A DNA stretch of 64,000 nucleotides from Acidimicrobiales bacterium (GTDB taxonomy: Bacteria; Actinomycetota; Acidimicrobiia; Acidimicrobiales; Aldehydirespiratoraceae). The DNA lies in contig JAJCXZ010000026.1 in NCBI GenBank assembly GCA_029263175.1, forward strand, positions 1 to 64,000, in the 5' to 3' direction. The stretch's first letter is position 1. Every line of letters starts with the position of its first letter. The position numbers and the translations under genes are program-made. Positions 1 to 64,000 of the stretch are shown here, in pieces. Under the pieces are notes generated by a model. The model searched no databases and was not told where the DNA came from. It was given only the letters and a program-made list of their open reading frames with translations.

Positions 1-1
1 G

Positions 2-481
2 ATGGTCGCCGACGAGATCACCACCGGCACCAGCCCCACCACCTTCTCGCCGACTGACAACGTGACTCGCGGCCAGCTGGCCACGTTCCTCCACCGCTAT
101 GCCGGCGAACCTGCCGGAGCTCCCGCCGCGACATTCGACGACGTCGACCCCGGTGCGTTCTACGCTGCGGGCGTGGCCTGGATGGTTGATCAGGGCATCA
201 CCACCGGCACCAGCCCCACCACCTTCTCGCCAAACGAGAATGTGACCCGAGGTCAACTCGCAGCGTTCCTCTACCGCTTCGCCGGTCGGCCGGACGTCGC
301 CTCACAGGCCACGTTCAGCGACATGGACCAGGGCGCCTACTACGCCGTAGCCGTCGACTGGCTGGTCGCCCAAGGCATCACCACCGGCACCAGCCCCACC
401 ACCTTCTCGCCAGACAGCGCCGTGACCCGAGGCCAACTCGCCACCTTCCTGTGGCGCCTCGCCGACCAACCGATCATCTGA
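2..481 (+). CDS. S-layer-homology-like repeat protein, C-terminal part (5' end outside window)
   Basis: This is the C-terminal 159 residues of a longer surface protein; the true start lies left of the window, so the ATG at 2 is only the first in-frame methionine. It holds three consecutive ~60-residue units, each with a V-x-W-(M/L)-V-x-QGI segment, GTSPTTFSP, and then VTRGQLA-x-FL-x-R. This is the actinobacterial form of the SLH repeat used to anchor or build cell-surface proteins. No sortase motif or membrane segment follows; the protein ends with LADQPII. It probably sits outside the membrane, with the SLH units binding the wall. What the missing N-terminal domain does cannot be seen here. 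Confidence 0.85.
   Translation: MVADEITTGTSPTTFSPTDNVTRGQLATFLHRYAGEPAGAPAATFDDVDPGAFYAAGVAWMVDQGITTGTSPTTFSPNENVTRGQLAAFLYRFAGRPDVASQATFSDMDQGAYYAVAVDWLVAQGITTGTSPTTFSPDSAVTRGQLATFLWRLADQPII
17..411 (+). repeat. 180-bp-period coding repeat in the SLH gene
   Basis: A 35-base stretch encoding ITTGTSPTTFSP occurs without any change at 17-51, 197-231 and 377-411, exactly 180 bp apart. The DNA between copies has diverged more. Identity at synonymous positions within the motif suggests recent duplication or gene conversion among repeats. Confidence 0.85.
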
Positions 482-500
482 GCCGACGCCTGGGGCACAC

Positions 501-809
501 CTAGGCGGCCGCCAACTCACCGGAATCGTCGATCGCCAACCAGAGTGCAGCCCGGGCCCGATCGGCCTTCGCCCCGGTGAGTCCATTGGCGACGACGATT
601 CCTTCGATCATGTCGGACACAACCGCCGACCACGGACGACCCTTCAGCATGACCGCGACCGAAGGAACGCCTCCCCGCCGCCGGATGGTGCGATGCACCC
701 CGGCGACCCCTGGAGGCGACCGGAATCCGGGTACGACAAGGGAGCGCAGTCTCGCCGCCTGCCCGAGTGACCGGGCCGCAGCTGCAAATCGAAGACTCGT
801 CGCTTCCAC
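501..809 (-). CDS. Small conserved actinobacterial protein of unknown function
   Basis: This is a 102-residue protein starting with GTG (809-807) and ending with TAG just 20 bases past the convergent SLH gene. The N-terminal half is basic and alanine-rich. The C-terminal half contains KGRPWSAVVSDMIEGIVVAN followed by a helical DRARAALWLAI segment. That arrangement (basic arm, a xGRPWxAVVxDxxEGxVxAN core, then a helix) looks like a short family I have seen in actinobacteria, but I cannot name it. Other frames here give only arginine-rich low-complexity translations. Function is unknown and the start is uncertain, because alternative starts upstream would run into the tandem repeat. Confidence 0.5.
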   Translation of the reverse strand: MEATSLRFAAAARSLGQAARLRSLVVPGFRSPPGVAGVHRTIRRRGGVPSVAVMLKGRPWSAVVSDMIEGIVVANGLTGAKADRARAALWLAIDDSGELAAA

Positions 810-840
810 CGATCACCATATTGACGGCGGGGTATGACAG

Positions 841-1002
841 TCACTCGCTGCGGGCGGCGCCGCAGTCCCCACCAACACCCACCGCACATGGCAGTCACTC
901 GCTGCGGGCGGCGCCGCAGTCCCCACCAACACCCACCGCACATGGCAGTGACTCGCTGCGGGCGGCGCCGCAGTCCCCACCAACACCCACCGCGCATGGC
1001 AG
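841..1002. repeat. 54-bp tandem repeat, three copies, each with a hairpin core
   Basis: Three head-to-tail units lie at 841-894, 895-948 and 949-1002, with only two single-base differences among them (C/G near the start and A/G near the end of copy 3). Each unit has CTGCGG and CCGCAG arms around GCGGCG, enclosing the palindrome GCGGCGCCGC. On the minus strand each unit also has four G-tracts (GGTGGGTGTTGGTGGGG). The array fills the gap between the small minus-strand gene and the nuclease gene. Because 54 is divisible by 3, every frame stays open across it, so apparent ORFs here are not evidence of coding. Confidence 0.9.
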
Positions 1003-1011
1003 TCTCACTGG

Positions 1012-1965
1012 GTGGACTCGCCGCCTGAGCTCAATCCGGCCCAAGAAGAGGTGCTCGCCCAACTCGGGGCCAGCCGAGAAGAACGCCCCCGCTTTGATGC
1101 CGCCCTGCGCCACCAGCTGCGGCGAGAGCTGGAAGAGGGCCTCGAGCCACTCATCGAGGAGATCGACCCCAAGGACTTGATGTTCGTCTCCAAGCACCTG
1201 CTCGGCCGGGTGATGGGGTGCGAGCGTCGCTTTCTGGCCGAAGACGACGAAGAGTTCGAATGGTCGGTCCCGATCGCCCGCGGCACCATCGCGCACAAGG
1301 CGATCGAACTGTCGATCCATTGGCGCCGCGAGCCGGAGCCGCTGGTGCTGGTCGACGAGTCGATCTCTCGCCTTGCCGAAGGTGTCGACGGCCTGGCCGA
1401 CTGGCTCCAGACGTGCACCGAGGTCGAACGGGCCGAACTCCGAGCCGAAGCCAACGATCGAGTCGTGAAGTTCCTGGAGTGTTGGCCTCCGCTCAAGACA
1501 CAGTGGCGTCCGGTCACCGAGAGTCGGCTGCGGCTGGAGATCCACGACCGCATCGTGCTCAGCGGAAAGGTCGACCTCGCCCTCGGCCAGGCCACCGGCG
1601 ACCTGGCCGGCAAGGTGCTGATCGACCTGAAAACCGGCGGCTTCTCACCGCAGCATCTCGATGATCTGCGTTTCTACGCCCTCATGGAAGCAGTACGGCT
1701 CGGCACTCCTCCGCGCCGGCTCGCCACCTACTACCTCGACCAGGGGCGCTTCCTTCCCGAAGATGTGACCGAGGACCTCCTCTTTTCCACCGTTGCACGG
1801 GTGGTCGATGGCTGCACCAAGATCATCGAGGTCCGCCGCCGCGAGGGCGAACCGTCAACGGCTCCCGGCCCGGCCTGTCGCTGGTGCGTGGCCAAGCACA
1901 ACTGCGAGGTCGGGCAGCGCTACTTGTCCGACGGCGAGGAAACCGGGTTGGGCGACGGCTGGTAG
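1012..1965 (+). CDS. Stand-alone PD-(D/E)XK nuclease with Fe-S-type cysteines (RecB/AddB/Cas4-like)
   Basis: This 317-residue protein belongs to the PD-(D/E)XK nuclease superfamily, probably cutting DNA during repair or foreign-DNA processing. A motif-I-like GTIAHKAIE lies near residue 91. GKVDLAL (D188) and VLIDLKTGG (D205, K207) give the D...DxK metal site. LDDLRFYALM then matches the helix with Q/Y in RecB nucleases. C70 plus C289-x2-C292-x5-C298 has the one-plus-three spacing of the 4Fe-4S nucleases AddB and Cas4. There is no helicase domain and no cas or add gene nearby. The GTG at 1012 follows the tandem repeat with no clear ribosome site, so the start is uncertain. The 3' end overlaps the convergent MFS gene by 46 bp. 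Confidence 0.8.
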   Translation: MDSPPELNPAQEEVLAQLGASREERPRFDAALRHQLRRELEEGLEPLIEEIDPKDLMFVSKHLLGRVMGCERRFLAEDDEEFEWSVPIARGTIAHKAIELSIHWRREPEPLVLVDESISRLAEGVDGLADWLQTCTEVERAELRAEANDRVVKFLECWPPLKTQWRPVTESRLRLEIHDRIVLSGKVDLALGQATGDLAGKVLIDLKTGGFSPQHLDDLRFYALMEAVRLGTPPRRLATYYLDQGRFLPEDVTEDLLFSTVARVVDGCTKIIEVRRREGEPSTAPGPACRWCVAKHNCEVGQRYLSDGEETGLGDGW

Positions 1966-3251
1966 CCCTTCGGCGGGATGGGTGTCGACGGATGAACTTC
2001 CGCGGCGGACGCCGGCTCGTAACCACCTTGGTCTGAGTCCAACCCCTCGAGGTGACCCCGGAACGCCAGCCAGAGTGCGATCACGATGAACGCACTGCCT
2101 GCGATGGCGTACGCCGTACGCGGATCGGTGGCGTCGATCAACTGCCCGAGCAGCAGCTGTCCGATCGGGTTCGAAAGGGTGAGCACCGAGAGGTAGACGG
2201 CCAGCACCTTGGCTCGAACGGCCTCGTCGACCTGGAGTTGGATCGCGGTGTTGAGGGTGCTCGCCGACATCAGGTGGGCGCTGCCCACAATGAACGAGCC
2301 GACCAGGGCCAGCCCGAACCAGGGTGCAAACGCGATCAGAAGATAGCCGGAGGCGTACTGGATCAAGGCCACCTCCTGGATCCGCGACCTCCGGATCCGA
2401 GGAGCGATCGAGGCGAGTAGTGGCGCGGTCAACACGGCTCCCAGCCCGACGAACGAGAGCATCAGGCCGAATCCACTCTCACCACGATCGAACACATCCT
2501 CCGCCACCGTCACCGCGAGCGTCTGCATCGACAGCCCGAAAAACGCGACCATCGAGACGGTGAAGATCGCGGTCCGGATCCCTCGCACCCCCGCGGCATA
2601 GCGAGCTGCCGCCATGAACTCCTGGATGGGTCGCATGCGCCCATCTGGTTGGCCGGGCTCGCTGCGATGATCCATCCGGGCCAGGGCGATCAGCACGGCG
2701 GCGTAGGTCACGAGGTTGACGAAGAAGGCCCAGCCGGGGCCCCATGCCGCGATCGCCAGGCCGCCGAGTGCCGGACCGATCATGCGCGAGGCGTTGAACT
2801 GGGCCGAGTTCAAGGTGATGCCTTCGAGCATCTTGTCGCGGGGAAGGAGATCGCTGACGATGGCCTGCCACGCCGGCAGGTTGAGGCCGGCGGCAAGCCC
2901 GACCGCCACGGACATCGCCACATACGCACCAGGGGCGCGCACGCCCGAGAACCACATGGTCATCATCGCACCGGCGGTGAGCGCCTGGATCGACTGGGTC
3001 ACCATCAGGACCTTGCGGCGGGGGTAGCGATCAGCGATTGCTCCCCCGAGCGGGCCCATGACCGCCATCGGTGCAATCTGGGCGAACCCGGCCAGGCCGA
3101 CCCAACCCGCCGAGCCGGTGAGATCGAAGATCACGATCGGCACGGCGATGGTCTGGAACCAGCGGCCGATATTGGAGATCACCCCGCCGATCCAGAACAG
3201 GCGGTAGTCGCGATGCTTGAAGACGGCGAAGGTGCTCCGTAGGCCGCTCAC
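1920..3251 (-). CDS. MFS transporter, MFS_3/EntS-like
   Basis: This is a 443-residue integral membrane protein with about 12 hydrophobic segments. The N-terminus FKHRDYRLFWIGGVISNIGRW is typical of the MFS_3 group of drug or siderophore exporters. Between TM2 and TM3 it carries the family loop GGAIADRYPRRKVL, with the basic and acidic residues expected for MFS proteins. It begins with GTG overlapping the stop of the dioxygenase gene upstream (GTGA, 3248-3251), so the two are translationally coupled. The hydrophilic C-terminal tail of about 35 residues overlaps the nuclease gene on the other strand. The substrate cannot be told from sequence; coupling to a PhyH-type hydroxylase suggests export of a small hydroxylated compound. 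Confidence 0.85.
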   Translation of the reverse strand: MSGLRSTFAVFKHRDYRLFWIGGVISNIGRWFQTIAVPIVIFDLTGSAGWVGLAGFAQIAPMAVMGPLGGAIADRYPRRKVLMVTQSIQALTAGAMMTMWFSGVRAPGAYVAMSVAVGLAAGLNLPAWQAIVSDLLPRDKMLEGITLNSAQFNASRMIGPALGGLAIAAWGPGWAFFVNLVTYAAVLIALARMDHRSEPGQPDGRMRPIQEFMAAARYAAGVRGIRTAIFTVSMVAFFGLSMQTLAVTVAEDVFDRGESGFGLMLSFVGLGAVLTAPLLASIAPRIRRSRIQEVALIQYASGYLLIAFAPWFGLALVGSFIVGSAHLMSASTLNTAIQLQVDEAVRAKVLAVYLSVLTLSNPIGQLLLGQLIDATDPRTAYAIAGSAFIVIALWLAFRGHLEGLDSDQGGYEPASAAEVHPSTPIPPKGYQPSPNPVSSPSDK

Positions 3252-4057
3252 GAATCAGGGCCGACAAGCACCGGGAACCAGTCGACTCTCAATCGCTCAC
3301 CGTCCGACATCTCGTGGCCGGTGAACGGCGGCGAAGTTCGTCCGGGACGAGTGACATAGCGAGCGTCGTCGCCCACGAACCGAACGGAGAACGCTCGCCG
3401 AGCAGGACTACCGGCGGGATTGCCGCGGGCGCCGTGCACCGTGCGGTAGTGAAACGCCACCGCGTCGCCAGGCTCGAGCGCCCACTCGATGACCTCGAAC
3501 TTGTCGGGTTCGGCGTCGGGGTCCGGAACGGGCAGATACTCGTCGGCGTCGGGGTAGAAGTCGTCGCCGGCCAACCATTTCACCGGCAGCACGTCACGAT
3601 CCCACCGGTGGCTGCCTCTGATGAACCGCAGTGTGGCGTGATCAACCGGGTCGAGCGGCAGCCACATGCTCACCGTCTGCGTGCCCTCGACGAAGTAGTA
3701 CGGACTGTCGCTGTGCCAAGGAGTCGGCGTGGCGGTGCCGGCGTCCTTCACCAACACGTGATCGTGGAAGAACTGCACCGATTCGCTCCGCATCAACTGA
3801 CCGGCGATGGCCGCAGCCGGAGACTCACGAACAAAGCGCTCGAACTCGGGGATGCGTTGCCAGTTGCAGTAGTCGTCCCAGAATCGGCCCGGCTCACCGT
3901 CGCGGACGTTTTCGGCGAAGAACTCACTCGGTTCGGCTTCATTGCGGGCCACACCGGCCACCAGGTCACCGATCCAATCCCGGAAGAAGCCTCGAACCAC
4001 GACTGCCCCGTCAGCCTTAAACGCGGCGATGTCGGCCGAAGCGAGCAGCGGGGGCAT
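3248..4057 (-). CDS. Phytanoyl-CoA dioxygenase (PhyH) family protein
   Basis: This is a 269-residue Fe(II)/2-oxoglutarate-dependent oxygenase. The iron site is visible as H115-x-D117 in PTPWHSDSPYY and the distal H208 in YRTVHGARGN. The following RRAFSVRF supplies the arginine that usually binds 2-oxoglutarate. RFIRGSHRW before the distal histidine is also typical of PhyH proteins. The length fits the family, and the ATG at 4057 places the first strand correctly. PhyH members hydroxylate lipids, amino acids or natural products, and the actual substrate is unknown here. It is the first gene of a two-gene unit with the MFS transporter. Confidence 0.85.
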   Translation of the reverse strand: MPPLLASADIAAFKADGAVVVRGFFRDWIGDLVAGVARNEAEPSEFFAENVRDGEPGRFWDDYCNWQRIPEFERFVRESPAAAIAGQLMRSESVQFFHDHVLVKDAGTATPTPWHSDSPYYFVEGTQTVSMWLPLDPVDHATLRFIRGSHRWDRDVLPVKWLAGDDFYPDADEYLPVPDPDAEPDKFEVIEWALEPGDAVAFHYRTVHGARGNPAGSPARRAFSVRFVGDDARYVTRPGRTSPPFTGHEMSDGERLRVDWFPVLVGPDS

Positions 4058-4100
4058 CCGTCCACCGTACCCGGTTACACCATCGAACTTCCCGGTGCGA

Positions 4101-6473
4101 TCAGTGGTCGTGTTCGATGAGGCTGCACTCTGAAACGTTCAGTTCCGCTTCGTCGGCCGCCACGGGGCGAGCAAAGAAGTAGCCCTGGCCGCTATCGACG
4201 CCCAGAGCGCGGAGGCTGTCGAGCTGGGCGGCCGTCTCGATCCCTTCGGCCACGACCTCAAGGCCCAACGCATGACCGAGATCGGTGACTGAGGCGACGA
4301 TCATCGGATCATGGAGCTGGGCGTTGGTGCCACTGCTGACGAACGCCCGGTCGATCTTCAGGATGTCTACAGGCAGGTCGCGCAGGTAGCGCAGCGAGGA
4401 GTAGCCGGTTCCGAAGTCATCGATCGCGACTCGTACGCCAAGGTCGCGTAGCGCCGAGAGGCGACCACCAATGGCTTCAGCGTCGTCGAGCAACACACTC
4501 TCGGTGATCTCGAGTACGAGGCTCCCGGGCTCGGTCTGGCTCTCTTCGAGAATCCGTGCCACCGAATTCACGAAACCGGGCAGCGCGAGCTCGCGGCCCG
4601 AGACGTTGACGCTCATGGTGAGCTCGGGGTTCGCGCGACGCCATTCCTTCAGCTGGCCGGTTGCCTTGGAGAGCATCTGCGACCCGATGCGGTCGATGAT
4701 GCCGAGTTCTTCGGCGAGAGCGATGAAATCGGCGGGCGGCACGAGCCCGACGCCCGGTCGGCGCCAACGTACCAGTGACTCAAATCCTTTGATCTGCATC
4801 GAGTGAAGGTCGATGACGGGCTGGTAGAAGGCCTCCAGCTCATCTCGTTCGAGGGCGCTTCGAAGTGCGGATTCGGTCGCGTGGCGCTGCGCTGCCCACT
4901 CCTGCATCTCCTGGTCGAAGAGCTCGTAGCGGTTCCGGCCCGTGTGTTTGGCTCGATACATGGCGACATCGGCGTGCTTGAGCAGCTCGTCCACCGTCGA
5001 CGAAGGACCACCCGCCACGATCCCGATACTCGCAGAGACATGGGCTGTCGTGCCGTCCAGCGCCACCGGCTCGGCAAGCAGCTCGAGTATCCGCTGGGCC
5101 GCGCGTTGGACCTGCTCCATGTCCTCGACGTCCTCGAGGAGCACGACGAACTCATCGCCGCCGAATCGAGCGACCGTCTCGGCTGTGCGGATGGTGCCAG
5201 CTAGTCGGTCGGCCAGCTGTACGAGGAGGCCGTCACCCGCTTCGTGGCCGAGACTGTCGTTGACCACCTTGAATCGATCGACGTCGAGGAACATCACGGC
5301 AATATTCGAGTTGTGGAGGCCGGCCCGCTCGATCGCCCCCGAAACGCGATCAACGAGGAGGGTGCGGTTGGGCAGCCCGGTCAAGGCATCGTGCGTGGCC
5401 TGAAAGACCATGCGGTCGGCCGCCAGCTGGCGGTCGATGGTCAACGAACCGAGGCGGCCTGCGAGCCGGATTGTCGCTTCGAAATCGGCAGGGAGCTCCG
5501 TGGTCGGATCAACCGTCCATTCCAAGGAGCCAATGGACTCGGAGCCGTCGAGCTCGGAGAGTGCGAGCGCGTCGGTGCGGTCGGGATCAGGCGGAAAGGG
5601 ACCGGTCGCGAAACGGAGGCGGATGCCGGGTAAGTGCGGGCTCATCAAGCTGACCGTGCGTTCGAGCACGTCGAGCATGGGGGTGTCGCGAGCGACCATT
5701 TCGAGGATTTCGGTTTGGGCCAAGGACAGGTGTTCCGCCTTCGCCTGGTCGGCCCGGGCAGCGCCATATCGCGCCTGTTCGCGGCGGAGGAGCCGAGAAG
5801 CTGCCCGGTAGTTGCTTCCCAGCATGCGCTGGATCGAAACAACGAGGAGTCCAACGAGGAAGATGATGAGGCCCGCGACGACGAACTCGGTTTGACGAGC
5901 AGCGCCGAGCCCGGCCTCCAGGTCGTGCAGCAAAGCGAAGTTCTCCCCCTCGGTCCGGTCGAAGAGCTGTTTCACCGCTGTGACCATGGAGGTAAGGGCT
6001 GCAGTCAGCTGTTCGTCCTGCTCGCTGCCCGGAACCGGGCGGCCGGTCGAGATGGTGGCGACCACCTCGTTGAAGGCGATGGTCAGCTCGTCGACGGCCG
6101 CGGCGATGACCTCGTCGTTCGAGGCCTCATCGAGGGCGACGCGGCGCTGGCGCTCCACCAGAGCGATCGACACATCGAGGTCAGCCGTCTCGCCGCCGTC
6201 ATTTGACCACCGCTCGACTTCCAGCGCGAACGTCAGAACCTGGCGCTCGAGACTCACCCGGTCACCGCTCACCGTCTGGAGGTGACGGTTCAGGTTTTCG
6301 GTCTGCTCATTGACTTCTTGGTTCGATCGGTAGCCAACGACCGCGATGAGAGCGACAAAGCCGATGAGGACGGTCAGGAGTCCGTATTGCGATCGAGTCA
6401 GCCGAAGCCGACCGATCGCTTCATCGCCGATCGATCCAACGGCCTCTGCCGACGGCGTCGGGCCATTCCTCAT
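4101..6473 (-). CDS. Membrane-anchored GGDEF-EAL c-di-GMP enzyme
   Basis: This is a 790-residue inner-membrane signalling protein. TM1 (about 29-48) and TM2 (about 205-225) flank a helical extracellular region; then come a linker, a GGDEF domain and an EAL domain. GGDEF is intact (ARFGGDEFVVLLED), but the upstream inhibitory I-site reads RTAE rather than RxxD. The EAL signature is ESL (GFESLVRW). Metal and catalytic residues look present: N in NVSGREL, E in EITESVLL, DDFGTGYSSL, K in KIDRAF and EGIET. Phosphodiesterase activity is therefore plausible. The ATG at 6473 overlaps the lipoprotein stop as ATGA and is preferred to the longer start at 6506. The periplasmic region probably senses or binds the adjacent lipoprotein. 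Confidence 0.9.
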   Translation of the reverse strand: MRNGPTPSAEAVGSIGDEAIGRLRLTRSQYGLLTVLIGFVALIAVVGYRSNQEVNEQTENLNRHLQTVSGDRVSLERQVLTFALEVERWSNDGGETADLDVSIALVERQRRVALDEASNDEVIAAAVDELTIAFNEVVATISTGRPVPGSEQDEQLTAALTSMVTAVKQLFDRTEGENFALLHDLEAGLGAARQTEFVVAGLIIFLVGLLVVSIQRMLGSNYRAASRLLRREQARYGAARADQAKAEHLSLAQTEILEMVARDTPMLDVLERTVSLMSPHLPGIRLRFATGPFPPDPDRTDALALSELDGSESIGSLEWTVDPTTELPADFEATIRLAGRLGSLTIDRQLAADRMVFQATHDALTGLPNRTLLVDRVSGAIERAGLHNSNIAVMFLDVDRFKVVNDSLGHEAGDGLLVQLADRLAGTIRTAETVARFGGDEFVVLLEDVEDMEQVQRAAQRILELLAEPVALDGTTAHVSASIGIVAGGPSSTVDELLKHADVAMYRAKHTGRNRYELFDQEMQEWAAQRHATESALRSALERDELEAFYQPVIDLHSMQIKGFESLVRWRRPGVGLVPPADFIALAEELGIIDRIGSQMLSKATGQLKEWRRANPELTMSVNVSGRELALPGFVNSVARILEESQTEPGSLVLEITESVLLDDAEAIGGRLSALRDLGVRVAIDDFGTGYSSLRYLRDLPVDILKIDRAFVSSGTNAQLHDPMIVASVTDLGHALGLEVVAEGIETAAQLDSLRALGVDSGQGYFFARPVAADEAELNVSECSLIEHDH

Positions 6474-7012
6474 CCGACCTCGAGGCGGGTGAGGCTCCAG
6501 ATCCACTGGTTGGTGTCACGTCCGATCGGGCCGCTGTCATCCGGAAAGACGATTCGGATTGGCCCGCCATCTTCGACCGGGATCGGCTGGCCGTTCTGAC
6601 GAGTGGCAAGGATCGGTGCTTCCCCGGCGACATCGCCGCGCGAGAAATTCACCTGATACTCATCGAGAGCGGTCCAGGTGAGCGGTGCATCATCTTCCAC
6701 ACCGATGGCGGCGAGAACGGTGTCGAGAGGGACACCGGTGAACTCGACCTCGGCACTCACGAACGGTTCGTAGACGGTGGCGGTGACAATACCCAGGCTC
6801 TCGATGCCAGCAACGTCAGCATGAACCTCGTTGCCGAGGTTGGGCTGGCCGATTTGTCCGCTGACCACGAGCACGATCTCGTCGATCGCGACGGGAAGTG
6901 CCGCGACCGAACTGACCCGTTCGGCGCCGCTGCTTGCGGGTCCGTCAGCGTTTCCGCAGGCGGTGGCGGCGAGCAACACTGCGATCGTCGCCAAGGTGAA
7001 GGGTCGAGACAT
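6470..7012 (-). CDS. Lipoprotein resembling a small oxidoreductase molybdopterin-binding domain
   Basis: This 180-residue secreted protein has a signal peptide and lipobox (LLAATACGN, Cys19). The mature part contains EFTGVPLDTVLAAIGV, then a strand-rich segment, LATRQNGQPIPVEDGGPIRIVFPDD and a terminal WIWSLTRLEV. The order VPL-x-x-(V/L)L ... NG-x-P(I/L) ... GGP-(I/L)R-(I/L)VFP ... W is that of the SUOX/YedY molybdopterin fold. The core is too short for a catalytic enzyme, and the usual cysteine ligand is not visible. A GAGAGG ribosome site lies 5 bases before the ATG at 7012. It is cotranscribed and coupled with the GGDEF-EAL gene, so I infer a periplasmic input module. Cofactor binding is unproven. 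Confidence 0.7.
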   Translation of the reverse strand: MSRPFTLATIAVLLAATACGNADGPASSGAERVSSVAALPVAIDEIVLVVSGQIGQPNLGNEVHADVAGIESLGIVTATVYEPFVSAEVEFTGVPLDTVLAAIGVEDDAPLTWTALDEYQVNFSRGDVAGEAPILATRQNGQPIPVEDGGPIRIVFPDDSGPIGRDTNQWIWSLTRLEVG

Positions 7013-7182
7013 ATCCGCCTCTCGGTAGTCGTCCCGCACCTATCGGTCGCGTGCAGATAGAGATGAGAGATAGAGACCCACGGGAACAGCCAAGAGCGAA
7101 TGCCCTGGGAGGGCCGCCGAATCAGCCGCTCCGTACCCAGCCGGGTCGCCCTCTTGGGCATCGAGATGCCAGACTCAGCGCC

Positions 7183-7944
7183 ATGAGCCTCATCATCAGC
7201 GAAGTGCGCGACCGCGTCGGCATCCTCACCCTCAACGATCCCGACCGCCGCAACGCCATCACCCTGGCCATGAACGACGAGATCGGTGCCGTGCTCGACC
7301 AGTGGGAAGCCGACGACGTCATCGGCGCCCTCGTGCTCACCGGGGCGGGCCGTGGGTTCTGCGCCGGCGCAGATCTCGACGATCTGATGGCCGGAAGCAA
7401 CGCCGAAGAGATGAAAGCCATCTACGACGGCTTCTTGCGAATCGCTCACACTCCCCTCCCCACGGTCGGCGCGGTCAACGGCGCAGCGGTCGGTGCCGGC
7501 ATGAACATGGTGCTCGCCTGCGACATCGCCATCGCCGGCCGCGACTACGCCAAGTTCGACTCTCGCTTCCTTCAGATCGGCATCCATCCCGGCGGCGGCC
7601 ACACCTGGCGTCTGCGACAGATCGCGGGCCGCTCGACCACCATGGCGATGGTGATCTTCAACCAGATTCTGCGGGCCGATCGAGCGAAGGAAGTCGGCTT
7701 GATCTGGGACGTCGTCGACGATGCCGATCTGGTCGACGAAGCCGTCGCTCTGGCCGCGCTGGCTGCCGGCCAGGAGAAGGAACTCAACGCCCGCACCAAG
7801 GCATCGATCCTCACGCTCGACACGGTCGTGGAATCGGACCAGGCTGTGGAGCACGAGATTCATCCCCAGCTGTGGTCGATGAGCCAACCGACCTTCCGCA
7901 CGCTGGTCGAGAGCCTCCAGAAGAACATCTCCAGCAAGGGCTAG
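7183..7944 (+). CDS. Crotonase-fold (enoyl-CoA hydratase/isomerase family) protein, catalytic Glu residues replaced
   Basis: This 253-residue crotonase has both oxyanion-hole segments: GAGRGFCAGADLDDL and NGAAVGAGMNMVLACD. Aligned by eye to mammalian enoyl-CoA hydratase, the two catalytic glutamates (rat Glu144 and Glu164) correspond to Phe in SRFLQIGIHPGGGHTWRL and Ala in TTMAMVIF. It is therefore probably not a classical hydratase and may catalyse another acyl-CoA reaction, such as isomerisation or C-C cleavage. The ATG at 7183 is chosen because the 44 upstream in-frame residues are low-complexity, non-family sequence. It is followed 34 bp later by the PEP-utiliser gene on the same strand. 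Confidence 0.85.
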   Translation: MSLIISEVRDRVGILTLNDPDRRNAITLAMNDEIGAVLDQWEADDVIGALVLTGAGRGFCAGADLDDLMAGSNAEEMKAIYDGFLRIAHTPLPTVGAVNGAAVGAGMNMVLACDIAIAGRDYAKFDSRFLQIGIHPGGGHTWRLRQIAGRSTTMAMVIFNQILRADRAKEVGLIWDVVDDADLVDEAVALAALAAGQEKELNARTKASILTLDTVVESDQAVEHEIHPQLWSMSQPTFRTLVESLQKNISSKG

Positions 7945-7970
7945 AGCAGCAAGGGCTAGAGCAGCAAGGA
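7933..7970 (+). repeat. 15-bp tandem duplication spanning a stop codon
   Basis: AGCAAGGGCTAGAGC occurs at 7933-7947 and again at 7948-7962, followed by a partial third copy, AGCAAGGA (7963-7970). The TAG stop of the crotonase gene is in copy 1 and is duplicated in copy 2. The partial third copy forms the AAGGAG ribosome site (7966-7971) of the next gene, seven bases before its ATG. Confidence 0.85.
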
Positions 7971-7978
7971 GAAGAGCA

Positions 7979-9622
7979 ATGACCGTCGAGTTCACCGCAC
8001 CAGGGCCGGGCACGTGGGAACTCGACCGTTCGCACTACGCCTCGGGGATGACGCCGATCACCGAGGAGATCGTCCGGGACGCGGTGGCAAAAGCGTACCG
8101 CGAAGGATTCGCCCGTCGGGGTGTGCCCGCCGACACCGTCGACATGAAGGCGGTCAACGGTTTCTCCTACACCCGCGTCCGTCCTCTGTTCGGCGCCGAC
8201 AGCACCTCTAAACGTACGCCGCCGGATTGGCTCGTCAAGCTGATCGGCAGGCTCCACCCCGAGATGCGGCGTCGAGAAAGGCGTGCCACAGAGGAGCTCG
8301 AAACCGGGAAAGCTTTCAGAGCCACCCTGAACGAATGGAACGAGACGACCAAGCCCGCAGTGCTCGCCCGCAACCTCCGCTACCAGTCGATCGATCTCGC
8401 TGATCTCGACGAAGACGCACTCGCTGTCCACGTGGATGGTTTGATCGCAAACTTCTTCGCCATGAACGCCCTGCACCACAGTCTCCACATCGACGATCTG
8501 GGCCCACTCGGCGTCTTCGTGGTCCACTGTCGCGACTGGGGCATCGACACCGAACTGGCCGTCCAGGCGCTCATCGGCGCCACGCCATCTACCAGCGAAC
8601 CGCGCCGCAGACTCGCCGAGATCCGCGCCGCCGTGGAGAACGCCGGCGCGAGACCGACGTCGCTCGACGACGTGCGCGCGGTTTCCTCCGCGGTCGCCGA
8701 AAAGCTCGATGCCTACGTCACCCGTCATGGTTCGGTCCTCTACAGCGGCTACGAACTCGACACCCCCACCCTGGCCGAACGACCCGACGTCATCGTGACC
8801 GCCATCATGAGTGCCACCGACCCCTCAGTCGACGACGACCGCGGGGAGAAGGCCGCGGCCGATATACGCAGGCAGATCCCCGAGGCGGAGCGATCCGAAT
8901 TCGATCGTCTGCTCGAAAACGCCCGCCTGGCGATGGACATGCGCGACGACAACGGCCCGTTGACCATCGAGTGGCCGGGCGGTCTGCTGCGGCTGGCGCT
9001 TCTCGAAGCGGGTCGCCGCCTGGCCCGACGAGGCCGAATCACAGAAGTCGAGCACGTGTTCGAGCTGGCGTCTGGAGAGGTCGCTCCTCTCGTTCGCTCC
9101 GGCACCGGCCCCGACGCCGCCGAGCTCGCCGCCCGAGCAGCCGAACGAGCGGCGTCGCGAACGCTCGATCCACCGCCTTACCTCGGACCCGATCCGGTCG
9201 AACCGCCCCTCCACCTCCTCCCACCGGCAATGGCGCGCACGATGGACATGGTCGTCACCGTCATACAGGCGCTGTTCGGCGTGAAGGACGATGCTCGCGC
9301 CTCTCTCACCGGCACCGGGATAGGGGACGAAGTGTTCGTCGGCATCGCCCGCACCGCCGAGACGGCCGAGGAAGCGATCGCCACGATGGAGGACGGCGAC
9401 ATTCTCGTCACCCGCGCGACGTCACCGGCGTTCAACCTCGTGCTCGCCATCGCCGGCGGACTCGTAACAGTGCACGGTGGACCGATGTGTCACGCCGCGG
9501 TCTTGTCTCGCGAGCTCAAGCTTCCTGCGGTCATCGGTGTCGAGGACTGCCTCGAACACATCAACACGGGTGACCGGGTCGAGATCGACCCGATCAAGGG
9601 AACCGTGCGAATCCTCGACTGA
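7979..9622 (+). CDS. PEP-utilising-enzyme mobile-domain protein lacking an ATP-grasp domain
   Basis: This is a 547-residue cytoplasmic protein. The C-terminal ~90 residues form a PEP-utiliser swivelling domain: ILVTRATSP, GGLVTVHGGPMCHAAVLSRE with the phosphorylatable His near 505, then LKLPAVIGV and GDRVEID. In pyruvate-phosphate dikinase and PEP synthase this domain carries phosphate between an ATP-grasp domain and a PEP/pyruvate barrel. Here the N-terminal ~430 residues are mostly helical and show neither of these. Phosphotransfer would need a separate partner or a different donor. A strong AAGGAG precedes the ATG. The gene ends back to back with the convergent oxidase (TGATCA holds both stops). 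The product is unknown; linkage to the upstream crotonase suggests CoA-ester or aromatic metabolism. Confidence 0.75.
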   Translation: MTVEFTAPGPGTWELDRSHYASGMTPITEEIVRDAVAKAYREGFARRGVPADTVDMKAVNGFSYTRVRPLFGADSTSKRTPPDWLVKLIGRLHPEMRRRERRATEELETGKAFRATLNEWNETTKPAVLARNLRYQSIDLADLDEDALAVHVDGLIANFFAMNALHHSLHIDDLGPLGVFVVHCRDWGIDTELAVQALIGATPSTSEPRRRLAEIRAAVENAGARPTSLDDVRAVSSAVAEKLDAYVTRHGSVLYSGYELDTPTLAERPDVIVTAIMSATDPSVDDDRGEKAAADIRRQIPEAERSEFDRLLENARLAMDMRDDNGPLTIEWPGGLLRLALLEAGRRLARRGRITEVEHVFELASGEVAPLVRSGTGPDAAELAARAAERAASRTLDPPPYLGPDPVEPPLHLLPPAMARTMDMVVTVIQALFGVKDDARASLTGTGIGDEVFVGIARTAETAEEAIATMEDGDILVTRATSPAFNLVLAIAGGLVTVHGGPMCHAAVLSRELKLPAVIGVEDCLEHINTGDRVEIDPIKGTVRILD

Positions 9623-10801
9623 TCAGTTCTGCTCGACGAGCGAAGCGATTCGTTCCCCCCACGCGTCGCTGCCCTTGGCGCCACCGCCGTTGCCGGCCGT
9701 AGCGACAAAGAGGCCGTCGCCCTGGTGCTCGATGATCGGGATCCGATCAGGGCTATAGGTGATGAGACACGGTTGCGTTCGCACGGACACGAATTCGACC
9801 GCCGGCCAGAGCGTCCGAAGCACCGGCTCAAAGATCGGCAGATAGCGGGGATCGGTATCGCTGTTGAACCATTCCTGGATCTCGTCCAGGTCTGTCATGG
9901 GATGATCAAGGGTCGTGTTGGCGCCCATCTTGATGTAGCAGCGCCCATCGTCGTAGCGCACCGGCGGCACCATGTAGATGCCCTCGAGGTCGACGACATC
10001 GATGAGGTACTTCACCGTTGGGGCATCGCCCAGCGCAACGGCATCGGCCTCTGAAACCTCGCCGAGCACGACCACCTCCGACTTGAGCGACACGGGGGCC
10101 GGCACCGGGAGCAGTCCGTTGAAATTCGTGAACGCACCTGCGCATACGACAACCTTTGGGGCCAGGAAGGTCTCGCCGCCTGCTGTCTCCACGCTGAATC
10201 GACCGTCGGCTCGCGAGATACGTGATGCAGTGTCGACCAGGAACGCAGCGCCCGCCCGCTGGGCCAACGTGTTCTGTGCGGCAATGAGCCGTTTCGGCTG
10301 GATGTAGCCCGCCGGCGACGGCTCGAACGCCACATAGTGCGTAGCGGGGAAGTTGATCGACGGCCATGTTTCGCGCCATGTCGAGTCACCGGCCTCATAG
10401 AGCGTGAAGCTCACACCGGTTTCACCCATGACCTCGATCGGGTCGGCGTTGATGCCGTCGCCGCCCGGACGCGAAACGATCAAGCACCCGACGTCGTGGA
10501 AGAACGTGATTCCCGAAGCTTCCTCGAGACGGCGATAACCGGCGACGGCGCGGGCCGTCACGTCGGCCCAGGCAGGATCGCGATCCTGGCGGCGAGTCAG
10601 GCGAGCTGCGTCGTTGTGGCTGGAGTACACCCGATGGGTCGGCCAATTCGCCTCCGGGGTTCCCCGCACATCGGGTCCGCTGGAGGCGGCACCGATGTTG
10701 AGGACGTCGTGGCCCCGCTCGGCGAGATGCCGGGTGGTCGCCGACCCGAACAGACCGTTGCCGATCACGATGATGGCGGGCGAGCTCAGAAACCGATCCA
10801 A
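9623..10801 (-). CDS. FAD-dependent oxidoreductase, DAO family
   Basis: This protein of about 392 residues has an N-terminal Rossmann motif, IIVIGNGLFGSATTRHLAERG, the GxGxxG dinucleotide site of D-amino-acid/glycine/sarcosine-type oxidases. Further family features are VVCAGAFTN (mid-protein), YLIDVVDLEGIYMVPP and a C-terminal GLFVATAGNGGGAKGSDAWGE segment that closes the FAD site. The start is not clear: the first ATG (10873) would overlap the GNAT gene by 88 bp with non-family sequence. I chose TTG at 10801, and a CTG at 10789 would make a 4-bp stop/start overlap. The substrate is probably a secondary amine or amino acid. It is coupled to the GNAT gene. Confidence 0.75.
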   Translation of the reverse strand: MDRFLSSPAIIVIGNGLFGSATTRHLAERGHDVLNIGAASSGPDVRGTPEANWPTHRVYSSHNDAARLTRRQDRDPAWADVTARAVAGYRRLEEASGITFFHDVGCLIVSRPGGDGINADPIEVMGETGVSFTLYEAGDSTWRETWPSINFPATHYVAFEPSPAGYIQPKRLIAAQNTLAQRAGAAFLVDTASRISRADGRFSVETAGGETFLAPKVVVCAGAFTNFNGLLPVPAPVSLKSEVVVLGEVSEADAVALGDAPTVKYLIDVVDLEGIYMVPPVRYDDGRCYIKMGANTTLDHPMTDLDEIQEWFNSDTDPRYLPIFEPVLRTLWPAVEFVSVRTQPCLITYSPDRIPIIEHQGDGLFVATAGNGGGAKGSDAWGERIASLVEQN

Positions 10802-11379
10802 GTGTCGATGAGGTCGGGGCCGCGATCGGTCCAGTCTTCGGTGGTCATGGCGTAGCGAATGTGGTCTTCCCACACTCCGTTGATCTCGAGATACCTGAGC
10901 GCGATTCCCTCTTCGCGGAATTCCAGCTTGTCGACCACCCGACGACTGGAGTCGTTGCGGGGCACGATCGCGGCCTGCACCCGATGGAGGTGGAGCTCTT
11001 CGAACGCGAAGCGCAACACCACGACCAGCGCTTCAGGGATGTAACTGTTGCCGGCGAGACGCTCGTCGATCCAGTAACCCACGTAGGCGTTCTGGAACGG
11101 CCCGCGCTGGATCGAGTTGAGGTTGACCTCACCGCCGAAGTGGCCATCGACAAAGACACCAAAGCCATAGCCGCTGCCCAACTGGCGCTCGCGTTGACGC
11201 GCCGAACAGCGGACACCAAATGCGTGCGAGTCCTCGACAACATCTGGCTGACCGGGGAGCCGCTGGGGCTCCCACTTGGTCAACCAGTCGTCATTTCGCC
11301 GGCGAACATCCTGCCACTTGGCAAAATCGCCGGGTTCGAGTGGACGAAGAAGAACCCGCCGTCCGAAGAGCGTTGTCAC
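10786..11379 (-). CDS. GNAT N-acetyltransferase, RimJ/RimL type
   Basis: This 197-residue protein matches the RimJ/RimL group that acetylates N-termini or small amines with acetyl-CoA. It has LFGRRVLLRPLEPGDFAKW at the N-terminus, GEVNLNSIQRGPFQNAYVGYWIDE in the central sheet, and LHRVQAAIVPRNDSSRRVVDKLEF, the acetyl-CoA-binding and helix region. R-x-x-R-x-x-x-x-P is conserved near the N-terminus. The gene begins with ATG (11379) and its 3' end overlaps the oxidase start. The target is unknown. Confidence 0.85.
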   Translation of the reverse strand: MTTLFGRRVLLRPLEPGDFAKWQDVRRRNDDWLTKWEPQRLPGQPDVVEDSHAFGVRCSARQRERQLGSGYGFGVFVDGHFGGEVNLNSIQRGPFQNAYVGYWIDERLAGNSYIPEALVVVLRFAFEELHLHRVQAAIVPRNDSSRRVVDKLEFREEGIALRYLEINGVWEDHIRYAMTTEDWTDRGPDLIDTWIGF

Positions 11380-11434
11380 GGTCCGTGAGCGTAGAGCATC
11401 AATACCGGGAAGCTGCGCCGCTGAGTCGCGTGTC

Positions 11435-12583
11435 TCAGAATTCCAGCTGCGACTTCAGATACTCGGTGGCCTCGATGAACTCTTCGACCATCTCGAACAC
11501 GACCCGGGTCGCGGGCTTCGACTCGTTCATGGTGCCGACGATCTGCCCGACGAAGTAGTTCGCCAGCTGCTCGGCACCGGATCCCTTCGTGTAGGCGGCC
11601 CGGTTGATGCGGCTGATGGCCTCGTCGATGAGCACGGGCTGAGCCGGCATGCCAAGCGGCATGGGCGTGTCCGGATTGTCCCACTCCTCGGTCCAGGCCG
11701 ACTTGAGCTGGCGGGCGTGCTTGCCCGTGCGGCTCCGGGAGCGAACCGTGTCCGAGGAGTTCGCTTTGAGGAACTTCTGCTTCACCACCGGATGGGTCTC
11801 TGCTTCCTCGGTGGTCAGCCACACGGATCCACACCACACACCCTGAGCACCCAGCGCCATCGCCGCGGCCATCTGACGGCCACGACCAATGCCGCCGGCG
11901 CCGAGCACCGGCGTGTTGCCGACCGCGTCCACTATTTCGGGAATGAGCACCATGGTGCCGATCTCACCGGTGTGACCACCGGCCTCCGAACCCTGGGCGA
12001 TGATGAAGTCCACACCTGCGTTCACGTGACGCTCGGCGTGTTGGGCCTTGCCGGCCAGCGCACCGACCTTGCGGCCCGCTTCCTTGCATCGCTCGATCAT
12101 GTGCTGTGGCGGCGGCCCGAGTGCATTCACGATCAGAGCTGACCTGTGGGCGAGCGCGATGTCGAGGTTGGGCTCCTGTGAGTCGGCAGAAAACGGCGCA
12201 GCCTTGTCGTCGGCACCCCCCATGGCACTGTTGGACCCTTGATCGTCTGCCGGAAGCGGAGGTACGCCGTAGCGGTCGAGAATGTCGTCGACGAAGGCGC
12301 GATGCTCGGCGGGGATCATGTTGCGGACGTGACCCATGTCGACCCCGCCCTCGTCCGATCCGAGGTACTTGGCCGGCACGATCAGGTCGACGCCAAACGG
12401 CTTGTCACCGACCTCGGCCTCGATCCATTCAAGGTCGATCTCGAGCGCACTCGGCGAATGCGCCACCGCGCCGAGCACGCCGACGCCGCCGGCCTTGGTG
12501 ACGGCAGCGACCACGTCGCGGCAATGGCTGAACGCAAAGATCGGGAACTCGACCCCGAACATCTCCGTGATATCGGTCTTCAT
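11435..12583 (-). CDS. Nitronate monooxygenase-like FMN TIM-barrel protein
   Basis: This 382-residue protein is of the 2-nitropropane dioxygenase/nitronate monooxygenase and enoyl-reductase-like superfamily. The N-terminus FGVEFPIFAFSHCRDVVAAVTKAGGVGVLG is diagnostic. GVDFIIAQGSEAGGHTGEIGTMVLIPEIV holds the flavin-phosphate and catalytic-His region, followed by TPVLGAGGIGRGRQMAAAMALGAQGVWCG. The ATG at 12583 has an AGGAG seven bases upstream. It lies 21 bp downstream of the acyl-CoA dehydrogenase gene and is the last gene of the acyl-CoA operon. Real substrates in such clusters are often unsaturated or nitro acyl compounds; none can be assigned here. Confidence 0.85.
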   Translation of the reverse strand: MKTDITEMFGVEFPIFAFSHCRDVVAAVTKAGGVGVLGAVAHSPSALEIDLEWIEAEVGDKPFGVDLIVPAKYLGSDEGGVDMGHVRNMIPAEHRAFVDDILDRYGVPPLPADDQGSNSAMGGADDKAAPFSADSQEPNLDIALAHRSALIVNALGPPPQHMIERCKEAGRKVGALAGKAQHAERHVNAGVDFIIAQGSEAGGHTGEIGTMVLIPEIVDAVGNTPVLGAGGIGRGRQMAAAMALGAQGVWCGSVWLTTEEAETHPVVKQKFLKANSSDTVRSRSRTGKHARQLKSAWTEEWDNPDTPMPLGMPAQPVLIDEAISRINRAAYTKGSGAEQLANYFVGQIVGTMNESKPATRVVFEMVEEFIEATEYLKSQLEF

Positions 12584-12604
12584 GACGTGTCTCCTGGTCG
12601 GTTC

Positions 12605-13870
12605 TTACGCGATGTGCTTGCGAGCAGCCTGGTTCTCAGCCCACGACATGCCCTTCTCGAGATTTGGTTCGCGGGGCAGACCGAGCACCTGCTCCGCCAC
12701 GATGTTGCGTTGGACTGCCCAGGTGCCACCGCCCAGCGTGAGGGCAGGGGCAAACAGGAAGCCGTAGTGCCAGACCGGGTCGACGGCCGGATACTGGCTT
12801 TCCTTGCCGCGTCCGAAGTTGATCTCGGTGCCACCGGTGCGCATGCTCGGCGGGATTGCTCCTCGAGGACCCGAACCGGTGAGCATCCCGTGGCTTCCGG
12901 TCAGTTCCTTGGCCAACTCCATCACCTCTTGACCATGCTCGTCGGCCATCAGCTTCTGGATGGATGCCTCGGTACCAGGCGTGCGGCCGTTGAGCTTGGC
13001 CGACAGGGTGCGCAAACGGTTGAGCCGGAGCACTTCCGCATTGGCGTGCATCCGGGCGATCTTGTCGCGCATTATCGGATCGGATTCGCCGCCATTCTCC
13101 CGTACGAGATCGAGCAACATTTCTGCTGACGGGCCCGAGCCCCAGAGCGAACCCGCCGACGAGAGCGAAACGCGCTCGTTGGCCAGGGTGACCTTCGCCA
13201 GACGCCAGCCATCACCCTCCTCGCCGATCCGAGCGCTCACCGGCAGCCGCATGTCATCGAAGAAGACCTGGTTGAACGAGTGCGCGGTCGTCATGTCGAT
13301 GATCGGTGACATCGACAGACCGGGCGTGTCCATGGGGACGGCGAAGTACGAGATTCCCTTGTGCTTCGGGGCGTCCGGGTCCGTGCGCGCAATGAGGATG
13401 CCCATGTCGCTCACGTGTGCGCCCGACGACCAGATCTTCGAGCCGTTGATCACATACTCATCGCCGTCGCGTTCTGCGCGGGTGGCGAGGTTTGCCAGAT
13501 CCGAGCCCGCCTCGGTTTCGGAGAACAGCTGACACCAGATCTCCTCGTGGGTGAAGATCTTGTCGAGGTAGCGATCCTTTTGCTCCTGGTTTCCGCCCAG
13601 GAGGATCGTGGGAGCGGCCCAACCGATTCCGATCGCGTTCGTTCCCATCTTCTTGCGCTTCGCGTCAGGCGCGATCTTCAGCCCGTCAAGCTCCTGGCTG
13701 ATGATGATCTGGTGGATCGGATCGGCCTCGATCCCCCACGGCGCCGGCCAGTGCGGCGCAACATAGCCGGCCGCGTGAAGATCGGACTGGGTGGGGTTGG
13801 GGTTTGCCTTTCGCCATGCGCGCACCACCAGCCGACGGGGGTCGTCGTCACCGGGAAAGTCGAAGTCCAT
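12605..13870 (-). CDS. Acyl-CoA dehydrogenase
   Basis: This is a 421-residue FAD-dependent alpha,beta-dehydrogenase of acyl-CoA. Visible features are WPAPWGIEADPIHQIIISQEL at the N-terminus, CQLFSETEAGSDLANLATRAERDGDEYVINGSKIWSSGAH (FAD/substrate region), VFFDDMRLPVSARIG, and a C-terminal helical domain with GSHGMLTG. The C-terminal catalytic base is not obvious by eye. The ATG overlaps the preceding crotonase stop as TGATG, so translation is coupled. In an Atu-type pathway this step would match citronellyl-CoA dehydrogenation (AtuD), but assignment to a particular chain is inference. Confidence 0.9.
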   Translation of the reverse strand: MDFDFPGDDDPRRLVVRAWRKANPNPTQSDLHAAGYVAPHWPAPWGIEADPIHQIIISQELDGLKIAPDAKRKKMGTNAIGIGWAAPTILLGGNQEQKDRYLDKIFTHEEIWCQLFSETEAGSDLANLATRAERDGDEYVINGSKIWSSGAHVSDMGILIARTDPDAPKHKGISYFAVPMDTPGLSMSPIIDMTTAHSFNQVFFDDMRLPVSARIGEEGDGWRLAKVTLANERVSLSSAGSLWGSGPSAEMLLDLVRENGGESDPIMRDKIARMHANAEVLRLNRLRTLSAKLNGRTPGTEASIQKLMADEHGQEVMELAKELTGSHGMLTGSGPRGAIPPSMRTGGTEINFGRGKESQYPAVDPVWHYGFLFAPALTLGGGTWAVQRNIVAEQVLGLPREPNLEKGMSWAENQAARKHIA

Positions 13871-14658
13871 CAGTTGTCTCCAGAGTCGGGTTGGGGGATC
13901 CAGCTCGCGGGTCGTTTCTCGAGAAAGGCGGCCATGCCCTCTTTGGCTTCATCGGTGCGAAAGAGCGAGGCGGAGAACTCAGCTGTCCACGCGAACGCCT
14001 CCTCCATCGTCATGTCCGGCACCCTGGCGAGCAGCTGCTTGCTCGCCGCAAGCGCACCGGGGGAACCGGCGAGGAGGTCGGTGACCACCTCATCGACTGC
14101 GGCGTCCATCTCCTCTGCGGGGACGGCACGATTGATGATGCCCATTCGCTCGGCCTCGGGGGCCAGGAACCGGTTGCCGCGCAGGAAGGCGGCGCGCGCA
14201 TCACTGGCACGCATCTTGGGCAGGCAGAGCACCGAGATCATGGCGGGAGCGACGCCGACTCGAACCTCGGTGAATCCCATCTTCGCGGTGTTGAGCACAA
14301 CCGAGTAGTCCATGGCTGCGGCAATGCCCATGCCTCCGGCAACGGTGTGGCCGTTGATCTTGCCGACATAGGGCTTGGCCGACTTGCCGAAGCGAGCGAA
14401 CAGTTCTGCCCCATCCACTTTGCGGACGGGCTTGTCGGTCTCACTTCGCCCGGAACGTTGCGACAAGTTCGCTCCTGCGCAGAACACGGTGCCGGCGTTT
14501 GTCAACACGATGACGCGCACGCCGTCATCGGCCTCCGCCGCGTCCAACGCGTCCATCAGCTCGGCAAGCAACAGAGGACTCAACGAGTTCCGGTTCTCCA
14601 CGTCGTTGAGGGTGACCGTGCACACGCCGCCCTTGGTTTCACTCAGTACGACACTCAT
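13870..14658 (-). CDS. Enoyl-CoA hydratase/isomerase family protein
   Basis: This is a 262-residue crotonase. Oxyanion-hole segments are VLTNAGTVFCAGANLSQ and INGHTVAGGMGIAAAMDYSV. The first catalytic glutamate is kept (GFTEVRVGVAP), while the second position is not a glutamate (RAAFLRGN), as in isomerase-like or glutaconyl-type members. It sits in TGATG contact with both the TetR gene upstream and the acyl-CoA dehydrogenase downstream. In an acyclic-terpene-type pathway the crotonase hydrates the product of the carboxylase (AtuE). The catalytic pattern and context fit such a role but do not prove it. Confidence 0.88.
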   Translation of the reverse strand: MSVVLSETKGGVCTVTLNDVENRNSLSPLLLAELMDALDAAEADDGVRVIVLTNAGTVFCAGANLSQRSGRSETDKPVRKVDGAELFARFGKSAKPYVGKINGHTVAGGMGIAAAMDYSVVLNTAKMGFTEVRVGVAPAMISVLCLPKMRASDARAAFLRGNRFLAPEAERMGIINRAVPAEEMDAAVDEVVTDLLAGSPGALAASKQLLARVPDMTMEEAFAWTAEFSASLFRTDEAKEGMAAFLEKRPASWIPQPDSGDN

Positions 14659-15290
14659 CAGGTCCTCCGGAGTCCGGCCAGCACGACATCGACCATTTGG
14701 TCGGCTGCCTTCTTGGGCGATTCACGCAACCTCGGGATCACGTCGGCGCGGGCGAAGTCGCTGCCGAGGCCGGCGATCATTCGGGCGACCGCCGCAGTAT
14801 CGACGTCGTCGATCTCGCCCTGCTCGACCGCTTGGTCAAGGAGCGACCGGGTGACGTTGATCAGATAATCGGAATGGCCGGCGTTGAGCGCCACTCCCGC
14901 GGTCACTGTCGAGATGTCGCGGGCGAACTCCTCGGTCGTGTTCTGAACGGCAACCGTCGCGGCGCCGAGGTAGGCCCTGATCGCGTCAAGCGCAGTCATG
15001 TCGTCGTTGATGGCGTCGCGTGCGGCGCGGCCCACTTTGCGAAGGTTGCGGTCCACCACCATCAGCACGAGCTCGTTGCGGCTCTCGGCGAGGCCATAGA
15101 GCGTGCGCAACGAGCAGTTGAGCTGGCCGGCGAGCTCGGCCATGGTGACATCCACGAAGCCTTTGTCGAAGATCCGCCCGAGCTCATCGAGGATCTCACG
15201 CTGACGAGTCGTCAGCGCATCGGCTCGCTCTCGGCTCAGGACAGGGGCAGGAGCGGGCACGCCCCGGAGCCGCTCGAGCATTCCACCCAC
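14658..15290 (-). CDS. TetR-family transcriptional regulator of the acyl-CoA operon
   Basis: This protein of about 210 residues has an N-terminal TetR DNA-binding domain: REILDELGRIFDKGFVDVT, then MAELAGQLNCSLRTLYGLAESRNELV, the helix-turn-helix with the usual T-L-Y recognition helix. An all-helical ligand domain follows. The start is either GTG at 15290, which overlaps the AtuA stop by one base (TAGTG), or ATG at 15281; upstream in-frame sequence belongs to the AtuA gene. Being embedded in the operon, it probably represses it and is released by a pathway acyl-CoA, as AtuR does in Pseudomonas. That mechanism is inferred from the family. Confidence 0.85.
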   Translation of the reverse strand: MGGMLERLRGVPAPAPVLSRERADALTTRQREILDELGRIFDKGFVDVTMAELAGQLNCSLRTLYGLAESRNELVLMVVDRNLRKVGRAARDAINDDMTALDAIRAYLGAATVAVQNTTEEFARDISTVTAGVALNAGHSDYLINVTRSLLDQAVEQGEIDDVDTAAVARMIAGLGSDFARADVIPRLRESPKKAADQMVDVVLAGLRRT

Positions 15291-17050
15291 TAGTCGCCAC
15301 CCCGCAAGAGCGCTACGGGGATGTCGACGTGGCGGGCTCGAACCCACTCCCCCAGCGACTTGGCCTGCCCGTCTTGGCGAGTCGATGCGGCCACACCTTC
15401 CTGCAGGATTCCATGGATGAGAAAGTTGATCGACCAGATGTTGGGCATCGGATAGCGCTCGATTTGTAGATCCGCGGCTTCCGGGAGCAGCTCCCGCAGT
15501 TTCTCCACGGTGAGCATCTCGTCGAGCCACACATAGGACTCAGCGGATCTCGTGAAGAGTCCGAGGTTGGCGTTGCCACCCTTGTCGCCTGATCGCGAAC
15601 CGGCCACGAGCCCCAACGCGGCCCGACGGGTTTGGCCTTCTGGAACAGGAGGGAGCGCCGGCAGTGTGGGAACAACGGTCGCATCCGACCGCGGAGCCAC
15701 GCTTTCGACAACCGTGCGGGCACCGCCGAGAGTCACGACGTGCTGGGGCACGAGATCGGCCGGGATGAGTCCCGACGTGTGCACGCCGAATGGCCTCCCG
15801 AAGCTGGAGCCGGCGAGTCCGTAGTAGCCGGGAATCGTGGCCAGAGCCATCTCGCCGATGCCAACGCCGATGCCCTTGCACTTGCGTTCATCGGCGTCCT
15901 TGACGGTCAGGCGCCACGAGGCGGTGGCCGCTTCGTTGCTGGCCGGGTCGACGTGATCCGTGCGCACGACCGTTGACGTAACGGACTCGAAGTCTTCGGG
16001 GACATACGGAGCCGCCTTCCAGAACGCTGCTTCGAGCAGCTCCGCCTTCGCCTCGATGTCGAGCCCGGTCAGCGCCAGGTTCAGATCGCTGCGGAACCCG
16101 CCCCACGAGTTCATCGAGACCTTGAGCGTCTCCGGTGGCTTCTCCCCCCTGACATTCGAGACCAGCACCCGATCCGGGCCCTGCTCGCTCAACTCGATCG
16201 TGTCGAAGCGGCTGGTGACATCGGGGCCGAGATAGCCCGGGGAACCGATCTCGTAGAGCAACTGAGAGGTGACAGTTCCGATGGTGACCGCGCCACCGGT
16301 GCCGGCGTGCTTGGTGATCACCGACGAGCCATCAGCCGCCACTTCGGCAATCGGGAAGCCCGCTCGCTCGAGACCCGGGATCTCCGTGAAGAACGAATAG
16401 TTCCCGCCTGTGGCCTGAGTGCCACACTCGATGATGTGGCCTGCAGTCACTGCGCCGGCGAGTTGATCCCAGTCGTCACGGGCCCAGCCATGATGCCATG
16501 CCGCCGGGCCGCACACGATCGCGGCATCGGTGGTGCGACCAGTGACGACAATGTCGGCGCCCGAGTTCAGCGCATCGACGATGCCCCAGCAGCCGAGGTA
16601 GGCGTTCGCCGAGATGTAGTCGATCTCCGCCACCGGCTCGCCGGTCTCGAAGTTGACGATGTCGACCCCTGCGGCGCGGAGCTCTTCCATCCGCGGGAGG
16701 AGGTTGTCGCCGTTGACGTAGGCGATCGTCGGGTTGAGGCCGAGCGTGTCAGCCACCTCGGCAATGGCCTCGGCGCAATGGTCCGGGTCAAGGCCCCCGG
16801 CATTCGACACCACCCTGATGCCCTTGTCGAGGCAGGTGCCCATGACCTGCTCCATCTGCTTCACGAACGTGCGGGCGTAGCCACCACCCGGGCGCTTGGC
16901 TTGTGTGCGGGCCAGGATGAGCATCGTCAGCTCGGCCAACCAGTCGCCGGTGAGCGCGTCGATCGGCCCACCCTCGACCATCTCCTTGGCCGCGGAGACA
17001 CGATCCCCGTAGAAGCCTGAGCAGTTCGCGATCTTGATCGGTTCAGACAT
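15290..17050 (-). CDS. AtuA-like acyclic terpene utilisation protein (DUF1446)
   Basis: This 586-residue protein begins IKIANCSGFYGDRVSAAKEMVEGGPIDALTGDWLAELTM, the hallmark start of the AtuA/DUF1446 family. It continues with RVVSNAGGLDPDHCAEAI and SANAYLGCWGIVDALNSGADIVVTGRTTDAAIVCGPA. A C-terminal AtuA-like ferredoxin-fold region contains LGLVAGSRSGDKGGNANLGLFTRS. AtuA is required for citronellol/geraniol breakdown in Pseudomonas, but its reaction is unknown. The ATG at 17050 is preferred: GGAA lies seven bases upstream, and it gives an 8-bp overlap with the carboxylase gene. The product is cytoplasmic. The operon position next to both carboxylase subunits matches atu loci. Confidence 0.88.
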   Translation of the reverse strand: MSEPIKIANCSGFYGDRVSAAKEMVEGGPIDALTGDWLAELTMLILARTQAKRPGGGYARTFVKQMEQVMGTCLDKGIRVVSNAGGLDPDHCAEAIAEVADTLGLNPTIAYVNGDNLLPRMEELRAAGVDIVNFETGEPVAEIDYISANAYLGCWGIVDALNSGADIVVTGRTTDAAIVCGPAAWHHGWARDDWDQLAGAVTAGHIIECGTQATGGNYSFFTEIPGLERAGFPIAEVAADGSSVITKHAGTGGAVTIGTVTSQLLYEIGSPGYLGPDVTSRFDTIELSEQGPDRVLVSNVRGEKPPETLKVSMNSWGGFRSDLNLALTGLDIEAKAELLEAAFWKAAPYVPEDFESVTSTVVRTDHVDPASNEAATASWRLTVKDADERKCKGIGVGIGEMALATIPGYYGLAGSSFGRPFGVHTSGLIPADLVPQHVVTLGGARTVVESVAPRSDATVVPTLPALPPVPEGQTRRAALGLVAGSRSGDKGGNANLGLFTRSAESYVWLDEMLTVEKLRELLPEAADLQIERYPMPNIWSINFLIHGILQEGVAASTRQDGQAKSLGEWVRARHVDIPVALLRGGD

Positions 17051-19001
17051 CTTCGCTTCCGTCATCAATGGTCAGGAGCAGCGCGCCATTCTCCAACTGT
17101 TCGCCGATGGCGATCGGCACATCGGTCACGGTGCCGGCGACAGGTGCGGAAATGTGGTGCTCCATCTTCATGGCCTCGAGCACCACGAGCACTTGACCGG
17201 CCACGACCGTGTCGCCGGGGGCACACCGCACATCGAGGACGACGCCTGGCATCGGGGCGATGAGTCCTCCCGGCGGTAGCTCGGTGCCGGGGATGACGAA
17301 ACGAGGATCGATGTGCATCGACACTGTCGTCGAGCCGGATTGCACATGAATCGTGTCTCCCGATCGAGTGACTGCGGCGGTGCAGCGACAGCGGTCGATC
17401 TCGATATCGATGTCGGCCGTGGACCAGCGATGGATCGTGACCGACTCACCGGAATCGAGCATGAACGTGCCATCGCGCCTGGACCGATACGCCACCGTGA
17501 CCGCTTCGTCGACACCGGGATAGCCGAGGAGAATGCGCTCCGACGGCAAACCACCGTTGCGCCAGTTCGACGGCGCGAACCCCCACACGTCGTCAGCGGC
17601 GCGGTTTGCACCCTGGACCCACATCGCCGCGATCACCGCCGCGCAGGGCATGGAGTCCGGGGCGGCACCGTCGCCGCCCGGACTCACCCGTTCGATGAAG
17701 TCGGTGGTGGTATCGCCGGCCAGGAACTCCGGGGTACGAAGTGTGGCGGCGAGAAAGTCTCGGTTGGTGGTGACGCCACCGAGGTGGAGACGCTCCAACG
17801 CCAGGGCCAGACGACCCGCGGCGTCGGTGCGCGTCGGGCCGTGGGCGACCACCTTGGCGATCATCGGGTCGAAGTCGACACCGATCACCGATCCTTCGAC
17901 CACGCCAGAGTCCCAGCGGACCGCCGGCTCCACCGCAGGCATGAATGCCGCCAACGTGCCGGTGGCCGGCAGGAAGTCGTTCGCTGGGTCCTCGGCGTAG
18001 AGGCGGGCCTCGATGGCGTGCCCGGTCCAGCTGATCGCCGACTGGTCGTAGCCGAGGGGTTCGCCGGCCGCGACGCGGAGCTGCTCACGCACGAGATCGA
18101 CCCCGGTGACTTCCTCGGTCACCGGATGCTCGACCTGCAATCGGGTGTTCACCTCCAGGAAGAAGAACTCCCGGGTGTCGTCATCGACCAGGAATTCGAC
18201 CGTGCCGGCCGACTGGTACCCCATCGCCCGAGCGAGTGCGAGCGCGGCATCGCCCATGGCGGCGCGCAACTCGGGGTCGACGATCGGTGACGGCGACTCC
18301 TCGATGATCTTCTGGTGTCGTCTCTGGATCGAGCACTCACGCTCGCCCAAGTGCACGACATTGCCGTGACCGTCACCGAGGATCTGGATCTCGACGTGAC
18401 GGGAGCGGGCGACATAGCGTTCGAGGAACACTCGATCGTCACCAAAGCCGCTGAGGGCTTCCCGCTGGGCCGCCGCGACCGACTCGATGAGCTCATCGGC
18501 GGACTGAACGATCCGCATTCCCTTTCCGCCACCTCCGGCCGACGCCTTGACCAGCAGCGGATAGCCAACCTTGCCGTCGTCCGATGGATCCTCCGACGAT
18601 GGCAACGTCGGCACGCCGGCGTCGACTGCCACTCGCTTGGCCGCGATCTTGTCGCCCATCGACTCGATGACATCAGGCGATGGGCCAATCCACGTCAGTC
18701 CCGAGTCGACGACCGCGCGGGCGAACCCTGCGTTCTCGGACAGGAATCCGTATCCCGGGTGGATTGCATGGGCGCCCGCGAGCATGGCCGCCGCGATGAC
18801 CGCCTCACCGTCGAGGTAACTGTCGGGCAGGCGGACCGCAACGTCGGCCTCCTCGACAAACGGGGCATCGCGGTCGGCCTCGACAAAGACGGCGACAGTA
18901 CGCATGCCCATGGCCCGAGCCGTGCGGAAGACACGGCGGGCGATCTCGCCGCGGTTGGCGACGAGGACGCAGCTGATGGAAGCAGAGATCGGCGGGCTCA
19001 C
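17043..19001 (-). CDS. Acyl-CoA carboxylase alpha subunit (biotin carboxylase plus biotin carrier)
   Basis: This is a 652-residue protein. The biotin carboxylase half starts VLVANRGEIARRVFRTARAMGMRTVAVF. It carries the ATP-binding glycine loop KASAGGGGKGMRIV and EVNTRLQVEHPVTEEVTG. The C-terminal biotinyl domain ends with VLEAMKMEHHISAPVAG, where the lysine is biotinylated. It carboxylates biotin with ATP and bicarbonate for transfer by the beta subunit. GTG start, overlapping the beta stop (GTGA). The organisation resembles methylcrotonyl-, geranyl- and propionyl-CoA carboxylase alpha subunits. The AtuA neighbour favours a geranyl/methylcrotonyl type, but specificity lies mainly in the beta subunit. 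Confidence 0.92.
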   Translation of the reverse strand: MSPPISASISCVLVANRGEIARRVFRTARAMGMRTVAVFVEADRDAPFVEEADVAVRLPDSYLDGEAVIAAAMLAGAHAIHPGYGFLSENAGFARAVVDSGLTWIGPSPDVIESMGDKIAAKRVAVDAGVPTLPSSEDPSDDGKVGYPLLVKASAGGGGKGMRIVQSADELIESVAAAQREALSGFGDDRVFLERYVARSRHVEIQILGDGHGNVVHLGERECSIQRRHQKIIEESPSPIVDPELRAAMGDAALALARAMGYQSAGTVEFLVDDDTREFFFLEVNTRLQVEHPVTEEVTGVDLVREQLRVAAGEPLGYDQSAISWTGHAIEARLYAEDPANDFLPATGTLAAFMPAVEPAVRWDSGVVEGSVIGVDFDPMIAKVVAHGPTRTDAAGRLALALERLHLGGVTTNRDFLAATLRTPEFLAGDTTTDFIERVSPGGDGAAPDSMPCAAVIAAMWVQGANRAADDVWGFAPSNWRNGGLPSERILLGYPGVDEAVTVAYRSRRDGTFMLDSGESVTIHRWSTADIDIEIDRCRCTAAVTRSGDTIHVQSGSTTVSMHIDPRFVIPGTELPPGGLIAPMPGVVLDVRCAPGDTVVAGQVLVVLEAMKMEHHISAPVAGTVTDVPIAIGEQLENGALLLTIDDGSEDV

Positions 19002-20674
19002 AGTCGGAACACCCCATACTCGCGCGCCCCTTCAATGGGTCGGTTGCGCACCACGCTGAGACAGAGGCCGAGCACGGTTCGAGTGTCTCGGGGATCGAGG
19101 ATGCCATCGTCGGCGATCGCCCCGGTCGCCCGCAGCGCCAAGGACCCCTTGTCGTGTGCCGCTTCGTGAGCTGCAACGAGTGCAGCATCGGCCGCCTCGT
19201 CGAACTCCTCACCCTTGCGGGCGGCCTGGCCTCTCCGCACCTCCGACATCACGCCGGCGATCTGCTTCGGGCCCATCACGGCGATCTTTGCGGTCGGCCA
19301 GGTGAACGTGAACCGGTTGCCGAACGCCCGACCTGACATCCCGTAGGTCCCTGCGCCGTAGGAGGAGCCGATCGTAACTGTGAGGTGCGGCACCAAGGAG
19401 TTGGTGACCGCATTGATCATCTGCGACCCCTTCTTGATGATCCCGTCGGATTCGAAGTCGGTGCCGACCATGAAGCCGGTGATGTTCTGGAAGAACACCA
19501 GAGGGATATCGAGCTTGTTGCACAGCTGGATGAAGTGGGCGGCCTTCTGAGACGAGTCCGGGTAAAGCACGCCGTTGTTGCCGAGCACCCCCACCGGATA
19601 GCCGTGGATGGCTGCCCATCCGCAGACGATCGTGGTGCCGTAGCGGGGTTTGAACTCTTCGAAGCGAGACCCGTCGACCACTCGGCTGATCACATCTCGA
19701 ATGTCGACGGGCTGGCGCAGATCTCTGCTGACGAGACCGAGAAGCTCCTCGGGATCCTCCACCGGTTCGTCTGACTGCAGGGTTGGAGCCGCGTCGGGCT
19801 TTCGCCAGTTCAGGTGGGAGACAACCTCACGGCAGAGCCGCAGGGCGTCCATTTCGTCCTCTGCGAGGTACTCCGCGAGGCCGGTTACCTCGGCGTGCTT
19901 CTGGGCGCCACCGATCGTCTCGGAGTCGGCGATTTCACCGGTCGCCATCTTCACGAGCGGTGGGCCGGCCAGGAACGCGAACGATTGCTCCTTGATGAAG
20001 ATGTTGTAGTCGCTCATGCCAGGCTGGTAAGCCCCGCCTGCAGTCGAGGAGCCGAACACCACACACACGGTGGGAATTCGCAGTTTCGACAGTTCGGTCA
20101 TCTCGTAGAAGAACCGACCGGTCTCGGCGAAGTGGGCCGGAACCACGGCGCTGCCCACCGCGCCATGATCGTCCCCGCTCTCGCTCTTCTTCGCGCCACC
20201 ACCGCCGGGCCGGAGGTCGCCACCGGCCGACTCCACGAAGCTGACATACGGCATGCGGTTGTCGCGGGCGATCTCGAGCGCCCGCATCCACTTCTTCGAT
20301 GCGTAGGGCGTGAGCGCGCCCGCAGCGACGGTGGGATCGTTGCCCATGATCACGCATTCGGTGCCGGCGATGATGCCGATTCCGCACACCATGCCTCCGC
20401 CCAGCGCGTACTGCGAGCCGTAGCCCGCCAGCGGAGTGATCTCGAGGAACGGCGTGTCGGGGTCGATCACAGTGGCGATCCGTTCGCGGATCGGTAACTT
20501 GCCGCGACTGCGATGGCGCGCCATCGGCTTCTCGCCGCCGCCCTCGGCGGCTTTGTCGAGGAGTACGTCGTGGATGTGAAGCTGCTCGAGCATGTCGGCG
20601 CAGTTCTGAGCGAACTGTTCGGAGTGCGTGTCGAGCGACGATGTCAACGGTGGCGCCAGCAAGGACCGGTTCAT
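18998..20674 (-). CDS. Acyl-CoA carboxylase beta subunit (carboxyltransferase)
   Basis: This 558-residue crotonase-superfamily carboxyltransferase transfers CO2 from biotin to an acyl-CoA. N-terminal features are RGKLPIRERIATVIDPDTPFLEITPLAGYG; the acyl-CoA oxyanion region is FVESAGGDLRPGGGG. ITGFMVGTDFESDGIIKKGSQMINAVTNS and SYGAGTYGMSGRAFGNRFTF are close in style to methylcrotonyl/geranyl-CoA carboxylase beta subunits rather than propionyl types. The ATG at 20674 is preferred over the in-frame GTG at 20686. This is the first gene of the operon running down to 11435, and its promoter must lie in the gap shared with the divergent crotonase gene. Confidence 0.92.
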   Translation of the reverse strand: MNRSLLAPPLTSSLDTHSEQFAQNCADMLEQLHIHDVLLDKAAEGGGEKPMARHRSRGKLPIRERIATVIDPDTPFLEITPLAGYGSQYALGGGMVCGIGIIAGTECVIMGNDPTVAAGALTPYASKKWMRALEIARDNRMPYVSFVESAGGDLRPGGGGAKKSESGDDHGAVGSAVVPAHFAETGRFFYEMTELSKLRIPTVCVVFGSSTAGGAYQPGMSDYNIFIKEQSFAFLAGPPLVKMATGEIADSETIGGAQKHAEVTGLAEYLAEDEMDALRLCREVVSHLNWRKPDAAPTLQSDEPVEDPEELLGLVSRDLRQPVDIRDVISRVVDGSRFEEFKPRYGTTIVCGWAAIHGYPVGVLGNNGVLYPDSSQKAAHFIQLCNKLDIPLVFFQNITGFMVGTDFESDGIIKKGSQMINAVTNSLVPHLTVTIGSSYGAGTYGMSGRAFGNRFTFTWPTAKIAVMGPKQIAGVMSEVRRGQAARKGEEFDEAADAALVAAHEAAHDKGSLALRATGAIADDGILDPRDTRTVLGLCLSVVRNRPIEGAREYGVFRL

Positions 20675-20768
20675 ATTGCAGGTCACCGTAGTGCGGTAAT
20701 TCGAGGGACACCAAATTATCCCAGCCCGTTGCTTCGCCCCTCCGCTCTGCGGCCGTTACCGTCGCGCC
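20675..20768. promoter_or_regulatory. Divergent intergenic region with candidate operator
   Basis: This 94-bp gap separates the carboxylase operon and the plus-strand crotonase gene, so it must hold both promoters. An inverted repeat, ACCG-N5-CGGT (20685-20697), lies just upstream of the carboxylase ATG. It could be the TetR-family binding site, but it is short. A relatively AT-rich patch (20697-20720) may contain promoter elements; none match a consensus well enough to name. Confidence 0.35.
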
Positions 20769-21476
20769 ATGACCGAAGCAGCCGGACTCACGACCGAACA
20801 ACGCGACCACATCATGGTCATCCATCTCGATGATGGCAAAGCGAACGCCCTGTCGTTCAGGCTCATCGCCGCGATCCACCACGCAATCACCAAAGCTGAG
20901 AATGACGACGAGATCGGCGCCGTCGTGCTTCACGGGCGACCGGGTCGTTTCTCCGGCGGCTTCGACCTCGGCGTCATGTTCGCGGACGACCTCGACGCGA
21001 TCGTCACCCTCGTGGCCGACGGTGGCGGCCTCGTGCGCCGCCTCTATGGCTCATCGGTCCCGGTGGTCGCCGCGTGCACCGGCCATGCGCTGGCCGCCGG
21101 CGCCCTCATGCTCCTCGGGTGCGACGTCAGGGTCGGCGCAGACATCCCGACGAAGATCGGTCTCAACGAGGTCGCCATCAAGATGGTGCTCCCCGACTGG
21201 GCGATGACCATCGCCCGGGATCGACTCAGCAAACGCCACATGCAGCGTGCCATCGTCAACGCCCGCATCACCACCCCCGCAGAAGCGGTCGACGTCGGCT
21301 TCCTCGACGAGGTCGTTGCCGAAGACCTGCTTCTCGAACGAGCGATGGAGATCGCCGCCGAATTGGCCGCCACCCTCGACCCCACCGCCTACGCCGGCAC
21401 CGTCGCCAAGTTCCGCGGCGAAACCCTCGCCACCATGGACGCCATGGTCACCGCCGCCCGAGCCTCCATCGCCTGA
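20769..21476 (+). CDS. Crotonase/enoyl-CoA hydratase family protein, divergent from the carboxylase operon
   Basis: This short (235-residue) crotonase has one oxyanion segment, GRPGRFSGGFDLGVMF, and the second, CTGHALAAGALMLLGCDVRVG. The glutamate in IGLNEVAIKMVLPDWAM is at the first catalytic position. The length is below the usual 255-265 because the C-terminal helices are reduced. It is transcribed away from the carboxylase operon and probably shares its control region. It may serve the same acyl-CoA pathway. The substrate is unknown. Confidence 0.85.
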   Translation: MTEAAGLTTEQRDHIMVIHLDDGKANALSFRLIAAIHHAITKAENDDEIGAVVLHGRPGRFSGGFDLGVMFADDLDAIVTLVADGGGLVRRLYGSSVPVVAACTGHALAAGALMLLGCDVRVGADIPTKIGLNEVAIKMVLPDWAMTIARDRLSKRHMQRAIVNARITTPAEAVDVGFLDEVVAEDLLLERAMEIAAELAATLDPTAYAGTVAKFRGETLATMDAMVTAARASIA

Positions 21477-21507
21477 GTTCAAACGGGGGTCAGACCCCTG
21501 TTTCAAC
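21477..21507. repeat. REP-like palindrome, copy 1 (GGGGTCAGACCCC core)
   Basis: This 31-bp imperfect palindrome reads GTTCAAAC, then GGGGGTCAGACCCC, then TGTTTCAAC. It begins one base after the crotonase stop and contains the RidA stop: on the minus strand, TGA lies inside GTTGAAAC. It fills the whole gap between two convergent genes and could form a bidirectional terminator. Related to copies at 25049 and 26029. Confidence 0.8.
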
Positions 21508-21898
21508 TCGACGACACGACCGCCATCGCTTCGACCTCGACCAGCAGCTCCGGCATGGCCAGACCGGCTTCGAGCGCGGTAGCCGCCGGATAGGGCTCCG
21601 ACAGGTAGCGAAGCCGCACCTCCCGGAGAACGCCCAGGTTCGAGATGTCGGTGACGTAGCTGCCGAGCCGAACGACGTCGGCGAACGTGGCACCTGCCGC
21701 GGCCAGGGCGAGACCAAGATTCTCGAACGCTTGAACCGCTTGGCCCTCGAAGTCGCCAGGGCTCACAATATTTCCGCCGGCATCAAGTGCGACCTGGCCC
21801 GAGACCACCACTATTCGACCGGTCGCGCTGACCGCCTGGGACATACCCGCTGGTCGGGCATCCCAGAGCTCAGGGGGATTGTGTCCGCTCGTGGTCAT
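21503..21898 (-). CDS. RidA/YjgF/YER057c family protein
   Basis: This 131-residue protein matches the RidA family, trimeric cytoplasmic enzymes that hydrolyse reactive enamine/imine intermediates released by PLP enzymes. Typical segments are VSATGRIVVVSGQVALDAGGNIV, the helix QAVQAFENLGLALAAAGATFADVVRLGSYVTD, and a C-terminal AGLAMPELLVEVEAMAVV. Some RidA subfamilies lack deaminase activity and act in specific catabolic routes. It is coupled to the next gene downstream, an aminotransferase (ATGA overlap at 21895-21898), so clearing imines from that enzyme is a reasonable role. The stop codon lies inside the palindromic repeat. Confidence 0.88.
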   Translation of the reverse strand: MTTSGHNPPELWDARPAGMSQAVSATGRIVVVSGQVALDAGGNIVSPGDFEGQAVQAFENLGLALAAAGATFADVVRLGSYVTDISNLGVLREVRLRYLSEPYPAATALEAGLAMPELLVEVEAMAVVSSS

Positions 21899-23265
21899 TG
21901 CTGATCCTCGTTGTTTCGAACTGCGGCAACCGACGCCGCGAAGATTTCGATCATCTCGTCGATCTCGTCTTCGGTGATTATCAGCGGCGGGGCGAAGCCG
22001 AACATGTCGCCGTCGAACACCCGGGTCATGAGCCCCCGCCGATGAGCCTCTCGTCGGATTCGAAGCATGGCGTCGAGCGAAGGATCCAACGGTGTGCCCG
22101 CATCCTTGTCGCCGAGGAGATCAACCCCGGCCGCGAGTCCGCGCCCTCGCACGTGGGTCACCCACGGATCGGCTTCCGCCAGTTCCGTCAACCGGGACAG
22201 GAGATGGAGCCCGAGCCGAGCGGAGTTGTCGACCAGGTCCAGATAGAGCTCGATGCACTTGAGCGTGACAGCGCACGAGGGCGGATGTCCGGTGTGGGTG
22301 AAACCGTGACCGAAGATGGTGTCACGGCTCATCGCTTCAGTCATCCCCCGATAGATCTCGTTGGAGAACAGCGCCGCGCCCTGGGGGATGTAGCCCGATG
22401 TCATCCCCTTGGCGAGGAACATCATGTCGGGCTTCACATCGTCCCACTCGCAGGCGAACATCCTGCCGGTGCGACCGAACCCCGTCACGACCTCGTCGAC
22501 CATGAACATGAGATCGAGTTCCGCGCACGCGTCCCCCATGGCCGCCAGCCAACCCAGCGGCGGGACGATCACACCGGCGGTGATCATCACTGGTTCACAA
22601 ACGAACGCCGCCGCATTCTCCGGGCCTATCTCAGCGACAGTCGACCGAAGCGCGGCAACACTGTTACCGATGATCTCGTCGGCAGAGCGGCCTTGGTTGG
22701 CCCCGAAATGCCACGGCGACGGGATGTGGTGCTGGGTCGGAAGCGGCACGTCGAAGTTGTCGTTGCACTCCGGGAAGTGGGTGAGCCCCGCAACCACCGA
22801 GTTGGCGCCGTGATAGGCACGGTCAAGCGCGATCACATGCTTCTTCTGTGGCCGCCCGGTGACGTTGTTGTGATAACGCATCACCTTCAGCAGTGTGTCG
22901 GCGGCATCCGATCCGCTCATCGAGAGGAAGACGTGCTGCAGGCTCTCCGGCGTGACCTCGACCAGCCGTTCGCACAGATCGATGGTCAGCTGGTGTGTGG
23001 TGTCGTAGAGGCTGTGGGCGTACGACAGCTTGCGGGTTTGCGCAACCAGCGTCTCGATCAGCTCCTCGTTGGCGTAGCCGAGGCCGACGCACACCATGCC
23101 CGACCACGCATCGATCACGCGGTGGCCGGTGCTGTCGGTGAGGTGGATGCCCTTGGCCGACTCGATCAACGTGGGCGGCGGCCGATCGGAATCGGCAATC
23201 GCCGCGAAAGGTGGCACAAACGCAGTGCTCAAGGCCGATCCTCTGGTCGTTCGTGCAGTGTTCAT
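21895..23265 (-). CDS. Class III PLP-dependent aminotransferase
   Basis: This is a 456-residue omega-amino-acid:pyruvate-type transaminase. Segments include GIHLTDSTGHRVIDAWSGMVCVGLGY, SMSGSDAADTLLKVMRYHN (phosphate cup), DELDLMFMVDEVVTGFGRTGRMFACE with the PLP-ring aspartate, and KPDMMFLAKGMTSGYIPQGAALFS with the Schiff-base lysine. The ATG at 23265 follows a G-rich ribosome site; the longer frame upstream runs antisense into the methyltransferase gene. Amino donors could be beta-alanine, taurine, polyamines or similar. Partner RidA is coupled downstream. Confidence 0.9.
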   Translation of the reverse strand: MNTARTTRGSALSTAFVPPFAAIADSDRPPPTLIESAKGIHLTDSTGHRVIDAWSGMVCVGLGYANEELIETLVAQTRKLSYAHSLYDTTHQLTIDLCERLVEVTPESLQHVFLSMSGSDAADTLLKVMRYHNNVTGRPQKKHVIALDRAYHGANSVVAGLTHFPECNDNFDVPLPTQHHIPSPWHFGANQGRSADEIIGNSVAALRSTVAEIGPENAAAFVCEPVMITAGVIVPPLGWLAAMGDACAELDLMFMVDEVVTGFGRTGRMFACEWDDVKPDMMFLAKGMTSGYIPQGAALFSNEIYRGMTEAMSRDTIFGHGFTHTGHPPSCAVTLKCIELYLDLVDNSARLGLHLLSRLTELAEADPWVTHVRGRGLAAGVDLLGDKDAGTPLDPSLDAMLRIRREAHRRGLMTRVFDGDMFGFAPPLIITEDEIDEMIEIFAASVAAVRNNEDQQ

Positions 23266-23356
23266 CGCAACCCCCCGGTGCTTGCGCCGACCAGCAACGT
23301 AACAAATCTGGAACCGGTCTTGACCTAAACCTCGGTTGCGGTTGTTGGATGGAGAT

Positions 23357-23806
23357 ATGAAGCTCCTTCCCCCACATCTCGTCTTGATCCTCATCATCGC
23401 CTCGGTCGCCGTCGGGCTGACCATTCCCGTGCTCGGCCCTCTCCCGCTCGGCCTTCGCGTCGCGGGAGGCGCTCTTGGCGCAGCGAGCATCTGGCTCAAC
23501 GTCGGCAACGCTCAACGCTTCGCCAAGATCGGGACGAACATCGAAACCTTCAGGGACCCTGGTGTACTCGTCACCGACGGCGCGTTCCGGTTCTCCCGCA
23601 ATCCCATGTATCTCGGCTTCCTCGGATTGATGACCGCGGTCGCGCTCATGGTGGGCACGCTCACGGCGTGGATCGGTGTGGTCGGGTTCTGGGTAGCCGG
23701 CCAGTTTTGGTACGTCCCGTTCGAGGAGGGTCGCATGCTCGAACGATTCGGCGCCGACTACGTCGCGTACCAAAGCGAAACACGACGTTGGATCGGACGG
23801 CGATGA
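23357..23806 (+). CDS. Isoprenylcysteine carboxyl methyltransferase (ICMT/PEMT)-like membrane methyltransferase
   Basis: This 149-residue membrane protein has four hydrophobic segments. The family signature is GAFRFSRNPMYLGFLGLM, followed by a last membrane helix and FEEGRMLERFGADYVAYQSETRRWIG, the conserved C-terminal SAM-binding tail. Bacterial members methylate phospholipids, isoprenoid or other small acceptors; the acceptor is unknown. The ATG at 23357 follows GGAGAT. Its stop overlaps the MerR start as ATGA (23803-23806), so the two are coupled. Confidence 0.85.
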   Translation: MKLLPPHLVLILIIASVAVGLTIPVLGPLPLGLRVAGGALGAASIWLNVGNAQRFAKIGTNIETFRDPGVLVTDGAFRFSRNPMYLGFLGLMTAVALMVGTLTAWIGVVGFWVAGQFWYVPFEEGRMLERFGADYVAYQSETRRWIGRR

Positions 23807-24225
23807 CCGCCGAGCTTCTCGACGTCGGAGCAGTCGCCACCCATGCCGGCGTGCCGGTGTCGACACTGCATGTTTGGGAGAAGGCGGGGCTCATCGCTCC
23901 CGTCGGCCGGAACGGGCTACGCCGTCAGTACGCGCCAGACGTGCTCAGCCGAATCGCCATCATCGTCTTGTCGCAGCGCTGTGGGTTCACGCTGGCCGAG
24001 GTGGGTGAACTCCTCCAGAACAGCTCTGGCCCCGAACGCGAAGCCCAGCTGCGACAGAAACTGGCCGAGCTGACCGAACGCCGAGCACAGCTCGACACCG
24101 CCATCCTCACCATCGAGCACACACTCCGGTGCCCGCATCCGGTGCAAGCCGAGTGTCCGACGTTTCTCGAACTGCTCGACGAGATCTTGCCCGGTGGACC
24201 GGTTGGTGCATCGAGTTCTTTGTGA
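23803..24225 (+). CDS. MerR-family transcriptional regulator
   Basis: This 140-residue regulator has the MerR winged helix: LLDVGAVATHAGVPVSTLHVWEKAGLIAPVGRNGLRRQYAPDVLSRIAIIVLSQRCGFTLAEVGELL. A dimerisation coiled coil rich in E, R and Q follows, and then a short C-terminal CPHPVQAECPTF. The two cysteines could sense metal or redox state, as in SoxR-like members, although the spacing is not that of the 2Fe-2S SoxR cluster. It is coupled to the ICMT-like gene and may control it. Confidence 0.88.
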   Translation: MTAELLDVGAVATHAGVPVSTLHVWEKAGLIAPVGRNGLRRQYAPDVLSRIAIIVLSQRCGFTLAEVGELLQNSSGPEREAQLRQKLAELTERRAQLDTAILTIEHTLRCPHPVQAECPTFLELLDEILPGGPVGASSSL

Positions 24226-24252
24226 AGTAGCCGAGGTGCCACACTGTCGATC

Positions 24253-25056
24253 ATGACCACAGTCACCGTCGCCTCCGTCATCGCCGACCTCGTTGCTGAG
24301 CAAGAGGCTCTCGACGCGGTGGTGGCGCCTCTTGCCGCCGCGGAATGGGAGCTCGCCACGCCATCTCCGCGCTGGGCCATTCGCGACCAGATCGGCCACT
24401 TGGCCTTCTTCGACGAGACCGCCGCGCTCGCCATCAGCGATCCGGAGGGGTTCATCCAGCACCGAACCGACTTCGTTGCCGCGGCGTCCGCCAGTCCCGG
24501 CGCGGGCGACGAGCTCACCCTCGGAGTCGCTCGGGCAATGACCGCCGAGGAGCTCCTTGCCCACTGGCGGGACTGCCGAAGTCGACTCGCAGCGGCCGCC
24601 GCCGGCTGTGGCGAGAAGGATCGCATCGAATGGTATGGCCCATCGATGGGTGCCAAGTCGTTCCTCACCGCCCGTCTCATGGAGGCATGGGCTCACGGAC
24701 AGGACATCTGTGACGCCGTCGGCGCCGGCCGGGAGGCCACCGACCGACTGCGTCATATCGCCCAACTCGGCTTCATCACTCGCGGATGGACGTACATCAA
24801 CCGCAAGATGGAGATCCCCGAGGGCGATGTGCGTGTCGAGCTGGAGTCACCATCCGGTGAGACCTGGCTCTTCGGCGCCGACACTGCGACTGCGACCGTG
24901 CGCGGCTCTGCCGAAGACTTCTGTCTCGTCACGTCCCAGCGCCGCAACCTCGCCGACACCTCCCTCGCGATCGACGGCGCCATCGCCCAGGAGTGGCTCG
25001 AGATGGCTCAGCTCTTCGCCGGCCCGCCCAGCAACCCCCCACCCCCCCAAAGTTGA
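24253..25056 (+). CDS. DinB/MDMPI-like metal-binding protein (TIGR03084 type)
   Basis: This 267-residue protein has an N-terminal four-helix DinB-like domain (residues ~10-170). Candidate metal-ligand histidines lie in IRDQIGHLAFFDE and LMEAWAHGQDI. WRDCRSRL and the overall length fit the actinobacterial TIGR03084 group, related to mycothiol-dependent maleylpyruvate isomerase. The C-terminal domain (SCP2-like fold) holds EIPEGDVRVELESPSGETWLFG. It may act in thiol-dependent detoxification; the reaction is unknown. Its TGA stop (25054-25056) is supplied by the palindromic element that starts at 25049. Confidence 0.8.
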   Translation: MTTVTVASVIADLVAEQEALDAVVAPLAAAEWELATPSPRWAIRDQIGHLAFFDETAALAISDPEGFIQHRTDFVAAASASPGAGDELTLGVARAMTAEELLAHWRDCRSRLAAAAAGCGEKDRIEWYGPSMGAKSFLTARLMEAWAHGQDICDAVGAGREATDRLRHIAQLGFITRGWTYINRKMEIPEGDVRVELESPSGETWLFGADTATATVRGSAEDFCLVTSQRRNLADTSLAIDGAIAQEWLEMAQLFAGPPSNPPPPQS

Positions 25057-25095
25057 AACGGTGGGGTCAGGCGCCCGTTTCAACTGGGGACAGAC
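25049..25095 (+). repeat. REP-like palindrome, copy 2 (left flank of TauD gene)
   Basis: This 47-bp element has AAA, then the arms GTTGAAACGG (25052-25061) and CCGTTTCAAC (25075-25084) around TGGGGTCAGGCGC, then TGGGGACAGAC. The arms pair perfectly over ten bases. The TGA stop of the upstream gene is inside the left arm. Copy 3 at 26029 has the same sequence in the opposite orientation, differing at a few positions and one indel. Confidence 0.88.
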
Positions 25096-25130
25096 CTCCC
25101 TCGCCCATACAAGCTGCTTGACTGAGGAGC

Positions 25131-26018
25131 ATGGCCGAACTGATGGTGGAACCGCTGCACGACCGCTTCGGGGCCACGATCTCCGGCATCGACCTCCGCA
25201 CCGTCACCGAAGGCCACCTGTACCCCGAGATTCGGGCTGCGTTCGAAGAGCACTCGCTTCTGCTCTTCAGAGATCAGCAACTGGACAACGCCAGCCACAC
25301 CCATCTCGCGTCCCTGTTTGGTCCGCTCGAGAATCGTGAACAGATCGCGGGCAACGACGAGCCGTTCAGCGTCTCTACGGTTTCGAACGTCACCGACGAC
25401 GGATCGCTTCTCACCACCGACGCTCTGACCCTCATCGACCTCACCGCCAACATGCTGTGGCACACGGATTCGACCTTCCTTCCGGTCCCTGCGCTGGTCA
25501 ACCTCCTGGCGGCCGCCGTCGTTCCCTCGAGCGGTGGCCAGACCGAGTTCTGCACGACCCGGGCTGCGTTCGGCGACCTCGCCCCGGGTCGCCAGGCGGA
25601 GGTCCGCCGGCTGTTTGCCGTGCATCAACTCACCCACTCCCGCGAACAGATCGACTCCCGGCTCACCGAGCTGGACTACGTCTCACGCTGGCCGGATCGG
25701 GCCTGGCGCACCGTGTGGCGCAACCCGACGAACGGTCGCGAGGCGATCTACATCGCATCGCACGCCTACACAATCGAAGGCATGGACCGAGCCGCCGGCG
25801 AGCAGTTCGTGGGCGAGCTGCTCGAACACTGCACCCAGCCCGCCTATCGGTACTCACACGAATGGACGGTGGGCGACGTCATCATCTGGGACGAGCGAGC
25901 AGTCCTGCATCGCGGTCGGCCGTGGCCCTACGACGAACCTCGCACGCTGAACAGCATCTGCTGCTCGGTCACCGAGCTCGACGGTTTGGCCTCGGTCCGC
26001 CCGCCCACGGGGCCCTGA
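25131..26018 (+). CDS. TauD/TfdA-family 2-oxoglutarate-dependent dioxygenase
   Basis: This 295-residue Fe(II)/2-oxoglutarate oxygenase shows H111-x-D113 in MLWHTDSTFLPVPAL and the distal H260 in AVLHRGRPWPYDEPRTLN, followed by the arginine (R271) that binds 2-oxoglutarate. The N-terminus DRFGATISGIDLRTVTEGHL is typical of TauD/TfdA. Such enzymes oxidise taurine, phenoxyacetates, carnitine precursors or terpenoids; substrate not assignable. ATG at 25131. The gene is the only content between two inverted palindromic elements (25049-25095 and 26029-26074), which suggests it may have moved as a unit. Confidence 0.88.
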   Translation: MAELMVEPLHDRFGATISGIDLRTVTEGHLYPEIRAAFEEHSLLLFRDQQLDNASHTHLASLFGPLENREQIAGNDEPFSVSTVSNVTDDGSLLTTDALTLIDLTANMLWHTDSTFLPVPALVNLLAAAVVPSSGGQTEFCTTRAAFGDLAPGRQAEVRRLFAVHQLTHSREQIDSRLTELDYVSRWPDRAWRTVWRNPTNGREAIYIASHAYTIEGMDRAAGEQFVGELLEHCTQPAYRYSHEWTVGDVIIWDERAVLHRGRPWPYDEPRTLNSICCSVTELDGLASVRPPTGP

Positions 26019-26028
26019 CGTTTCCGCA

Positions 26029-26074
26029 GTCTGTCCCCAGTCAAAACGGGGTCTGACCCCATCGTTTCAACTTT
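26029..26074 (-). repeat. REP-like palindrome, copy 3 (right flank of TauD gene, inverted)
   Basis: Read on the minus strand this 46-bp element is AAAGTTGAAACGATGGGG, then TCAGACCCCGTTTTGAC, then TGGGGACAGAC. It matches copy 2 in reverse orientation. It starts ten bases after the TauD stop, and the ppx stop codon (26069-26067) is the TGA inside its GTTGAAAC arm. It could also terminate both convergent transcripts. Confidence 0.88.
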
Positions 26075-26981
26075 GGAGGCTGTGGGCCAAGCCGTCGAGA
26101 ATGTCGGACTCGCTGACGAGGCATTCCTCGAAGCCGAAGTAGCGCATGATGCGAACGAGGATGCACATGCCGCCGACGATCACGTCGGCTCGCGCCTCCT
26201 CGAGGCCCGGGTTGTGGATGCGATCCTCACGAGGCTCCATCACGAGGGTTCGATAGACGTCTTCGATCGCCGCCTTGGACAGGCGGAAGTGATGGACCTG
26301 AGCCCGGTCATAGTCGGCCAGACCGATTTCGACCGCCGCCGCCGCTGAAACCGTGCCGGCCACGCCGACGAACGTCCTGGCGTTGAACGACTGCGGCATC
26401 TCGCGGGCGACGTCGTCCAGGTGAGCCTCGGTGATCGAGAGGCAGGCCATGAGTTCTTCGGGGCGGGGCGGATCGTGCTCGATGTACTTCTCGGTCAGCC
26501 GCACGCACCCGATGTCCAGCGAAAGCGCCGCCTCGGCCTCAGTCGTGCCGTAGGCAAACTCGGTTGAACCGCCACCGATGTCAGCGACGAGGAACGGACC
26601 ATCGTCGGGATCCAGTTCGGCCGTAGCGCCCTGGAACGAGAGCTGGCCCTCTTCGAGGCCGGAGAGCAGTTCTGGTCGAGCGCCGATCACGACCTCGACC
26701 CGATCGAAGAAGTCATCTCGGTTCGAGGCATCGCGGCACGCCGACGTTGCCGCCGCACGTACCTGACCAGCTCCGACGCCGTGGCGATCCATGACCTGGC
26801 GGTACTCACGAAGGCACGTGATCACTCGATCGATGGCCTCGTCGACCAGCCGTCCATTGGCATCCACGTCCTGACCGAGACGAGTGATCGTCATCAGCCG
26901 TTCGAGGGTCTGGGTGCCATGCAGCACGAGCAGACGGGTTGAGTTGGTGCCGAGATCGATGGCGGCGACCGGACCGCTCAT
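26067..26981 (-). CDS. ppx: Exopolyphosphatase / Ppx-GppA family phosphatase
   Basis: This 304-residue protein of the ASKHA fold has phosphate-1 motif VAAIDLGTNSTRLLVL, a conserved RAAATSACRDASN segment, and phosphate-2 motif LVADIGGGSTEFAYG. Adenosine-type motif VGVAGTVSAAAAVEI follows. It releases phosphate from polyphosphate or hydrolyses pppGpp; the short single-domain form is common in actinobacteria. The ATG at 26981 overlaps the DUF501 stop (ATGA). It is the last gene of the conserved eno-ftsB-DUF501-ppx order. Its stop is provided by repeat copy 3. Confidence 0.92.
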   Translation of the reverse strand: MSGPVAAIDLGTNSTRLLVLHGTQTLERLMTITRLGQDVDANGRLVDEAIDRVITCLREYRQVMDRHGVGAGQVRAAATSACRDASNRDDFFDRVEVVIGARPELLSGLEEGQLSFQGATAELDPDDGPFLVADIGGGSTEFAYGTTEAEAALSLDIGCVRLTEKYIEHDPPRPEELMACLSITEAHLDDVAREMPQSFNARTFVGVAGTVSAAAAVEIGLADYDRAQVHHFRLSKAAIEDVYRTLVMEPREDRIHNPGLEEARADVIVGGMCILVRIMRYFGFEECLVSESDILDGLAHSLQS

Positions 26982-27460
26982 TCGGCTACCCCCTGACCCT
27001 GAACATCCTTGGCAGCAAGCTGCGCGGCCACCCAACGACCGACCGGGTCGTCGCCCCCCGCGAGATACCAGCCGTAGTGCGCATGGAGACACTTCACGCC
27101 TCGTCGGGTGCCGCCGACTCCGTCCGACGGGCGTGGACCGGTGTGATCTGCAGGGATCTCGGCGTCTCGTTCGGCTGCGTAACGGCGATGGGCGTCGGCG
27201 ATCTCGGCGGGGTCGATGGCCGCCTCGGCATCGCGGACACCGCCCTCAGACTCGAGGCGCCCGACCTCCTTGCGCTCCTTCTCGCCACACAACCAGTACA
27301 AGGTTGGCATCGGCCGGCCGGACCGGAGGATCGGTGCGTTGCGCAGAACAACGGGATCGCCCGCGTCGGAGCGCACGACAATCTCGAAGGATCCGCCCGG
27401 CGGTCGACCGAGCAACTCCTCAACCCGCTCATGATCGGCTTCACTCACAGACTCGGTCAT
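26978..27460 (-). CDS. DUF501 domain protein
   Basis: This 160-residue protein matches DUF501, an actinobacterial family consistently next to ftsB and ppx. Segments are VEELLGRPPGGSFEIVVRSDAGDPVVLRNAPIL, PMPTLYWLCGEKERKEVGRLESEGGVRDAEAAI, and GVKCLHAHYGWYLAGGDDPVGRWV. Conserved C and H residues (WLCG; CLHAHY) could form a metal or catalytic site; the reaction is not established. ATGA overlaps on both sides (with CoxG upstream, ppx downstream) show strong coupling. Confidence 0.9.
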   Translation of the reverse strand: MTESVSEADHERVEELLGRPPGGSFEIVVRSDAGDPVVLRNAPILRSGRPMPTLYWLCGEKERKEVGRLESEGGVRDAEAAIDPAEIADAHRRYAAERDAEIPADHTGPRPSDGVGGTRRGVKCLHAHYGWYLAGGDDPVGRWVAAQLAAKDVQGQGVAE

Positions 27461-28056
27461 CGTCTTCCCCGCAGAGAACGCAGCGCCACTACAACAACGA
27501 CTATCACGCCCAGCGATCCCAGCCGACGAAGCAGGGACGGCCGCGCGGCGTCGAGAAGGTCGAGAGCTTCTGGCTCCGGCATGTCGACGTCGGCAGGCAG
27601 GTGGAAGGGATTGGGCGCAACACCGGCGATGAGCGCGGTGAGGTTCTCGGCGAACTGGGCGGTGAGCACCTGACTCATGTCGGGCAGGAGGCGTTGGCCG
27701 CTCTGGGCGACTCGCCCACCGACCTCGATCAGCGCATCGACGTTGACCTGCGTTGTCACCGCGGACACTGCCTCGAGGGTTGCCGTGATCCTCGCCTCGG
27801 CGTCCCCTTGCACTCCATCGCCCGTGGCATGGATCACGATTCGTCGGCGCTCTTCGTCGGACTCGAAGAATGCCTTGCCCGCATACTCGGCGGAGAACGA
27901 CCCAAATCGAACCTTCACCACACCTCGATATTCCTCACCTACCTGCTCCTGGAGAAAGGCTCCGGGAACACACGGGGCGATCCGCTCGACGTCGTTCAAC
28001 AGCTCCCATGCATCGCCGACGGGAAGCGCGATGCCGAAGCTGTCGGTCAGCTCCAT
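27457..28056 (-). CDS. CoxG-like SRPBCC protein with C-terminal membrane anchor
   Basis: This 199-residue protein begins with a START/SRPBCC domain of the CoxG type: FGIALPVGDAWELLNDVERIAPCVPGAFL, EEYRGVVKVRFGSFSAEYAGKAFF and INVDALIEVGGRVAQSGQRLLPDMS-like segments. CoxG recruits aerobic CO dehydrogenase to the membrane in carboxydotrophs. The C-terminus LGSLGVIVVVVVALRSLRGRR gives one membrane anchor. It overlaps the mobA-like gene by 10 bp and DUF501 by 4 bp. No coxMSL structural genes are in this window, so its partner enzyme must be elsewhere or different. Confidence 0.85.
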   Translation of the reverse strand: MELTDSFGIALPVGDAWELLNDVERIAPCVPGAFLQEQVGEEYRGVVKVRFGSFSAEYAGKAFFESDEERRRIVIHATGDGVQGDAEARITATLEAVSAVTTQVNVDALIEVGGRVAQSGQRLLPDMSQVLTAQFAENLTALIAGVAPNPFHLPADVDMPEPEALDLLDAARPSLLRRLGSLGVIVVVVVALRSLRGRR

Positions 28057-28643
28057 CGACGAAGGTCCTCGAGGGTGTCGATGTCGGCCGGGTTGTCGCC
28101 GAACTCGTTGTCGATCGGCACGGGGCGCACCTGATCGGGTCGGTGGCGAACCAGAGCGCGAGCACCCTCATCACCGGTGACGGGAAGGCTCGCCCACATG
28201 GCGGCGCTCAGACGAGTGGGAGGACGAAGCTCGCCGTCAAAGCGAGCCATCGCCAGATCGTTGGGCACCTCGGCGACCTTGCGCCAGGTGTCAGCGGATA
28301 TTCCCGGCGAGTCGCCAAGGCCGACGACCACGGCCGCGTGGCCCCGGGAGTCGGCATAAGCGACCGCGGCCTGCAGGGACGTGGCCTGGCCGTCTTCCCA
28401 CTTCTCGTTGTGAATCAGGGTGACGGTATCGGGCACCTCGTCGGCGAGGTCGATCGCACCGCTCACGACGACAACCTCATCCAGCTCAGCGGCAACTGCG
28501 GAATCGATCGCGTGTCGCAGGATCGTCTTGCCGTTCACCACGGTCAAGAGCTTGTGATCATCGCCATTGAAGCGGGTTCCGGCCCCGGCCGCGAGAATTA
28601 CGGCGGCAACGGTAGACCGGGGCTGGTGGGGCTGAGGTTGCAT
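28047..28643 (-). CDS. MobA-like NTP transferase (molybdenum cofactor cytidylyl-/guanylyltransferase type)
   Basis: This 198-residue nucleotidyltransferase has AAVILAAGAGTRFNGDDHKLLTVVNGKTILRHAID, the NTP-binding loop and KxL of MobA/MocA/CoxF-like enzymes. GLGDSPGISADTWRKV is the metal-binding acidic segment, and the C-terminal DNPADIDTLEDL is diagnostic for MocA-type proteins. It probably adds CMP to molybdopterin for xanthine/CO dehydrogenase-type enzymes. The ATG at 28643 is chosen because the frame upstream is antisense to the DUF6941 gene. Flanked by coxG-like and, across one gene, xdhC/coxI. Confidence 0.85.
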   Translation of the reverse strand: MQPQPHQPRSTVAAVILAAGAGTRFNGDDHKLLTVVNGKTILRHAIDSAVAAELDEVVVVSGAIDLADEVPDTVTLIHNEKWEDGQATSLQAAVAYADSRGHAAVVVGLGDSPGISADTWRKVAEVPNDLAMARFDGELRPPTRLSAAMWASLPVTGDEGARALVRHRPDQVRPVPIDNEFGDNPADIDTLEDLRRWS

Positions 28644-28694
28644 CCACCCAGTCTGGCCCGCCGAAGCGTCATCGATGCGCCTAGGGTGCGATCC

Positions 28695-29195
28695 ATGGAA
28701 CCGGAATCGCTCGGCTCGGCGGGCGCAGCGCCCTCGGCCCCTCCAACCCTGCGGGTCACGATGCTGCTGGCCGACTCGGCGCAGGTCGCCGACCGCAAGC
28801 TCTACATCCTCGGTGGTGGGCTCACGGTGATCGGGCCACGCCCCCAGCCCCTTGGTGTGGCGATCCGGATAGAGGTTCCCTGGGACCGCGCCAACGTCGC
28901 TCATCAGTGGCACCTCGAACTCCTCGACGAGGACGGTCACCCGGTGTCGGTGCGCGAGCAGGCCCTGGTGGTACACGGCCGATTCGAGGCAGGACGGCCA
29001 GCCGGGCTGAGACCCGGCACTCCCCTGTCGGTGCCGCTCGCCATCACCTTCCCTACGCTGCCCGTCGAGCCCGGCAAGAGCTACACCTGGCAACTCGCCA
29101 TCGACGGCGCGACACAGATCGACTGGCGCCAGAGCTTCCACGTTCGGGCCGGGGCACCAGGGCAGCCGACAGGACCGCCACCTGCTTCCGAATAG
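28695..29195 (+). CDS. DUF6941-type protein of unknown function
   Basis: This 166-residue protein is encoded against the surrounding strand. After a short linker comes LRVTMLLADSAQVADRKLYILGGGLTVIGPRPQPLGVAIRIEVPWDRAN, then HQWHLELLDEDGHPVSV, and a closing beta-rich region with PGKSYTWQLAIDGATQIDWRQSF. The pattern (strands ending in xLLADxAxVxxGKxxIxGGG) is that of a small, mostly actinobacterial beta-sandwich family. No catalytic residues are evident and there is no signal peptide. ATG at 28695, divergent from the mobA-like gene by 51 bp. Confidence 0.75.
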   Translation: MEPESLGSAGAAPSAPPTLRVTMLLADSAQVADRKLYILGGGLTVIGPRPQPLGVAIRIEVPWDRANVAHQWHLELLDEDGHPVSVREQALVVHGRFEAGRPAGLRPGTPLSVPLAITFPTLPVEPGKSYTWQLAIDGATQIDWRQSFHVRAGAPGQPTGPPPASE

Positions 29196-29246
29196 CGCAC
29201 ACGGATGACAGCGTCCTCGCCGCGACGACCCATTCCCCAGCGTGCG

Positions 29247-30350
29247 TTAGTCGTGGATCGGCCCCTCGGTGATCTTGAGGGCCCTTGCCTCACGGCCGGT
29301 GCGACGGGAGATGATTTCTGCGGTGATGGAGATTGCGGTCTCCTCAGGCGTACGGGCACCGATGTCGAGACCGATCGGTGAGTGGAGACGGTCGAGGCCG
29401 TCCTGGCCCACACCTGCCTCGACGAGCCGAGTCGTGCGGTCGTCATGGGTGCGACGGCTTCCCATGACACCGATGTAGCCCACACCCGTGGCGAGCGCGC
29501 CCACCACCGCGGGGATGTCGAACTTCGCATCATGGGTGAGGATGCAGATCGCGTCGCGCGGACCCAGCTCGTGACCGACACGGTCAAGGAGCCGGTCCGG
29601 CCAGTCGACCTCGAGATCATCAGCCATCGGGAATCTCGCCTTGGTGGCGAACACCTCCCGGGCGTCGCACACTGTGACCCGGTAGCCGAGCACTTTCGCC
29701 ACGCGACCGAGCGCGGCGGTGAAGTCGACGGCACCGAAGATCAGCATCTTGGGGGGCGGGGCAAAGCTCTCGATGAACACGGAGACAACACCCTCCCGCG
29801 CCTCTCCGTGTTCGCCGTAGTGACGGATACCGGTGCGACCGGCTGCGAGTTCGCCCCGGGCATCGCGGTCAATCACACGATCGAGGTCCGCGTTGCCGAG
29901 AGTGCCGATCGTCGCCAGACCCTCGGAGTCGGCTCGCACCAACATCTTGTTGCCAGAGCCGGGACCCTCGATGACGGTGGCGAGCGCAACGGGCGCCTCG
30001 GCGGTGATATCGGCTTGGAGCTGGGTGAACCACTCGCCTCCATCGAATGCTTCGAGGAAGAGATGGATCGTGCCGCCGCAGGTGAGGCCGACAGAGAATG
30101 CCTCGTCATCACTGAAGCCGAAGGTGACGATCCGGTGGGTGTCGGACTCGAGCACGTCGAGCGATTCGACGACCACGGCGCCTTCGACGCAGCCGCCGGA
30201 GACTGAGCCGACGACATCGCTCGATTCGGTGACGGCCATCGCGGCGCCCGGCAGCCGGGGGCCGGAGCCTTCGAGATCGACAACACGCGCAACTGCGAAG
30301 CGTTCGCCGGATGCACGCCAGCGGGCGAAGTCGTCGAAGAGTTCTTTCAC
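29247..30350 (-). CDS. XdhC/CoxI-family molybdoenzyme maturation factor
   Basis: This 367-residue protein has an N-terminal XdhC/CoxI domain (VDLEGSGPRLPGAAMAV and GSVSGGCVEGAVVVESL, with the conserved cysteine). A C-terminal Rossmann domain (KMLIFGAVDFTAALGRVAKVLGYRVTVCDAREVF; CILTHDAKFDIPAVVGAL; VGYIGVMGSRRTHDDR) follows. XdhC binds molybdenum cofactor, aids its sulphuration and inserts it into xanthine/CO dehydrogenases. The start is GTG at 30350, which fits the family N-terminus and lies inside the 3' base of a strong hairpin. No target enzyme gene is nearby. Confidence 0.9.
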   Translation of the reverse strand: MKELFDDFARWRASGERFAVARVVDLEGSGPRLPGAAMAVTESSDVVGSVSGGCVEGAVVVESLDVLESDTHRIVTFGFSDDEAFSVGLTCGGTIHLFLEAFDGGEWFTQLQADITAEAPVALATVIEGPGSGNKMLVRADSEGLATIGTLGNADLDRVIDRDARGELAAGRTGIRHYGEHGEAREGVVSVFIESFAPPPKMLIFGAVDFTAALGRVAKVLGYRVTVCDAREVFATKARFPMADDLEVDWPDRLLDRVGHELGPRDAICILTHDAKFDIPAVVGALATGVGYIGVMGSRRTHDDRTTRLVEAGVGQDGLDRLHSPIGLDIGARTPEETAISITAEIISRRTGREARALKITEGPIHD

Positions 30351-30377
30351 AGGTCCCAGGGTATCCCTGGGACCTGT
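30349..30377 (-). terminator. Perfect 13-bp hairpin between small gene and xdhC, overlapping the xdhC GTG
   Basis: ACAGGTCCCAGGG (30349-30361) and CCCTGGGACCTGT (30365-30377) pair perfectly around TAT. On the minus strand it begins three bases after the small gene's stop and ends at the second base of the xdhC GTG. There is no T-tract. It could terminate the small transcript or fold the xdhC start and hide it from ribosomes. Confidence 0.65.
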
Positions 30378-30379
30378 AC

Positions 30380-30526
30380 TCAGCCGATCCCGAGTCGGAT
30401 GAGGTCGAGTCGGCGGCGCGAGTCGGCGAGATCGCGGAAGCTTGCGCCGGTGCGCTTGAGGTCGTGGTGGGAATTCCAGGCGTCGAGCAACCGGTCGAAA
30501 TCAGGGGAGATGGGCTGTGCGGTCAT
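30380..30526 (-). CDS. 48-residue small protein, unknown function
   Basis: An ATG at 30526 opens a 48-codon frame closed by TGA at 30382-30380. The product reads MTAQPISPDFDRLLDAWNSH, then HDLKRTGASFRDLADSRRRLD and LIRLGIG. It is predicted to be almost wholly helical, with the (F/L)xxLLDAxxxxxDLxxxGxxxxxLxxxRxxLDxxR pattern of short actinobacterial proteins whose role I do not know. An upstream ATG at 30531 stops at once. It lies between xdhC and the divergent Lrp gene. Codon choice is GC-rich like its neighbours. Confidence 0.6.
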   Translation of the reverse strand: MTAQPISPDFDRLLDAWNSHHDLKRTGASFRDLADSRRRLDLIRLGIG

Positions 30527-30623
30527 GTCATGATCCTACGGGAATGCGGACCTTCGATCTCGTTGATTTTCTGGCGAATGCAGTCCAGTGGCAGTGATCT
30601 AGAACGCGCTAGTGCGGAATAGC

Positions 30624-30636
30624 CTTCGAATCGAAG
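30624..30636. promoter_or_regulatory. Palindromic candidate operator upstream of the Lrp gene
   Basis: CTTCGA-A-TCGAAG is a perfect 13-bp palindrome whose right edge is 13 bases before the Lrp ATG. Lrp/AsnC proteins commonly autoregulate through palindromes near their start, so this is a candidate autoregulatory site. It is short and could be chance. Confidence 0.4.
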
Positions 30637-30649
30637 TATCCTGAGGTTC

Positions 30650-31087
30650 ATGTTCGACGAAATCACGCTCCAGATCCTTACCGAGCTCAAGGCGAACGCT
30701 CGTATCTCCTACCGAGAGCTCGGCGAGATCGTCGGCCTGTCCGCTCCGGCCGTGGCTGACCGGGTCAAGCGGCTCGAACGTGACGGCATCATCACCGGCT
30801 ACACCATCGTGACGGATCAGGCCGCCCTCGGATTCCCGATTCAAGCGATCATCCGAGTGATGTCGGACGGCACGAACGCGAGCGCAATCGATCAGCTCGC
30901 CCAGGACGCACCTGAGGTGGTCGAATGCAACCGGGTGACGGGAAGCGAGAGTCATGTCATCCGGGCGTGGTTCCGAGACGTGCAGCACATCGGTGACCTC
31001 GGCGAACGGCTCTGGCAGTACGGCGATACGACCTCGAACGTGGTGACTTCCACACCAGTGTCGCGGCGCCACATCCGTCTCCAGTAG
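30650..31087 (+). CDS. Lrp/AsnC-family transcriptional regulator
   Basis: This 145-residue regulator has an N-terminal helix-turn-helix: ITLQILTELKANARISYRELGEIVGLSAPAVADRVKRLERDGIITGYTIV. A C-terminal ligand (RAM) domain, with GFPIQAIIRVMS, VVECNRVTGSESHVIRAWFRDVQHI and PVSRRHIRL, follows. It would form dimers or octamers and respond to an amino acid or related ligand. A GAGG ribosome site lies 3 bases before the ATG. It is convergent with the ABC exporter (7-bp gap) and divergent from the small gene/xdhC, which it could regulate. Confidence 0.9.
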   Translation: MFDEITLQILTELKANARISYRELGEIVGLSAPAVADRVKRLERDGIITGYTIVTDQAALGFPIQAIIRVMSDGTNASAIDQLAQDAPEVVECNRVTGSESHVIRAWFRDVQHIGDLGERLWQYGDTTSNVVTSTPVSRRHIRLQ

Positions 31088-31093
31088 CTCGGC

Positions 31094-31891
31094 TCAGGGG
31101 GCCCGTTGCTCCAGCTCCCAGCGCGCCCAGCTGCCAAACCAGAGAATCGCGATCGTTATGACGAGCAAGCCGGGCCACGAATCCGCCCAGGAGACATCAC
31201 CGATGAATCCCTGACGGGCCATTCGGATGACGTTGGTGGCCGGGTTGACCCGGGCCACCGCTCGCAACCAGCCGGTCATCAGCGACAACGGCACCTGCCC
31301 GATCGATGGGAACATCAGCCCGAAGGCCAGGACCTGCACTATCGCCATCGCTCGGATGTTGCCGATATGCAGCACAACCGCAAGCCCGAGAGCACCGAGC
31401 GCGATGGCCGCGCCGATACCGGCCACGTAGGCCATCACCACGGCGGCGATGCCGCCGGGGAAGTCGAGACCGCCGACGATGCCGATCAGCAATACGACCG
31501 TGACCGGGATGAGGGCCCTGATTGCGGTGTGCATGAGCGGACCCACAATGATCGCGCTTCGGCGAATCGGGCTGACGAGCAGTCGGTCGATGAAACCGTT
31601 GTCGAGGTCCTGGGCCATGGCACCGGCTGAACCGATGCCGGCGAAGATCGAACCCTGCACCATCGCGTAGGCGGCGATCCAATTCATGAACTCGTCAGTG
31701 GGGAATGCCTCGACCTGCGTCACCCCTTCAAAGCTGCCGGTAAAGGAGATGGCGAAGAATGCAGGCATGACCAACATCGGGATCAGTACTGAAGGCAGCC
31801 GGACCAAACGCACCAGTGCCCGGCGAGTCAGGATCTCGACGGTCGGCCAGTACGGGGCCAACTCCGAATCCGGCACACGGGCTGACGTCAT
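31094..31891 (-). CDS. ABC-2 type transporter permease (second subunit)
   Basis: This 265-residue membrane protein has six hydrophobic segments of the ABC-2/DrrB type: RRALVRLVRLPSVLIPMLVMPAFFAISFTGSF, then AMAQDLDNGFIDRLLVSPIRRSAIIVGPLM, the characteristic cytoplasmic motif. It pairs with the other permease and the ATPase of the same operon to form an exporter. Its start overlaps the stop of the upstream permease by 4 bp. Substrate unknown; similar to antibiotic or lipid exporters. Confidence 0.88.
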   Translation of the reverse strand: MTSARVPDSELAPYWPTVEILTRRALVRLVRLPSVLIPMLVMPAFFAISFTGSFEGVTQVEAFPTDEFMNWIAAYAMVQGSIFAGIGSAGAMAQDLDNGFIDRLLVSPIRRSAIIVGPLMHTAIRALIPVTVVLLIGIVGGLDFPGGIAAVVMAYVAGIGAAIALGALGLAVVLHIGNIRAMAIVQVLAFGLMFPSIGQVPLSLMTGWLRAVARVNPATNVIRMARQGFIGDVSWADSWPGLLVITIAILWFGSWARWELEQRAP

Positions 31892-32691
31892 GCCCGGCGC
31901 AACCTTCCCAGGTACGCCCGATACGACAATCCCAGTGTGAAGACCCCAACAACAGCCACCCAGAAGAGGGCCTGGCCCAGATCGGCGAACGAGAAGCCCT
32001 CGATGGCCAGCCGGCGGGTCGGGTCGATGATCAGGGTGAACGGGTTCGCTTCGGCAGCAGTCTGATACCAGCCGCTCATCAGCTCGGTCGGGAAGAACGC
32101 CGACGAGACGAAGATGGCGATGAACGTCAAGGGAAAGACCGCCTGTGTTGCTTCGGCCGATCCGGTCTTGAGAGCCACTGCGACACTGATTCCACCTACC
32201 GACAGAGACAAGGCAGCGGCGATCAGGACGATCGCCAACGCCGAAGGCAGCCCGCCGTCGGGGGCCGCCCCGAAGACGAGAAAGACCAACATCAGCACCG
32301 CGGCGAGAAGCGCGCTGAATGTCGCCGCCCCGGCCAGGCGGCCGATCAGGACCGACTGCCGCCCAACCGGTGATGTCATCAGGCGATCGAAAAAGCCGGT
32401 TTCGATGTCAGTGGCGAGCGCGCTGCCGGCCTCGCCGGCGTTGAAGGAGATGCCTTGGAGAATGGTTGCCGGAAGGATGAACTGCAGGAAGGAGTCGACC
32501 TCGGGGAACTGGGGCAGGTCGGTCACCCGCTCGAATTGGGCCGAGTAGATGGCCGCCATCATCAGCGGGAAGATGATGCTCGGAATCCACGAAGCGGGCT
32601 GACGCCATGTGTTCATCACCGAACGGCGGGCGAGGATCAGCGCCTGCTCGACGACAACGACGCGCCGCGGGCGAGCGATGGTGGCGGTCAC
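31888..32691 (-). CDS. ABC-2 type transporter permease (first subunit)
   Basis: This 267-residue permease has six membrane segments. RRSVMNTWRQPASWIPSIIFPLMMAAIYSAQF starts the domain, and SALATDIETGFFDRLMTSPVGRQSVLIGRL is the ABC-2 signature. It is a diverged paralogue of the other permease gene, suggesting a heterodimeric channel. Coupled to the ATPase gene by a 4-bp overlap (32688-32691). Confidence 0.88.
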   Translation of the reverse strand: MTATIARPRRVVVVEQALILARRSVMNTWRQPASWIPSIIFPLMMAAIYSAQFERVTDLPQFPEVDSFLQFILPATILQGISFNAGEAGSALATDIETGFFDRLMTSPVGRQSVLIGRLAGAATFSALLAAVLMLVFLVFGAAPDGGLPSALAIVLIAAALSLSVGGISVAVALKTGSAEATQAVFPLTFIAIFVSSAFFPTELMSGWYQTAAEANPFTLIIDPTRRLAIEGFSFADLGQALFWVAVVGVFTLGLSYRAYLGRLRRA

Positions 32692-33641
32692 GCTGCGGAC
32701 GCTCCGGCTCCTTCGAGTCGCCGACCGGTGGCTTCAGCGAAGACATCATCCAGGCTCGGCAGATCGACCTCGAGATGTCCGACGGGAACTCCGGCGTCGT
32801 CGAGCGCCCGAACGACTTCGGCCAGCCGGGCCGTACCGCCGCGGAGTCCGATGGCTGCTCGTCCGGCGCGCGCCGGACGCTCCTCGCCGAATGCGGCCAG
32901 AACCGTGCGAGCCTCGCACAGCCACTCCTCGTCGACCTCGACCCGAAGAGTAGGATCGCCGACTGCCGCTTTCAGCGCAGCCGGTGCGCCTTCACGAACG
33001 ATGCGACCGCCGTCGATGATCGCCACTCGCCCGGCGAGCTCGTCGGCTTCTTCGAGATACTGCGTCGTGAGGAAGACGGTTGTCCCCTCATCGTTCAGGG
33101 TGCGGACTTCGTCCCACACGGCCAGTCGGCTGGTGGGATCCAGCCCGGTCGTGGGTTCATCGAGGAACAGCACCGAGGGGCGATGAATCAACGCCATCGC
33201 AAGATCAAGCCGGCGGCGCATCCCGCCGGAGTACTCACCGACCTTGCGGTCCGCGGCAACGGTGAGCCCCACCCGCTCCAGCAGCTCTCCGGTGCGGCGG
33301 GTCGATTCCTTGCGTCCGAGGCCGTGGAGCACTGCCTGAAGTCGGAGTAACTCGTTGCCGGTCATCAAGGGGTCGATGGCGGCATCCTGCAGGGCGACGC
33401 CGATCGACCGCCGCACCGCGTTCGGCTCATTGACCACGTCGAAACCTGCGACCCGGGCGACGCCCGCCGACGGACGCAACAGGGTCACGAGCATGCGAAC
33501 GGTGGTGGACTTGCCTGCACCGTTCGGTCCGAGGAATCCGAAGATCTCGCCCTCTTCGACGATGAGGTCGATCCCCGCGACCGCGGTGAGATCGCCGAAG
33601 GTTCTGACGAGGCCTTCGGCCTCTACGGGATGGTTCGCCAT
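32688..33641 (-). CDS. ABC transporter ATP-binding protein, DrrA-like
   Basis: This 317-residue ATPase has Walker A GFLGPNGAGKSTTVRML, Q-loop region GVALQDAAIDPLMTG, signature YSGGMRRRLDLAMAL and Walker B SVLFLDEPTTGLDP. A C-terminal extension (~230-317) follows, as in daunorubicin-resistance ATPases. It drives export through the two ABC-2 permeases downstream. The operon (33641-31094) follows ftsB by 46 bp but has no counterpart in the usual eno-ftsB-DUF501 order, so it looks inserted there. Confidence 0.92.
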   Translation of the reverse strand: MANHPVEAEGLVRTFGDLTAVAGIDLIVEEGEIFGFLGPNGAGKSTTVRMLVTLLRPSAGVARVAGFDVVNEPNAVRRSIGVALQDAAIDPLMTGNELLRLQAVLHGLGRKESTRRTGELLERVGLTVAADRKVGEYSGGMRRRLDLAMALIHRPSVLFLDEPTTGLDPTSRLAVWDEVRTLNDEGTTVFLTTQYLEEADELAGRVAIIDGGRIVREGAPAALKAAVGDPTLRVEVDEEWLCEARTVLAAFGEERPARAGRAAIGLRGGTARLAEVVRALDDAGVPVGHLEVDLPSLDDVFAEATGRRLEGAGASAA

Positions 33642-33687
33642 ACACCTCTGCCTACCAAGACGGGCGCATATTCACGCCATCGTCAAC

Positions 33688-35411
<1,724 letters not shown>

Positions 35412-35505
35412 CTAGTTGCCGTCGCGCGAAGGGTGACGGAGGCCGCGCGATCCGCGCGAATCAGCTCTCCATTGCAGTCAAACAACGGTCGTTATTCGGG
35501 AACGA

Positions 35506-36960
35506 CTATCCCGCGACCCGTTTCGCTGCCGCCCACAGCGAGGTCAACTCTGCCTCATCCGCGCACGAAAGATCAATACCTTTGTCGTCGGCGGCCGCCT
35601 CCACCACACGGAACCGGCGGGCAAACCGTTGGGCCGCGCCCCGCAGAGCGGACTCAGGGTCGTGGTCGAGGCGGCGAGCGACCTGCACGGCGGCGAACAG
35701 AAGATCACCCACCTCGTGCTCGCTCGGGTCGTCTCGAACCTCGGCCAACTCGCTTTCGACGTCCGCATAGGCCACCTCGGGCCCGCCATCCCAATCGAAG
35801 CCGGCGGATGCGGCGCGCTTTTGAATCTTCAGCGCCAGCATCAACGACGGAAGCGACGGCGGAATGCCGTCCATGGCCGAGTCACGGCTCTTCTCCTGCG
35901 CCTTCAGCTGTTCCCAGGTCCGCAGCACGGCTGCCGCGTCCTCGGCGTCGACAGGATCGCCTCCCTTCGGCGGAAAGACGTGGGGGTGTCGGAATACCAG
36001 TTTGTCGTGACAGCCGCGGGCAACGTCGGCGACCGTGAACGAGCCTCGCTCGGCACCCAGGCGAGCGTGGAAAAAGATCTGGTAGAGCAGATCGCCGAGT
36101 TCTTCGGCCAGGTGCGCGTCGAGATCGGCGTCGAGTTCGTCATCGCTCAGAGCCGCTCGTGCATCCAAGGCCTCGATTGTCTCGTGCGTCTCCTCCAGCA
36201 GGTGACGCCGCAACGATGCGTGGGTCTGCTCCTGGTCCCACGGGCACTGTTCGCGCAGAACTCGGACGAGCTCGTCGAAACGAGCGAACTCGGCTGCCAC
36301 CGGTGCGGCCATCTCCGGGATATAGATCGACGTGAGGTGGTCGGCGTCGACGTCTCGGTCGAGGTCGCTCCACGCCACCTCGAACACCGCCTCACTACCG
36401 AGACCAAGCCGTTGCAGAACGACCACTGACTCGGGCGGTTCCTCGACCGCCAGCTTGATATCGCTGAGCACGTGAGCAGCATGACAGTGCGCTACCAGCA
36501 ACGGACCGGTTTGGCCGGCCGCGGCGACGGCGAACCGATGACCGTCAACCAGGCGAACACCCGCTTCGACCGGATCGATCCGAAGGGCCGCCCACGCGGT
36601 ATCGAGGAACGACATGGCGGGCAGGATGTCGATGGCGACCAGACCGTCGGCGGCGGCAGCACGAAGGAGTTCGACGGTGCGTTCGAGAACGAGGGGCGAA
36701 CCGGGAACGGCATAGAGGACGTCGCCTGTGCTGGTGGCCTCGATCAACCGCTCGGCGATCTCCTGGTAGACCGCATCGAACGTGTCGGCGCGTTCATAGA
36801 TCTCGTCGAACGAAGGCACGGCGCCGAGCACCGATGCCGCGGGATGGCGGCTGGTGCGCAAGAACGCGACATCAGCCTCCGCTATCGCGGCGCGGGTCTG
36901 GGGAGTGAGGAGCTGCTCATCCGCGGGACCGAGGCCGACAATGGTGAGACGACCGGTCAT
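35506..36960 (-). CDS. mazG: MazG nucleoside triphosphate pyrophosphohydrolase with N-terminal tetrapyrrole-methylase-like domain
   Basis: This 484-residue two-domain protein is of the YabN type. The N-terminal ~210 residues form a SAM methylase-like fold (LTIVGLGPADEQLLTP; LYAVPGSPLVLERTVELL). The C-terminal part is MazG, with LLEETHETIEALD and HLAEELGDLLYQIFFHARLG giving the acidic metal-binding residues. It hydrolyses non-canonical or stress NTPs to NMP and pyrophosphate. The role of the methylase-like domain is unknown. It follows the PPIase by 9 bp. Confidence 0.92.
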   Translation of the reverse strand: MTGRLTIVGLGPADEQLLTPQTRAAIAEADVAFLRTSRHPAASVLGAVPSFDEIYERADTFDAVYQEIAERLIEATSTGDVLYAVPGSPLVLERTVELLRAAAADGLVAIDILPAMSFLDTAWAALRIDPVEAGVRLVDGHRFAVAAAGQTGPLLVAHCHAAHVLSDIKLAVEEPPESVVVLQRLGLGSEAVFEVAWSDLDRDVDADHLTSIYIPEMAAPVAAEFARFDELVRVLREQCPWDQEQTHASLRRHLLEETHETIEALDARAALSDDELDADLDAHLAEELGDLLYQIFFHARLGAERGSFTVADVARGCHDKLVFRHPHVFPPKGGDPVDAEDAAAVLRTWEQLKAQEKSRDSAMDGIPPSLPSLMLALKIQKRAASAGFDWDGGPEVAYADVESELAEVRDDPSEHEVGDLLFAAVQVARRLDHDPESALRGAAQRFARRFRVVEAAADDKGIDLSCADEAELTSLWAAAKRVAG

Positions 36961-36969
36961 GCGACTTGA

Positions 36970-38028
36970 TCAGCCGGCCGCGGCAGGAGCCTGAACTGCG
37001 CCGGGAGGGAACACCCACGTGCCGATGCTCGGGTCGATGAAGTGTTCGACGGCGACAGCTTCTGACGCGTTCGCCACGACCTCATCGAAGATTGCGCTCT
37101 CGGCCGCCCGTACTGCACCCTCGTTGAGGGTGGCGAACAGTTCAGGAGTAAGGGATTCGTCGGCACCCTCGACCAGCGGGCCGAGGTAGCGCACGTCGAT
37201 GACGTGGAATCCGAACTGAGACTCGACCGGAGGAGTGACGCCGACGCCGCTGGCCCGTGCTCCGTCGACATATTCAGCGACGAAGGTGGTGGTGTCGACA
37301 CAGCCGAGTTGGCCGCCGGCGGGGCCGCTCGGACCGGTGGACAGCGCGATCGCGACATCAGCAAAGTCCTCGCCCGCTTCGATCCGATCGATGGCAGAGA
37401 AGGCATCGTCTTCGGTCTCGAGGAGAATGTGGCTCGAGCAGATGAGCTCAACGGTGCTGTCCTGCGTTGCGGCAGTGTCCCGCGCGTAGTCGTTCAGTGC
37501 ATTGATGACGGCTTGCAGTTCGACCGCCGCGTCGAACGCAAGCGTGTCGGTCGGCACCCCGGCGGCGATAGCGGAGGCCTCGGAGTCAGCGCGAGCCTCA
37601 TCGGTGATCTCAACCCCACGTTCGGAGAGAACATCGGTGACCGCTTCGACGAGAAGCCAGGTGGTGACCTGATCGGCCAGGGCCTGCGGCGACGGGGCAA
37701 CACCCGTTGCGCCGGTGGCAATGGCAAGCAGGTCGGCGCCGGACAGCTCCACGCCACGGAAGCGAACAGCAACGTCGGGCATGTCGCCAAGCTCGACCGC
37801 CGCAGGTGGATCGGCAACAGCCGAGGCCTCGTCAGCCACGCCGTCCTCGTCAGCTTCGATGGCGGAAACATCGACCGACTCGGTGCTGTCGTCCCTCAGA
37901 AAGGTGTACGCGATGACCGCAGCGACGCAGATGGCGATGACCGCGGGCACCACCAGCAGAAGCGGCGAGGTCTTCGCGGCCTTCTCACGAGCAGCGCGGG
38001 CGGCAGGAGATTCAGAAACGTCGTTCAC
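36970..38028 (-). CDS. Membrane-anchored parvulin-type peptidyl-prolyl isomerase (SurA/PpiC-like)
   Basis: This 352-residue protein has a basic N-terminus and one membrane segment (LLLVVPAVIAICVAAVIAYTFL), and so faces outside. An acidic linker and a helical SurA_N-like region follow. Then comes a parvulin domain: SSHILLETEDDAFSAIDRIEAGEDFADVAIALSTGPSGPAGGQLGCVD and VESQFGFHVIDVRYLGP. It probably assists folding of exported proteins. GTG start overlapping the mfd stop (GTGA), so coupled with mfd. Confidence 0.88.
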   Translation of the reverse strand: MNDVSESPAARAAREKAAKTSPLLLVVPAVIAICVAAVIAYTFLRDDSTESVDVSAIEADEDGVADEASAVADPPAAVELGDMPDVAVRFRGVELSGADLLAIATGATGVAPSPQALADQVTTWLLVEAVTDVLSERGVEITDEARADSEASAIAAGVPTDTLAFDAAVELQAVINALNDYARDTAATQDSTVELICSSHILLETEDDAFSAIDRIEAGEDFADVAIALSTGPSGPAGGQLGCVDTTTFVAEYVDGARASGVGVTPPVESQFGFHVIDVRYLGPLVEGADESLTPELFATLNEGAVRAAESAIFDEVVANASEAVAVEHFIDPSIGTWVFPPGAVQAPAAAG

Positions 38029-41000
38029 GAAGGCTGCAGGTTATCGGCGATATCAGGCAGGAGGTCGGCCATGATCGTTACCAACTGGTCACCGACCGCT
38101 CCCTCCTTCTTGCGCAGGGGGAGATGGAGCTCACTCACCATCTCCTTGTAGATGGCAGCGTTGCCCGCTCCTTTGCCTGAGTACAGGCGCTGGAGCCGCA
38201 CCTGACGACTGTCGGGCAGCGTCACGGGAGTGAGCTTGGCCACATGATCCGGGCCGCCGAAGCCAGGGCCACTGGTGACGGTTATTTCGCGGACACCACT
38301 ACGAACGCACTCCACCCGCAGCCGCCCCACCTGCAGCAGCGCCTCCGCCGGGGGCGGGATCGGGCCGAAGCGGTCGAGCCACTCTGCTCGCACGTCTTCA
38401 AGCGCCTCAATGGTCTCGATCGACGCAAGGCGCCGGTAGGCCTCGAGGCGGTTGGTCTCCTTGAGTACATAGTTGTCCGGGAGATGCGCGTCGCCGGGCA
38501 CCTCGATGGCGATCTCGACCGGGTCGGGTACCTTCTCGCCCTTGAGCTCGGCGACCGCCTCGGTGACCATTTGGCAGTACAGGTCGTAGCCCACGGCCGC
38601 GATGTGACCGGACTGGCCGGTGCCGAGCAAATTGCCGGCGCCACGAATCTCGAGGTCGCGCATCGCGATCCGGAAACCAGACCCGAGCTCGGTGGCCTCG
38701 CCGATCGTCTTGAGACGCTCGTAGGCCTCCTCGGTCAGCACGCGGTCGACCGGATGGAAGAGGTATGCGTAGGCCCGAGAACCCGCACGTCCGACTCGAC
38801 CGCGGAGCTGGTGCAGCTGGCCAAGGCCGAGAAGATCGGCACGATCGGCGATCAGGGTGTTGACGGTGGGCATGTCGATGCCCGACTCGATGATCGTGGT
38901 GCAGACGAGGACGTCGTACTTGCCTTCCCAGAAATCGATCACCACCCGCTCGAGGGTGCCCTCGTCCATCTGACCGTGAGCGATCGCCACCCGGGCCTCG
39001 GGTACGAGGTCGTGAAGGTTCGCCGCCACATGTTCGATGTCTTGCACCCGATTGTGAACAAAGAAGACTTGCCCCTCACGGAGAAGCTCACGCCGGATCG
39101 CCTCCGCGACAGCTCGCTCCTCGTACTCACCCACATAGGTCAGGATCGGCTGCCGATCCGCCGGCGGCGTATTGAGCAACGACATGTCGCGGATACCGGT
39201 GAGGCTCATCTCCATCGTGCGAGGAATTGGCGTGGCGGTGAGGGTGAGGACATCGACGTCGTGGCGAAGCTGCTTGATCTGCTCCTTGTGGCTCACGCCG
39301 AATCGTTGTTCCTCATCCACGACCAAGAGCCCGAGATCCTTGAACTTGATGTCGGCGGAGAGCAGCCGGTGGGTGCCGATGACGAGGTCGACGTCGCCGT
39401 CCATCACGGCCTGCACGACCTTCTTGGCTTGAGCGTTGGTGAGAAACCGGCTCAGCACCTCGACTCGGATCGGGAACGGCGCCATGCGCTCGGTGAACGT
39501 CGAGTAGTGCTGCTGTGCAAGCAAGGTGGTCGGCACCAGAACAGCCACCTGTTTGCCGCTCTGGATTGCCTTGAACGCGGCGCGCATCGCCACTTCGGTC
39601 TTGCCAAAGCCAACGTCGCCGATGACGAGTCGGTCCATGGGCGACTCGCGCTCCATGTCGTTCTTCACATCGATGATCGCGTGGAGCTGATCGGGTGTCT
39701 CCTGAAACGGGAACGTCCCCTCGAACTCGCTCTGCCACGGAGTGTCGGGCTCGAAGGCGTGGCCCGTCGAGGTGACTCGGCGCTGATACAGCACCACGAG
39801 CTCCTGGGCGATTTCCTGAACCGCACTGCGGACCTTCGCCTTGGCGGAGTGCCAGTCGGCCCCTCCCATCTTCGACAAGCTCGGCGAGTCACCGCCTGTG
39901 TAGTGGCGCACCGATTCGATCTGGTCGGATGGAACATAGAGCTTGTCGCCGCCCCGGTACTCGAGGAGCAGGTAATCGCGCTCGTTGCCGCCGATTGCCC
40001 TGGTGACCATGCCGCCGAAACGGGCCACGCCGTGCTGATGATGCACAACGTAGGAACCCTCGCGGAGATCCTCGAAGAAGCGTTGCGCGTCTCGTTTGCG
40101 GCGACGAGCACGCCGATGGGTCCGCCGGCGACCGGTCAAGTCGGACTCGGCCAACACCGCAAGCTTCACCGCGGGCAGGACTGCACCGCGCTCGATGGGT
40201 GCGACCACCACCGCGCCCGCCGGGCTGTTCTCGGTGAGTGGGCCATCGATTAGACCGAGCGCGACGCCGCGCTCGGAGAGCAACTGCTCGAGCCGAGAGG
40301 CGCTCGCGACACCGTCGGCGGCGACCACGATGCGGTAGCCCTCGCTGAGGAGGCCCTGGATCTGCCTGATGGTCGGCTCGATGTCACCGACCACGGGTTC
40401 CCAACCGGATGCAGCGACGACCGGCGTGTTTGGCCCGTCTGCGGTTGCGAGCACGTTCCATGTCGGCGCCTCGGTCTCGGTCAGCAGACGATCGAACTCG
40501 ACGTGTAGGCGGTGCACCGAGTCGGCGTCGACATCCCACGTGCGCGCCAGCGAAGAAGCCAGATCGGCCTCCTCGGCCAGAATCTCCCCGGCCCGGTCGC
40601 GGATGCGACGAGGCTCGACGAGCACAATGAGCCCGTCGGCCGGAATCAGGTCGGGCAGAACGAGGTGCTCGTCGATCAGCCACGGCAGCCATGACTCCAT
40701 GCCGTCGAACAGCTGCCCATCCGAGATTCGGTCCCATTGTTCGCGACCCCAGGGCTCTTCTGCGACCAGCTCCGCGGCTCGCCGGCGGTGCGCCTCGTCA
40801 GGGCGAAACTCGCGACAGGGATAGATCTCGACGAGCCGAACGTCTTCGCTGGAACGCTGATCGGCGACCGAGAACTCGGTCAGCCGATCGACCTCGTCTC
40901 CCCAGAGGTCGATGCGGACCGGTCCGTCAGCGGTGCTGGGAAAGACGTCGACAATCGAGCCCCGCACGGCCAACTCGCCACGGTGCTCAACCTGGGCTTC

Positions 41001-41489
41001 GCGGTGGTAGCCCAGACCGACAAGCTCTTCGACAAGGGATGTCGGATCGAGCACGTCTCCGGGGCGAACGACGACCGGAGCAATCGCGGCGTTTGGGTCG
41101 AGGCGCTGGATGAGCGCTCTCGCCGGGGTGATCACCATCGTGGGCGGGTTGTCGCTCTGGAGCCGATGCAAGACCTCGAGACGCCGACCCATGGTCTCAA
41201 CACCGGGGCTCACCCGTTCGAACGGAAGTGTTTCCCACGCGGGAAACAGCGCAACGGCACCGGAACCGAGCACGGTCGCCACATCGGAGGCGAGCCGTTC
41301 GGCCTCAGCCTGCGACGACGTGGCGACGAGGACGGGCGTGCGCTCCGAGGCATCACAGATCGCACTCAGCACGAGAGCCCGCGCCGCTTCGGGCACCGCG
41401 ATGACCGGGTTGCGGGACGCGAGGGCCGCTTGGATTGCCGGTTCGTCGGTGAGTACGCTGCGCAGTGCGGCGAATGGGGCTCTAGCCAC
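38025..41489 (-). CDS. mfd: Transcription-repair coupling factor Mfd
   Basis: This is a full-length (1154-residue) SF2 translocase that removes stalled RNA polymerase and recruits UvrA. The N-terminal UvrB-like modules end near residue 450. The RNA-polymerase interaction domain (YVVHHQHGVARFGGM) is followed by helicase motifs GDVGFGKTEVAMRAAF (Walker A), DEEQRFGVSHKE (DEEQ box) and TATPIPRTM. Motifs V and VI (LIADRADLLGLGQLHQLRGRVGR) and the C-terminal TRCF domain complete it. GTG start, 8-bp overlap with pth. Confidence 0.97.
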   Translation of the reverse strand: MARAPFAALRSVLTDEPAIQAALASRNPVIAVPEAARALVLSAICDASERTPVLVATSSQAEAERLASDVATVLGSGAVALFPAWETLPFERVSPGVETMGRRLEVLHRLQSDNPPTMVITPARALIQRLDPNAAIAPVVVRPGDVLDPTSLVEELVGLGYHREAQVEHRGELAVRGSIVDVFPSTADGPVRIDLWGDEVDRLTEFSVADQRSSEDVRLVEIYPCREFRPDEAHRRRAAELVAEEPWGREQWDRISDGQLFDGMESWLPWLIDEHLVLPDLIPADGLIVLVEPRRIRDRAGEILAEEADLASSLARTWDVDADSVHRLHVEFDRLLTETEAPTWNVLATADGPNTPVVAASGWEPVVGDIEPTIRQIQGLLSEGYRIVVAADGVASASRLEQLLSERGVALGLIDGPLTENSPAGAVVVAPIERGAVLPAVKLAVLAESDLTGRRRTHRRARRRKRDAQRFFEDLREGSYVVHHQHGVARFGGMVTRAIGGNERDYLLLEYRGGDKLYVPSDQIESVRHYTGGDSPSLSKMGGADWHSAKAKVRSAVQEIAQELVVLYQRRVTSTGHAFEPDTPWQSEFEGTFPFQETPDQLHAIIDVKNDMERESPMDRLVIGDVGFGKTEVAMRAAFKAIQSGKQVAVLVPTTLLAQQHYSTFTERMAPFPIRVEVLSRFLTNAQAKKVVQAVMDGDVDLVIGTHRLLSADIKFKDLGLLVVDEEQRFGVSHKEQIKQLRHDVDVLTLTATPIPRTMEMSLTGIRDMSLLNTPPADRQPILTYVGEYEERAVAEAIRRELLREGQVFFVHNRVQDIEHVAANLHDLVPEARVAIAHGQMDEGTLERVVIDFWEGKYDVLVCTTIIESGIDMPTVNTLIADRADLLGLGQLHQLRGRVGRAGSRAYAYLFHPVDRVLTEEAYERLKTIGEATELGSGFRIAMRDLEIRGAGNLLGTGQSGHIAAVGYDLYCQMVTEAVAELKGEKVPDPVEIAIEVPGDAHLPDNYVLKETNRLEAYRRLASIETIEALEDVRAEWLDRFGPIPPPAEALLQVGRLRVECVRSGVREITVTSGPGFGGPDHVAKLTPVTLPDSRQVRLQRLYSGKGAGNAAIYKEMVSELHLPLRKKEGAVGDQLVTIMADLLPDIADNLQPS

Positions 41490-42096
41490 CGTTGAAGCGA
41501 TTCATCGTCGACTCGATATCGCTACCGGCAAGGAACTCGATCGCATCCGCCGCTTCGTTGACAGTGCGATCGATCTCGGGTCGCTCGGCACGCGACGGCC
41601 GCCGTAGGACATAGTCCGACCCGCTCATGGTGCCACTTTCAGGCTTGCCAACGCCGATCCGAATGCGGGCGAATGCGTCACTTCGGAGGCTGGCCCGAAC
41701 CGACTTGAGTCCGTTGTTACCGGCCAATCCCCCACCGAGCTTCACCTTGATGCGTCCGACAGGTATATCGAGCTCGTCGTGCACGATCACGAGGCGCGAC
41801 AAGTCGTCGATCCCGAAGCGGCGCACAAGCGGCACGATGGCTTTGCCTGATTCGTTCATGTAGGTGCTCGGGATGGCCACAGCCACACGGTGAGAACCGA
41901 TGCGAAGCTCGTCAACGGCCGCGAAATCCCGCCGACCGCGACGAAGCCGCCCCCCGTGACGGCGGACGAGTTCGTCGATCACCCAGGCACCCGCGTTGTG
42001 ACGGGTCTGGGCATATTCCTCACCGGGGTTGCCGAGTCCGACAACCAAGAGGTCGGCGGGCGAGCCCGTCCGTTCCGCTGGAGAACGCCGAACCAT
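41482..42096 (-). CDS. pth: Peptidyl-tRNA hydrolase
   Basis: This 204-residue enzyme releases tRNA from prematurely dropped peptidyl-tRNA. LLVVGLGNPGEEYAQTRHNAGAWVIDEL holds the catalytic His (RHN). VAIPSTYMNESGKAIVPL gives the conserved Asn, and LVIVHDELDIPVGRIKVKLGGGLAGNNGLKSVRASL the remaining active-site residues. Located between rplY and mfd as in many actinobacteria. Confidence 0.96.
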   Translation of the reverse strand: MVRRSPAERTGSPADLLVVGLGNPGEEYAQTRHNAGAWVIDELVRRHGGRLRRGRRDFAAVDELRIGSHRVAVAIPSTYMNESGKAIVPLVRRFGIDDLSRLVIVHDELDIPVGRIKVKLGGGLAGNNGLKSVRASLRSDAFARIRIGVGKPESGTMSGSDYVLRRPSRAERPEIDRTVNEAADAIEFLAGSDIESTMNRFNGG

Positions 42097-42116
42097 GGCG
42101 AGCCAGGTCCGAAACG

Positions 42117-42788
42117 TCAGTCTTCGCTGTCGCCGGAGTCGTCGCCGTCGGCGTCAGCAGCCTCTTCGTCGGCTTCTTCCGCCTCAGCCTCAGCCTCGGC
42201 CGCAAGATCGCGAGCCATGGCTTCACGAGTCGAGCGCGTGATGAGCGAGATGGCGACCGAGTCGTCAGGATCGGCGACTGCGCTTGCGCCGTCGGGAAGC
42301 GGAAGATCCGCCACCTTGATCGACTCGCCGAGCTGAAGATCCGTGATGTCGACGATGATCTCGTCAGGCACGTTGCCGGGCTTCGTCAAGATGATCAACT
42401 CGTACATGGTCTGATCGACCATGCCGTCGGCGCGGGTGACAGCAAGGGCCTCACCGATCAGGTGGATCGGGATGTTGACCTCGATCTCCTGGTCGGCGCG
42501 GATTCGGTAGAAGTCGACGTGGATGACGTCGCGACGCACCGGGTGACGCTGGAGATCCTTGATGAGAGTGAGGTGATCCTCCCCCTCGATCTCGAGGGTG
42601 ATGAGGGCGTTGATGCCCGCATCGGTGGTGAGAGCCGCGCGGAGTGCGGGCCATTCGATGGCGATCGGAATCGGATCCACATCGAGTCCATAGACAACCG
42701 CGGGGATCTTGCCCTCGCGACGCAATCTACGGGCTGGACGGGTGCCGCCCTTACGGCCGGTTTCAACGCTCAGCTGGAGTTCTGACAT
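42117..42788 (-). CDS. rplY: 50S ribosomal protein L25/general stress protein Ctc
   Basis: This 223-residue long-form L25 (CTC type) binds 5S rRNA. The N-terminal L25 domain has GTRPARRLRREGKIPAVVYGLD and HPVRRDVIHVDFYRI. The TL5-type C-terminal beta domain has KPGNVPDEIIVDITDLQLGESIKVADLPLPDG. A final acidic tail of about 25 residues, rich in E, A and D, follows, as is usual for CTC proteins. Confidence 0.95.
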   Translation of the reverse strand: MSELQLSVETGRKGGTRPARRLRREGKIPAVVYGLDVDPIPIAIEWPALRAALTTDAGINALITLEIEGEDHLTLIKDLQRHPVRRDVIHVDFYRIRADQEIEVNIPIHLIGEALAVTRADGMVDQTMYELIILTKPGNVPDEIIVDITDLQLGESIKVADLPLPDGASAVADPDDSVAISLITRSTREAMARDLAAEAEAEAEEADEEAADADGDDSGDSED

Positions 42789-42828
42789 TCGGAAAAGGTT
42801 AGCGGCACGACGCCGCTCTTCCCCTGAG

Positions 42829-43812
42829 TCAGGCCAGGTGATTGCCGCCGAAGATCTCGCTCACCGACGTGTCTTCGAACACCGCGGAGATAGCCCGGGC
42901 GATGATCGGCGCCACTGACAGGACCCGGATCTTGTCGGCCCGCTTCTCACTCGGCAATGGCAAGGTGTCGGTGATCAGCACCGTTTCCACCGGAGCGTTC
43001 TTCAGCCGGTCGATGGCCGGGCCCGAGAAAACCCCATGGGTGGTGGCGATGATGATGCGCTTCGCCTTGTACTCGTGCAGCAGCTCCGCGGCGGCGCAGA
43101 TGGTGCCCCCGGTGTCGATCATGTCGTCGATGAGCACACACGTGCGTCCCTCGACGTGGCCGATGATCTCCTTGGCCTCGACCGTGTTCTTTTCTTCCGA
43201 CAAGCGACGCTTGTGAACGTAGGCAAGATCGGCGTGGAGCAGATTGGTGTAGCGCTCGGCCACCTTCATTCGCCCAGCGTCGGGCGACACGATCACCAGG
43301 TCGTCGTCCTTGAGGTCGCTCAGCCAATCGATCAGCACCGGCATGGCGGTGAGGTGATCGACCGGCCCATCGAAGAACCCCTGGATCTGGCCGGAGTGCA
43401 GGTCAACGGATACCAGCCGATCAGCACCGGCCGCCAGGAACATGTCGGCAAGCAGGCGAGCCGTGATCGGCTCGCGGCCAGACGCCTTGCGATCCTGACG
43501 GCTGTAGCCGTAGAACGGGGCAACGACCGTGATTCGCTTGGCCGACGCCCGCTTGGCGGCATCGACCATGATCAGGTGCTCCATGATCGCGTCGTTGATC
43601 GACCGACCCTCCCATCCGGCGTGGGTCTGCACGATGAAGACATCTGAGCCGCGGATCGACTCGCCGTACTTCACATGGATCTCGCCGTTGGCGAACTCCT
43701 CGATGTTGGGCGAACCGAGCGGCACGTCCAGTTCGTGACAGATCGCCGTGGCCAGCTCTTGAGTGGCCCTCCCGGCGACAACGTGGAGCTTCTTGTGGTT
43801 GAGCAGTTGCAT
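42829..43812 (-). CDS. prs: Ribose-phosphate pyrophosphokinase
   Basis: This 327-residue PRPP synthase makes PRPP from ribose-5-phosphate and ATP. Features: HVVAGRATQELATAICHELDVPLG, the ATP loop APFYGYSRQDRKASGREPI, the PRPP-binding DLHSGQIQGFF, and CVLIDDMIDTGGTICAAAELL. ATG 43812 is chosen because GGGGA lies five bases upstream and the family starts here; a TTG at 43848 would overlap the glmU-like stop. Keeps the usual glmU-prs linkage. Confidence 0.95.
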   Translation of the reverse strand: MQLLNHKKLHVVAGRATQELATAICHELDVPLGSPNIEEFANGEIHVKYGESIRGSDVFIVQTHAGWEGRSINDAIMEHLIMVDAAKRASAKRITVVAPFYGYSRQDRKASGREPITARLLADMFLAAGADRLVSVDLHSGQIQGFFDGPVDHLTAMPVLIDWLSDLKDDDLVIVSPDAGRMKVAERYTNLLHADLAYVHKRRLSEEKNTVEAKEIIGHVEGRTCVLIDDMIDTGGTICAAAELLHEYKAKRIIIATTHGVFSGPAIDRLKNAPVETVLITDTLPLPSEKRADKIRVLSVAPIIARAISAVFEDTSVSEIFGGNHLA

Positions 43813-43844
43813 CGGTGTCCCCGTCGGCGGCGAGAAAGTGTCGG

Positions 43845-44957
43845 TCAATTGCCGCCCGGACTCGGAGCATAGAACGGTCCGGTCACAGTCGCGGCAGTGA
43901 GCTCAGATCCTTTGCCGAGAACGGCAAACGGTCCCACATGACAGTCCGGTCCGATGACCGAATGTTCGGCCATGGTCTTCTCGACCCGACAGCCCGGACC
44001 CACTCGCGTGTCGACGAGTCTGGTGTCAGGGCCGATCTCTGAACCCTCGCCGACCACCGTGTCGCCTTGAAGAATCACACCCGGATAGAGGGTGACATCG
44101 GGAGCGAGTTCAACGGTGGCGTCGATGTAGGTGCGAGCCGGGTCGAGCATCGTGACCCCCCGCTCGAGCCATGCCCGATTGGTGCGCCGGCGAAGTTCTG
44201 CCTCGGCGTCGGCCAACTCCACCCGATTGTTGATGCCGACCACGTCAGCGGAGTTTGTTGAGTGGCTGGCATGCACGGTGTAGCCGGTTGCGGCGAGGAC
44301 CTCGATGATTCCCGAGATCGCAACTTCGCCCGTGTGGTCGGCTCGGGCTCGGCGCAGGGCGGCAGCCAATATCGATTGCCGCACACACCAGATGCCCGTG
44401 GCGACCTCGGTGATGAGGCGCTCGTCGCCCACCAGATCAGCGGCATCGGTGACCCGCTGGATCGATTCTTCGCGCCCACCGCGCACAACCCTGCTGTGGC
44501 TGGCAAGGCCCCCGAGGTCTCGCCCGTCGGCGGCCATCACGGTGGCGGCCGACCCCGATGACCGATGAACGTCGACAAGCATCTCGAGATCGGCGGGACG
44601 AACGAGCGGCACATCGGCGGGAACGATGACGAGGTCGGCGTCGGTGTCGAAGTCGTCATCCATCACCGAGAGCCCGGCCAGGACACCGGCTGCATTGCCG
44701 CTGTGGCGAATCTGTTCGACGATGTCGGTGACCGGCTTCGTGCCGGCGACGGCGCGGGTCACCCGCTCGGCACCATTGCCGACCACGACCACGACCCGGT
44801 TCGGGCTGAGGGACTCGATGGCGTCGAGCACATAGCGGACCATGGGACGGCCGCAGAGGCGGTGCAGCGGCTTCGGCCGCCGCGACCGCATCTGACCGCT
44901 CTCCTCGGCCGCGAGAACAACGACGTTCAGTGGTCGAGCGCCCAATTCGTCACCCAT
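43845..44957 (-). CDS. glmU: Degenerate, truncated GlmU-like sugar nucleotidyltransferase
   Basis: This 370-residue protein occupies the usual glmU place next to prs. The N-terminal nucleotidyltransferase fold is recognisable (PKPLHRLCGRPMVRYVLDAI; VIVPADVPLVRPADL; VVGINNRVELADAEAEL), with the metal-binding D and N kept. The NTP loop LAAGxGTRM reads LAAEESGQM, and LGTGHA-type and NTG positions are changed. The left-handed beta helix stops after about five coils. The acetyltransferase active-site region (E. coli His363 to Lys392) is absent, so the usual 450-480 residues are not reached. The ATG (44957) shares its A with the CCA of tRNA-Gln; a TTG at 44945 is an alternative start. May not make UDP-GlcNAc. 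Confidence 0.8.
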   Translation of the reverse strand: MGDELGARPLNVVVLAAEESGQMRSRRPKPLHRLCGRPMVRYVLDAIESLSPNRVVVVVGNGAERVTRAVAGTKPVTDIVEQIRHSGNAAGVLAGLSVMDDDFDTDADLVIVPADVPLVRPADLEMLVDVHRSSGSAATVMAADGRDLGGLASHSRVVRGGREESIQRVTDAADLVGDERLITEVATGIWCVRQSILAAALRRARADHTGEVAISGIIEVLAATGYTVHASHSTNSADVVGINNRVELADAEAELRRRTNRAWLERGVTMLDPARTYIDATVELAPDVTLYPGVILQGDTVVGEGSEIGPDTRLVDTRVGPGCRVEKTMAEHSVIGPDCHVGPFAVLGKGSELTAATVTGPFYAPSPGGN

Positions 44958-45032
44958 GGCTGGCCCGGCAGGACTCGAACCTGCAACATCCGGAGTCAAA
45001 GTCCGGTGTTCTACCAATTGAACTACGGGCCA
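44957..45032 (-). tRNA. tRNA-Gln (anticodon UUG)
   Basis: This 76-nt tRNA has encoded CCA. The acceptor stem TGGCCCG/CGGGCCA, D stem GTTC/GAAC, anticodon stem CCGGA/TCCGG around CTTTGAC (anticodon TTG), and T arm GCAGG-TTCGAGT-CCTGC all pair. The discriminator is G. The final A is also the first base of the glmU-like ATG. Confidence 0.97.
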
Positions 45033-45090
45033 CTACGAGGCCACCGTAGCGGGCCAAACGGGCGGCACGAACCCGATTCGACGCAGCTCC

Positions 45091-46128
45091 TCAGCGACGC
45101 AGCGACTGAGCCGGACTCGCAGCCACGATGCCGCCGCCACTGTCAACGACCAAGACCCGGTAGCGAACGGGTGCATCGCCACCGGGCCCGCCGTCGACGA
45201 CCTGGCCCTCACTCGCCTGGCGGGCATCGACGACAAGTGTCACTCCATCGACGGCAAGCAGTTCGGTCATGGTCGAAAGACCATCACCTGAGCTGTCGCC
45301 ATCGCGTCGAACTACGGCAACTGACCACGATTCGTCGGCGCCCCGCACCAGCCAGCTGATGCGCACGCCCTCGTCGACGAGACGCAGCCGCATGCCGATC
45401 TCGACCGCCGCGGCATCGACCGGACTGCTGGGTGGAGGATCGTCGGGCTCGCCATCGCGATCGGGATCATCGGTCGGTGCGGGTCGAACCGTCGTCACCG
45501 TCGTCGAGGGCGACCGATCATTCCCGCTGCCACGTTCGGACCGATCCGCGTCGATGTCTATCTCCGGCTCCCCGACATCTCGGCCGGTTTCTCCGGCTTC
45601 TTCGTCACGGGTTTCGTCGGTGACATCGGCCTTGGGGCGCGTGTCCGGCTTGCTGTCGTCGCGGCCGGTCGTGGTTGTGGTCACGATGACATCAGTGATG
45701 AGCTCCCCGTCGCGGACAACAAGAATCGCCGCAGCGTCGACGGTCACGTTGTCGATCGTGGCCATGCCACCGTCGCGAATCTCGATGGTTGCTCCCTCGA
45801 TCAGCTCGAAACCATCGGCGGGGTCGTTGATCGCCGTGCCGTCGGGGAGATACACCGTGACATTTTCGGCGTCGGTGAGAACGAGTGCGGCCGATGGGCC
45901 CTGGTCACGGGCAACCACGACCACCGAGGCCACAACCAGGAGCACAACCATGGTCGGAGCGAGCACCGCCACGCGGCGCCACAGCGGCTGACGTGAGGGG
46001 TGACGGTCGGCAGCGTGCTGCACACGGAGTCGGGTGTCGAGCTGGTCGACGAAGCGATCGTCGGCCGCCGAAGCAGACCCCCGCAGCGGCGCCAACGGAT
46101 CGTCCGGATCGAAGTCAGCACCGCTCAT
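45091..46128 (-). CDS. Putative membrane anti-sigma factor
   Basis: This 345-residue protein is coupled to an ECF sigma gene by an ATGA overlap (46125-46128). A cytoplasmic N-terminus (~1-50, DRFVDQLDTRLRVQHAADRHP) precedes one membrane segment (VAVLAPTMVVLLVVASVVVVA). The outside part has FecR-like strands (VTVYLPDGTAINDPADGFELIEGATIEIRDGG), a long acidic/threonine-rich linker and a C-terminal beta domain. It lacks the HxxxCxxC zinc motif of ZAS anti-sigma factors. Position and topology suggest it holds the sigma factor until an envelope signal arrives. Confidence 0.7.
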   Translation of the reverse strand: MSGADFDPDDPLAPLRGSASAADDRFVDQLDTRLRVQHAADRHPSRQPLWRRVAVLAPTMVVLLVVASVVVVARDQGPSAALVLTDAENVTVYLPDGTAINDPADGFELIEGATIEIRDGGMATIDNVTVDAAAILVVRDGELITDVIVTTTTTGRDDSKPDTRPKADVTDETRDEEAGETGRDVGEPEIDIDADRSERGSGNDRSPSTTVTTVRPAPTDDPDRDGEPDDPPPSSPVDAAAVEIGMRLRLVDEGVRISWLVRGADESWSVAVVRRDGDSSGDGLSTMTELLAVDGVTLVVDARQASEGQVVDGGPGGDAPVRYRVLVVDSGGGIVAASPAQSLRR

Positions 46129-46754
46129 TGCTCTCCCCCTCCTGATCCGGATTCAAGTTCTCGTTGAAGCGCTGCTGTTGCTCGGTGGAGCAGCACGGCG
46201 AACGCCGGCTTGGCGAGCCCCATCGCAGCGGCCGCGGCGGCCTGGTCGAGGTCGGCCAGATGGCGTAGCGCGAGCGCTCGCTGGTACCGAGGGTTGATCT
46301 GGTCGAGTGCGGCACGAAGGCGCTGCGTCCGGTAATCGTCGTCGACATGATCGACGTCGTCGACCAGGACCCGGTCGTGCATGCGGTCAACTGCCCTCTG
46401 CGTTCGGTCTCCGCGGCGGCGGGCGGCTCTGCGGTAGTGATCGGCGAGCTGATTCGACGCGATCCGGTAGAGCCATGGGGCGACCCCACCGCGGCGCCAC
46501 GTGAAGCGATCGATGCCGGCGAGTGCTTTCTCGAACGTGACCGCGGTGAGATCCTCGGCGAGCTCCCTCGACCCACAGCGGCGATGAATGTACGTGTACA
46601 CCCGGTCGACGTAGAGGCGGTAGAGGTCAGCGAAGGCATCGGGGTCATGGCGCGCCTCCTTGGCGAGCTGCCGCTCTGCGGCAGGGTCGGGGGCTGTCGG
46701 ACGGCCGCGCACTGCCACCCATGCTCGTGCACGAGCGGGCCGAGCGGGTGGCAT
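46125..46754 (-). CDS. ECF-family RNA polymerase sigma factor
   Basis: This 209-residue sigma-70 family protein has region 2 (AFADLYRLYVDRVYTYIHRRCGSRELAEDLTAVTFEKALAGIDRF; GVAPWLYRIASNQLADHYRR) for -10 recognition. Region 4 (LDQINPRYQRALALRHLADLDQAAAAAAMGLAKPAFAVLLHRATAAL) recognises -35. The basic, unstructured N-terminal ~25 residues are unusual. It lies 26 bp after the secreted repeat protein and is coupled to the anti-sigma gene. Confidence 0.9.
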   Translation of the reverse strand: MPPARPARARAWVAVRGRPTAPDPAAERQLAKEARHDPDAFADLYRLYVDRVYTYIHRRCGSRELAEDLTAVTFEKALAGIDRFTWRRGGVAPWLYRIASNQLADHYRRAARRRGDRTQRAVDRMHDRVLVDDVDHVDDDYRTQRLRAALDQINPRYQRALALRHLADLDQAAAAAAMGLAKPAFAVLLHRATAALQRELESGSGGGEQ

Positions 46755-46780
46755 GTGCGCATGGGCCGCCGCCTCGGGAC

Positions 46781-47785
46781 TCAGCGGTCCCGGACGAGAT
46801 CGCGCTCTGGACGGGAATCTCTGTCTCGCTCGGGGCGCACATCGGCCTCACGCTCTGGCCGGACATCGACATCCGGAGCGCCGCGTTCATCGACCTCGGG
46901 AGCGCGACGTTCGTCGACCTCCGGAGCAGGGCGTACATCTACGTCCGGAGCGCGACGTTCGTCTACCTCGGGGGCCGGGCGAACGTGGGGACGAAACGCA
47001 ATCGTTGCCGGACGGCTGTGACCAACCAAGTTCCCATCACTGTCCACCGCCTGAACGACATAGCGATACCGGTGGCCGGGAGCGACATCATCGTCACGGA
47101 TCGCAGTCTGGTCGAGACCGGTTCGGGCAATCGCCGTTCGAGCACCACCATCGACGCTTCGCCAGACGACATAACCGGCTGCGGTGGCCGAGGTGGCGGG
47201 GCGCCATTCACACGTGACCCAGACGGCGAGGTCAGGCGCTGCTGCGTCGAGCTCTGCTCGATCGGTCTCGGTTCGATGGCCGTCGCAACCGAGGTGGAGA
47301 AGCTCGATTCTCTGATCCCGTTCGTGAAGTACGGCCTCGACCACCCGGCTACGACCGATGATGTCGCCGTCGGCATCGAGGGCGATCACGGCGTAGACGT
47401 ACGCGGCAGGCACTTCGACGTTCGTGTCGCGAAAGCCGTGCGTGTCGGCACCGAGCTCGGCCACCAGGTTGCGAACGCCGACAACGGGCCGCACCTGCAG
47501 ATTCCAGAGTTGCCACGACACGACCGCGCGGTCGTCGACCGAGCGCCAGTGACATCCGACGGCGCCGACGCCTTCCTCGACATGGCCACGACACCCGAGT
47601 TTGACGGTCACCGGCACGTCATCGTCGATCCGGAGCACGTCGACCGCTTGATCGGTGTCGATCTTGCCAGGTCGAAGATCGGCGGCTCCGGCGGCGGTCG
47701 CCGGTATGGCGACGAGGACGGCGAGCACTATTGCCAGCAGGATTCGGCCGCCGGGGCGGCGTCGGGGGATTCGGGGGGAGGGCAC
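46781..47785 (-). CDS. Secreted protein with C-terminal charged octapeptide repeats
   Basis: This 334-residue protein has a signal peptide (RILLAIVLAVLVAIPATAAGA, cleavage near 35). Two fibronectin-like beta regions follow (VSWQLWNLQVRPV ... YVYAVIALDADGDIIGRSRVV; AGYVVWRSVDGGARTAIARTG ... YRYVVQAVDSDGNLVGHSRP), each with a cysteine pair before it. The C-terminus is eight 8-residue repeats of the RPAPEVDE/RRAPDVDV kind. GTG start. It precedes the ECF sigma gene on the same strand and may be its target or signal partner. No known function. Confidence 0.75.
   Translation of the reverse strand: MPSPRIPRRRPGGRILLAIVLAVLVAIPATAAGAADLRPGKIDTDQAVDVLRIDDDVPVTVKLGCRGHVEEGVGAVGCHWRSVDDRAVVSWQLWNLQVRPVVGVRNLVAELGADTHGFRDTNVEVPAAYVYAVIALDADGDIIGRSRVVEAVLHERDQRIELLHLGCDGHRTETDRAELDAAAPDLAVWVTCEWRPATSATAAGYVVWRSVDGGARTAIARTGLDQTAIRDDDVAPGHRYRYVVQAVDSDGNLVGHSRPATIAFRPHVRPAPEVDERRAPDVDVRPAPEVDERRAPEVDERGAPDVDVRPEREADVRPERDRDSRPERDLVRDR
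46790..46981 (-). repeat. 24-bp-period coding repeat (eight octapeptides)
   Basis: Eight consecutive 24-bp units encode RPAPEVDE, RRAPDVDV, RPAPEVDE, RRAPEVDE, RGAPDVDV, RPEREADV, RPERDRDS and RPERDLVR. The first five are near-identical, and the last three drift toward arginine/glutamate. This suggests expansion by slippage from one end. Confidence 0.85.
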
Positions 47786-47931
47786 AGTCGGGCTCTTTCT
47801 CAGCGTTGGGATGATTCACCCGTTACAACGTCGAGCTCTTGTCGCGATTACAGGTCCGTCCCGGAATTCTGCGAGCGTTGATTCGTCGCAACGGGTGGCT
47901 ACTGCGTCTTTACGCGGTAGCGTCGCCTGCC

Positions 47932-48021
47932 GTGGGATCATTGATCAAGAAGCGCCGCAAGCGCATGCGTAAGAAGAAGCACAAGAAGATGCTGCGAAGG
48001 ACGCGCCACCAGCGCAAGTAA
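47932..48021 (+). CDS. Small ribosomal subunit protein bS22 (AURKAIP1/COX24 domain)
   Basis: This 29-residue, extremely basic protein starts at GTG 47932: GSLIKKRRKRMRKKKHKK, then MLRRTRHQRK. This matches the mycobacterial bS22 pattern GSxIKKRRKRMxKKKHxKLLRRTRxQR, found on the 30S subunit near the decoding region. A longer in-frame extension to 47839 reads as non-family sequence. It is encoded on the opposite strand to its neighbours and ends 13 bp before the ispE stop. Confidence 0.88.
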   Translation: MGSLIKKRRKRMRKKKHKKMLRRTRHQRK

Positions 48022-48034
48022 GCGCTGGGGTCCG

Positions 48035-48763
48035 TCAGGACGCCGGCACGGTCGATGCCACGACGCGTCCCGGGCCCGGGAATGCCCCCTCTACAAACCA
48101 GGTGCTTCCGCTCCCCGCTAGGTTGACCCGCCGTCCCGTCGCGGCTGCGAGCTCGTCGCGCCATGGAGCCAGCCCGGGCGCAACCCGTAGTGCCGCAGGT
48201 TCGAGATCGTTGCCATGATCGCCCCTGGGCCCTCCCATCGCGTCCCACGCGGCGTAGACGGCCGGCGTCGAACAGGCGAGCGGCGGCGTCACCAGCGTGA
48301 AGGTGCGTGGCTCAAACGGCAGCGGCTCGATCAATTCGCCGATGCCGGTGACACGCGCCCGTCCTCCGACAAGGCAAAACGCCACATCAGCGCCGATCGA
48401 CGCAGCCGCGACCTCGTCATCGAATCCGGCCCACCGCAGGACTGCTCCGGCGTCAGCCGAACCGCCACCCAGGCCCGCTCCTGCCGGTATGTGCTTGGTG
48501 ACGCGGACGTGAGCGTCGCGTTCACAGAGCTTCAGCGCGCGGGTGACGAGGTCGTCACCATTGGGGTCGATGTCGTCACTCCACGCCGGCCCGTCGAATT
48601 CCACCCGGGAGCGAGCGCCGGACCCGAATCGCTCGGTGATCTCCAGCTCATCACCGAAATCGAGTGTGACCATCTCGGCGTCGATCAGGTGATGGCCGTC
48701 GTCGCGTAGGCCGGTCAATCGCAGAGAGATCGTGAGCTTGGCGGGGGCTATGACCGTGACCAC
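48035..48763 (-). CDS. ispE: 4-diphosphocytidyl-2-C-methyl-D-erythritol kinase
   Basis: This 242-residue GHMP kinase of the MEP isoprenoid pathway phosphorylates the 2-hydroxyl of CDP-ME. IAPAKLTISLRLTGLRDDGHHLIDAEMV is the substrate loop and HIPAGAGLGGGSADAGAVLRWAG the ATP loop. GADVAFCLVGGRARVTGIGE supplies the catalytic aspartate. LAGSGSTWFV is the third GHMP motif. At 242 residues it is shorter than usual (~290), with the C-terminal lobe reduced. GTG start. Divergent from the metallo-beta-lactamase-fold gene by 23 bp. Confidence 0.92.
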   Translation of the reverse strand: MVTVIAPAKLTISLRLTGLRDDGHHLIDAEMVTLDFGDELEITERFGSGARSRVEFDGPAWSDDIDPNGDDLVTRALKLCERDAHVRVTKHIPAGAGLGGGSADAGAVLRWAGFDDEVAAASIGADVAFCLVGGRARVTGIGELIEPLPFEPRTFTLVTPPLACSTPAVYAAWDAMGGPRGDHGNDLEPAALRVAPGLAPWRDELAAATGRRVNLAGSGSTWFVEGAFPGPGRVVASTVPAS

Positions 48764-48786
48764 AGTCGCAGGCTACGGTGCGCGCC

Positions 48787-49749
48787 ATGGGACTCGGAAC
48801 ACGACCATTCGAACATGGCCTCCTCGACCTCGGCGACGACAACTACGCCTGGCTCCAACCCGACGGCGGGTGGGGATGGTCCAATGCCGGGCTCATCGTC
48901 GATGGCGATGACGCGCTCCTCGTCGACACGCTCTTCGACTTGCCCCTCACCCAACAGATGCTCGACGGATTTCGAGCGGCCCTGCCCGGTATCGCGATCT
49001 CAACCCTGGTCAACACCCACGCCAATGGCGACCACTGCAACGGTAATGAGTTGGTCCCGGATGCAGAGGTGATCGCTTCGGTGGTAGCGGCCGAGGAGAT
49101 GATGCACGAGAACCCTGCGATGATGCTCGGTCTGCTCGAGGCCGCCCCCGGGCTCGGCGTCATGGGTGCGTTCTTCACCAACTGCTTCGCCCCGTTCGAT
49201 TTCTCCGGGATCAATCGTCCGGCTCCCACCACCACCTTCACCGGCACTACCTCTCGCACCGTTGGCAACACCACGGTCGACCTCGTGGAGGTGGGCCCCG
49301 CCCATACCGGAGGCGACGTGCTCGTTCGCGTGGCCGACAGGTCGACCGTCTATACCGGCGACATTCTTTTTGTCGAGGGGCATCCGATCCTGTGGGCCGG
49401 CACGATCCCGGATCTGCTTGCGGCACTCGATCAGATCGTGACCTGGGCTCCCGAGACGATCGTGCCGGGTCACGGTCCGGTCACGGACCTCGCCGGCGTC
49501 GCCGAGATCCGGGCGTACTACGAGTACTGCCACACGGAGGCTCGCACTCGATTCGATGCCGGAATGGACGTGGCCATGGCGTCGGCCGATGTGAGCCTCG
49601 ACCGGTGGGCCAACTGGGGCGACTCCGAACGAATCGTCACCGTGATGGACGCCTGCTATCGCGAGTTCCGCGGCGGCACAGACCCCTCCCCCGTCACCGA
49701 CCTCTTCGCCCAGATGGCCGACCGCTGGGACGCCGACCGGGCTACGTAG
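48787..49749 (+). CDS. Metallo-beta-lactamase-fold hydrolase
   Basis: This 320-residue MBL-fold protein has metal ligands in NTHANGDHCNGN (an HxNxDH variant of HxHxDH), AHTGGDVLV, YTGDILFVEGHP and VPGHGPV. The N-terminal NAGLIVDGDDALLVDTLFD is typical. The substitution of the second histidine by Asn is shared by a subgroup of uncharacterised cyclase/hydrolase-like members. It is inserted between ispE and ksgA on the opposite strand, and its end overlaps ksgA by 8 bp. Substrate unknown. Confidence 0.88.
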   Translation: MGLGTRPFEHGLLDLGDDNYAWLQPDGGWGWSNAGLIVDGDDALLVDTLFDLPLTQQMLDGFRAALPGIAISTLVNTHANGDHCNGNELVPDAEVIASVVAAEEMMHENPAMMLGLLEAAPGLGVMGAFFTNCFAPFDFSGINRPAPTTTFTGTTSRTVGNTTVDLVEVGPAHTGGDVLVRVADRSTVYTGDILFVEGHPILWAGTIPDLLAALDQIVTWAPETIVPGHGPVTDLAGVAEIRAYYEYCHTEARTRFDAGMDVAMASADVSLDRWANWGDSERIVTVMDACYREFRGGTDPSPVTDLFAQMADRWDADRAT

Positions 49750-50560
49750 CTTCGACTGCTCTGGCCAGACGGTCCCACGCCGCGAGGTCGAGCGTCTCCG
49801 GGCGCGCTTGCGGATCGACGTCGGCCTGTGCGAACTGCTCCGGCGTCACCAGATCGCCGAGTGATCGGCGGAGCATCTTGCGGCGCTGGCCGTAGGCGGC
49901 CCGCACCAGTCGCTCGATGTCGCGGCGCGCCGCTTCGACCGGTGGCGCAGCGTGACGATCGATCCTGACGAGAGCTGAATCGACACGGGGGCGCGGATGA
50001 AAGACAGTCGGCGGTACCCGACCGACCACCCGTGCGGTGCCGTGGTACGCCGTGAGAATCGAAGGGATTCCGATGGCGGAATCACCGGCCTTGGCCGCAA
50101 GTCGCTCGCCGACTTCGAGCTGCACCATCACGAGCATCGATTGGATCTGGGGCACATCTCGCAGCATGTCGAGAACAAGCGGCGTCGCGATGTTGTAGGG
50201 CAAATTGGCCACCAATTGCCACGACTCGTGCGCTACGAGTTCGGTATTCCAGTCGACCTCCCGAGCGTCGCCTTCGATGATGCGGACGGGCATGCCGTGC
50301 ACGACCTCGGCCAGGATCGGGACCAGATCCTTGTCGGCTTCCACCGCGGTCACTGTGGCGCCGGCCTCCACGAGCGCCAGCGTCAAGGAGCCGAGACCAG
50401 GCCCGATCTCGACGACGTTGGACCCGGGACCGACACCGCTGAGAGCGGCGATCCGGCGAACGGTGTTGGGGTCGACCACGAAGTTCTGGCCCAGGGCACG
50501 CCGAGCTTCCAGACCGTGCCGGTCAAGAAGGGCGCGAATGTCGGCAGACGAGTGGGTCAC
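49742..50560 (-). CDS. rsmA: 16S rRNA (A1518/A1519) dimethyltransferase
   Basis: This 272-residue KsgA/RsmA enzyme dimethylates two adenines near the 3' end of 16S rRNA. ALGQNFVVDPNTVRRIAAL and VVEIGPGLGSLTLALVEAGATVTAVEADKDL form the SAM site, and NLPYNIATPLVLDML is the catalytic NLPY motif. The C-terminal helical domain has AAYGQRRKMLRRSL. GTG start. Retains the rpf-ksgA-ispE linkage, with only the MBL gene between. Confidence 0.96.
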   Translation of the reverse strand: MTHSSADIRALLDRHGLEARRALGQNFVVDPNTVRRIAALSGVGPGSNVVEIGPGLGSLTLALVEAGATVTAVEADKDLVPILAEVVHGMPVRIIEGDAREVDWNTELVAHESWQLVANLPYNIATPLVLDMLRDVPQIQSMLVMVQLEVGERLAAKAGDSAIGIPSILTAYHGTARVVGRVPPTVFHPRPRVDSALVRIDRHAAPPVEAARRDIERLVRAAYGQRRKMLRRSLGDLVTPEQFAQADVDPQARPETLDLAAWDRLARAVEAT

Positions 50561-50677
50561 ACACCCGACGGTATAAGGAGTTCAGCGGGTAGGGAGTGGA
50601 ACGAAGTTCGGAAACGATGAACTCCAGGGCCGCACCCTGACGGCCAACGCCAACCAGCGCGGCCCTGACTCGAATCC

Positions 50678-51400
50678 CTATTGAAGGTGCGCCCCGCACG
50701 TCGGCCATGGCGATGGCCCACGCATCTCATAGAGCGCGAAGGCCAGAGCATCCTGGTCGGCGGGGGCAGCCGCGGCGGGATCGACACCGATGAGCGAAGG
50801 GTTGGCAACGCCTGCGACCCAGTCCCAGGTGGCCTGGCTGAACTGGTACGCGCCGCGGTAGCGACCATTGGGATTCACGGCGTCGTAGCGCCCGCCGGAC
50901 TCACAATGGCGCAGTGCAGCCCACTGTTCGGCGGTCGGACCGGTGGCCGGCGTGCTCGTTGTGGGCGGCGCTGTGGTCGTGGCTGTCGTCGCCGCGGCGG
51001 TTGGCGTCGCAGGGGCAGCGGTAGTTGGTGGCACGGTCGTTGGTGCCACGGTCGTCGGCGCCACCGTGGTCGGCGCCACCGTGGTTGTGGTACGAGCCCG
51101 TTCAGCAGCCTGACTCGCGGCAAGGGCTGCCAACCGCTGCTCTTCTTCTCGCTCGGCCTCCGCTTGTTGACCCTCGAACGCGAGTTCCTCAGCGCGTTCG
51201 AGCGCTTCGGCCCGATGACCGGCGTGAGCAGAGGCGTAGCTGGCGGCGCGCTCCGAGAACCCGGCGACATCGATATGACCCTCGAGCGCGCTGGATGACG
51301 CTGCACTCACCGTCGACGGGAGAAGTGCAGCGATCGAAACCGAAACGACGGCGCACGCGAGCAAGCGCGTGGCACTCCGCCCAGGAGTAAGACCGGCCAT
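50678..51400 (-). CDS. Resuscitation-promoting-factor-like transglycosylase
   Basis: This 240-residue secreted protein has a signal peptide (residues ~12-33), a helical charged region rich in A, E and Q (~45-105), and a threonine/proline linker with TTVAPTTVAP repeats. It ends in a C-terminal Rpf domain: EQWAALRHCESGGRYDAVNPNGRYRGAYQFSQATWDWV with the catalytic Glu in CESGG. A disulfide to C236 (WPTCG) is expected. It cleaves peptidoglycan to aid growth or exit from dormancy. An inverted repeat (AGGGCCGC 50626-50633 / GCGGCCCT 50659-50666) after the stop may help termination. Confidence 0.9.
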   Translation of the reverse strand: MAGLTPGRSATRLLACAVVSVSIAALLPSTVSAASSSALEGHIDVAGFSERAASYASAHAGHRAEALERAEELAFEGQQAEAEREEEQRLAALAASQAAERARTTTTVAPTTVAPTTVAPTTVPPTTAAPATPTAAATTATTTAPPTTSTPATGPTAEQWAALRHCESGGRYDAVNPNGRYRGAYQFSQATWDWVAGVANPSLIGVDPAAAAPADQDALAFALYEMRGPSPWPTCGAHLQ

Positions 51401-51402
51401 GA

Positions 51403-51427
51403 GTTACAACCGTACGACGGTCGTAAC
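51403..51427. promoter_or_regulatory. 25-bp palindrome directly upstream of the rpf-like gene
   Basis: GTTAC-A-ACCGT-ACG-ACGGT-C-GTAAC has two 11-bp arms with one mismatch and ends two bases before the rpf-like ATG. GTAAC-type half-sites resemble those used by cell-wall regulators in actinobacteria. It may be an operator or a hairpin at the mRNA start; evidence is structural only. Confidence 0.45.
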
Positions 51428-51454
51428 ACAATTGCAATGGAGCCGGCGAAAGAC

Positions 51455-51488
51455 CCAAGGACAACCTCAGATCCAAGGACAACCTCAG
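51455..51488. repeat. 16-bp direct repeat at the 3' end of the YbhN-like gene
   Basis: CCAAGGACAACCTCAG occurs at 51455-51470 and again at 51473-51488. The second copy covers the stop codon of the YbhN-like gene (51487-51485), so the duplication is of the stop region itself, as at 7933. Confidence 0.7.
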
Positions 51489-52597
51489 CGGCGCTCGGTA
51501 CTACCTCGTCCGGTGCCTCGCCACGGGCTCGCTTCTTTGGCCTGGACCCGCGCTTCCTCGGTCAAGGCCTCGATCTGGTCGAGCCCGGCATCGTCGGAGC
51601 GGCCCGCGGCAAGCGACAGGTAGGCGACAGCCCCGAGCGGCAACGGGATCCAGAAGTTGACAAGACGCCAGGAGACGACGCCGAGAAGGGCGATGCTCGG
51701 CGGCGTGCCGAATCCCACCAGCGAGGCGACGAGCGTAACCTCCATTACTCCGAGTCCGCCGGGAGTGATCGGCACGGTGGCAACCACGTTGGCCAGCGCA
51801 AACGCGATGATCAATCCATCCACACGGCCCCAGCTCCCGTACGCGCCGAGGAAGACCCAGAGTGCGGCCGCCCCGAGAAGCCAATACGCCGCTGACCATG
51901 CCGCCTGGCGTACGAGCTCGCGGCGGTCGCCGGTGAGCTGCGAGAGTTGCGCCGCAAGTGTCCGCAGCGCGCCCTCGAGGAAGTCCGGATTGACGATCCG
52001 GACGAAGATGGCGAAGCGCCGGCCCGAGTCGACCACTCGCTCCTCGCCTCTCGTGATGCCCACGACCAGCCCGGCCAGCGCAAGCAGCACGACGAGGCCG
52101 ATGATCGTGACAGTCAAGTAGGCCGCGCTGAGCCCCGACACCGGGACGGAAACAACCAAAGCGAGAAACAGAAGTGCTATCAGCATGGCTGCGGACTCGA
52201 TGCTCTGGGTGCCGACCGAGAAGCCCGCCTCCGGTGTCGGGACCCCAACCCGCCGCAAGAGCCGATACGAGATCACGCCCCCCACCGCTGCCCCCCCGGG
52301 GACAACCCGACTCGCGGCCCTGGCCGCGATCACGATCCGTTGAACCGTCCACAATGAGGGCCTGACCGGCTCGGGCATCATGGTTCGGATCAGATGAGCC
52401 ACACAGACGAGCGACGCCAACTCCGCGGCGCTGCCGATGAGGAGCAAGCTGGCGTCCAGATCGCCGATCAGCGAAATCGCCTCTCTGGTTCCCGCCAGCT
52501 GGGGGAGCACGAACGTGTTGACGACAAAGAGGAAGGCCAACCCCTGAGCAAGACGCACCGCTGGGCGCCGAAGAGTCCGTTCGCGTTTCACCTTCAT
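51485..52597 (-). CDS. YbhN/AglD-like membrane protein (UPF0104, lysylphosphatidylglycerol synthase TM family)
   Basis: This 370-residue protein has about eight membrane segments of the LPG-synthase TM / UPF0104 family. Conserved signatures: RIVIAARAASRVVPGGAAVGGVISYRLLRRVGVPTPEAG and ALANVVATVPITPGGLGVMEVTLVASLVGFG (the P-x-x-PGGLG-x-x-E motif). These are lipid flippase-like or glycolipid-related proteins; the soluble lysyltransferase domain is absent. The AT-rich ATTTC-TGAA-GAAAT palindrome at 52637-52650 upstream may lie in its promoter. Confidence 0.85.
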   Translation of the reverse strand: MKVKRERTLRRPAVRLAQGLAFLFVVNTFVLPQLAGTREAISLIGDLDASLLLIGSAAELASLVCVAHLIRTMMPEPVRPSLWTVQRIVIAARAASRVVPGGAAVGGVISYRLLRRVGVPTPEAGFSVGTQSIESAAMLIALLFLALVVSVPVSGLSAAYLTVTIIGLVVLLALAGLVVGITRGEERVVDSGRRFAIFVRIVNPDFLEGALRTLAAQLSQLTGDRRELVRQAAWSAAYWLLGAAALWVFLGAYGSWGRVDGLIIAFALANVVATVPITPGGLGVMEVTLVASLVGFGTPPSIALLGVVSWRLVNFWIPLPLGAVAYLSLAAGRSDDAGLDQIEALTEEARVQAKEASPWRGTGRGSTERR

Positions 52598-52735
52598 CAC
52601 GAGAGAGTCTCCGCCACGACCGGGTCACCATCGAGCATTTCTGAAGAAATCTTGCTCCGGCTGCAACACTTTGACGGGGCTCGACGCCGATGGGAGTGAT
52701 GGAGGCAATGCTGATGAAGGCCGCGCGACGAGTAC

Positions 52736-53617
52736 CTAGCGCCGCGAGATCAGAGCGGCTCCGACCAGGACGAAGCCGAGCCCGGCGATCTGGATCGCCC
52801 CAATCGATTCATCGCGAACCACCACTCCGAGGACGATTGCCACCGCGGGCACGAAGTAGGCGACGACCGAACCCCGCTGCGGACCCGCCCGGCCCACCAA
52901 CGTGGCCGACAGCACTCGCGAGAAGCCGGTGCCCACGACACCGAGGAAGACAACGGCCAGCACCGGTCCGAGTTCGAACTCCGATGACCGGAGGCCGATC
53001 AGACCGAACGGCGTCAGCATGATCGCCGCAAGAACCTGGGAATGGGCGACGACAACCAAGCCGCCGTAGCGCTGCTGAAGGGGGACGACCACGTTGTTCA
53101 CGGTCGCGTAGCCGAGGACGGCGAGGAGCACGAGGCCGACCTCGGCCACCGGGGCGTTCGCTCCCAGCACATCGGGGGCGGCCATCGCCAACACCCCGAC
53201 GAAACCGGCGATGAGCCCGGAGACCTGTCCCCGAGTCACCGCCCGATTTCCGAGTGAGAAGGCCAGCACGAGCGTGGCGACCGGCGTCGCCGAAGTGATC
53301 ATCCCCGCTACTGCTGAATCGAGTTCCTGCTCTGCCACGGCGAAGAGGAGGGCCGGTGCAGCGTTGCCGGCGATGGCGATGATCGCGATGCCTCGCCAAT
53401 CGGCTCGATCGATCCGACGGCGCGAGCGAGGAACAAGCAGCAGGGCGCCAGCTCCGAGAACGACACGCACCCACGCGACGAGTCCGGGCGCCAGCGAGTC
53501 CAACCCGATCGCGATCCATAGGAACGCGGAACCCCAGATCAACGCCAGCGCGCCGACGATCGCCCAGTCCGTGGCCGCGAACGCTCCGTCGCGCGACCCC
53601 GTTCCGGTAGAACTCAC
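52736..53617 (-). CDS. EamA/DMT-superfamily transporter
   Basis: This 293-residue protein has ten hydrophobic segments in two EamA repeats (WAIVGALALIWGSAFLWIAIGLDSLAPGLVAWVRVVLGAGALLLV; GLVLLAVLGYATVNNVVVPLQQRYGGLVVVAHSQVLAA). It belongs to the drug/metabolite exporter superfamily, acting on metabolites such as amino acids. The GTG at 53617 follows the TatD stop by four bases; the longer frame would overlap tatD by 53 bp. Confidence 0.88.
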   Translation of the reverse strand: MSSTGTGSRDGAFAATDWAIVGALALIWGSAFLWIAIGLDSLAPGLVAWVRVVLGAGALLLVPRSRRRIDRADWRGIAIIAIAGNAAPALLFAVAEQELDSAVAGMITSATPVATLVLAFSLGNRAVTRGQVSGLIAGFVGVLAMAAPDVLGANAPVAEVGLVLLAVLGYATVNNVVVPLQQRYGGLVVVAHSQVLAAIMLTPFGLIGLRSSEFELGPVLAVVFLGVVGTGFSRVLSATLVGRAGPQRGSVVAYFVPAVAIVLGVVVRDESIGAIQIAGLGFVLVGAALISRR

Positions 53618-53621
53618 GCGC

Positions 53622-54368
53622 TCAGCCGAGGCCGTAGAACGCTGCGCCCGTGGCCCAGGTGGCGGTCTCGACATCGACCGTCGGAATGCCCTTGACCTCG
53701 GCGATCTTCTCCCCCACCAACGGCACCAGCGCCGGGCGGTTGGGTTTACCCCGATGAGGCACCGGGGCGAGGTACGGCGAGTCGGTCTCGATCAACAGTT
53801 GATCGAGTGGACACTCGAGCGCCGCGGTGCGGAGATCTTCGGCGCTGGGGAAAGTGACGATGCCCGAGAACGACAACAGAGCGCCACGCTTGCGTGCCTC
53901 CGCGCCCTCGACCGGCCCGCCGGTGAAGCAGTGGAAGACCGTGCGCCGAGGGACGCCTTCACGGTCGAGTATCTCGAAGGTCTCGGCCCACGCTTCACGG
54001 GAGTGGATCACGAGTGGCATGTCGTGGCGATTCGCCATCTGGATCTGGGCGGCGAACACGTCGCGCTGTGCATCCCGCGGCGAGTAGTCGTAGTGGTAGT
54101 CGAGTCCGGCCTCGCCGACAGCGACGATCTCCGGTTCCGCCAGCAACTCCTCAATCCCGGCGATGCCGGCGGAGGCGTCGTGGGGATGGACGCCTGCGGT
54201 GGCCCACACGCCGTCGTGTTCACGAGCGATGGCGAGCATCTGCTTCGATTGCTCGAGGTGACAGCCGACCGACACCATGCGCATGACACCGGCCTCTCGG
54301 GCCGCGGCGACGTGATCGGCCGCCTCCTGGCCGGGAGGTAGATGGCAGTGCTGGTCGAACCAGGCCAC
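53622..54368 (-). CDS. tatD: TatD-family metal-dependent deoxyribonuclease
   Basis: This 248-residue TIM-barrel hydrolase has WFDQHCHL (the HxH ligands), AVGEAGLDYHYDYSP, PLVIHSREAWAETFEIL, VFHCFTGG and LLIETDSPYLAPVPHRGKPN, all TatD signatures. It acts as a 3' exonuclease in DNA repair. The GTG at 54368 is two bases after the metG stop; the upstream ATG frame reads through metG and is not family-like. Confidence 0.93.
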   Translation of the reverse strand: MAWFDQHCHLPPGQEAADHVAAAREAGVMRMVSVGCHLEQSKQMLAIAREHDGVWATAGVHPHDASAGIAGIEELLAEPEIVAVGEAGLDYHYDYSPRDAQRDVFAAQIQMANRHDMPLVIHSREAWAETFEILDREGVPRRTVFHCFTGGPVEGAEARKRGALLSFSGIVTFPSAEDLRTAALECPLDQLLIETDSPYLAPVPHRGKPNRPALVPLVGEKIAEVKGIPTVDVETATWATGAAFYGLG

Positions 54369-54370
54369 GA

Positions 54371-56032
54371 TCAGGCCGTCTCGTCGGCGGTGTCCTCGGC
54401 GAGGATCTCGTCGACATCGACCTTCACGAACAACGGCGTTGGTTTCGCGATCGGGGTACCGGGGGCGACCGGTACACGCTGCCACCCAGCGACGGGTCCG
54501 AGGGCCTCATCGAGCAGCGCCGAGCTGAACGGTAGATACGGGGCAAACCCGACACGGACGCCGTTGATGGCGTCGAGCGCGGTGGCGAGCACCACGCCGG
54601 CCCGCTCGGGATCGGCCTTGGCCAGCTTCCACGGTTCAGTAGCGTTCAGGTAGGCGTTGACCTCGGCGGCGGCGTCCATCGCGGAACGAAGCGCAGCGCG
54701 CAGTTCGACTCGACCGAGCTGGGCATCGGCAAGAGCCAGGAGCTCATCGACACGGGCAAGGATCGCTTCGTCCTCGGCTGACCGGCCATCGCAGGCCGGT
54801 TGGTCGCCGTGGTTCTTGGCGACCATCGACAGGACACGGTTGACGAGGTTGCCCCAGGTGGCGACGAGCTCCTCGTTGATCCGGCGGGCGATCTCCTCGA
54901 TCGAGATGTCGGTGTCGGACTGCTCCGGGAAGTTCGCCGCCAGCGCATAACGCAGACCATCGGCCTGGAAGAGATCAAGCCCCTCCTGGACGGTGAGTCC
55001 GACCCCTCGGCTGGCCGACGCCTTCCCACCCTTGAAGGTGATGTATTGGTTGGCGGGCACGTCGTCGGGCACGTGCAGCTCGCCTGCCCCCATGAGCTGA
55101 GCGGGCCAGAACAGGCAATGGAACGGAATGTTGTCCTTGCCCACGAAGTAGACGTGGCGGCTGTCGTCGTTCTCCCACCAGTGCTTCCAGAGTTCGTCGT
55201 CGCCCTCGCGTTGCGCCCATTCCTTGCTGGCGGAGAGATACCCGATGACGGCGTCGTACCAGACATAGATGCGTTTGCCCGGACCAAGATCGTCGACCGG
55301 GAGCTCGATGCCCCAGTCGAGGTCGCGGGTGATGGCGCGATCGTGGAGGCCCTCTTCGAGCCAGCCCTTGGCGAAGTTCAGGACATGGGGACGCCAGCCC
55401 TGCTTGGCCCCCAGGAACTCGCCGAGCTGATCATTGAAGTCTGAGTAGCGGTAGTAGAAGTGCTCGGTGGCGCGCAGCTCCGGCGCGCTACCGGTGATCT
55501 TCGAACGAGGGTCGATCAGTTCGGTGGCATCCAGCGTTCGGCCACAGTTGTCGCACTGGTCGCCGCGCGCTTCGTCGTAGCTGCAGTGCGGGCATGTGCC
55601 CTCGATGTAGCGATCGGGCAGGAACCGCTGGGCCTCGGCGTCGAAATACTGGTCCGAGGTGCGCTTGTCGATGTGGCCGTTCTCGAGCTGGGCCAGGAAC
55701 ATTTCCTGAGTGACCTTGGCGTGGTTCTCGGTGCCGGTCGTGGTGTAGAGATCCCATGACATCCCGAGCTCATCCCACTGGCGCACGATCTCGCCGTGGT
55801 AGCGATCGACGATGTCTTGTGGGGTGACGCCTTCAGCGTCGGCGCGCACTGTGATGGGGGTGCCGTGCACGTCGGAGCCGCTCACCATCAGCACTTCGTT
55901 GCCCTTCATCCGCTGGTGGCGGGCGAAGACATCGGCGGGGAGGTACGCGCCGGCAAGGTGCCCGAGGTGCCGGGAACCGGAGGCGTACGGCCAGGCGACG
56001 GCGACAAGGACCGGAGTAGGAGTACTGGACAT
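54371..56032 (-). CDS. metG: Methionyl-tRNA synthetase
   Basis: This 553-residue class I synthetase charges tRNA-Met. It has VAWPYASGSRHLGHLAGAY (HLGH, residues 22-25), a zinc knuckle with C147, C150, C160 and C163, and VWYDAVIGYLSASKEW. At 337-341 the KMSKS position reads KASAS (GGKASASRGVG). The anticodon-binding helical domain follows, with no C-terminal EMAP domain. The KASAS sequence keeps the first lysine but loses the second, which normally stabilises the ATP transition state. Coupled to tatD. Confidence 0.95.
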   Translation of the reverse strand: MSSTPTPVLVAVAWPYASGSRHLGHLAGAYLPADVFARHQRMKGNEVLMVSGSDVHGTPITVRADAEGVTPQDIVDRYHGEIVRQWDELGMSWDLYTTTGTENHAKVTQEMFLAQLENGHIDKRTSDQYFDAEAQRFLPDRYIEGTCPHCSYDEARGDQCDNCGRTLDATELIDPRSKITGSAPELRATEHFYYRYSDFNDQLGEFLGAKQGWRPHVLNFAKGWLEEGLHDRAITRDLDWGIELPVDDLGPGKRIYVWYDAVIGYLSASKEWAQREGDDELWKHWWENDDSRHVYFVGKDNIPFHCLFWPAQLMGAGELHVPDDVPANQYITFKGGKASASRGVGLTVQEGLDLFQADGLRYALAANFPEQSDTDISIEEIARRINEELVATWGNLVNRVLSMVAKNHGDQPACDGRSAEDEAILARVDELLALADAQLGRVELRAALRSAMDAAAEVNAYLNATEPWKLAKADPERAGVVLATALDAINGVRVGFAPYLPFSSALLDEALGPVAGWQRVPVAPGTPIAKPTPLFVKVDVDEILAEDTADETA

Positions 56033-56044
56033 CGCTGCCGAGGC

Positions 56045-56060
56045 TACCGGCCTGCCGGTA
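56045..56060. promoter_or_regulatory. 16-bp perfect inverted repeat upstream of metG
   Basis: TACCGGC-CT-GCCGGTA lies 12 bases upstream of the metG ATG and 21 bases past the rmuC stop. It could be a weak terminator for rmuC or an operator for metG; there is no T-tract. Similar in letter content to the repeat at 60091. Confidence 0.35.
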
Positions 56061-56081
56061 CCGCTCGTGGGTGGTTTCGCG

Positions 56082-57437
56082 TCAGCTCACGTTGCGGTCG
56101 GAGATCTCGCGAAGCACCGGCGCCGAGGCCGCGCCCAAGACGGACTCGTCGGCAGTGGCGCTCGACCGGGAGCGCACGTCGTCGATGCGGTCGAGTTGGC
56201 GCTCGAGCTGACGACGCCGAGGGCCGGCCAGCTCTTCGAAGCTGTTGTTGAGCGTGGAGATGTGGCGCTCGACCTTGTCGACCTGGCCGGAGAACCGCTG
56301 CCACTGCTCGCCGAAGGCGCCGAGGCACTCCAGGATCTCTTCGGTGGCCCGTTCGACGGCGAAGGTGTCCATCGCCTGACGCACCACGCCGAGCACGGCG
56401 AAGAGAGTGGTGGGCGAGCACAGGACGACCTTCTGGCCCAGGGCATCGTCGAGCAGGGCCATGTCGTGCTCGTGGATGAAGCCATAGACACTCTCGTTGG
56501 GGATGAACAGCAGCAGATAGCCCACGGTGGTGTCGGCGGCGGCGTAGCCCCGCCCGTGAAGCTCTTTCACCCGGTCGCGCACATCACGGAGGAAGCGATC
56601 CTTGAGGACGGTGGCTTCGCCTTCGCTGGGGGCCTCGAGATAGCGGAGGTAGTTGGTGACCGGGAACTTCACGTCCATGTGAAGCAGGCGGTCGTCAGGC
56701 AGCAGGAACGTGAAGTCGGGCTTGGTGCCCTCGGCAAGGGTTCGCTGCTTGCGGTAGTTGATGCCCTCGCGCATGCCGGCCGTGCGCAGCACGTCTTCGG
56801 CCATGCGCTCGCCCCACTGGCCACGGGCCTGGGGACTGGCGAGCGCCTCACGGAGATGCTGCGTAGTCTCGGTGAGCAACTGCTGCTGGCGCGCCGCTGA
56901 CTCGAGGCTCTCGACGAACTGGCCATGCTGCTGCGCCCGTTCCTTCTGGAGCTGGGAAACAAGCGCACGAAGCTGACCCAGCTCGCCGCTCATCGCCGTG
57001 ACCTGGTGACCGAGGCTTTTCGACATGCCGCCAACGCGCTCGCCGACGGCTTCGGCCATACCCCCGACTCTCTCTGCCACGAGCTTGTCGACTGAGTCGA
57101 CCTTGGTCTCGAGAGCGGACACGATCGCACCGAGCCGTTCGTCGATGTGCTTCTGGGTGCCATCGAGCCGCAGATCGATGGCCTGACGACGGTGTTCGAG
57201 CTCGGCGGTGCCGGTCTGCATCCGACTGTCGAAGCTCTCGCCGGCCACGCTGACGACCTGCCGGACCACACCCGCAACCTGGGCGTCCTGGCGAGCTGCA
57301 AGCTCGGTGGCGAGCCGCTGGACGGTGGCGCCTTCCACCTGCCGGCGAGAGCGGGCGAAGTAGCCGGCGACAGACGCGCCGAGACCGGCAGCGATGAGGA
57401 TGGTGATCAGGAGGGCGATCACAAGCACTGGTTGCAT
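56082..57437 (-). CDS. rmuC: DNA recombination protein RmuC
   Basis: This 451-residue protein has an N-terminal membrane helix (VLVIALLITILIAAGLGASVAGYF) and a long coiled coil (~60-190). The RmuC nuclease-like domain has RGQWGERMAEDVLRTAGMREGINY, KPDFTFLLPDDRLLHMDVKFPVTNYLRYLEA (PD-(D/E)XK-like core) and FIPNESVYGFIHEHDMALLDDAL. It limits inversions and short-repeat recombination in E. coli. The ATG at 57437 is the family start. Confidence 0.92.
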   Translation of the reverse strand: MQPVLVIALLITILIAAGLGASVAGYFARSRRQVEGATVQRLATELAARQDAQVAGVVRQVVSVAGESFDSRMQTGTAELEHRRQAIDLRLDGTQKHIDERLGAIVSALETKVDSVDKLVAERVGGMAEAVGERVGGMSKSLGHQVTAMSGELGQLRALVSQLQKERAQQHGQFVESLESAARQQQLLTETTQHLREALASPQARGQWGERMAEDVLRTAGMREGINYRKQRTLAEGTKPDFTFLLPDDRLLHMDVKFPVTNYLRYLEAPSEGEATVLKDRFLRDVRDRVKELHGRGYAAADTTVGYLLLFIPNESVYGFIHEHDMALLDDALGQKVVLCSPTTLFAVLGVVRQAMDTFAVERATEEILECLGAFGEQWQRFSGQVDKVERHISTLNNSFEELAGPRRRQLERQLDRIDDVRSRSSATADESVLGAASAPVLREISDRNVS

Positions 57438-57447
57438 GAACCGAATG

Positions 57448-58296
57448 CTACGAAGGGGGTGTGACACCGCCAGGGATAGTGAGGGCCAAATCGTACACCC
57501 GACCCCGGCGAAGCCCCAGGTCAGAGGCGACTTTCGCAATTGCGTCACGACGGGAAACTCCGGTGTTCAGCGCCATTCGAAGTGCGGCGAGCACCGCATC
57601 GTCGTCGGCCTCGAGAGCCGGCGTCGCACCGGCGATCACGATCACGATCTCGCCTTTCACCTCGTCATCGGCCCACGCGGCGAGCTCGTCCAGCGTGCCC
57701 CGCACGAACTCCTCATGGAGTTTGGTGAGCTCGCGAGCAACCACGGCACGCCGATCCCCACCGCACGCCCCAGCAAGATCTCGCAACGTCGCCGCGAGCC
57801 GGTTCGGAGATTCATACATGACCGACGTGGCGTTCTCTTGGGCGATGCGAGCCAGTGCAATCGCACGCTCGCCTCCCTTGCGGGCGATGAATCCTTCGTA
57901 GACGAACCGTGACGTCGCCAACCCACTTGCGACCAGCGCGGCTATGACCGCCGCCGGGCCCGGCACGGCCGTGACCGTGTGACCGGCCTCGACAACTGCC
58001 GCGACAAGCCGTTCGCCCGGGTCAGAGATCGCCGGCGTGCCCGCGTCGCTCACCAGCACCACCCGCTGACCGGCTCCCAAGAGGTCGAGCACAACAGCTG
58101 TGCCCGCACGCTCGGTGTGATCATCGAGCCGTTTCATCCGGACACCCTTTATGCCGGCATGCACCAGGAGCTTGCCGGTGCGCCTGGTGTCCTCACAACA
58201 GATCAGCGCCGCGCCGGATAGCTCCTCAACCGCACGCGGTGACAGATCGCCGAGGTTGCCGATGGGCGTCGCCACCAGAACGAGCGTGCCGGTCAC
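57448..58296 (-). CDS. rsmI: 16S rRNA (cytidine-1402-2'-O)-methyltransferase
   Basis: This 282-residue tetrapyrrole-methylase-fold enzyme has GTLVLVATPIGNLGDLSPRAVEEL, ICCEDTRRTGKLL, LVSDAGTPAISDPGERLV and VPGPAAVIAALVASGL, the RsmI signatures. It methylates C1402 in the ribosomal P-site region. GTG 58296 overlaps the DUF192 stop (GTGA). Its place before metG/tatD is conserved. Confidence 0.95.
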   Translation of the reverse strand: MTGTLVLVATPIGNLGDLSPRAVEELSGAALICCEDTRRTGKLLVHAGIKGVRMKRLDDHTERAGTAVVLDLLGAGQRVVLVSDAGTPAISDPGERLVAAVVEAGHTVTAVPGPAAVIAALVASGLATSRFVYEGFIARKGGERAIALARIAQENATSVMYESPNRLAATLRDLAGACGGDRRAVVARELTKLHEEFVRGTLDELAAWADDEVKGEIVIVIAGATPALEADDDAVLAALRMALNTGVSRRDAIAKVASDLGLRRGRVYDLALTIPGGVTPPS

Positions 58297-58622
58297 TCGC
58301 GAATCTCGAGCTGATCGCCCACTTTGACACCCCAGGAGCGCAGGCACCCGGCCTCGGTCTCCAGAACCGCGTGGGCCTTCCGCCGCCATCGACCGAGCCG
58401 CCACGGCGACATGCGAGTGACGCTGATGATTGTGAAGTCGCGATCGAGATGAGCGACGTCGATTGCGAATCGCATCCTCAACGTGTGAACCGACCGCGCC
58501 GGCTGCAACAGCAGAGCGCCTTCGATGCCATCTCTGCCGAGAAGACCGACGCGACGAGTCGCCGGTGTGTCCGCTATCTCCAATGACGCAACTACCCGTC
58601 CCTCACGCACCAGCCAAGGCAT
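58293..58622 (-). CDS. DUF192 family protein
   Basis: This 109-residue protein matches DUF192: SLEIADTPATRRVGLLGRDGIEGALLLQPARSVHTLRMRFAIDVAHLDRD, then an A-H-A-V-L-E-x-x-A-G-x-x-x-x-W-G-V-x-x-G-D tail. The family forms a small beta barrel of unknown activity. No signal peptide here, unlike many exported members. Coupled to rsmI. Confidence 0.9.
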   Translation of the reverse strand: MPWLVREGRVVASLEIADTPATRRVGLLGRDGIEGALLLQPARSVHTLRMRFAIDVAHLDRDFTIISVTRMSPWRLGRWRRKAHAVLETEAGCLRSWGVKVGDQLEIRE

Positions 58623-58639
58623 CTGGAAAAGCTAGACGC

Positions 58640-59164
58640 TCACGAGCCTTCTGGGGTGAGCGGCCGCTCCAGGATCTCGGTATCCCAGTATTCGCCGAGC
58701 TTGGAGCCGACATCGGTGAGGACACCGGCCGTCCGGTAGCCGAGTTTGTGGTGCAACGCGATCGAGGCATCGTTGGGCAGCGCGACGATGGCGATCGCCC
58801 GATGGAACCCCTCGCCGCGGAGCCGCTCGACCATCGCCCCCAGCAACGTCGTGCCCACGCCCCGGCCGAGGTGACGCTGATCGAGCACGATCGTGGTTTC
58901 GGCCGAACTGCGGTACGCGGGCTTCGGCCGATACCGGCTGGCATACGACACACCGACCACGTCACCGTCGATCTCGGCGACGAGACACGGGAGATCAACC
59001 GGGCGGTCCTTCCACCATCGGAGCCGACGCGCTTCGTCAAACGGCTCGGTATCGAACGAGACATGGTTGTCGACGATGGTCCAGTTGTAGATCTCGGTGA
59101 TGCGCGCAAGGTCGCTTTCGACCGCGTCGCGGATCAGGACTGCGTCAGGCGATGACCGGCTCAC
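58640..59164 (-). CDS. GNAT N-acetyltransferase, phosphinothricin-acetyltransferase-like
   Basis: This 174-residue GNAT has VLIRDAVESDLARITEIYNWTIVDNHVSFDTEPFD, typical of the PAT/YncA group. It continues with TTIVLDQRHLGRGVGTTLLGAMVERL (acetyl-CoA loop Q/R-x-x-G-x-G/A) and ALPNDASIALHHKLGYRTAGVL. It acetylates amino groups of small molecules such as methionine sulfoximine analogues. GTG 59164 is chosen; it overlaps the desaturase stop by 20 bp and has AAAGG upstream. Confidence 0.88.
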   Translation of the reverse strand: MSRSSPDAVLIRDAVESDLARITEIYNWTIVDNHVSFDTEPFDEARRLRWWKDRPVDLPCLVAEIDGDVVGVSYASRYRPKPAYRSSAETTIVLDQRHLGRGVGTTLLGAMVERLRGEGFHRAIAIVALPNDASIALHHKLGYRTAGVLTDVGSKLGEYWDTEILERPLTPEGS

Positions 59165-60074
59165 GCTGAGCCGCCTTTTCTTCACGTCGAGAGGCGATGC
59201 GGGCGCCGACCTTGCCGACGCGGGCGATGTGCTTCATCAATGCGGCACGGGCCTCCTCGGCTTCGCCACTGAGCCCCTCGAGCGCATCGACCTTCCAGTC
59301 GCGGACGATGACCGGTTGGAGAATCTTGTCGTGGTGAATGGCAAGGTCGTAGATGCCGGCATCCGCGATGGCCTTGGCATGGGTGCTGAAGCCCGGAATG
59401 CCGGTGCCGGGCATGGAGAAATCGCGTACCTGGTTCCAGATTGCGATGACACCACTCGACGGATCAGCATCGAGAATGGCCTGCATGGCGTCCCGATAAA
59501 AGAGGTAGTGCAGGTTTTCATCGGCGGCGACGCGTCGCATGACGGCACGACCGGCGGGATCGGTGACCATGTTGCCGGTGTTGAAATGCGAGATACGGGT
59601 GGCGAGCTCCTGCAGCGAAACGTAGGCAAGGCCCTCGGCAACAGATGGCGGCTCGCGGGTTTCGCCGCTCTGGACCTGCGCCATTCGTCCGCGCTCGAGT
59701 TCGACCGGATCGATTGAGCGCGTGGCCATGAGGTAGCCGTTGAGCACGATGCCGTGGCGGCCCTCTTCGGCCGTCCAACGACGGACCCACTCACCCCATG
59801 CCCCGTCACGACCGAACATGCGCTCGATGTCGCGGAAGTAGTAAGGCAGGTTGTCCTCGGTGAGGACGTTCACGAACAACGCGCTGCGAACCGCAGCCGG
59901 CAGGGTGACGTCGTCGGGCTCCCACTCGTAGTCGGCCTCATAGTTCTCGGCGTTGCCCCACGGAATCAGGGTGTGAGGGAACCACTCGACGGTGGTGCTC
60001 AGGTGCCGTTCGAGCAGGCTTTCGCCGGTGCTTGCGAGGGCTTCGAGGAGGTGGGCATCCGGGGGTGTCGCCAT
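59145..60074 (-). CDS. Acyl-ACP desaturase (ferritin-like, di-iron)
   Basis: This 309-residue soluble di-iron desaturase of the plant stearoyl-ACP/mycobacterial DesA type has LTEDNLPYYFRDI (first Glu), TAEEGRHGIVLNGYL (ExxH) and VAADENLHYLFYRDAM (second ExxH). Helices with ISHFNTGN lie between them. It inserts a double bond into ACP-bound fatty acids, giving membrane unsaturation. Upstream lies a palindrome (60091-60106), so transcriptional control by a regulator is likely. Confidence 0.92.
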   Translation of the reverse strand: MATPPDAHLLEALASTGESLLERHLSTTVEWFPHTLIPWGNAENYEADYEWEPDDVTLPAAVRSALFVNVLTEDNLPYYFRDIERMFGRDGAWGEWVRRWTAEEGRHGIVLNGYLMATRSIDPVELERGRMAQVQSGETREPPSVAEGLAYVSLQELATRISHFNTGNMVTDPAGRAVMRRVAADENLHYLFYRDAMQAILDADPSSGVIAIWNQVRDFSMPGTGIPGFSTHAKAIADAGIYDLAIHHDKILQPVIVRDWKVDALEGLSGEAEEARAALMKHIARVGKVGARIASRREEKAAQREPVIA

Positions 60075-60090
60075 AGTGATCAGCAGTCTA

Positions 60091-60106
60091 CCTGCCGGTA
60101 GGCAGG
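60091..60106. promoter_or_regulatory. Inverted repeat between desaturase and MttB genes, candidate operator
   Basis: CCTGCC-GGTA-GGCAGG has perfect 6-bp arms around GGTA and overlaps a second repeat, CTACC-TGCC-GGTAG (60088-60101). It lies 17-32 bp upstream of the desaturase ATG, in the 135-bp divergent region, a likely site for a TetR-type fatty-acid regulator. Confidence 0.45.
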
Positions 60107-60209
60107 GAGACTGTCGGGAGCAGAAGACACCAGAAGAAACGGGCCCGGTACGCGGTCACGATGCTCAGACTCCCCCAAACCTCACCGGTTACAGAGTTGG
60201 ACTGACAGA

Positions 60210-61730
60210 ATGCGGCCGATGCGACGATCCCGCCGGCCGGATGCACCCCAACGAGAACGGACCCCGCCGCCCCTCGGCGGCGCCTACCGCCCGCTCTCGG
60301 CTGCAGTCGAGCAACAACTCATCGACCGGGCCTTCGAGATCCTCGCGACAATCGGAATGGGTGATGCTCCCCCACATGTCGCGGCACTTCTGCGATCCGT
60401 GGGCGCTGTTACACGATCAGATGGGCGCCTGCTTCTCCCCCGCCCCATCGTCGAGGCCGCGCTGAAGCGCTCACCCAGCACGGTCGACCTCCCGGGTTTC
60501 GTCGAGGACGACGGGCTCACGATCGGAGGCGGGCACGTGCACATCGGCACCGGTGGCGCCGCGGTGCAGACACTCGATGCCGACTCCGGTGAGTATCGCG
60601 CTTCAACCCTCGCCGACCTCTGGACCATGATGCGCGTCGTCGACAAGAGCCCCAACGTTCACTATGGCCTTCGCCCGCTGATCGCCCGCGACCTTCACGA
60701 CGATCTCTCGCTCGACATCAACACCGCGTTCGTCTCGATGGCGGCGACCACCAAACCGATCGGGGTGTCGTTCACCAGCGACGCAACGGTCGGTCCCGTG
60801 ATCGATCTCTTCGATCTGGCCCTCGGCGGTCCTGACACGTTCCGAGCTCGCCCGTTCTGTATGGCCGTGGTGGTGCACGTCGTGCCGCCGTTGCGTTTCA
60901 GTCCTGAAGGCTGCGACATCATGCTCGCCGCCATCGCGCGGGGAATGATCGTTCAGACCTGCTCGGCGGGCCAGGCCGGGGCCACGAGTCCGGCGTCACT
61001 GTCGGGCTCGCTCGTTCAGGGATTGGCCGAGATTCTCGCCGCGGTCGTGTTGGCCGACGCCGCGAAGCCAGGTCATCCGTGCATTCACGCGTTCATGCCG
61101 TTCATCTCTGACCTCCGCACCGGCGCGATGAGCGGTGGAGGTGGAGAAGCGGCGGTGGTATCCGCGGCCGCCGCTCAGCTGCTCAACGCTCTCGGACTGC
61201 CGCACGCCGTCTCTGCCGGCATCACCGACTCCAAGGTCATGGATGCTCAAGCCGGCTATGAGAAGGGCTACACCGTCGCCCTCGCCGCGAATGCGGGGGC
61301 CGACATGGTCCAGCTCTCGGTCGGCATGCTCGGGTCGATCATGGTGGCGTCGCCCGAGGCGCTCGTGATCGACGATGAGATGTGCGGCGCGGTACTGCGA
61401 TCGGTGCGCGGGGTCGAGGTCGACGATGACCTGATCGACCTCGATGTGATCGAAGCGGTGGTCAGCGGCGATGGTCACTACCTCGGCCACGAGCAGACGC
61501 TCGACCTGATGCGCAGCGAATACGTCTATCCATCCGTTGGCGACCGTCAATCGGTGGCCGAGTGGGTCGCGGGCGGGTCGCCCAGCGTCTGGGATCGTGC
61601 CCGGGCGCGGGTGGCCGAGATCGTGGGCGAAGGTCGACCCGGCCATCTGTCCGTGGGCGCCGAGGCCACCATCCGCAAGGCCTTCACCATCAGAGAGGCC
61701 TTCACCATCGGCCAGGAGCCGATCGCGTGA
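60210..61730 (+). CDS. MttB-family (trimethylamine/glycine-betaine-type) corrinoid methyltransferase, non-pyrrolysine
   Basis: This 506-residue TIM-barrel protein is of the MttB superfamily: GAYRPLSAAVEQQLIDRAFEILATIGMG, GGHVHIGTGGAAVQTLDADSGEYRASTLADLWTMMRVVD, TCSAGQAGATSPASLSGSL and VSAGITDSKVMDAQAGYEKGYT. No in-frame TAG is present, so it lacks pyrrolysine. Such members demethylate glycine betaine or other quaternary amines, passing methyl to a corrinoid protein. No corrinoid protein gene is visible. A KAFTIREAFTIG near-duplication lies at the C-terminus (nucleotides ~61678-61710). The start has no clear ribosome site; ATG 60219 is also possible. Confidence 0.88.
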   Translation: MRPMRRSRRPDAPQRERTPPPLGGAYRPLSAAVEQQLIDRAFEILATIGMGDAPPHVAALLRSVGAVTRSDGRLLLPRPIVEAALKRSPSTVDLPGFVEDDGLTIGGGHVHIGTGGAAVQTLDADSGEYRASTLADLWTMMRVVDKSPNVHYGLRPLIARDLHDDLSLDINTAFVSMAATTKPIGVSFTSDATVGPVIDLFDLALGGPDTFRARPFCMAVVVHVVPPLRFSPEGCDIMLAAIARGMIVQTCSAGQAGATSPASLSGSLVQGLAEILAAVVLADAAKPGHPCIHAFMPFISDLRTGAMSGGGGEAAVVSAAAAQLLNALGLPHAVSAGITDSKVMDAQAGYEKGYTVALAANAGADMVQLSVGMLGSIMVASPEALVIDDEMCGAVLRSVRGVEVDDDLIDLDVIEAVVSGDGHYLGHEQTLDLMRSEYVYPSVGDRQSVAEWVAGGSPSVWDRARARVAEIVGEGRPGHLSVGAEATIRKAFTIREAFTIGQEPIA

Positions 61731-64000
61731 CCGTTCGCCATCGCATCGTGATCGTGGGCGGTGGCGCTGTCGGCACATCCATCCTGTGGCATCTCGCCAC
61801 TGCCGGCGAGACCGACACCGTGTTGGTCGAGAAGCACGAACTGACCGCAGGTTCGACATGGCATGCCGCCGGCAACGTCCCCACGTTCTCCAACACCTGG
61901 CTCGGGCAACGGGCCGGGAACTACGCCTGGCAGCTCTACGCCGAACTGGCGGCGGATCCGGACGACCCGATCACCTACCGGCAGACACAGGCGGTCTGGC
62001 CGGGCCACACCGAGTCGAGGATGGATCACTTCCAACACCTGCTCGGAATCTCGAAGGGGTTGGGGCTCGACCTCCACATGGTTTCGCCCGTCGAAATGTC
62101 TGCCATGCATCCGTATTGGGAGGACGACGGCACCGTGATCGCCGGGCTTCTCGACCCGTACGAGGGTGACATCGACCCGAGCCAACTCACCCAGGCCTTC
62201 GCACGGCGAGCGCGGGCGCTCGGCGCGTCGGTTCGGCGCCACACGCGCGTGGTCGAAATGACGCAGACCGGCGATGGCTGGTGCGTGGGATGCGAGTCTG
62301 CCGATGGGCCGTTCGACATCGAGTGCGAGATCGTGATCAATGCCTCAGGGTTCTATGGCGCAGAGATCGGCCGACTCGCCGGAGTGGAGCTGCCGGTGGC
62401 CAACTTGGAGCATCAGTACCTCATCACCGAGCCCGTCGACGGACTAGCGGATCAATCGATCTTCCCGCTCGTGCGCGATCCGGAGCTGATGTTCTACCTC
62501 CGCCGCGAGCAGGACGCGTTCCTGTTCGGCAACTACGGCCACGCCGGCCGCACCGTCTGGGCGGACCGGCTGCCCGAAACGTTCGACAGTCGATTGTTCC
62601 CACCGTCGACCGATGACATCGCCGACACTGCGGAGAAGGCAATGGCTCATGTGCCCGTCCTCGGCGAGGTCGGCATCGCCCGGTTCGTCAACGGCCCGAT
62701 CGCGTACGCCCCTGACGCACAGCCATTGTGCGGACCGACGCCAGGGCTTCCCGGCTTCTTCCAGGCAACCGCCTTCCAGATCGGCATCACCCACGCGGCG
62801 GCCGCGGGAAAGGCGCTCACGGAGATGATCACCAGCGGCGATACCGAGTGGGACATGTGGGCGTGGGATCCACGCCGGTTCGGCTCCTGGGCCACCAGCA
62901 GCTATGCCAACGCCAGGGTCAGCGAGCTGTACGAGCACCAGTACGACGCACCCTTTCCGCACCGGATCTGGGAGTCGGGACGCCCGGTGCAGCACACACC
63001 CCTCGCACCGACGCTCGCCGACAGGGGCGCCAACTTCGGGCAGATCGCCGGCTGGGAACGTGCCTTCTGGTTCTCCAGCGACGTCCGCTACTCCCACGAC
63101 ACGCTCTCCTACCGAGACGAAGCCTGGCACGACGCAGTCGAGGCCGAATGCATCGCCGTGCGCGACCACGTCGGCGTGATGGATCACGGCGGGTTCACGC
63201 GCTACGAGGTGAGCGGCCCCGACGCGGCGGCCTTCCTGGAGCGGATGTTCGTCGGCCGGGTGCCTTCTGTCGGTCGGGTGAAGCTGTCCTACATGCTTCG
63301 AGCGAATGGCGCGGTCTGGAGTGAAGCAACGATCGCCCACATCGACGACGATCGCTTCCTGCTGCTCGGCCCCACCGCGGCACGAGAGCGTGACATCGAC
63401 TGGCTGTGTGCGCACAAGGGCGAGGCAGACGTCTCGATCGAGCACGGCACCACACGCACTTCGACGCTGATGGTGATGGGGCCTTCGTCGCGCGAACTCC
63501 TGGCGAGGGTCAGCCGGGCCGACCTCTCGGTCGAGAGTGCGCCCTGGATGTCGGTCCGCGACATCGAGGTCGCAGGCATCGGATGTACTGCGCTACGTGT
63601 TTCCTTCGTCGGCGAACTCGGCTGGGAGCTCCATGTGGACGACGACGATCTCGTCACGCTCTACGCGGCCCTGCACGAGTCGGGCGCCGATCTGCAGCTG
63701 ACCGACTTCGGCAGCTATGCGCTCAATGCCATGCGGATCGAGAAGGGATATCACGGGTGGGGTTCGGAGTTCGGCGTGGAGTACACACCGTTCGACGCGA
63801 ACATCGGCCGCTTCATCGCCTTCGACAAGCCGGACTTCATCGGTCGGGATGCCGTGCTGGCGATGCGTGATGATGTCCCGACCTGGGCTTACCGGGTCTT
63901 CTCCCTCGACATCACCGGGTTGCCGGGCCACCCAGCAGACCCCGCGCCATCAGCGCCGATCATGCACAACGGCGATGTCGCCGGCTACGTGACGTCGGCA
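61727..64000 (+). CDS. Dimethylglycine/sarcosine dehydrogenase-type FAD and folate enzyme (3' end outside window)
   Basis: At least 758 residues are encoded; the frame is still open at the window end. The N-terminal FAD domain has IVIVGGGAVGTSILWHLATAG (GGGAVG at 11-16) and LTAGSTWHAAG, whose H46 is in the position of the covalent-flavin histidine in dimethylglycine dehydrogenases. A C-terminal GcvT-like folate domain starts around residue 430 (WFSSDVRYSHDTLSYRDEAWHDAV; VMDHGGFTRYEVSGPDAAAFLERMF; GWELHVDDDDLVTLY; LNAMRIEKGYHGWGSEF). It oxidatively removes N-methyl groups and passes the C1 unit to tetrahydrofolate. GTG overlaps the mttB stop (GTGA). Confidence 0.92.
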   Translation, partial: MTVRHRIVIVGGGAVGTSILWHLATAGETDTVLVEKHELTAGSTWHAAGNVPTFSNTWLGQRAGNYAWQLYAELAADPDDPITYRQTQAVWPGHTESRMDHFQHLLGISKGLGLDLHMVSPVEMSAMHPYWEDDGTVIAGLLDPYEGDIDPSQLTQAFARRARALGASVRRHTRVVEMTQTGDGWCVGCESADGPFDIECEIVINASGFYGAEIGRLAGVELPVANLEHQYLITEPVDGLADQSIFPLVRDPELMFYLRREQDAFLFGNYGHAGRTVWADRLPETFDSRLFPPSTDDIADTAEKAMAHVPVLGEVGIARFVNGPIAYAPDAQPLCGPTPGLPGFFQATAFQIGITHAAAAGKALTEMITSGDTEWDMWAWDPRRFGSWATSSYANARVSELYEHQYDAPFPHRIWESGRPVQHTPLAPTLADRGANFGQIAGWERAFWFSSDVRYSHDTLSYRDEAWHDAVEAECIAVRDHVGVMDHGGFTRYEVSGPDAAAFLERMFVGRVPSVGRVKLSYMLRANGAVWSEATIAHIDDDRFLLLGPTAARERDIDWLCAHKGEADVSIEHGTTRTSTLMVMGPSSRELLARVSRADLSVESAPWMSVRDIEVAGIGCTALRVSFVGELGWELHVDDDDLVTLYAALHESGADLQLTDFGSYALNAMRIEKGYHGWGSEFGVEYTPFDANIGRFIAFDKPDFIGRDAVLAMRDDVPTWAYRVFSLDITGLPGHPADPAPSAPIMHNGDVAGYVTSA

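Follow-up and report, generated by a model that had tools for sequence, protein, structure and literature searches.

The question raised by this locus is how a single gene comes to lie between two palindromic elements that face each other. The window, meaning the whole stretch of 64,000 nucleotides that was analysed, holds such a gene, and the initial annotation read the arrangement as a mobile cassette or REP doublet that had captured it. The features concerned are the following.

21476-21508, + strand: third element of the same repeat family, solo, on the stop codon of the ORF at 20769-21476 (+)
24253-25056, + strand: DinB/MDMPI-like gene (TIGR03084), resident; its ortholog adjoins ppx in the sister genus
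25049-25095, + strand: left palindromic element, AAAGTTGAAACGGTGGGGTCAGGCGCCCGTTTCAACTGGGGACAGAC; the DinB-like gene takes its TGA stop from the 5' end of this element
25131-26018, + strand: TauD/TfdA-family Fe(II)/2-oxoglutarate dioxygenase gene (Pfam PF02668, E 2.7e-52)
26074-26029, - strand: right palindromic element, AAAGTTGAAACGATGGGGTCAGACCCCGTTTTGACTGGGGACAGAC; ppx takes its TGA stop from the 5' end of this element
26067-26981, - strand: ppx/gppA exopolyphosphatase gene, resident, by family and ortholog matches

Re-alignment bore out the positions, sizes and opposite orientation given in the initial annotation for the elements at 25049 and 26029, and its "few differences" beside one indel come to about six. 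Common to both elements are AAAGTTGAAACGRTGGGGTCAGRC and the tail ACTGGGGACAGAC, and their 3' arms are similar. The left and right arms are complementary at 84% over 37 nt and at 91% over 22 nt, and as single strands the left element folds into a hairpin of -22.3 kcal/mol and the right one into a hairpin of -18.3 kcal/mol. As described there too, the TauD gene is the sole gene between them and its 3' end falls 10 bp short of the right element; the distance between the arms of this bracket is 933-962 nt. The encoded protein scores 113.5 bits against the taurine dioxygenase equivalog, far below the cut-off of 313. What that reading did not include are the overlaps with the outer stop codons, the third, solo copy in the window and many solo copies across the genome. 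The ends of the DinB-like gene (25056) and of ppx (26067) each lie within an element, and both read CAA AGT TGA. An upstream CCAAA is found in both TauD-flanking copies and in no other copy found in this genome. It is worth noting that at the solo element a second frame, the ORF at 21503-21898 (-), has its 3' end inside the repeat.

The elements belong to a large family with the core GGGG[T/A]CAGACCCC. A 20-nt end motif has 11 matches in this genome and none for the reversed control, while the 14-nt core TGGGGWCAGACCCC, at up to one mismatch, has 111 matches here and 190 in the congener G001, against 1-2 for its reversed controls (2 in this genome). Since these numbers far exceed the controls, the similarity of the elements is not due to chance. 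Each genome has several types of stem, in a bulged and an unbulged register, and the exact core sequence was not found in a search of the literature. In a different genus (g8), two loci (L077 in G036 and L115 in G010) show tandem core elements 23 bp apart, with a spacer of the (GT/GC)ACTTTC type.

The family is closely tied to a transposase. A survey of 61 genomes, this one (G000) and 60 relatives, was searched for the exact core and for Pfam Y1_Tnp. The core is present in ten genomes, nine of which carry a long RAYT-type Y1 transposase; it thus occurs in all nine genomes with a long RAYT and in 1 of the 52 others, namely G003, a fragmented assembly, and 51 genomes have neither. The remaining genomes with Y1_Tnp (G052 and G056) encode short IS200-type proteins and have no core. 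In this genome, where the initial annotation had suggested looking for a Y1/RAYT transposase, the Pfam search finds one (C81). The aligned long transposases conserve NH(Y/F)H (HUH) and Y(T/S)..FN (the catalytic Tyr), and the best NCBIfam match of the four long proteins tested is REP_Tyr_transpos, at 37-56 bits and under the cut-off of 80. Transposase genes lie inside inverted, core-bearing pairs in G000 (C81), G001 (C36, C63 and C109), G002 (C204) and G032 (C4), and the stem of each pair is particular to its gene. In G001 the TauD-flanking pair and the pair around the RAYT on C36 share the stem GTTGGGAC; a RAYT with the stem of the TauD pair analysed here, GTTGAAAC, was not found in G000. The elements are a dispersed, RAYT/TIRYT-associated palindromic repeat family, and the earlier "REP doublet" was right in kind, as they are REP-like and RAYT-linked.

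Three known repeat types are comparable, the REPINs (PMC3116915), the GTAG REPs and the TIRs of TIRtrons. REPINs are short doublets of inverted REP units in genomes with a RAYT. An inverted pair and a RAYT are found here too; however, the spacer of a REPIN is short, whereas a whole gene lies between the units of the TauD bracket. GTAG REPs are dispersed intergenic palindromes whose rayt genes are flanked by two inverted copies (PMC2817692, 2010), and whose termini often supply a stop codon (PMC3733652). All of these traits recur in the present family, but the 5' foot lacks a GT(A/G)G head and the conserved core differs. A better match is found in the TIRs of TIRtrons or TIRYTs, in which inverted repeats carrying GGGGWSAS flank RAYT-like HUH transposase genes (PMC3733652, 2013); some TIR families consist of self-complementary sequences with repeat copies in the genome (PMC3733652). 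Judged by motif and description, GGGGWSAS is likewise found here, in GGGGTCAG, present in both TauD-flanking elements, and in GGGGACAG, present in the tail and around the C81 transposase. With the motif, a transposase gene within an inverted pair, and a Y1 protein with HUH and catalytic Tyr, the family appears on its sequence to fit the TIRYT/TIR (GGGGWSAS) group described in 2013. Unlike the published TIRs, it is found in Acidimicrobiia, reaches 100-190 core copies per genome, has several stem types and is tightly tied to stop codons.

This tie gives a simple route to the inverted geometry. Genes were called from open frames and codon-position GC. On these calls, an 8-nt slot at the 5' boundary of the element contains a gene-like stop in 43 of 85 cases, compared with 0.44% for random positions drawn from the same stretches. 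The 64 nt upstream of the slot contain one in only 11 of the 85, and in 10 elements both ends lie on stops. In a sample that was not selected for pairs, 21 of 37 elements have the stop, with a slightly wider slot. The GTTG family has it in 17 of 23 cases, nearly all at -12 or -13, and because TAG, TGA and TAA all occur among these, the stop comes from the target rather than from the repeat. The 5' feet read CTGA, CTAG, CTAA or CAAA, and the TauD-flanking elements follow the rule with a slight shift of frame. Elements are oriented by the gene whose stop they occupy, and as the DinB-like gene and ppx converge, an inverted pair at their ends is automatic.

Comparison with relatives gives the history of the locus; most of these genomes are fragmented assemblies, and the three named congener records are MAGs. 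A TauD ortholog (70% identity) lies between the DinB-like gene and ppx in each of the three congeners, G001, G002 and G003. In the sister genus (g3), three genomes (G020, G025 and G030) show the junction that the initial annotation had predicted, with DinB adjoining ppx across a short spacer, without TauD and also without an element. In a tree, the TauD proteins of the genus form a clade inside Pseudomonadota, beside Rhodobacteraceae and relatives and apart from the other Acidimicrobiia TauD proteins sampled. The gene is specific to the genus and, by this placement, was acquired from Alphaproteobacteria. Genomes outside the genus also have other genes in the same spacer, as read from sequence an enoyl-CoA-hydratase-like one in G014, G005 and G034 and a peroxiredoxin-like one in G012, and no elements; the spacer thus gains genes independently of elements. 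Such spacer genes without palindromes (L049, L051, L053 and L054) mark this convergent-gene spacer as a hot spot of gene gain. The genus branches as (G000,(G001,(G002,G003))). Both TauD junctions of G001 have intact elements, those of G002 have decayed ones, and in G003 there is one, decayed, at ppx. Since all four species have elements at these junctions, they were probably present in the ancestor of the genus. The stems of G000 and G001 have changed and are still paired, which would match the co-evolution of RAYTs and their repeats (PMC2817692). Elements at the same stop codons in two species (L014 and L002; L139 and L235) also differ in stems that are internally paired, GAAAC/GTTTC versus GGGAC/GTCCC, and it looks as if the whole repeat family had been rewritten in concert. 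At one orthologous gene 3' end (L159 in G000, L128 in G001), the elements belong to two different stem families, which suggests independent insertions at the same gene end.

Brackets around other genes, which the initial annotation expected of a cassette, do exist in G001. Several of them, however, hold resident, vertically inherited genes. At L132 the element-free G020 and G025 have gpmI directly beside its left neighbour; at L129 the phzF-like gene adjoins the neighbour on its right in both G002 and G003; at L142 the order of a short conserved segment and clpP is unchanged in G020, G025 and G030; and at L140 a metallo-beta-lactamase-fold gene is in place in G002, G003, G020 and G025. A same-stem bracket, L139, encloses 1.7 kb that is lineage-specific. 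At this locus G000 has an element without the cargo, g3 has neither, and G002 and G003 carry another gene (AdoMet-decarboxylase-like, as read from sequence) and no element, so that element and cargo are uncoupled.

The orientation of neighbouring elements in G001 shows a further pattern. Among the matches listed (L128-L147), elements within about 3 kb of each other are mostly facing ('+...-') and never diverging ('-...+'). A hand count of neighbours 150-3100 bp apart, again among the matches listed, gives 11 facing pairs with RAYT units excluded, 5-6 same-strand pairs and no diverging pair, where random insertion at gene ends on a simulated gene map would give about 2, 3-5 and 1. As the full cause of pair orientation, independent random insertion at gene ends was rejected, because the simulation yields too few facing pairs.

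The best explanation, to which we give a probability of roughly 70%, is that two separate insertions of the dispersed repeat took place at the stops of the DinB-like gene and ppx, around an acquired TauD gene. The TauD gene would have entered the convergent DinB-ppx spacer from Alphaproteobacteria in the ancestor of the genus. Repeats dispersed by the RAYT/TIRYT-type transposase, which may target or tolerate stop codons, would settle 5' end first exactly on gene stops, and the two stops would have been occupied separately, in distinct events. Separate insertions are favoured because the elements abut both stops exactly and brackets elsewhere hold resident genes; in the empty sites a short, element-free spacer separates the two stops, and one event alone should not bring about contact with both. 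Evidence against this reading is found in the excess of facing pairs in G001, among the matches listed, and in the CCAAA that, among the copies found in this genome, only the TauD-flanking ones have. In addition, TauD and the elements are both found in the genus and both absent from the sister-genus site, a pattern with which a single joint arrival would also be compatible.

It is unlikely that a RAYT, which would move its own gene between inverted elements, also moved an element-flanked TauD gene into the DinB-ppx spacer. RAYT units do have the same architecture and length as the TauD bracket (about 0.9 kb between cores), the cargo is foreign and genus-specific, the TauD pair of G001 matches one of that genome's own RAYTs in stem type, and the lineage-specific segment at L139, the shared CCAAA and the facing pairs could be read in the same way. 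Against this, the elements leave no spacer between themselves and the resident stops, brackets of the same geometry surround the resident genes named above, and cargo and elements are uncoupled both at L139 and in the DinB-ppx spacer of other species. No second location of the element-TauD-element unit was found; it occupies a single locus in the genus, and TauD was found with elements of this family nowhere else in the genomes searched. The empty sites of the sister genus lack the elements as well, but across the distance between genera they do not isolate one event. The gene-capturing cassette of the initial annotation is therefore unsupported, given that the stop-codon rule alone produces the inverted geometry and that brackets also hold resident genes.

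Improbable as well is that the hairpins, whatever their route of arrival, are kept for a role in mRNA at convergent gene ends, be it protection of transcript ends, ribosome stalling or insulation of an acquired gene. Their position exactly on stop codons, the elements with stops at both ends and the persistence of changed, paired stems in G000 and G001 would agree with this, and in E. coli, REPs close to stops are reported to stall ribosomes (PMC12306157). However, the elements are decayed in G002, partly lost in G003 and absent from the sister genus, and intrinsic terminators with a T-run (U-tail) were not found at the element junctions. Lastly, the idea that brackets are relics of RAYT units was discarded, because neither the other non-RAYT brackets nor the TauD bracket holds a RAYT remnant.

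For the biology of these bacteria, the findings place a large RAYT/TIR repeat system in Acidimicrobiia and show how strict its placement on stop codons is. Single genes can come to lie in an inverted, cassette-like arrangement with no cassette involved, and as foreign genes and elements both enter the convergent 3'-3' spacers of this family, caution is needed where composite units are proposed from geometry alone. The excess of facing pairs beyond the random gene-end model is a testable point. It is quite doubtful that whole genes lying between facing stop-codon palindromes travel by way of a RAYT-type HUH transposase in Acidimicrobiia; if they did, bracketed genes such as TauD would be true single-gene cassettes inserted into convergent-gene spacers, and the excess of facing pairs would be the trace of whole-gene movement by RAYT.
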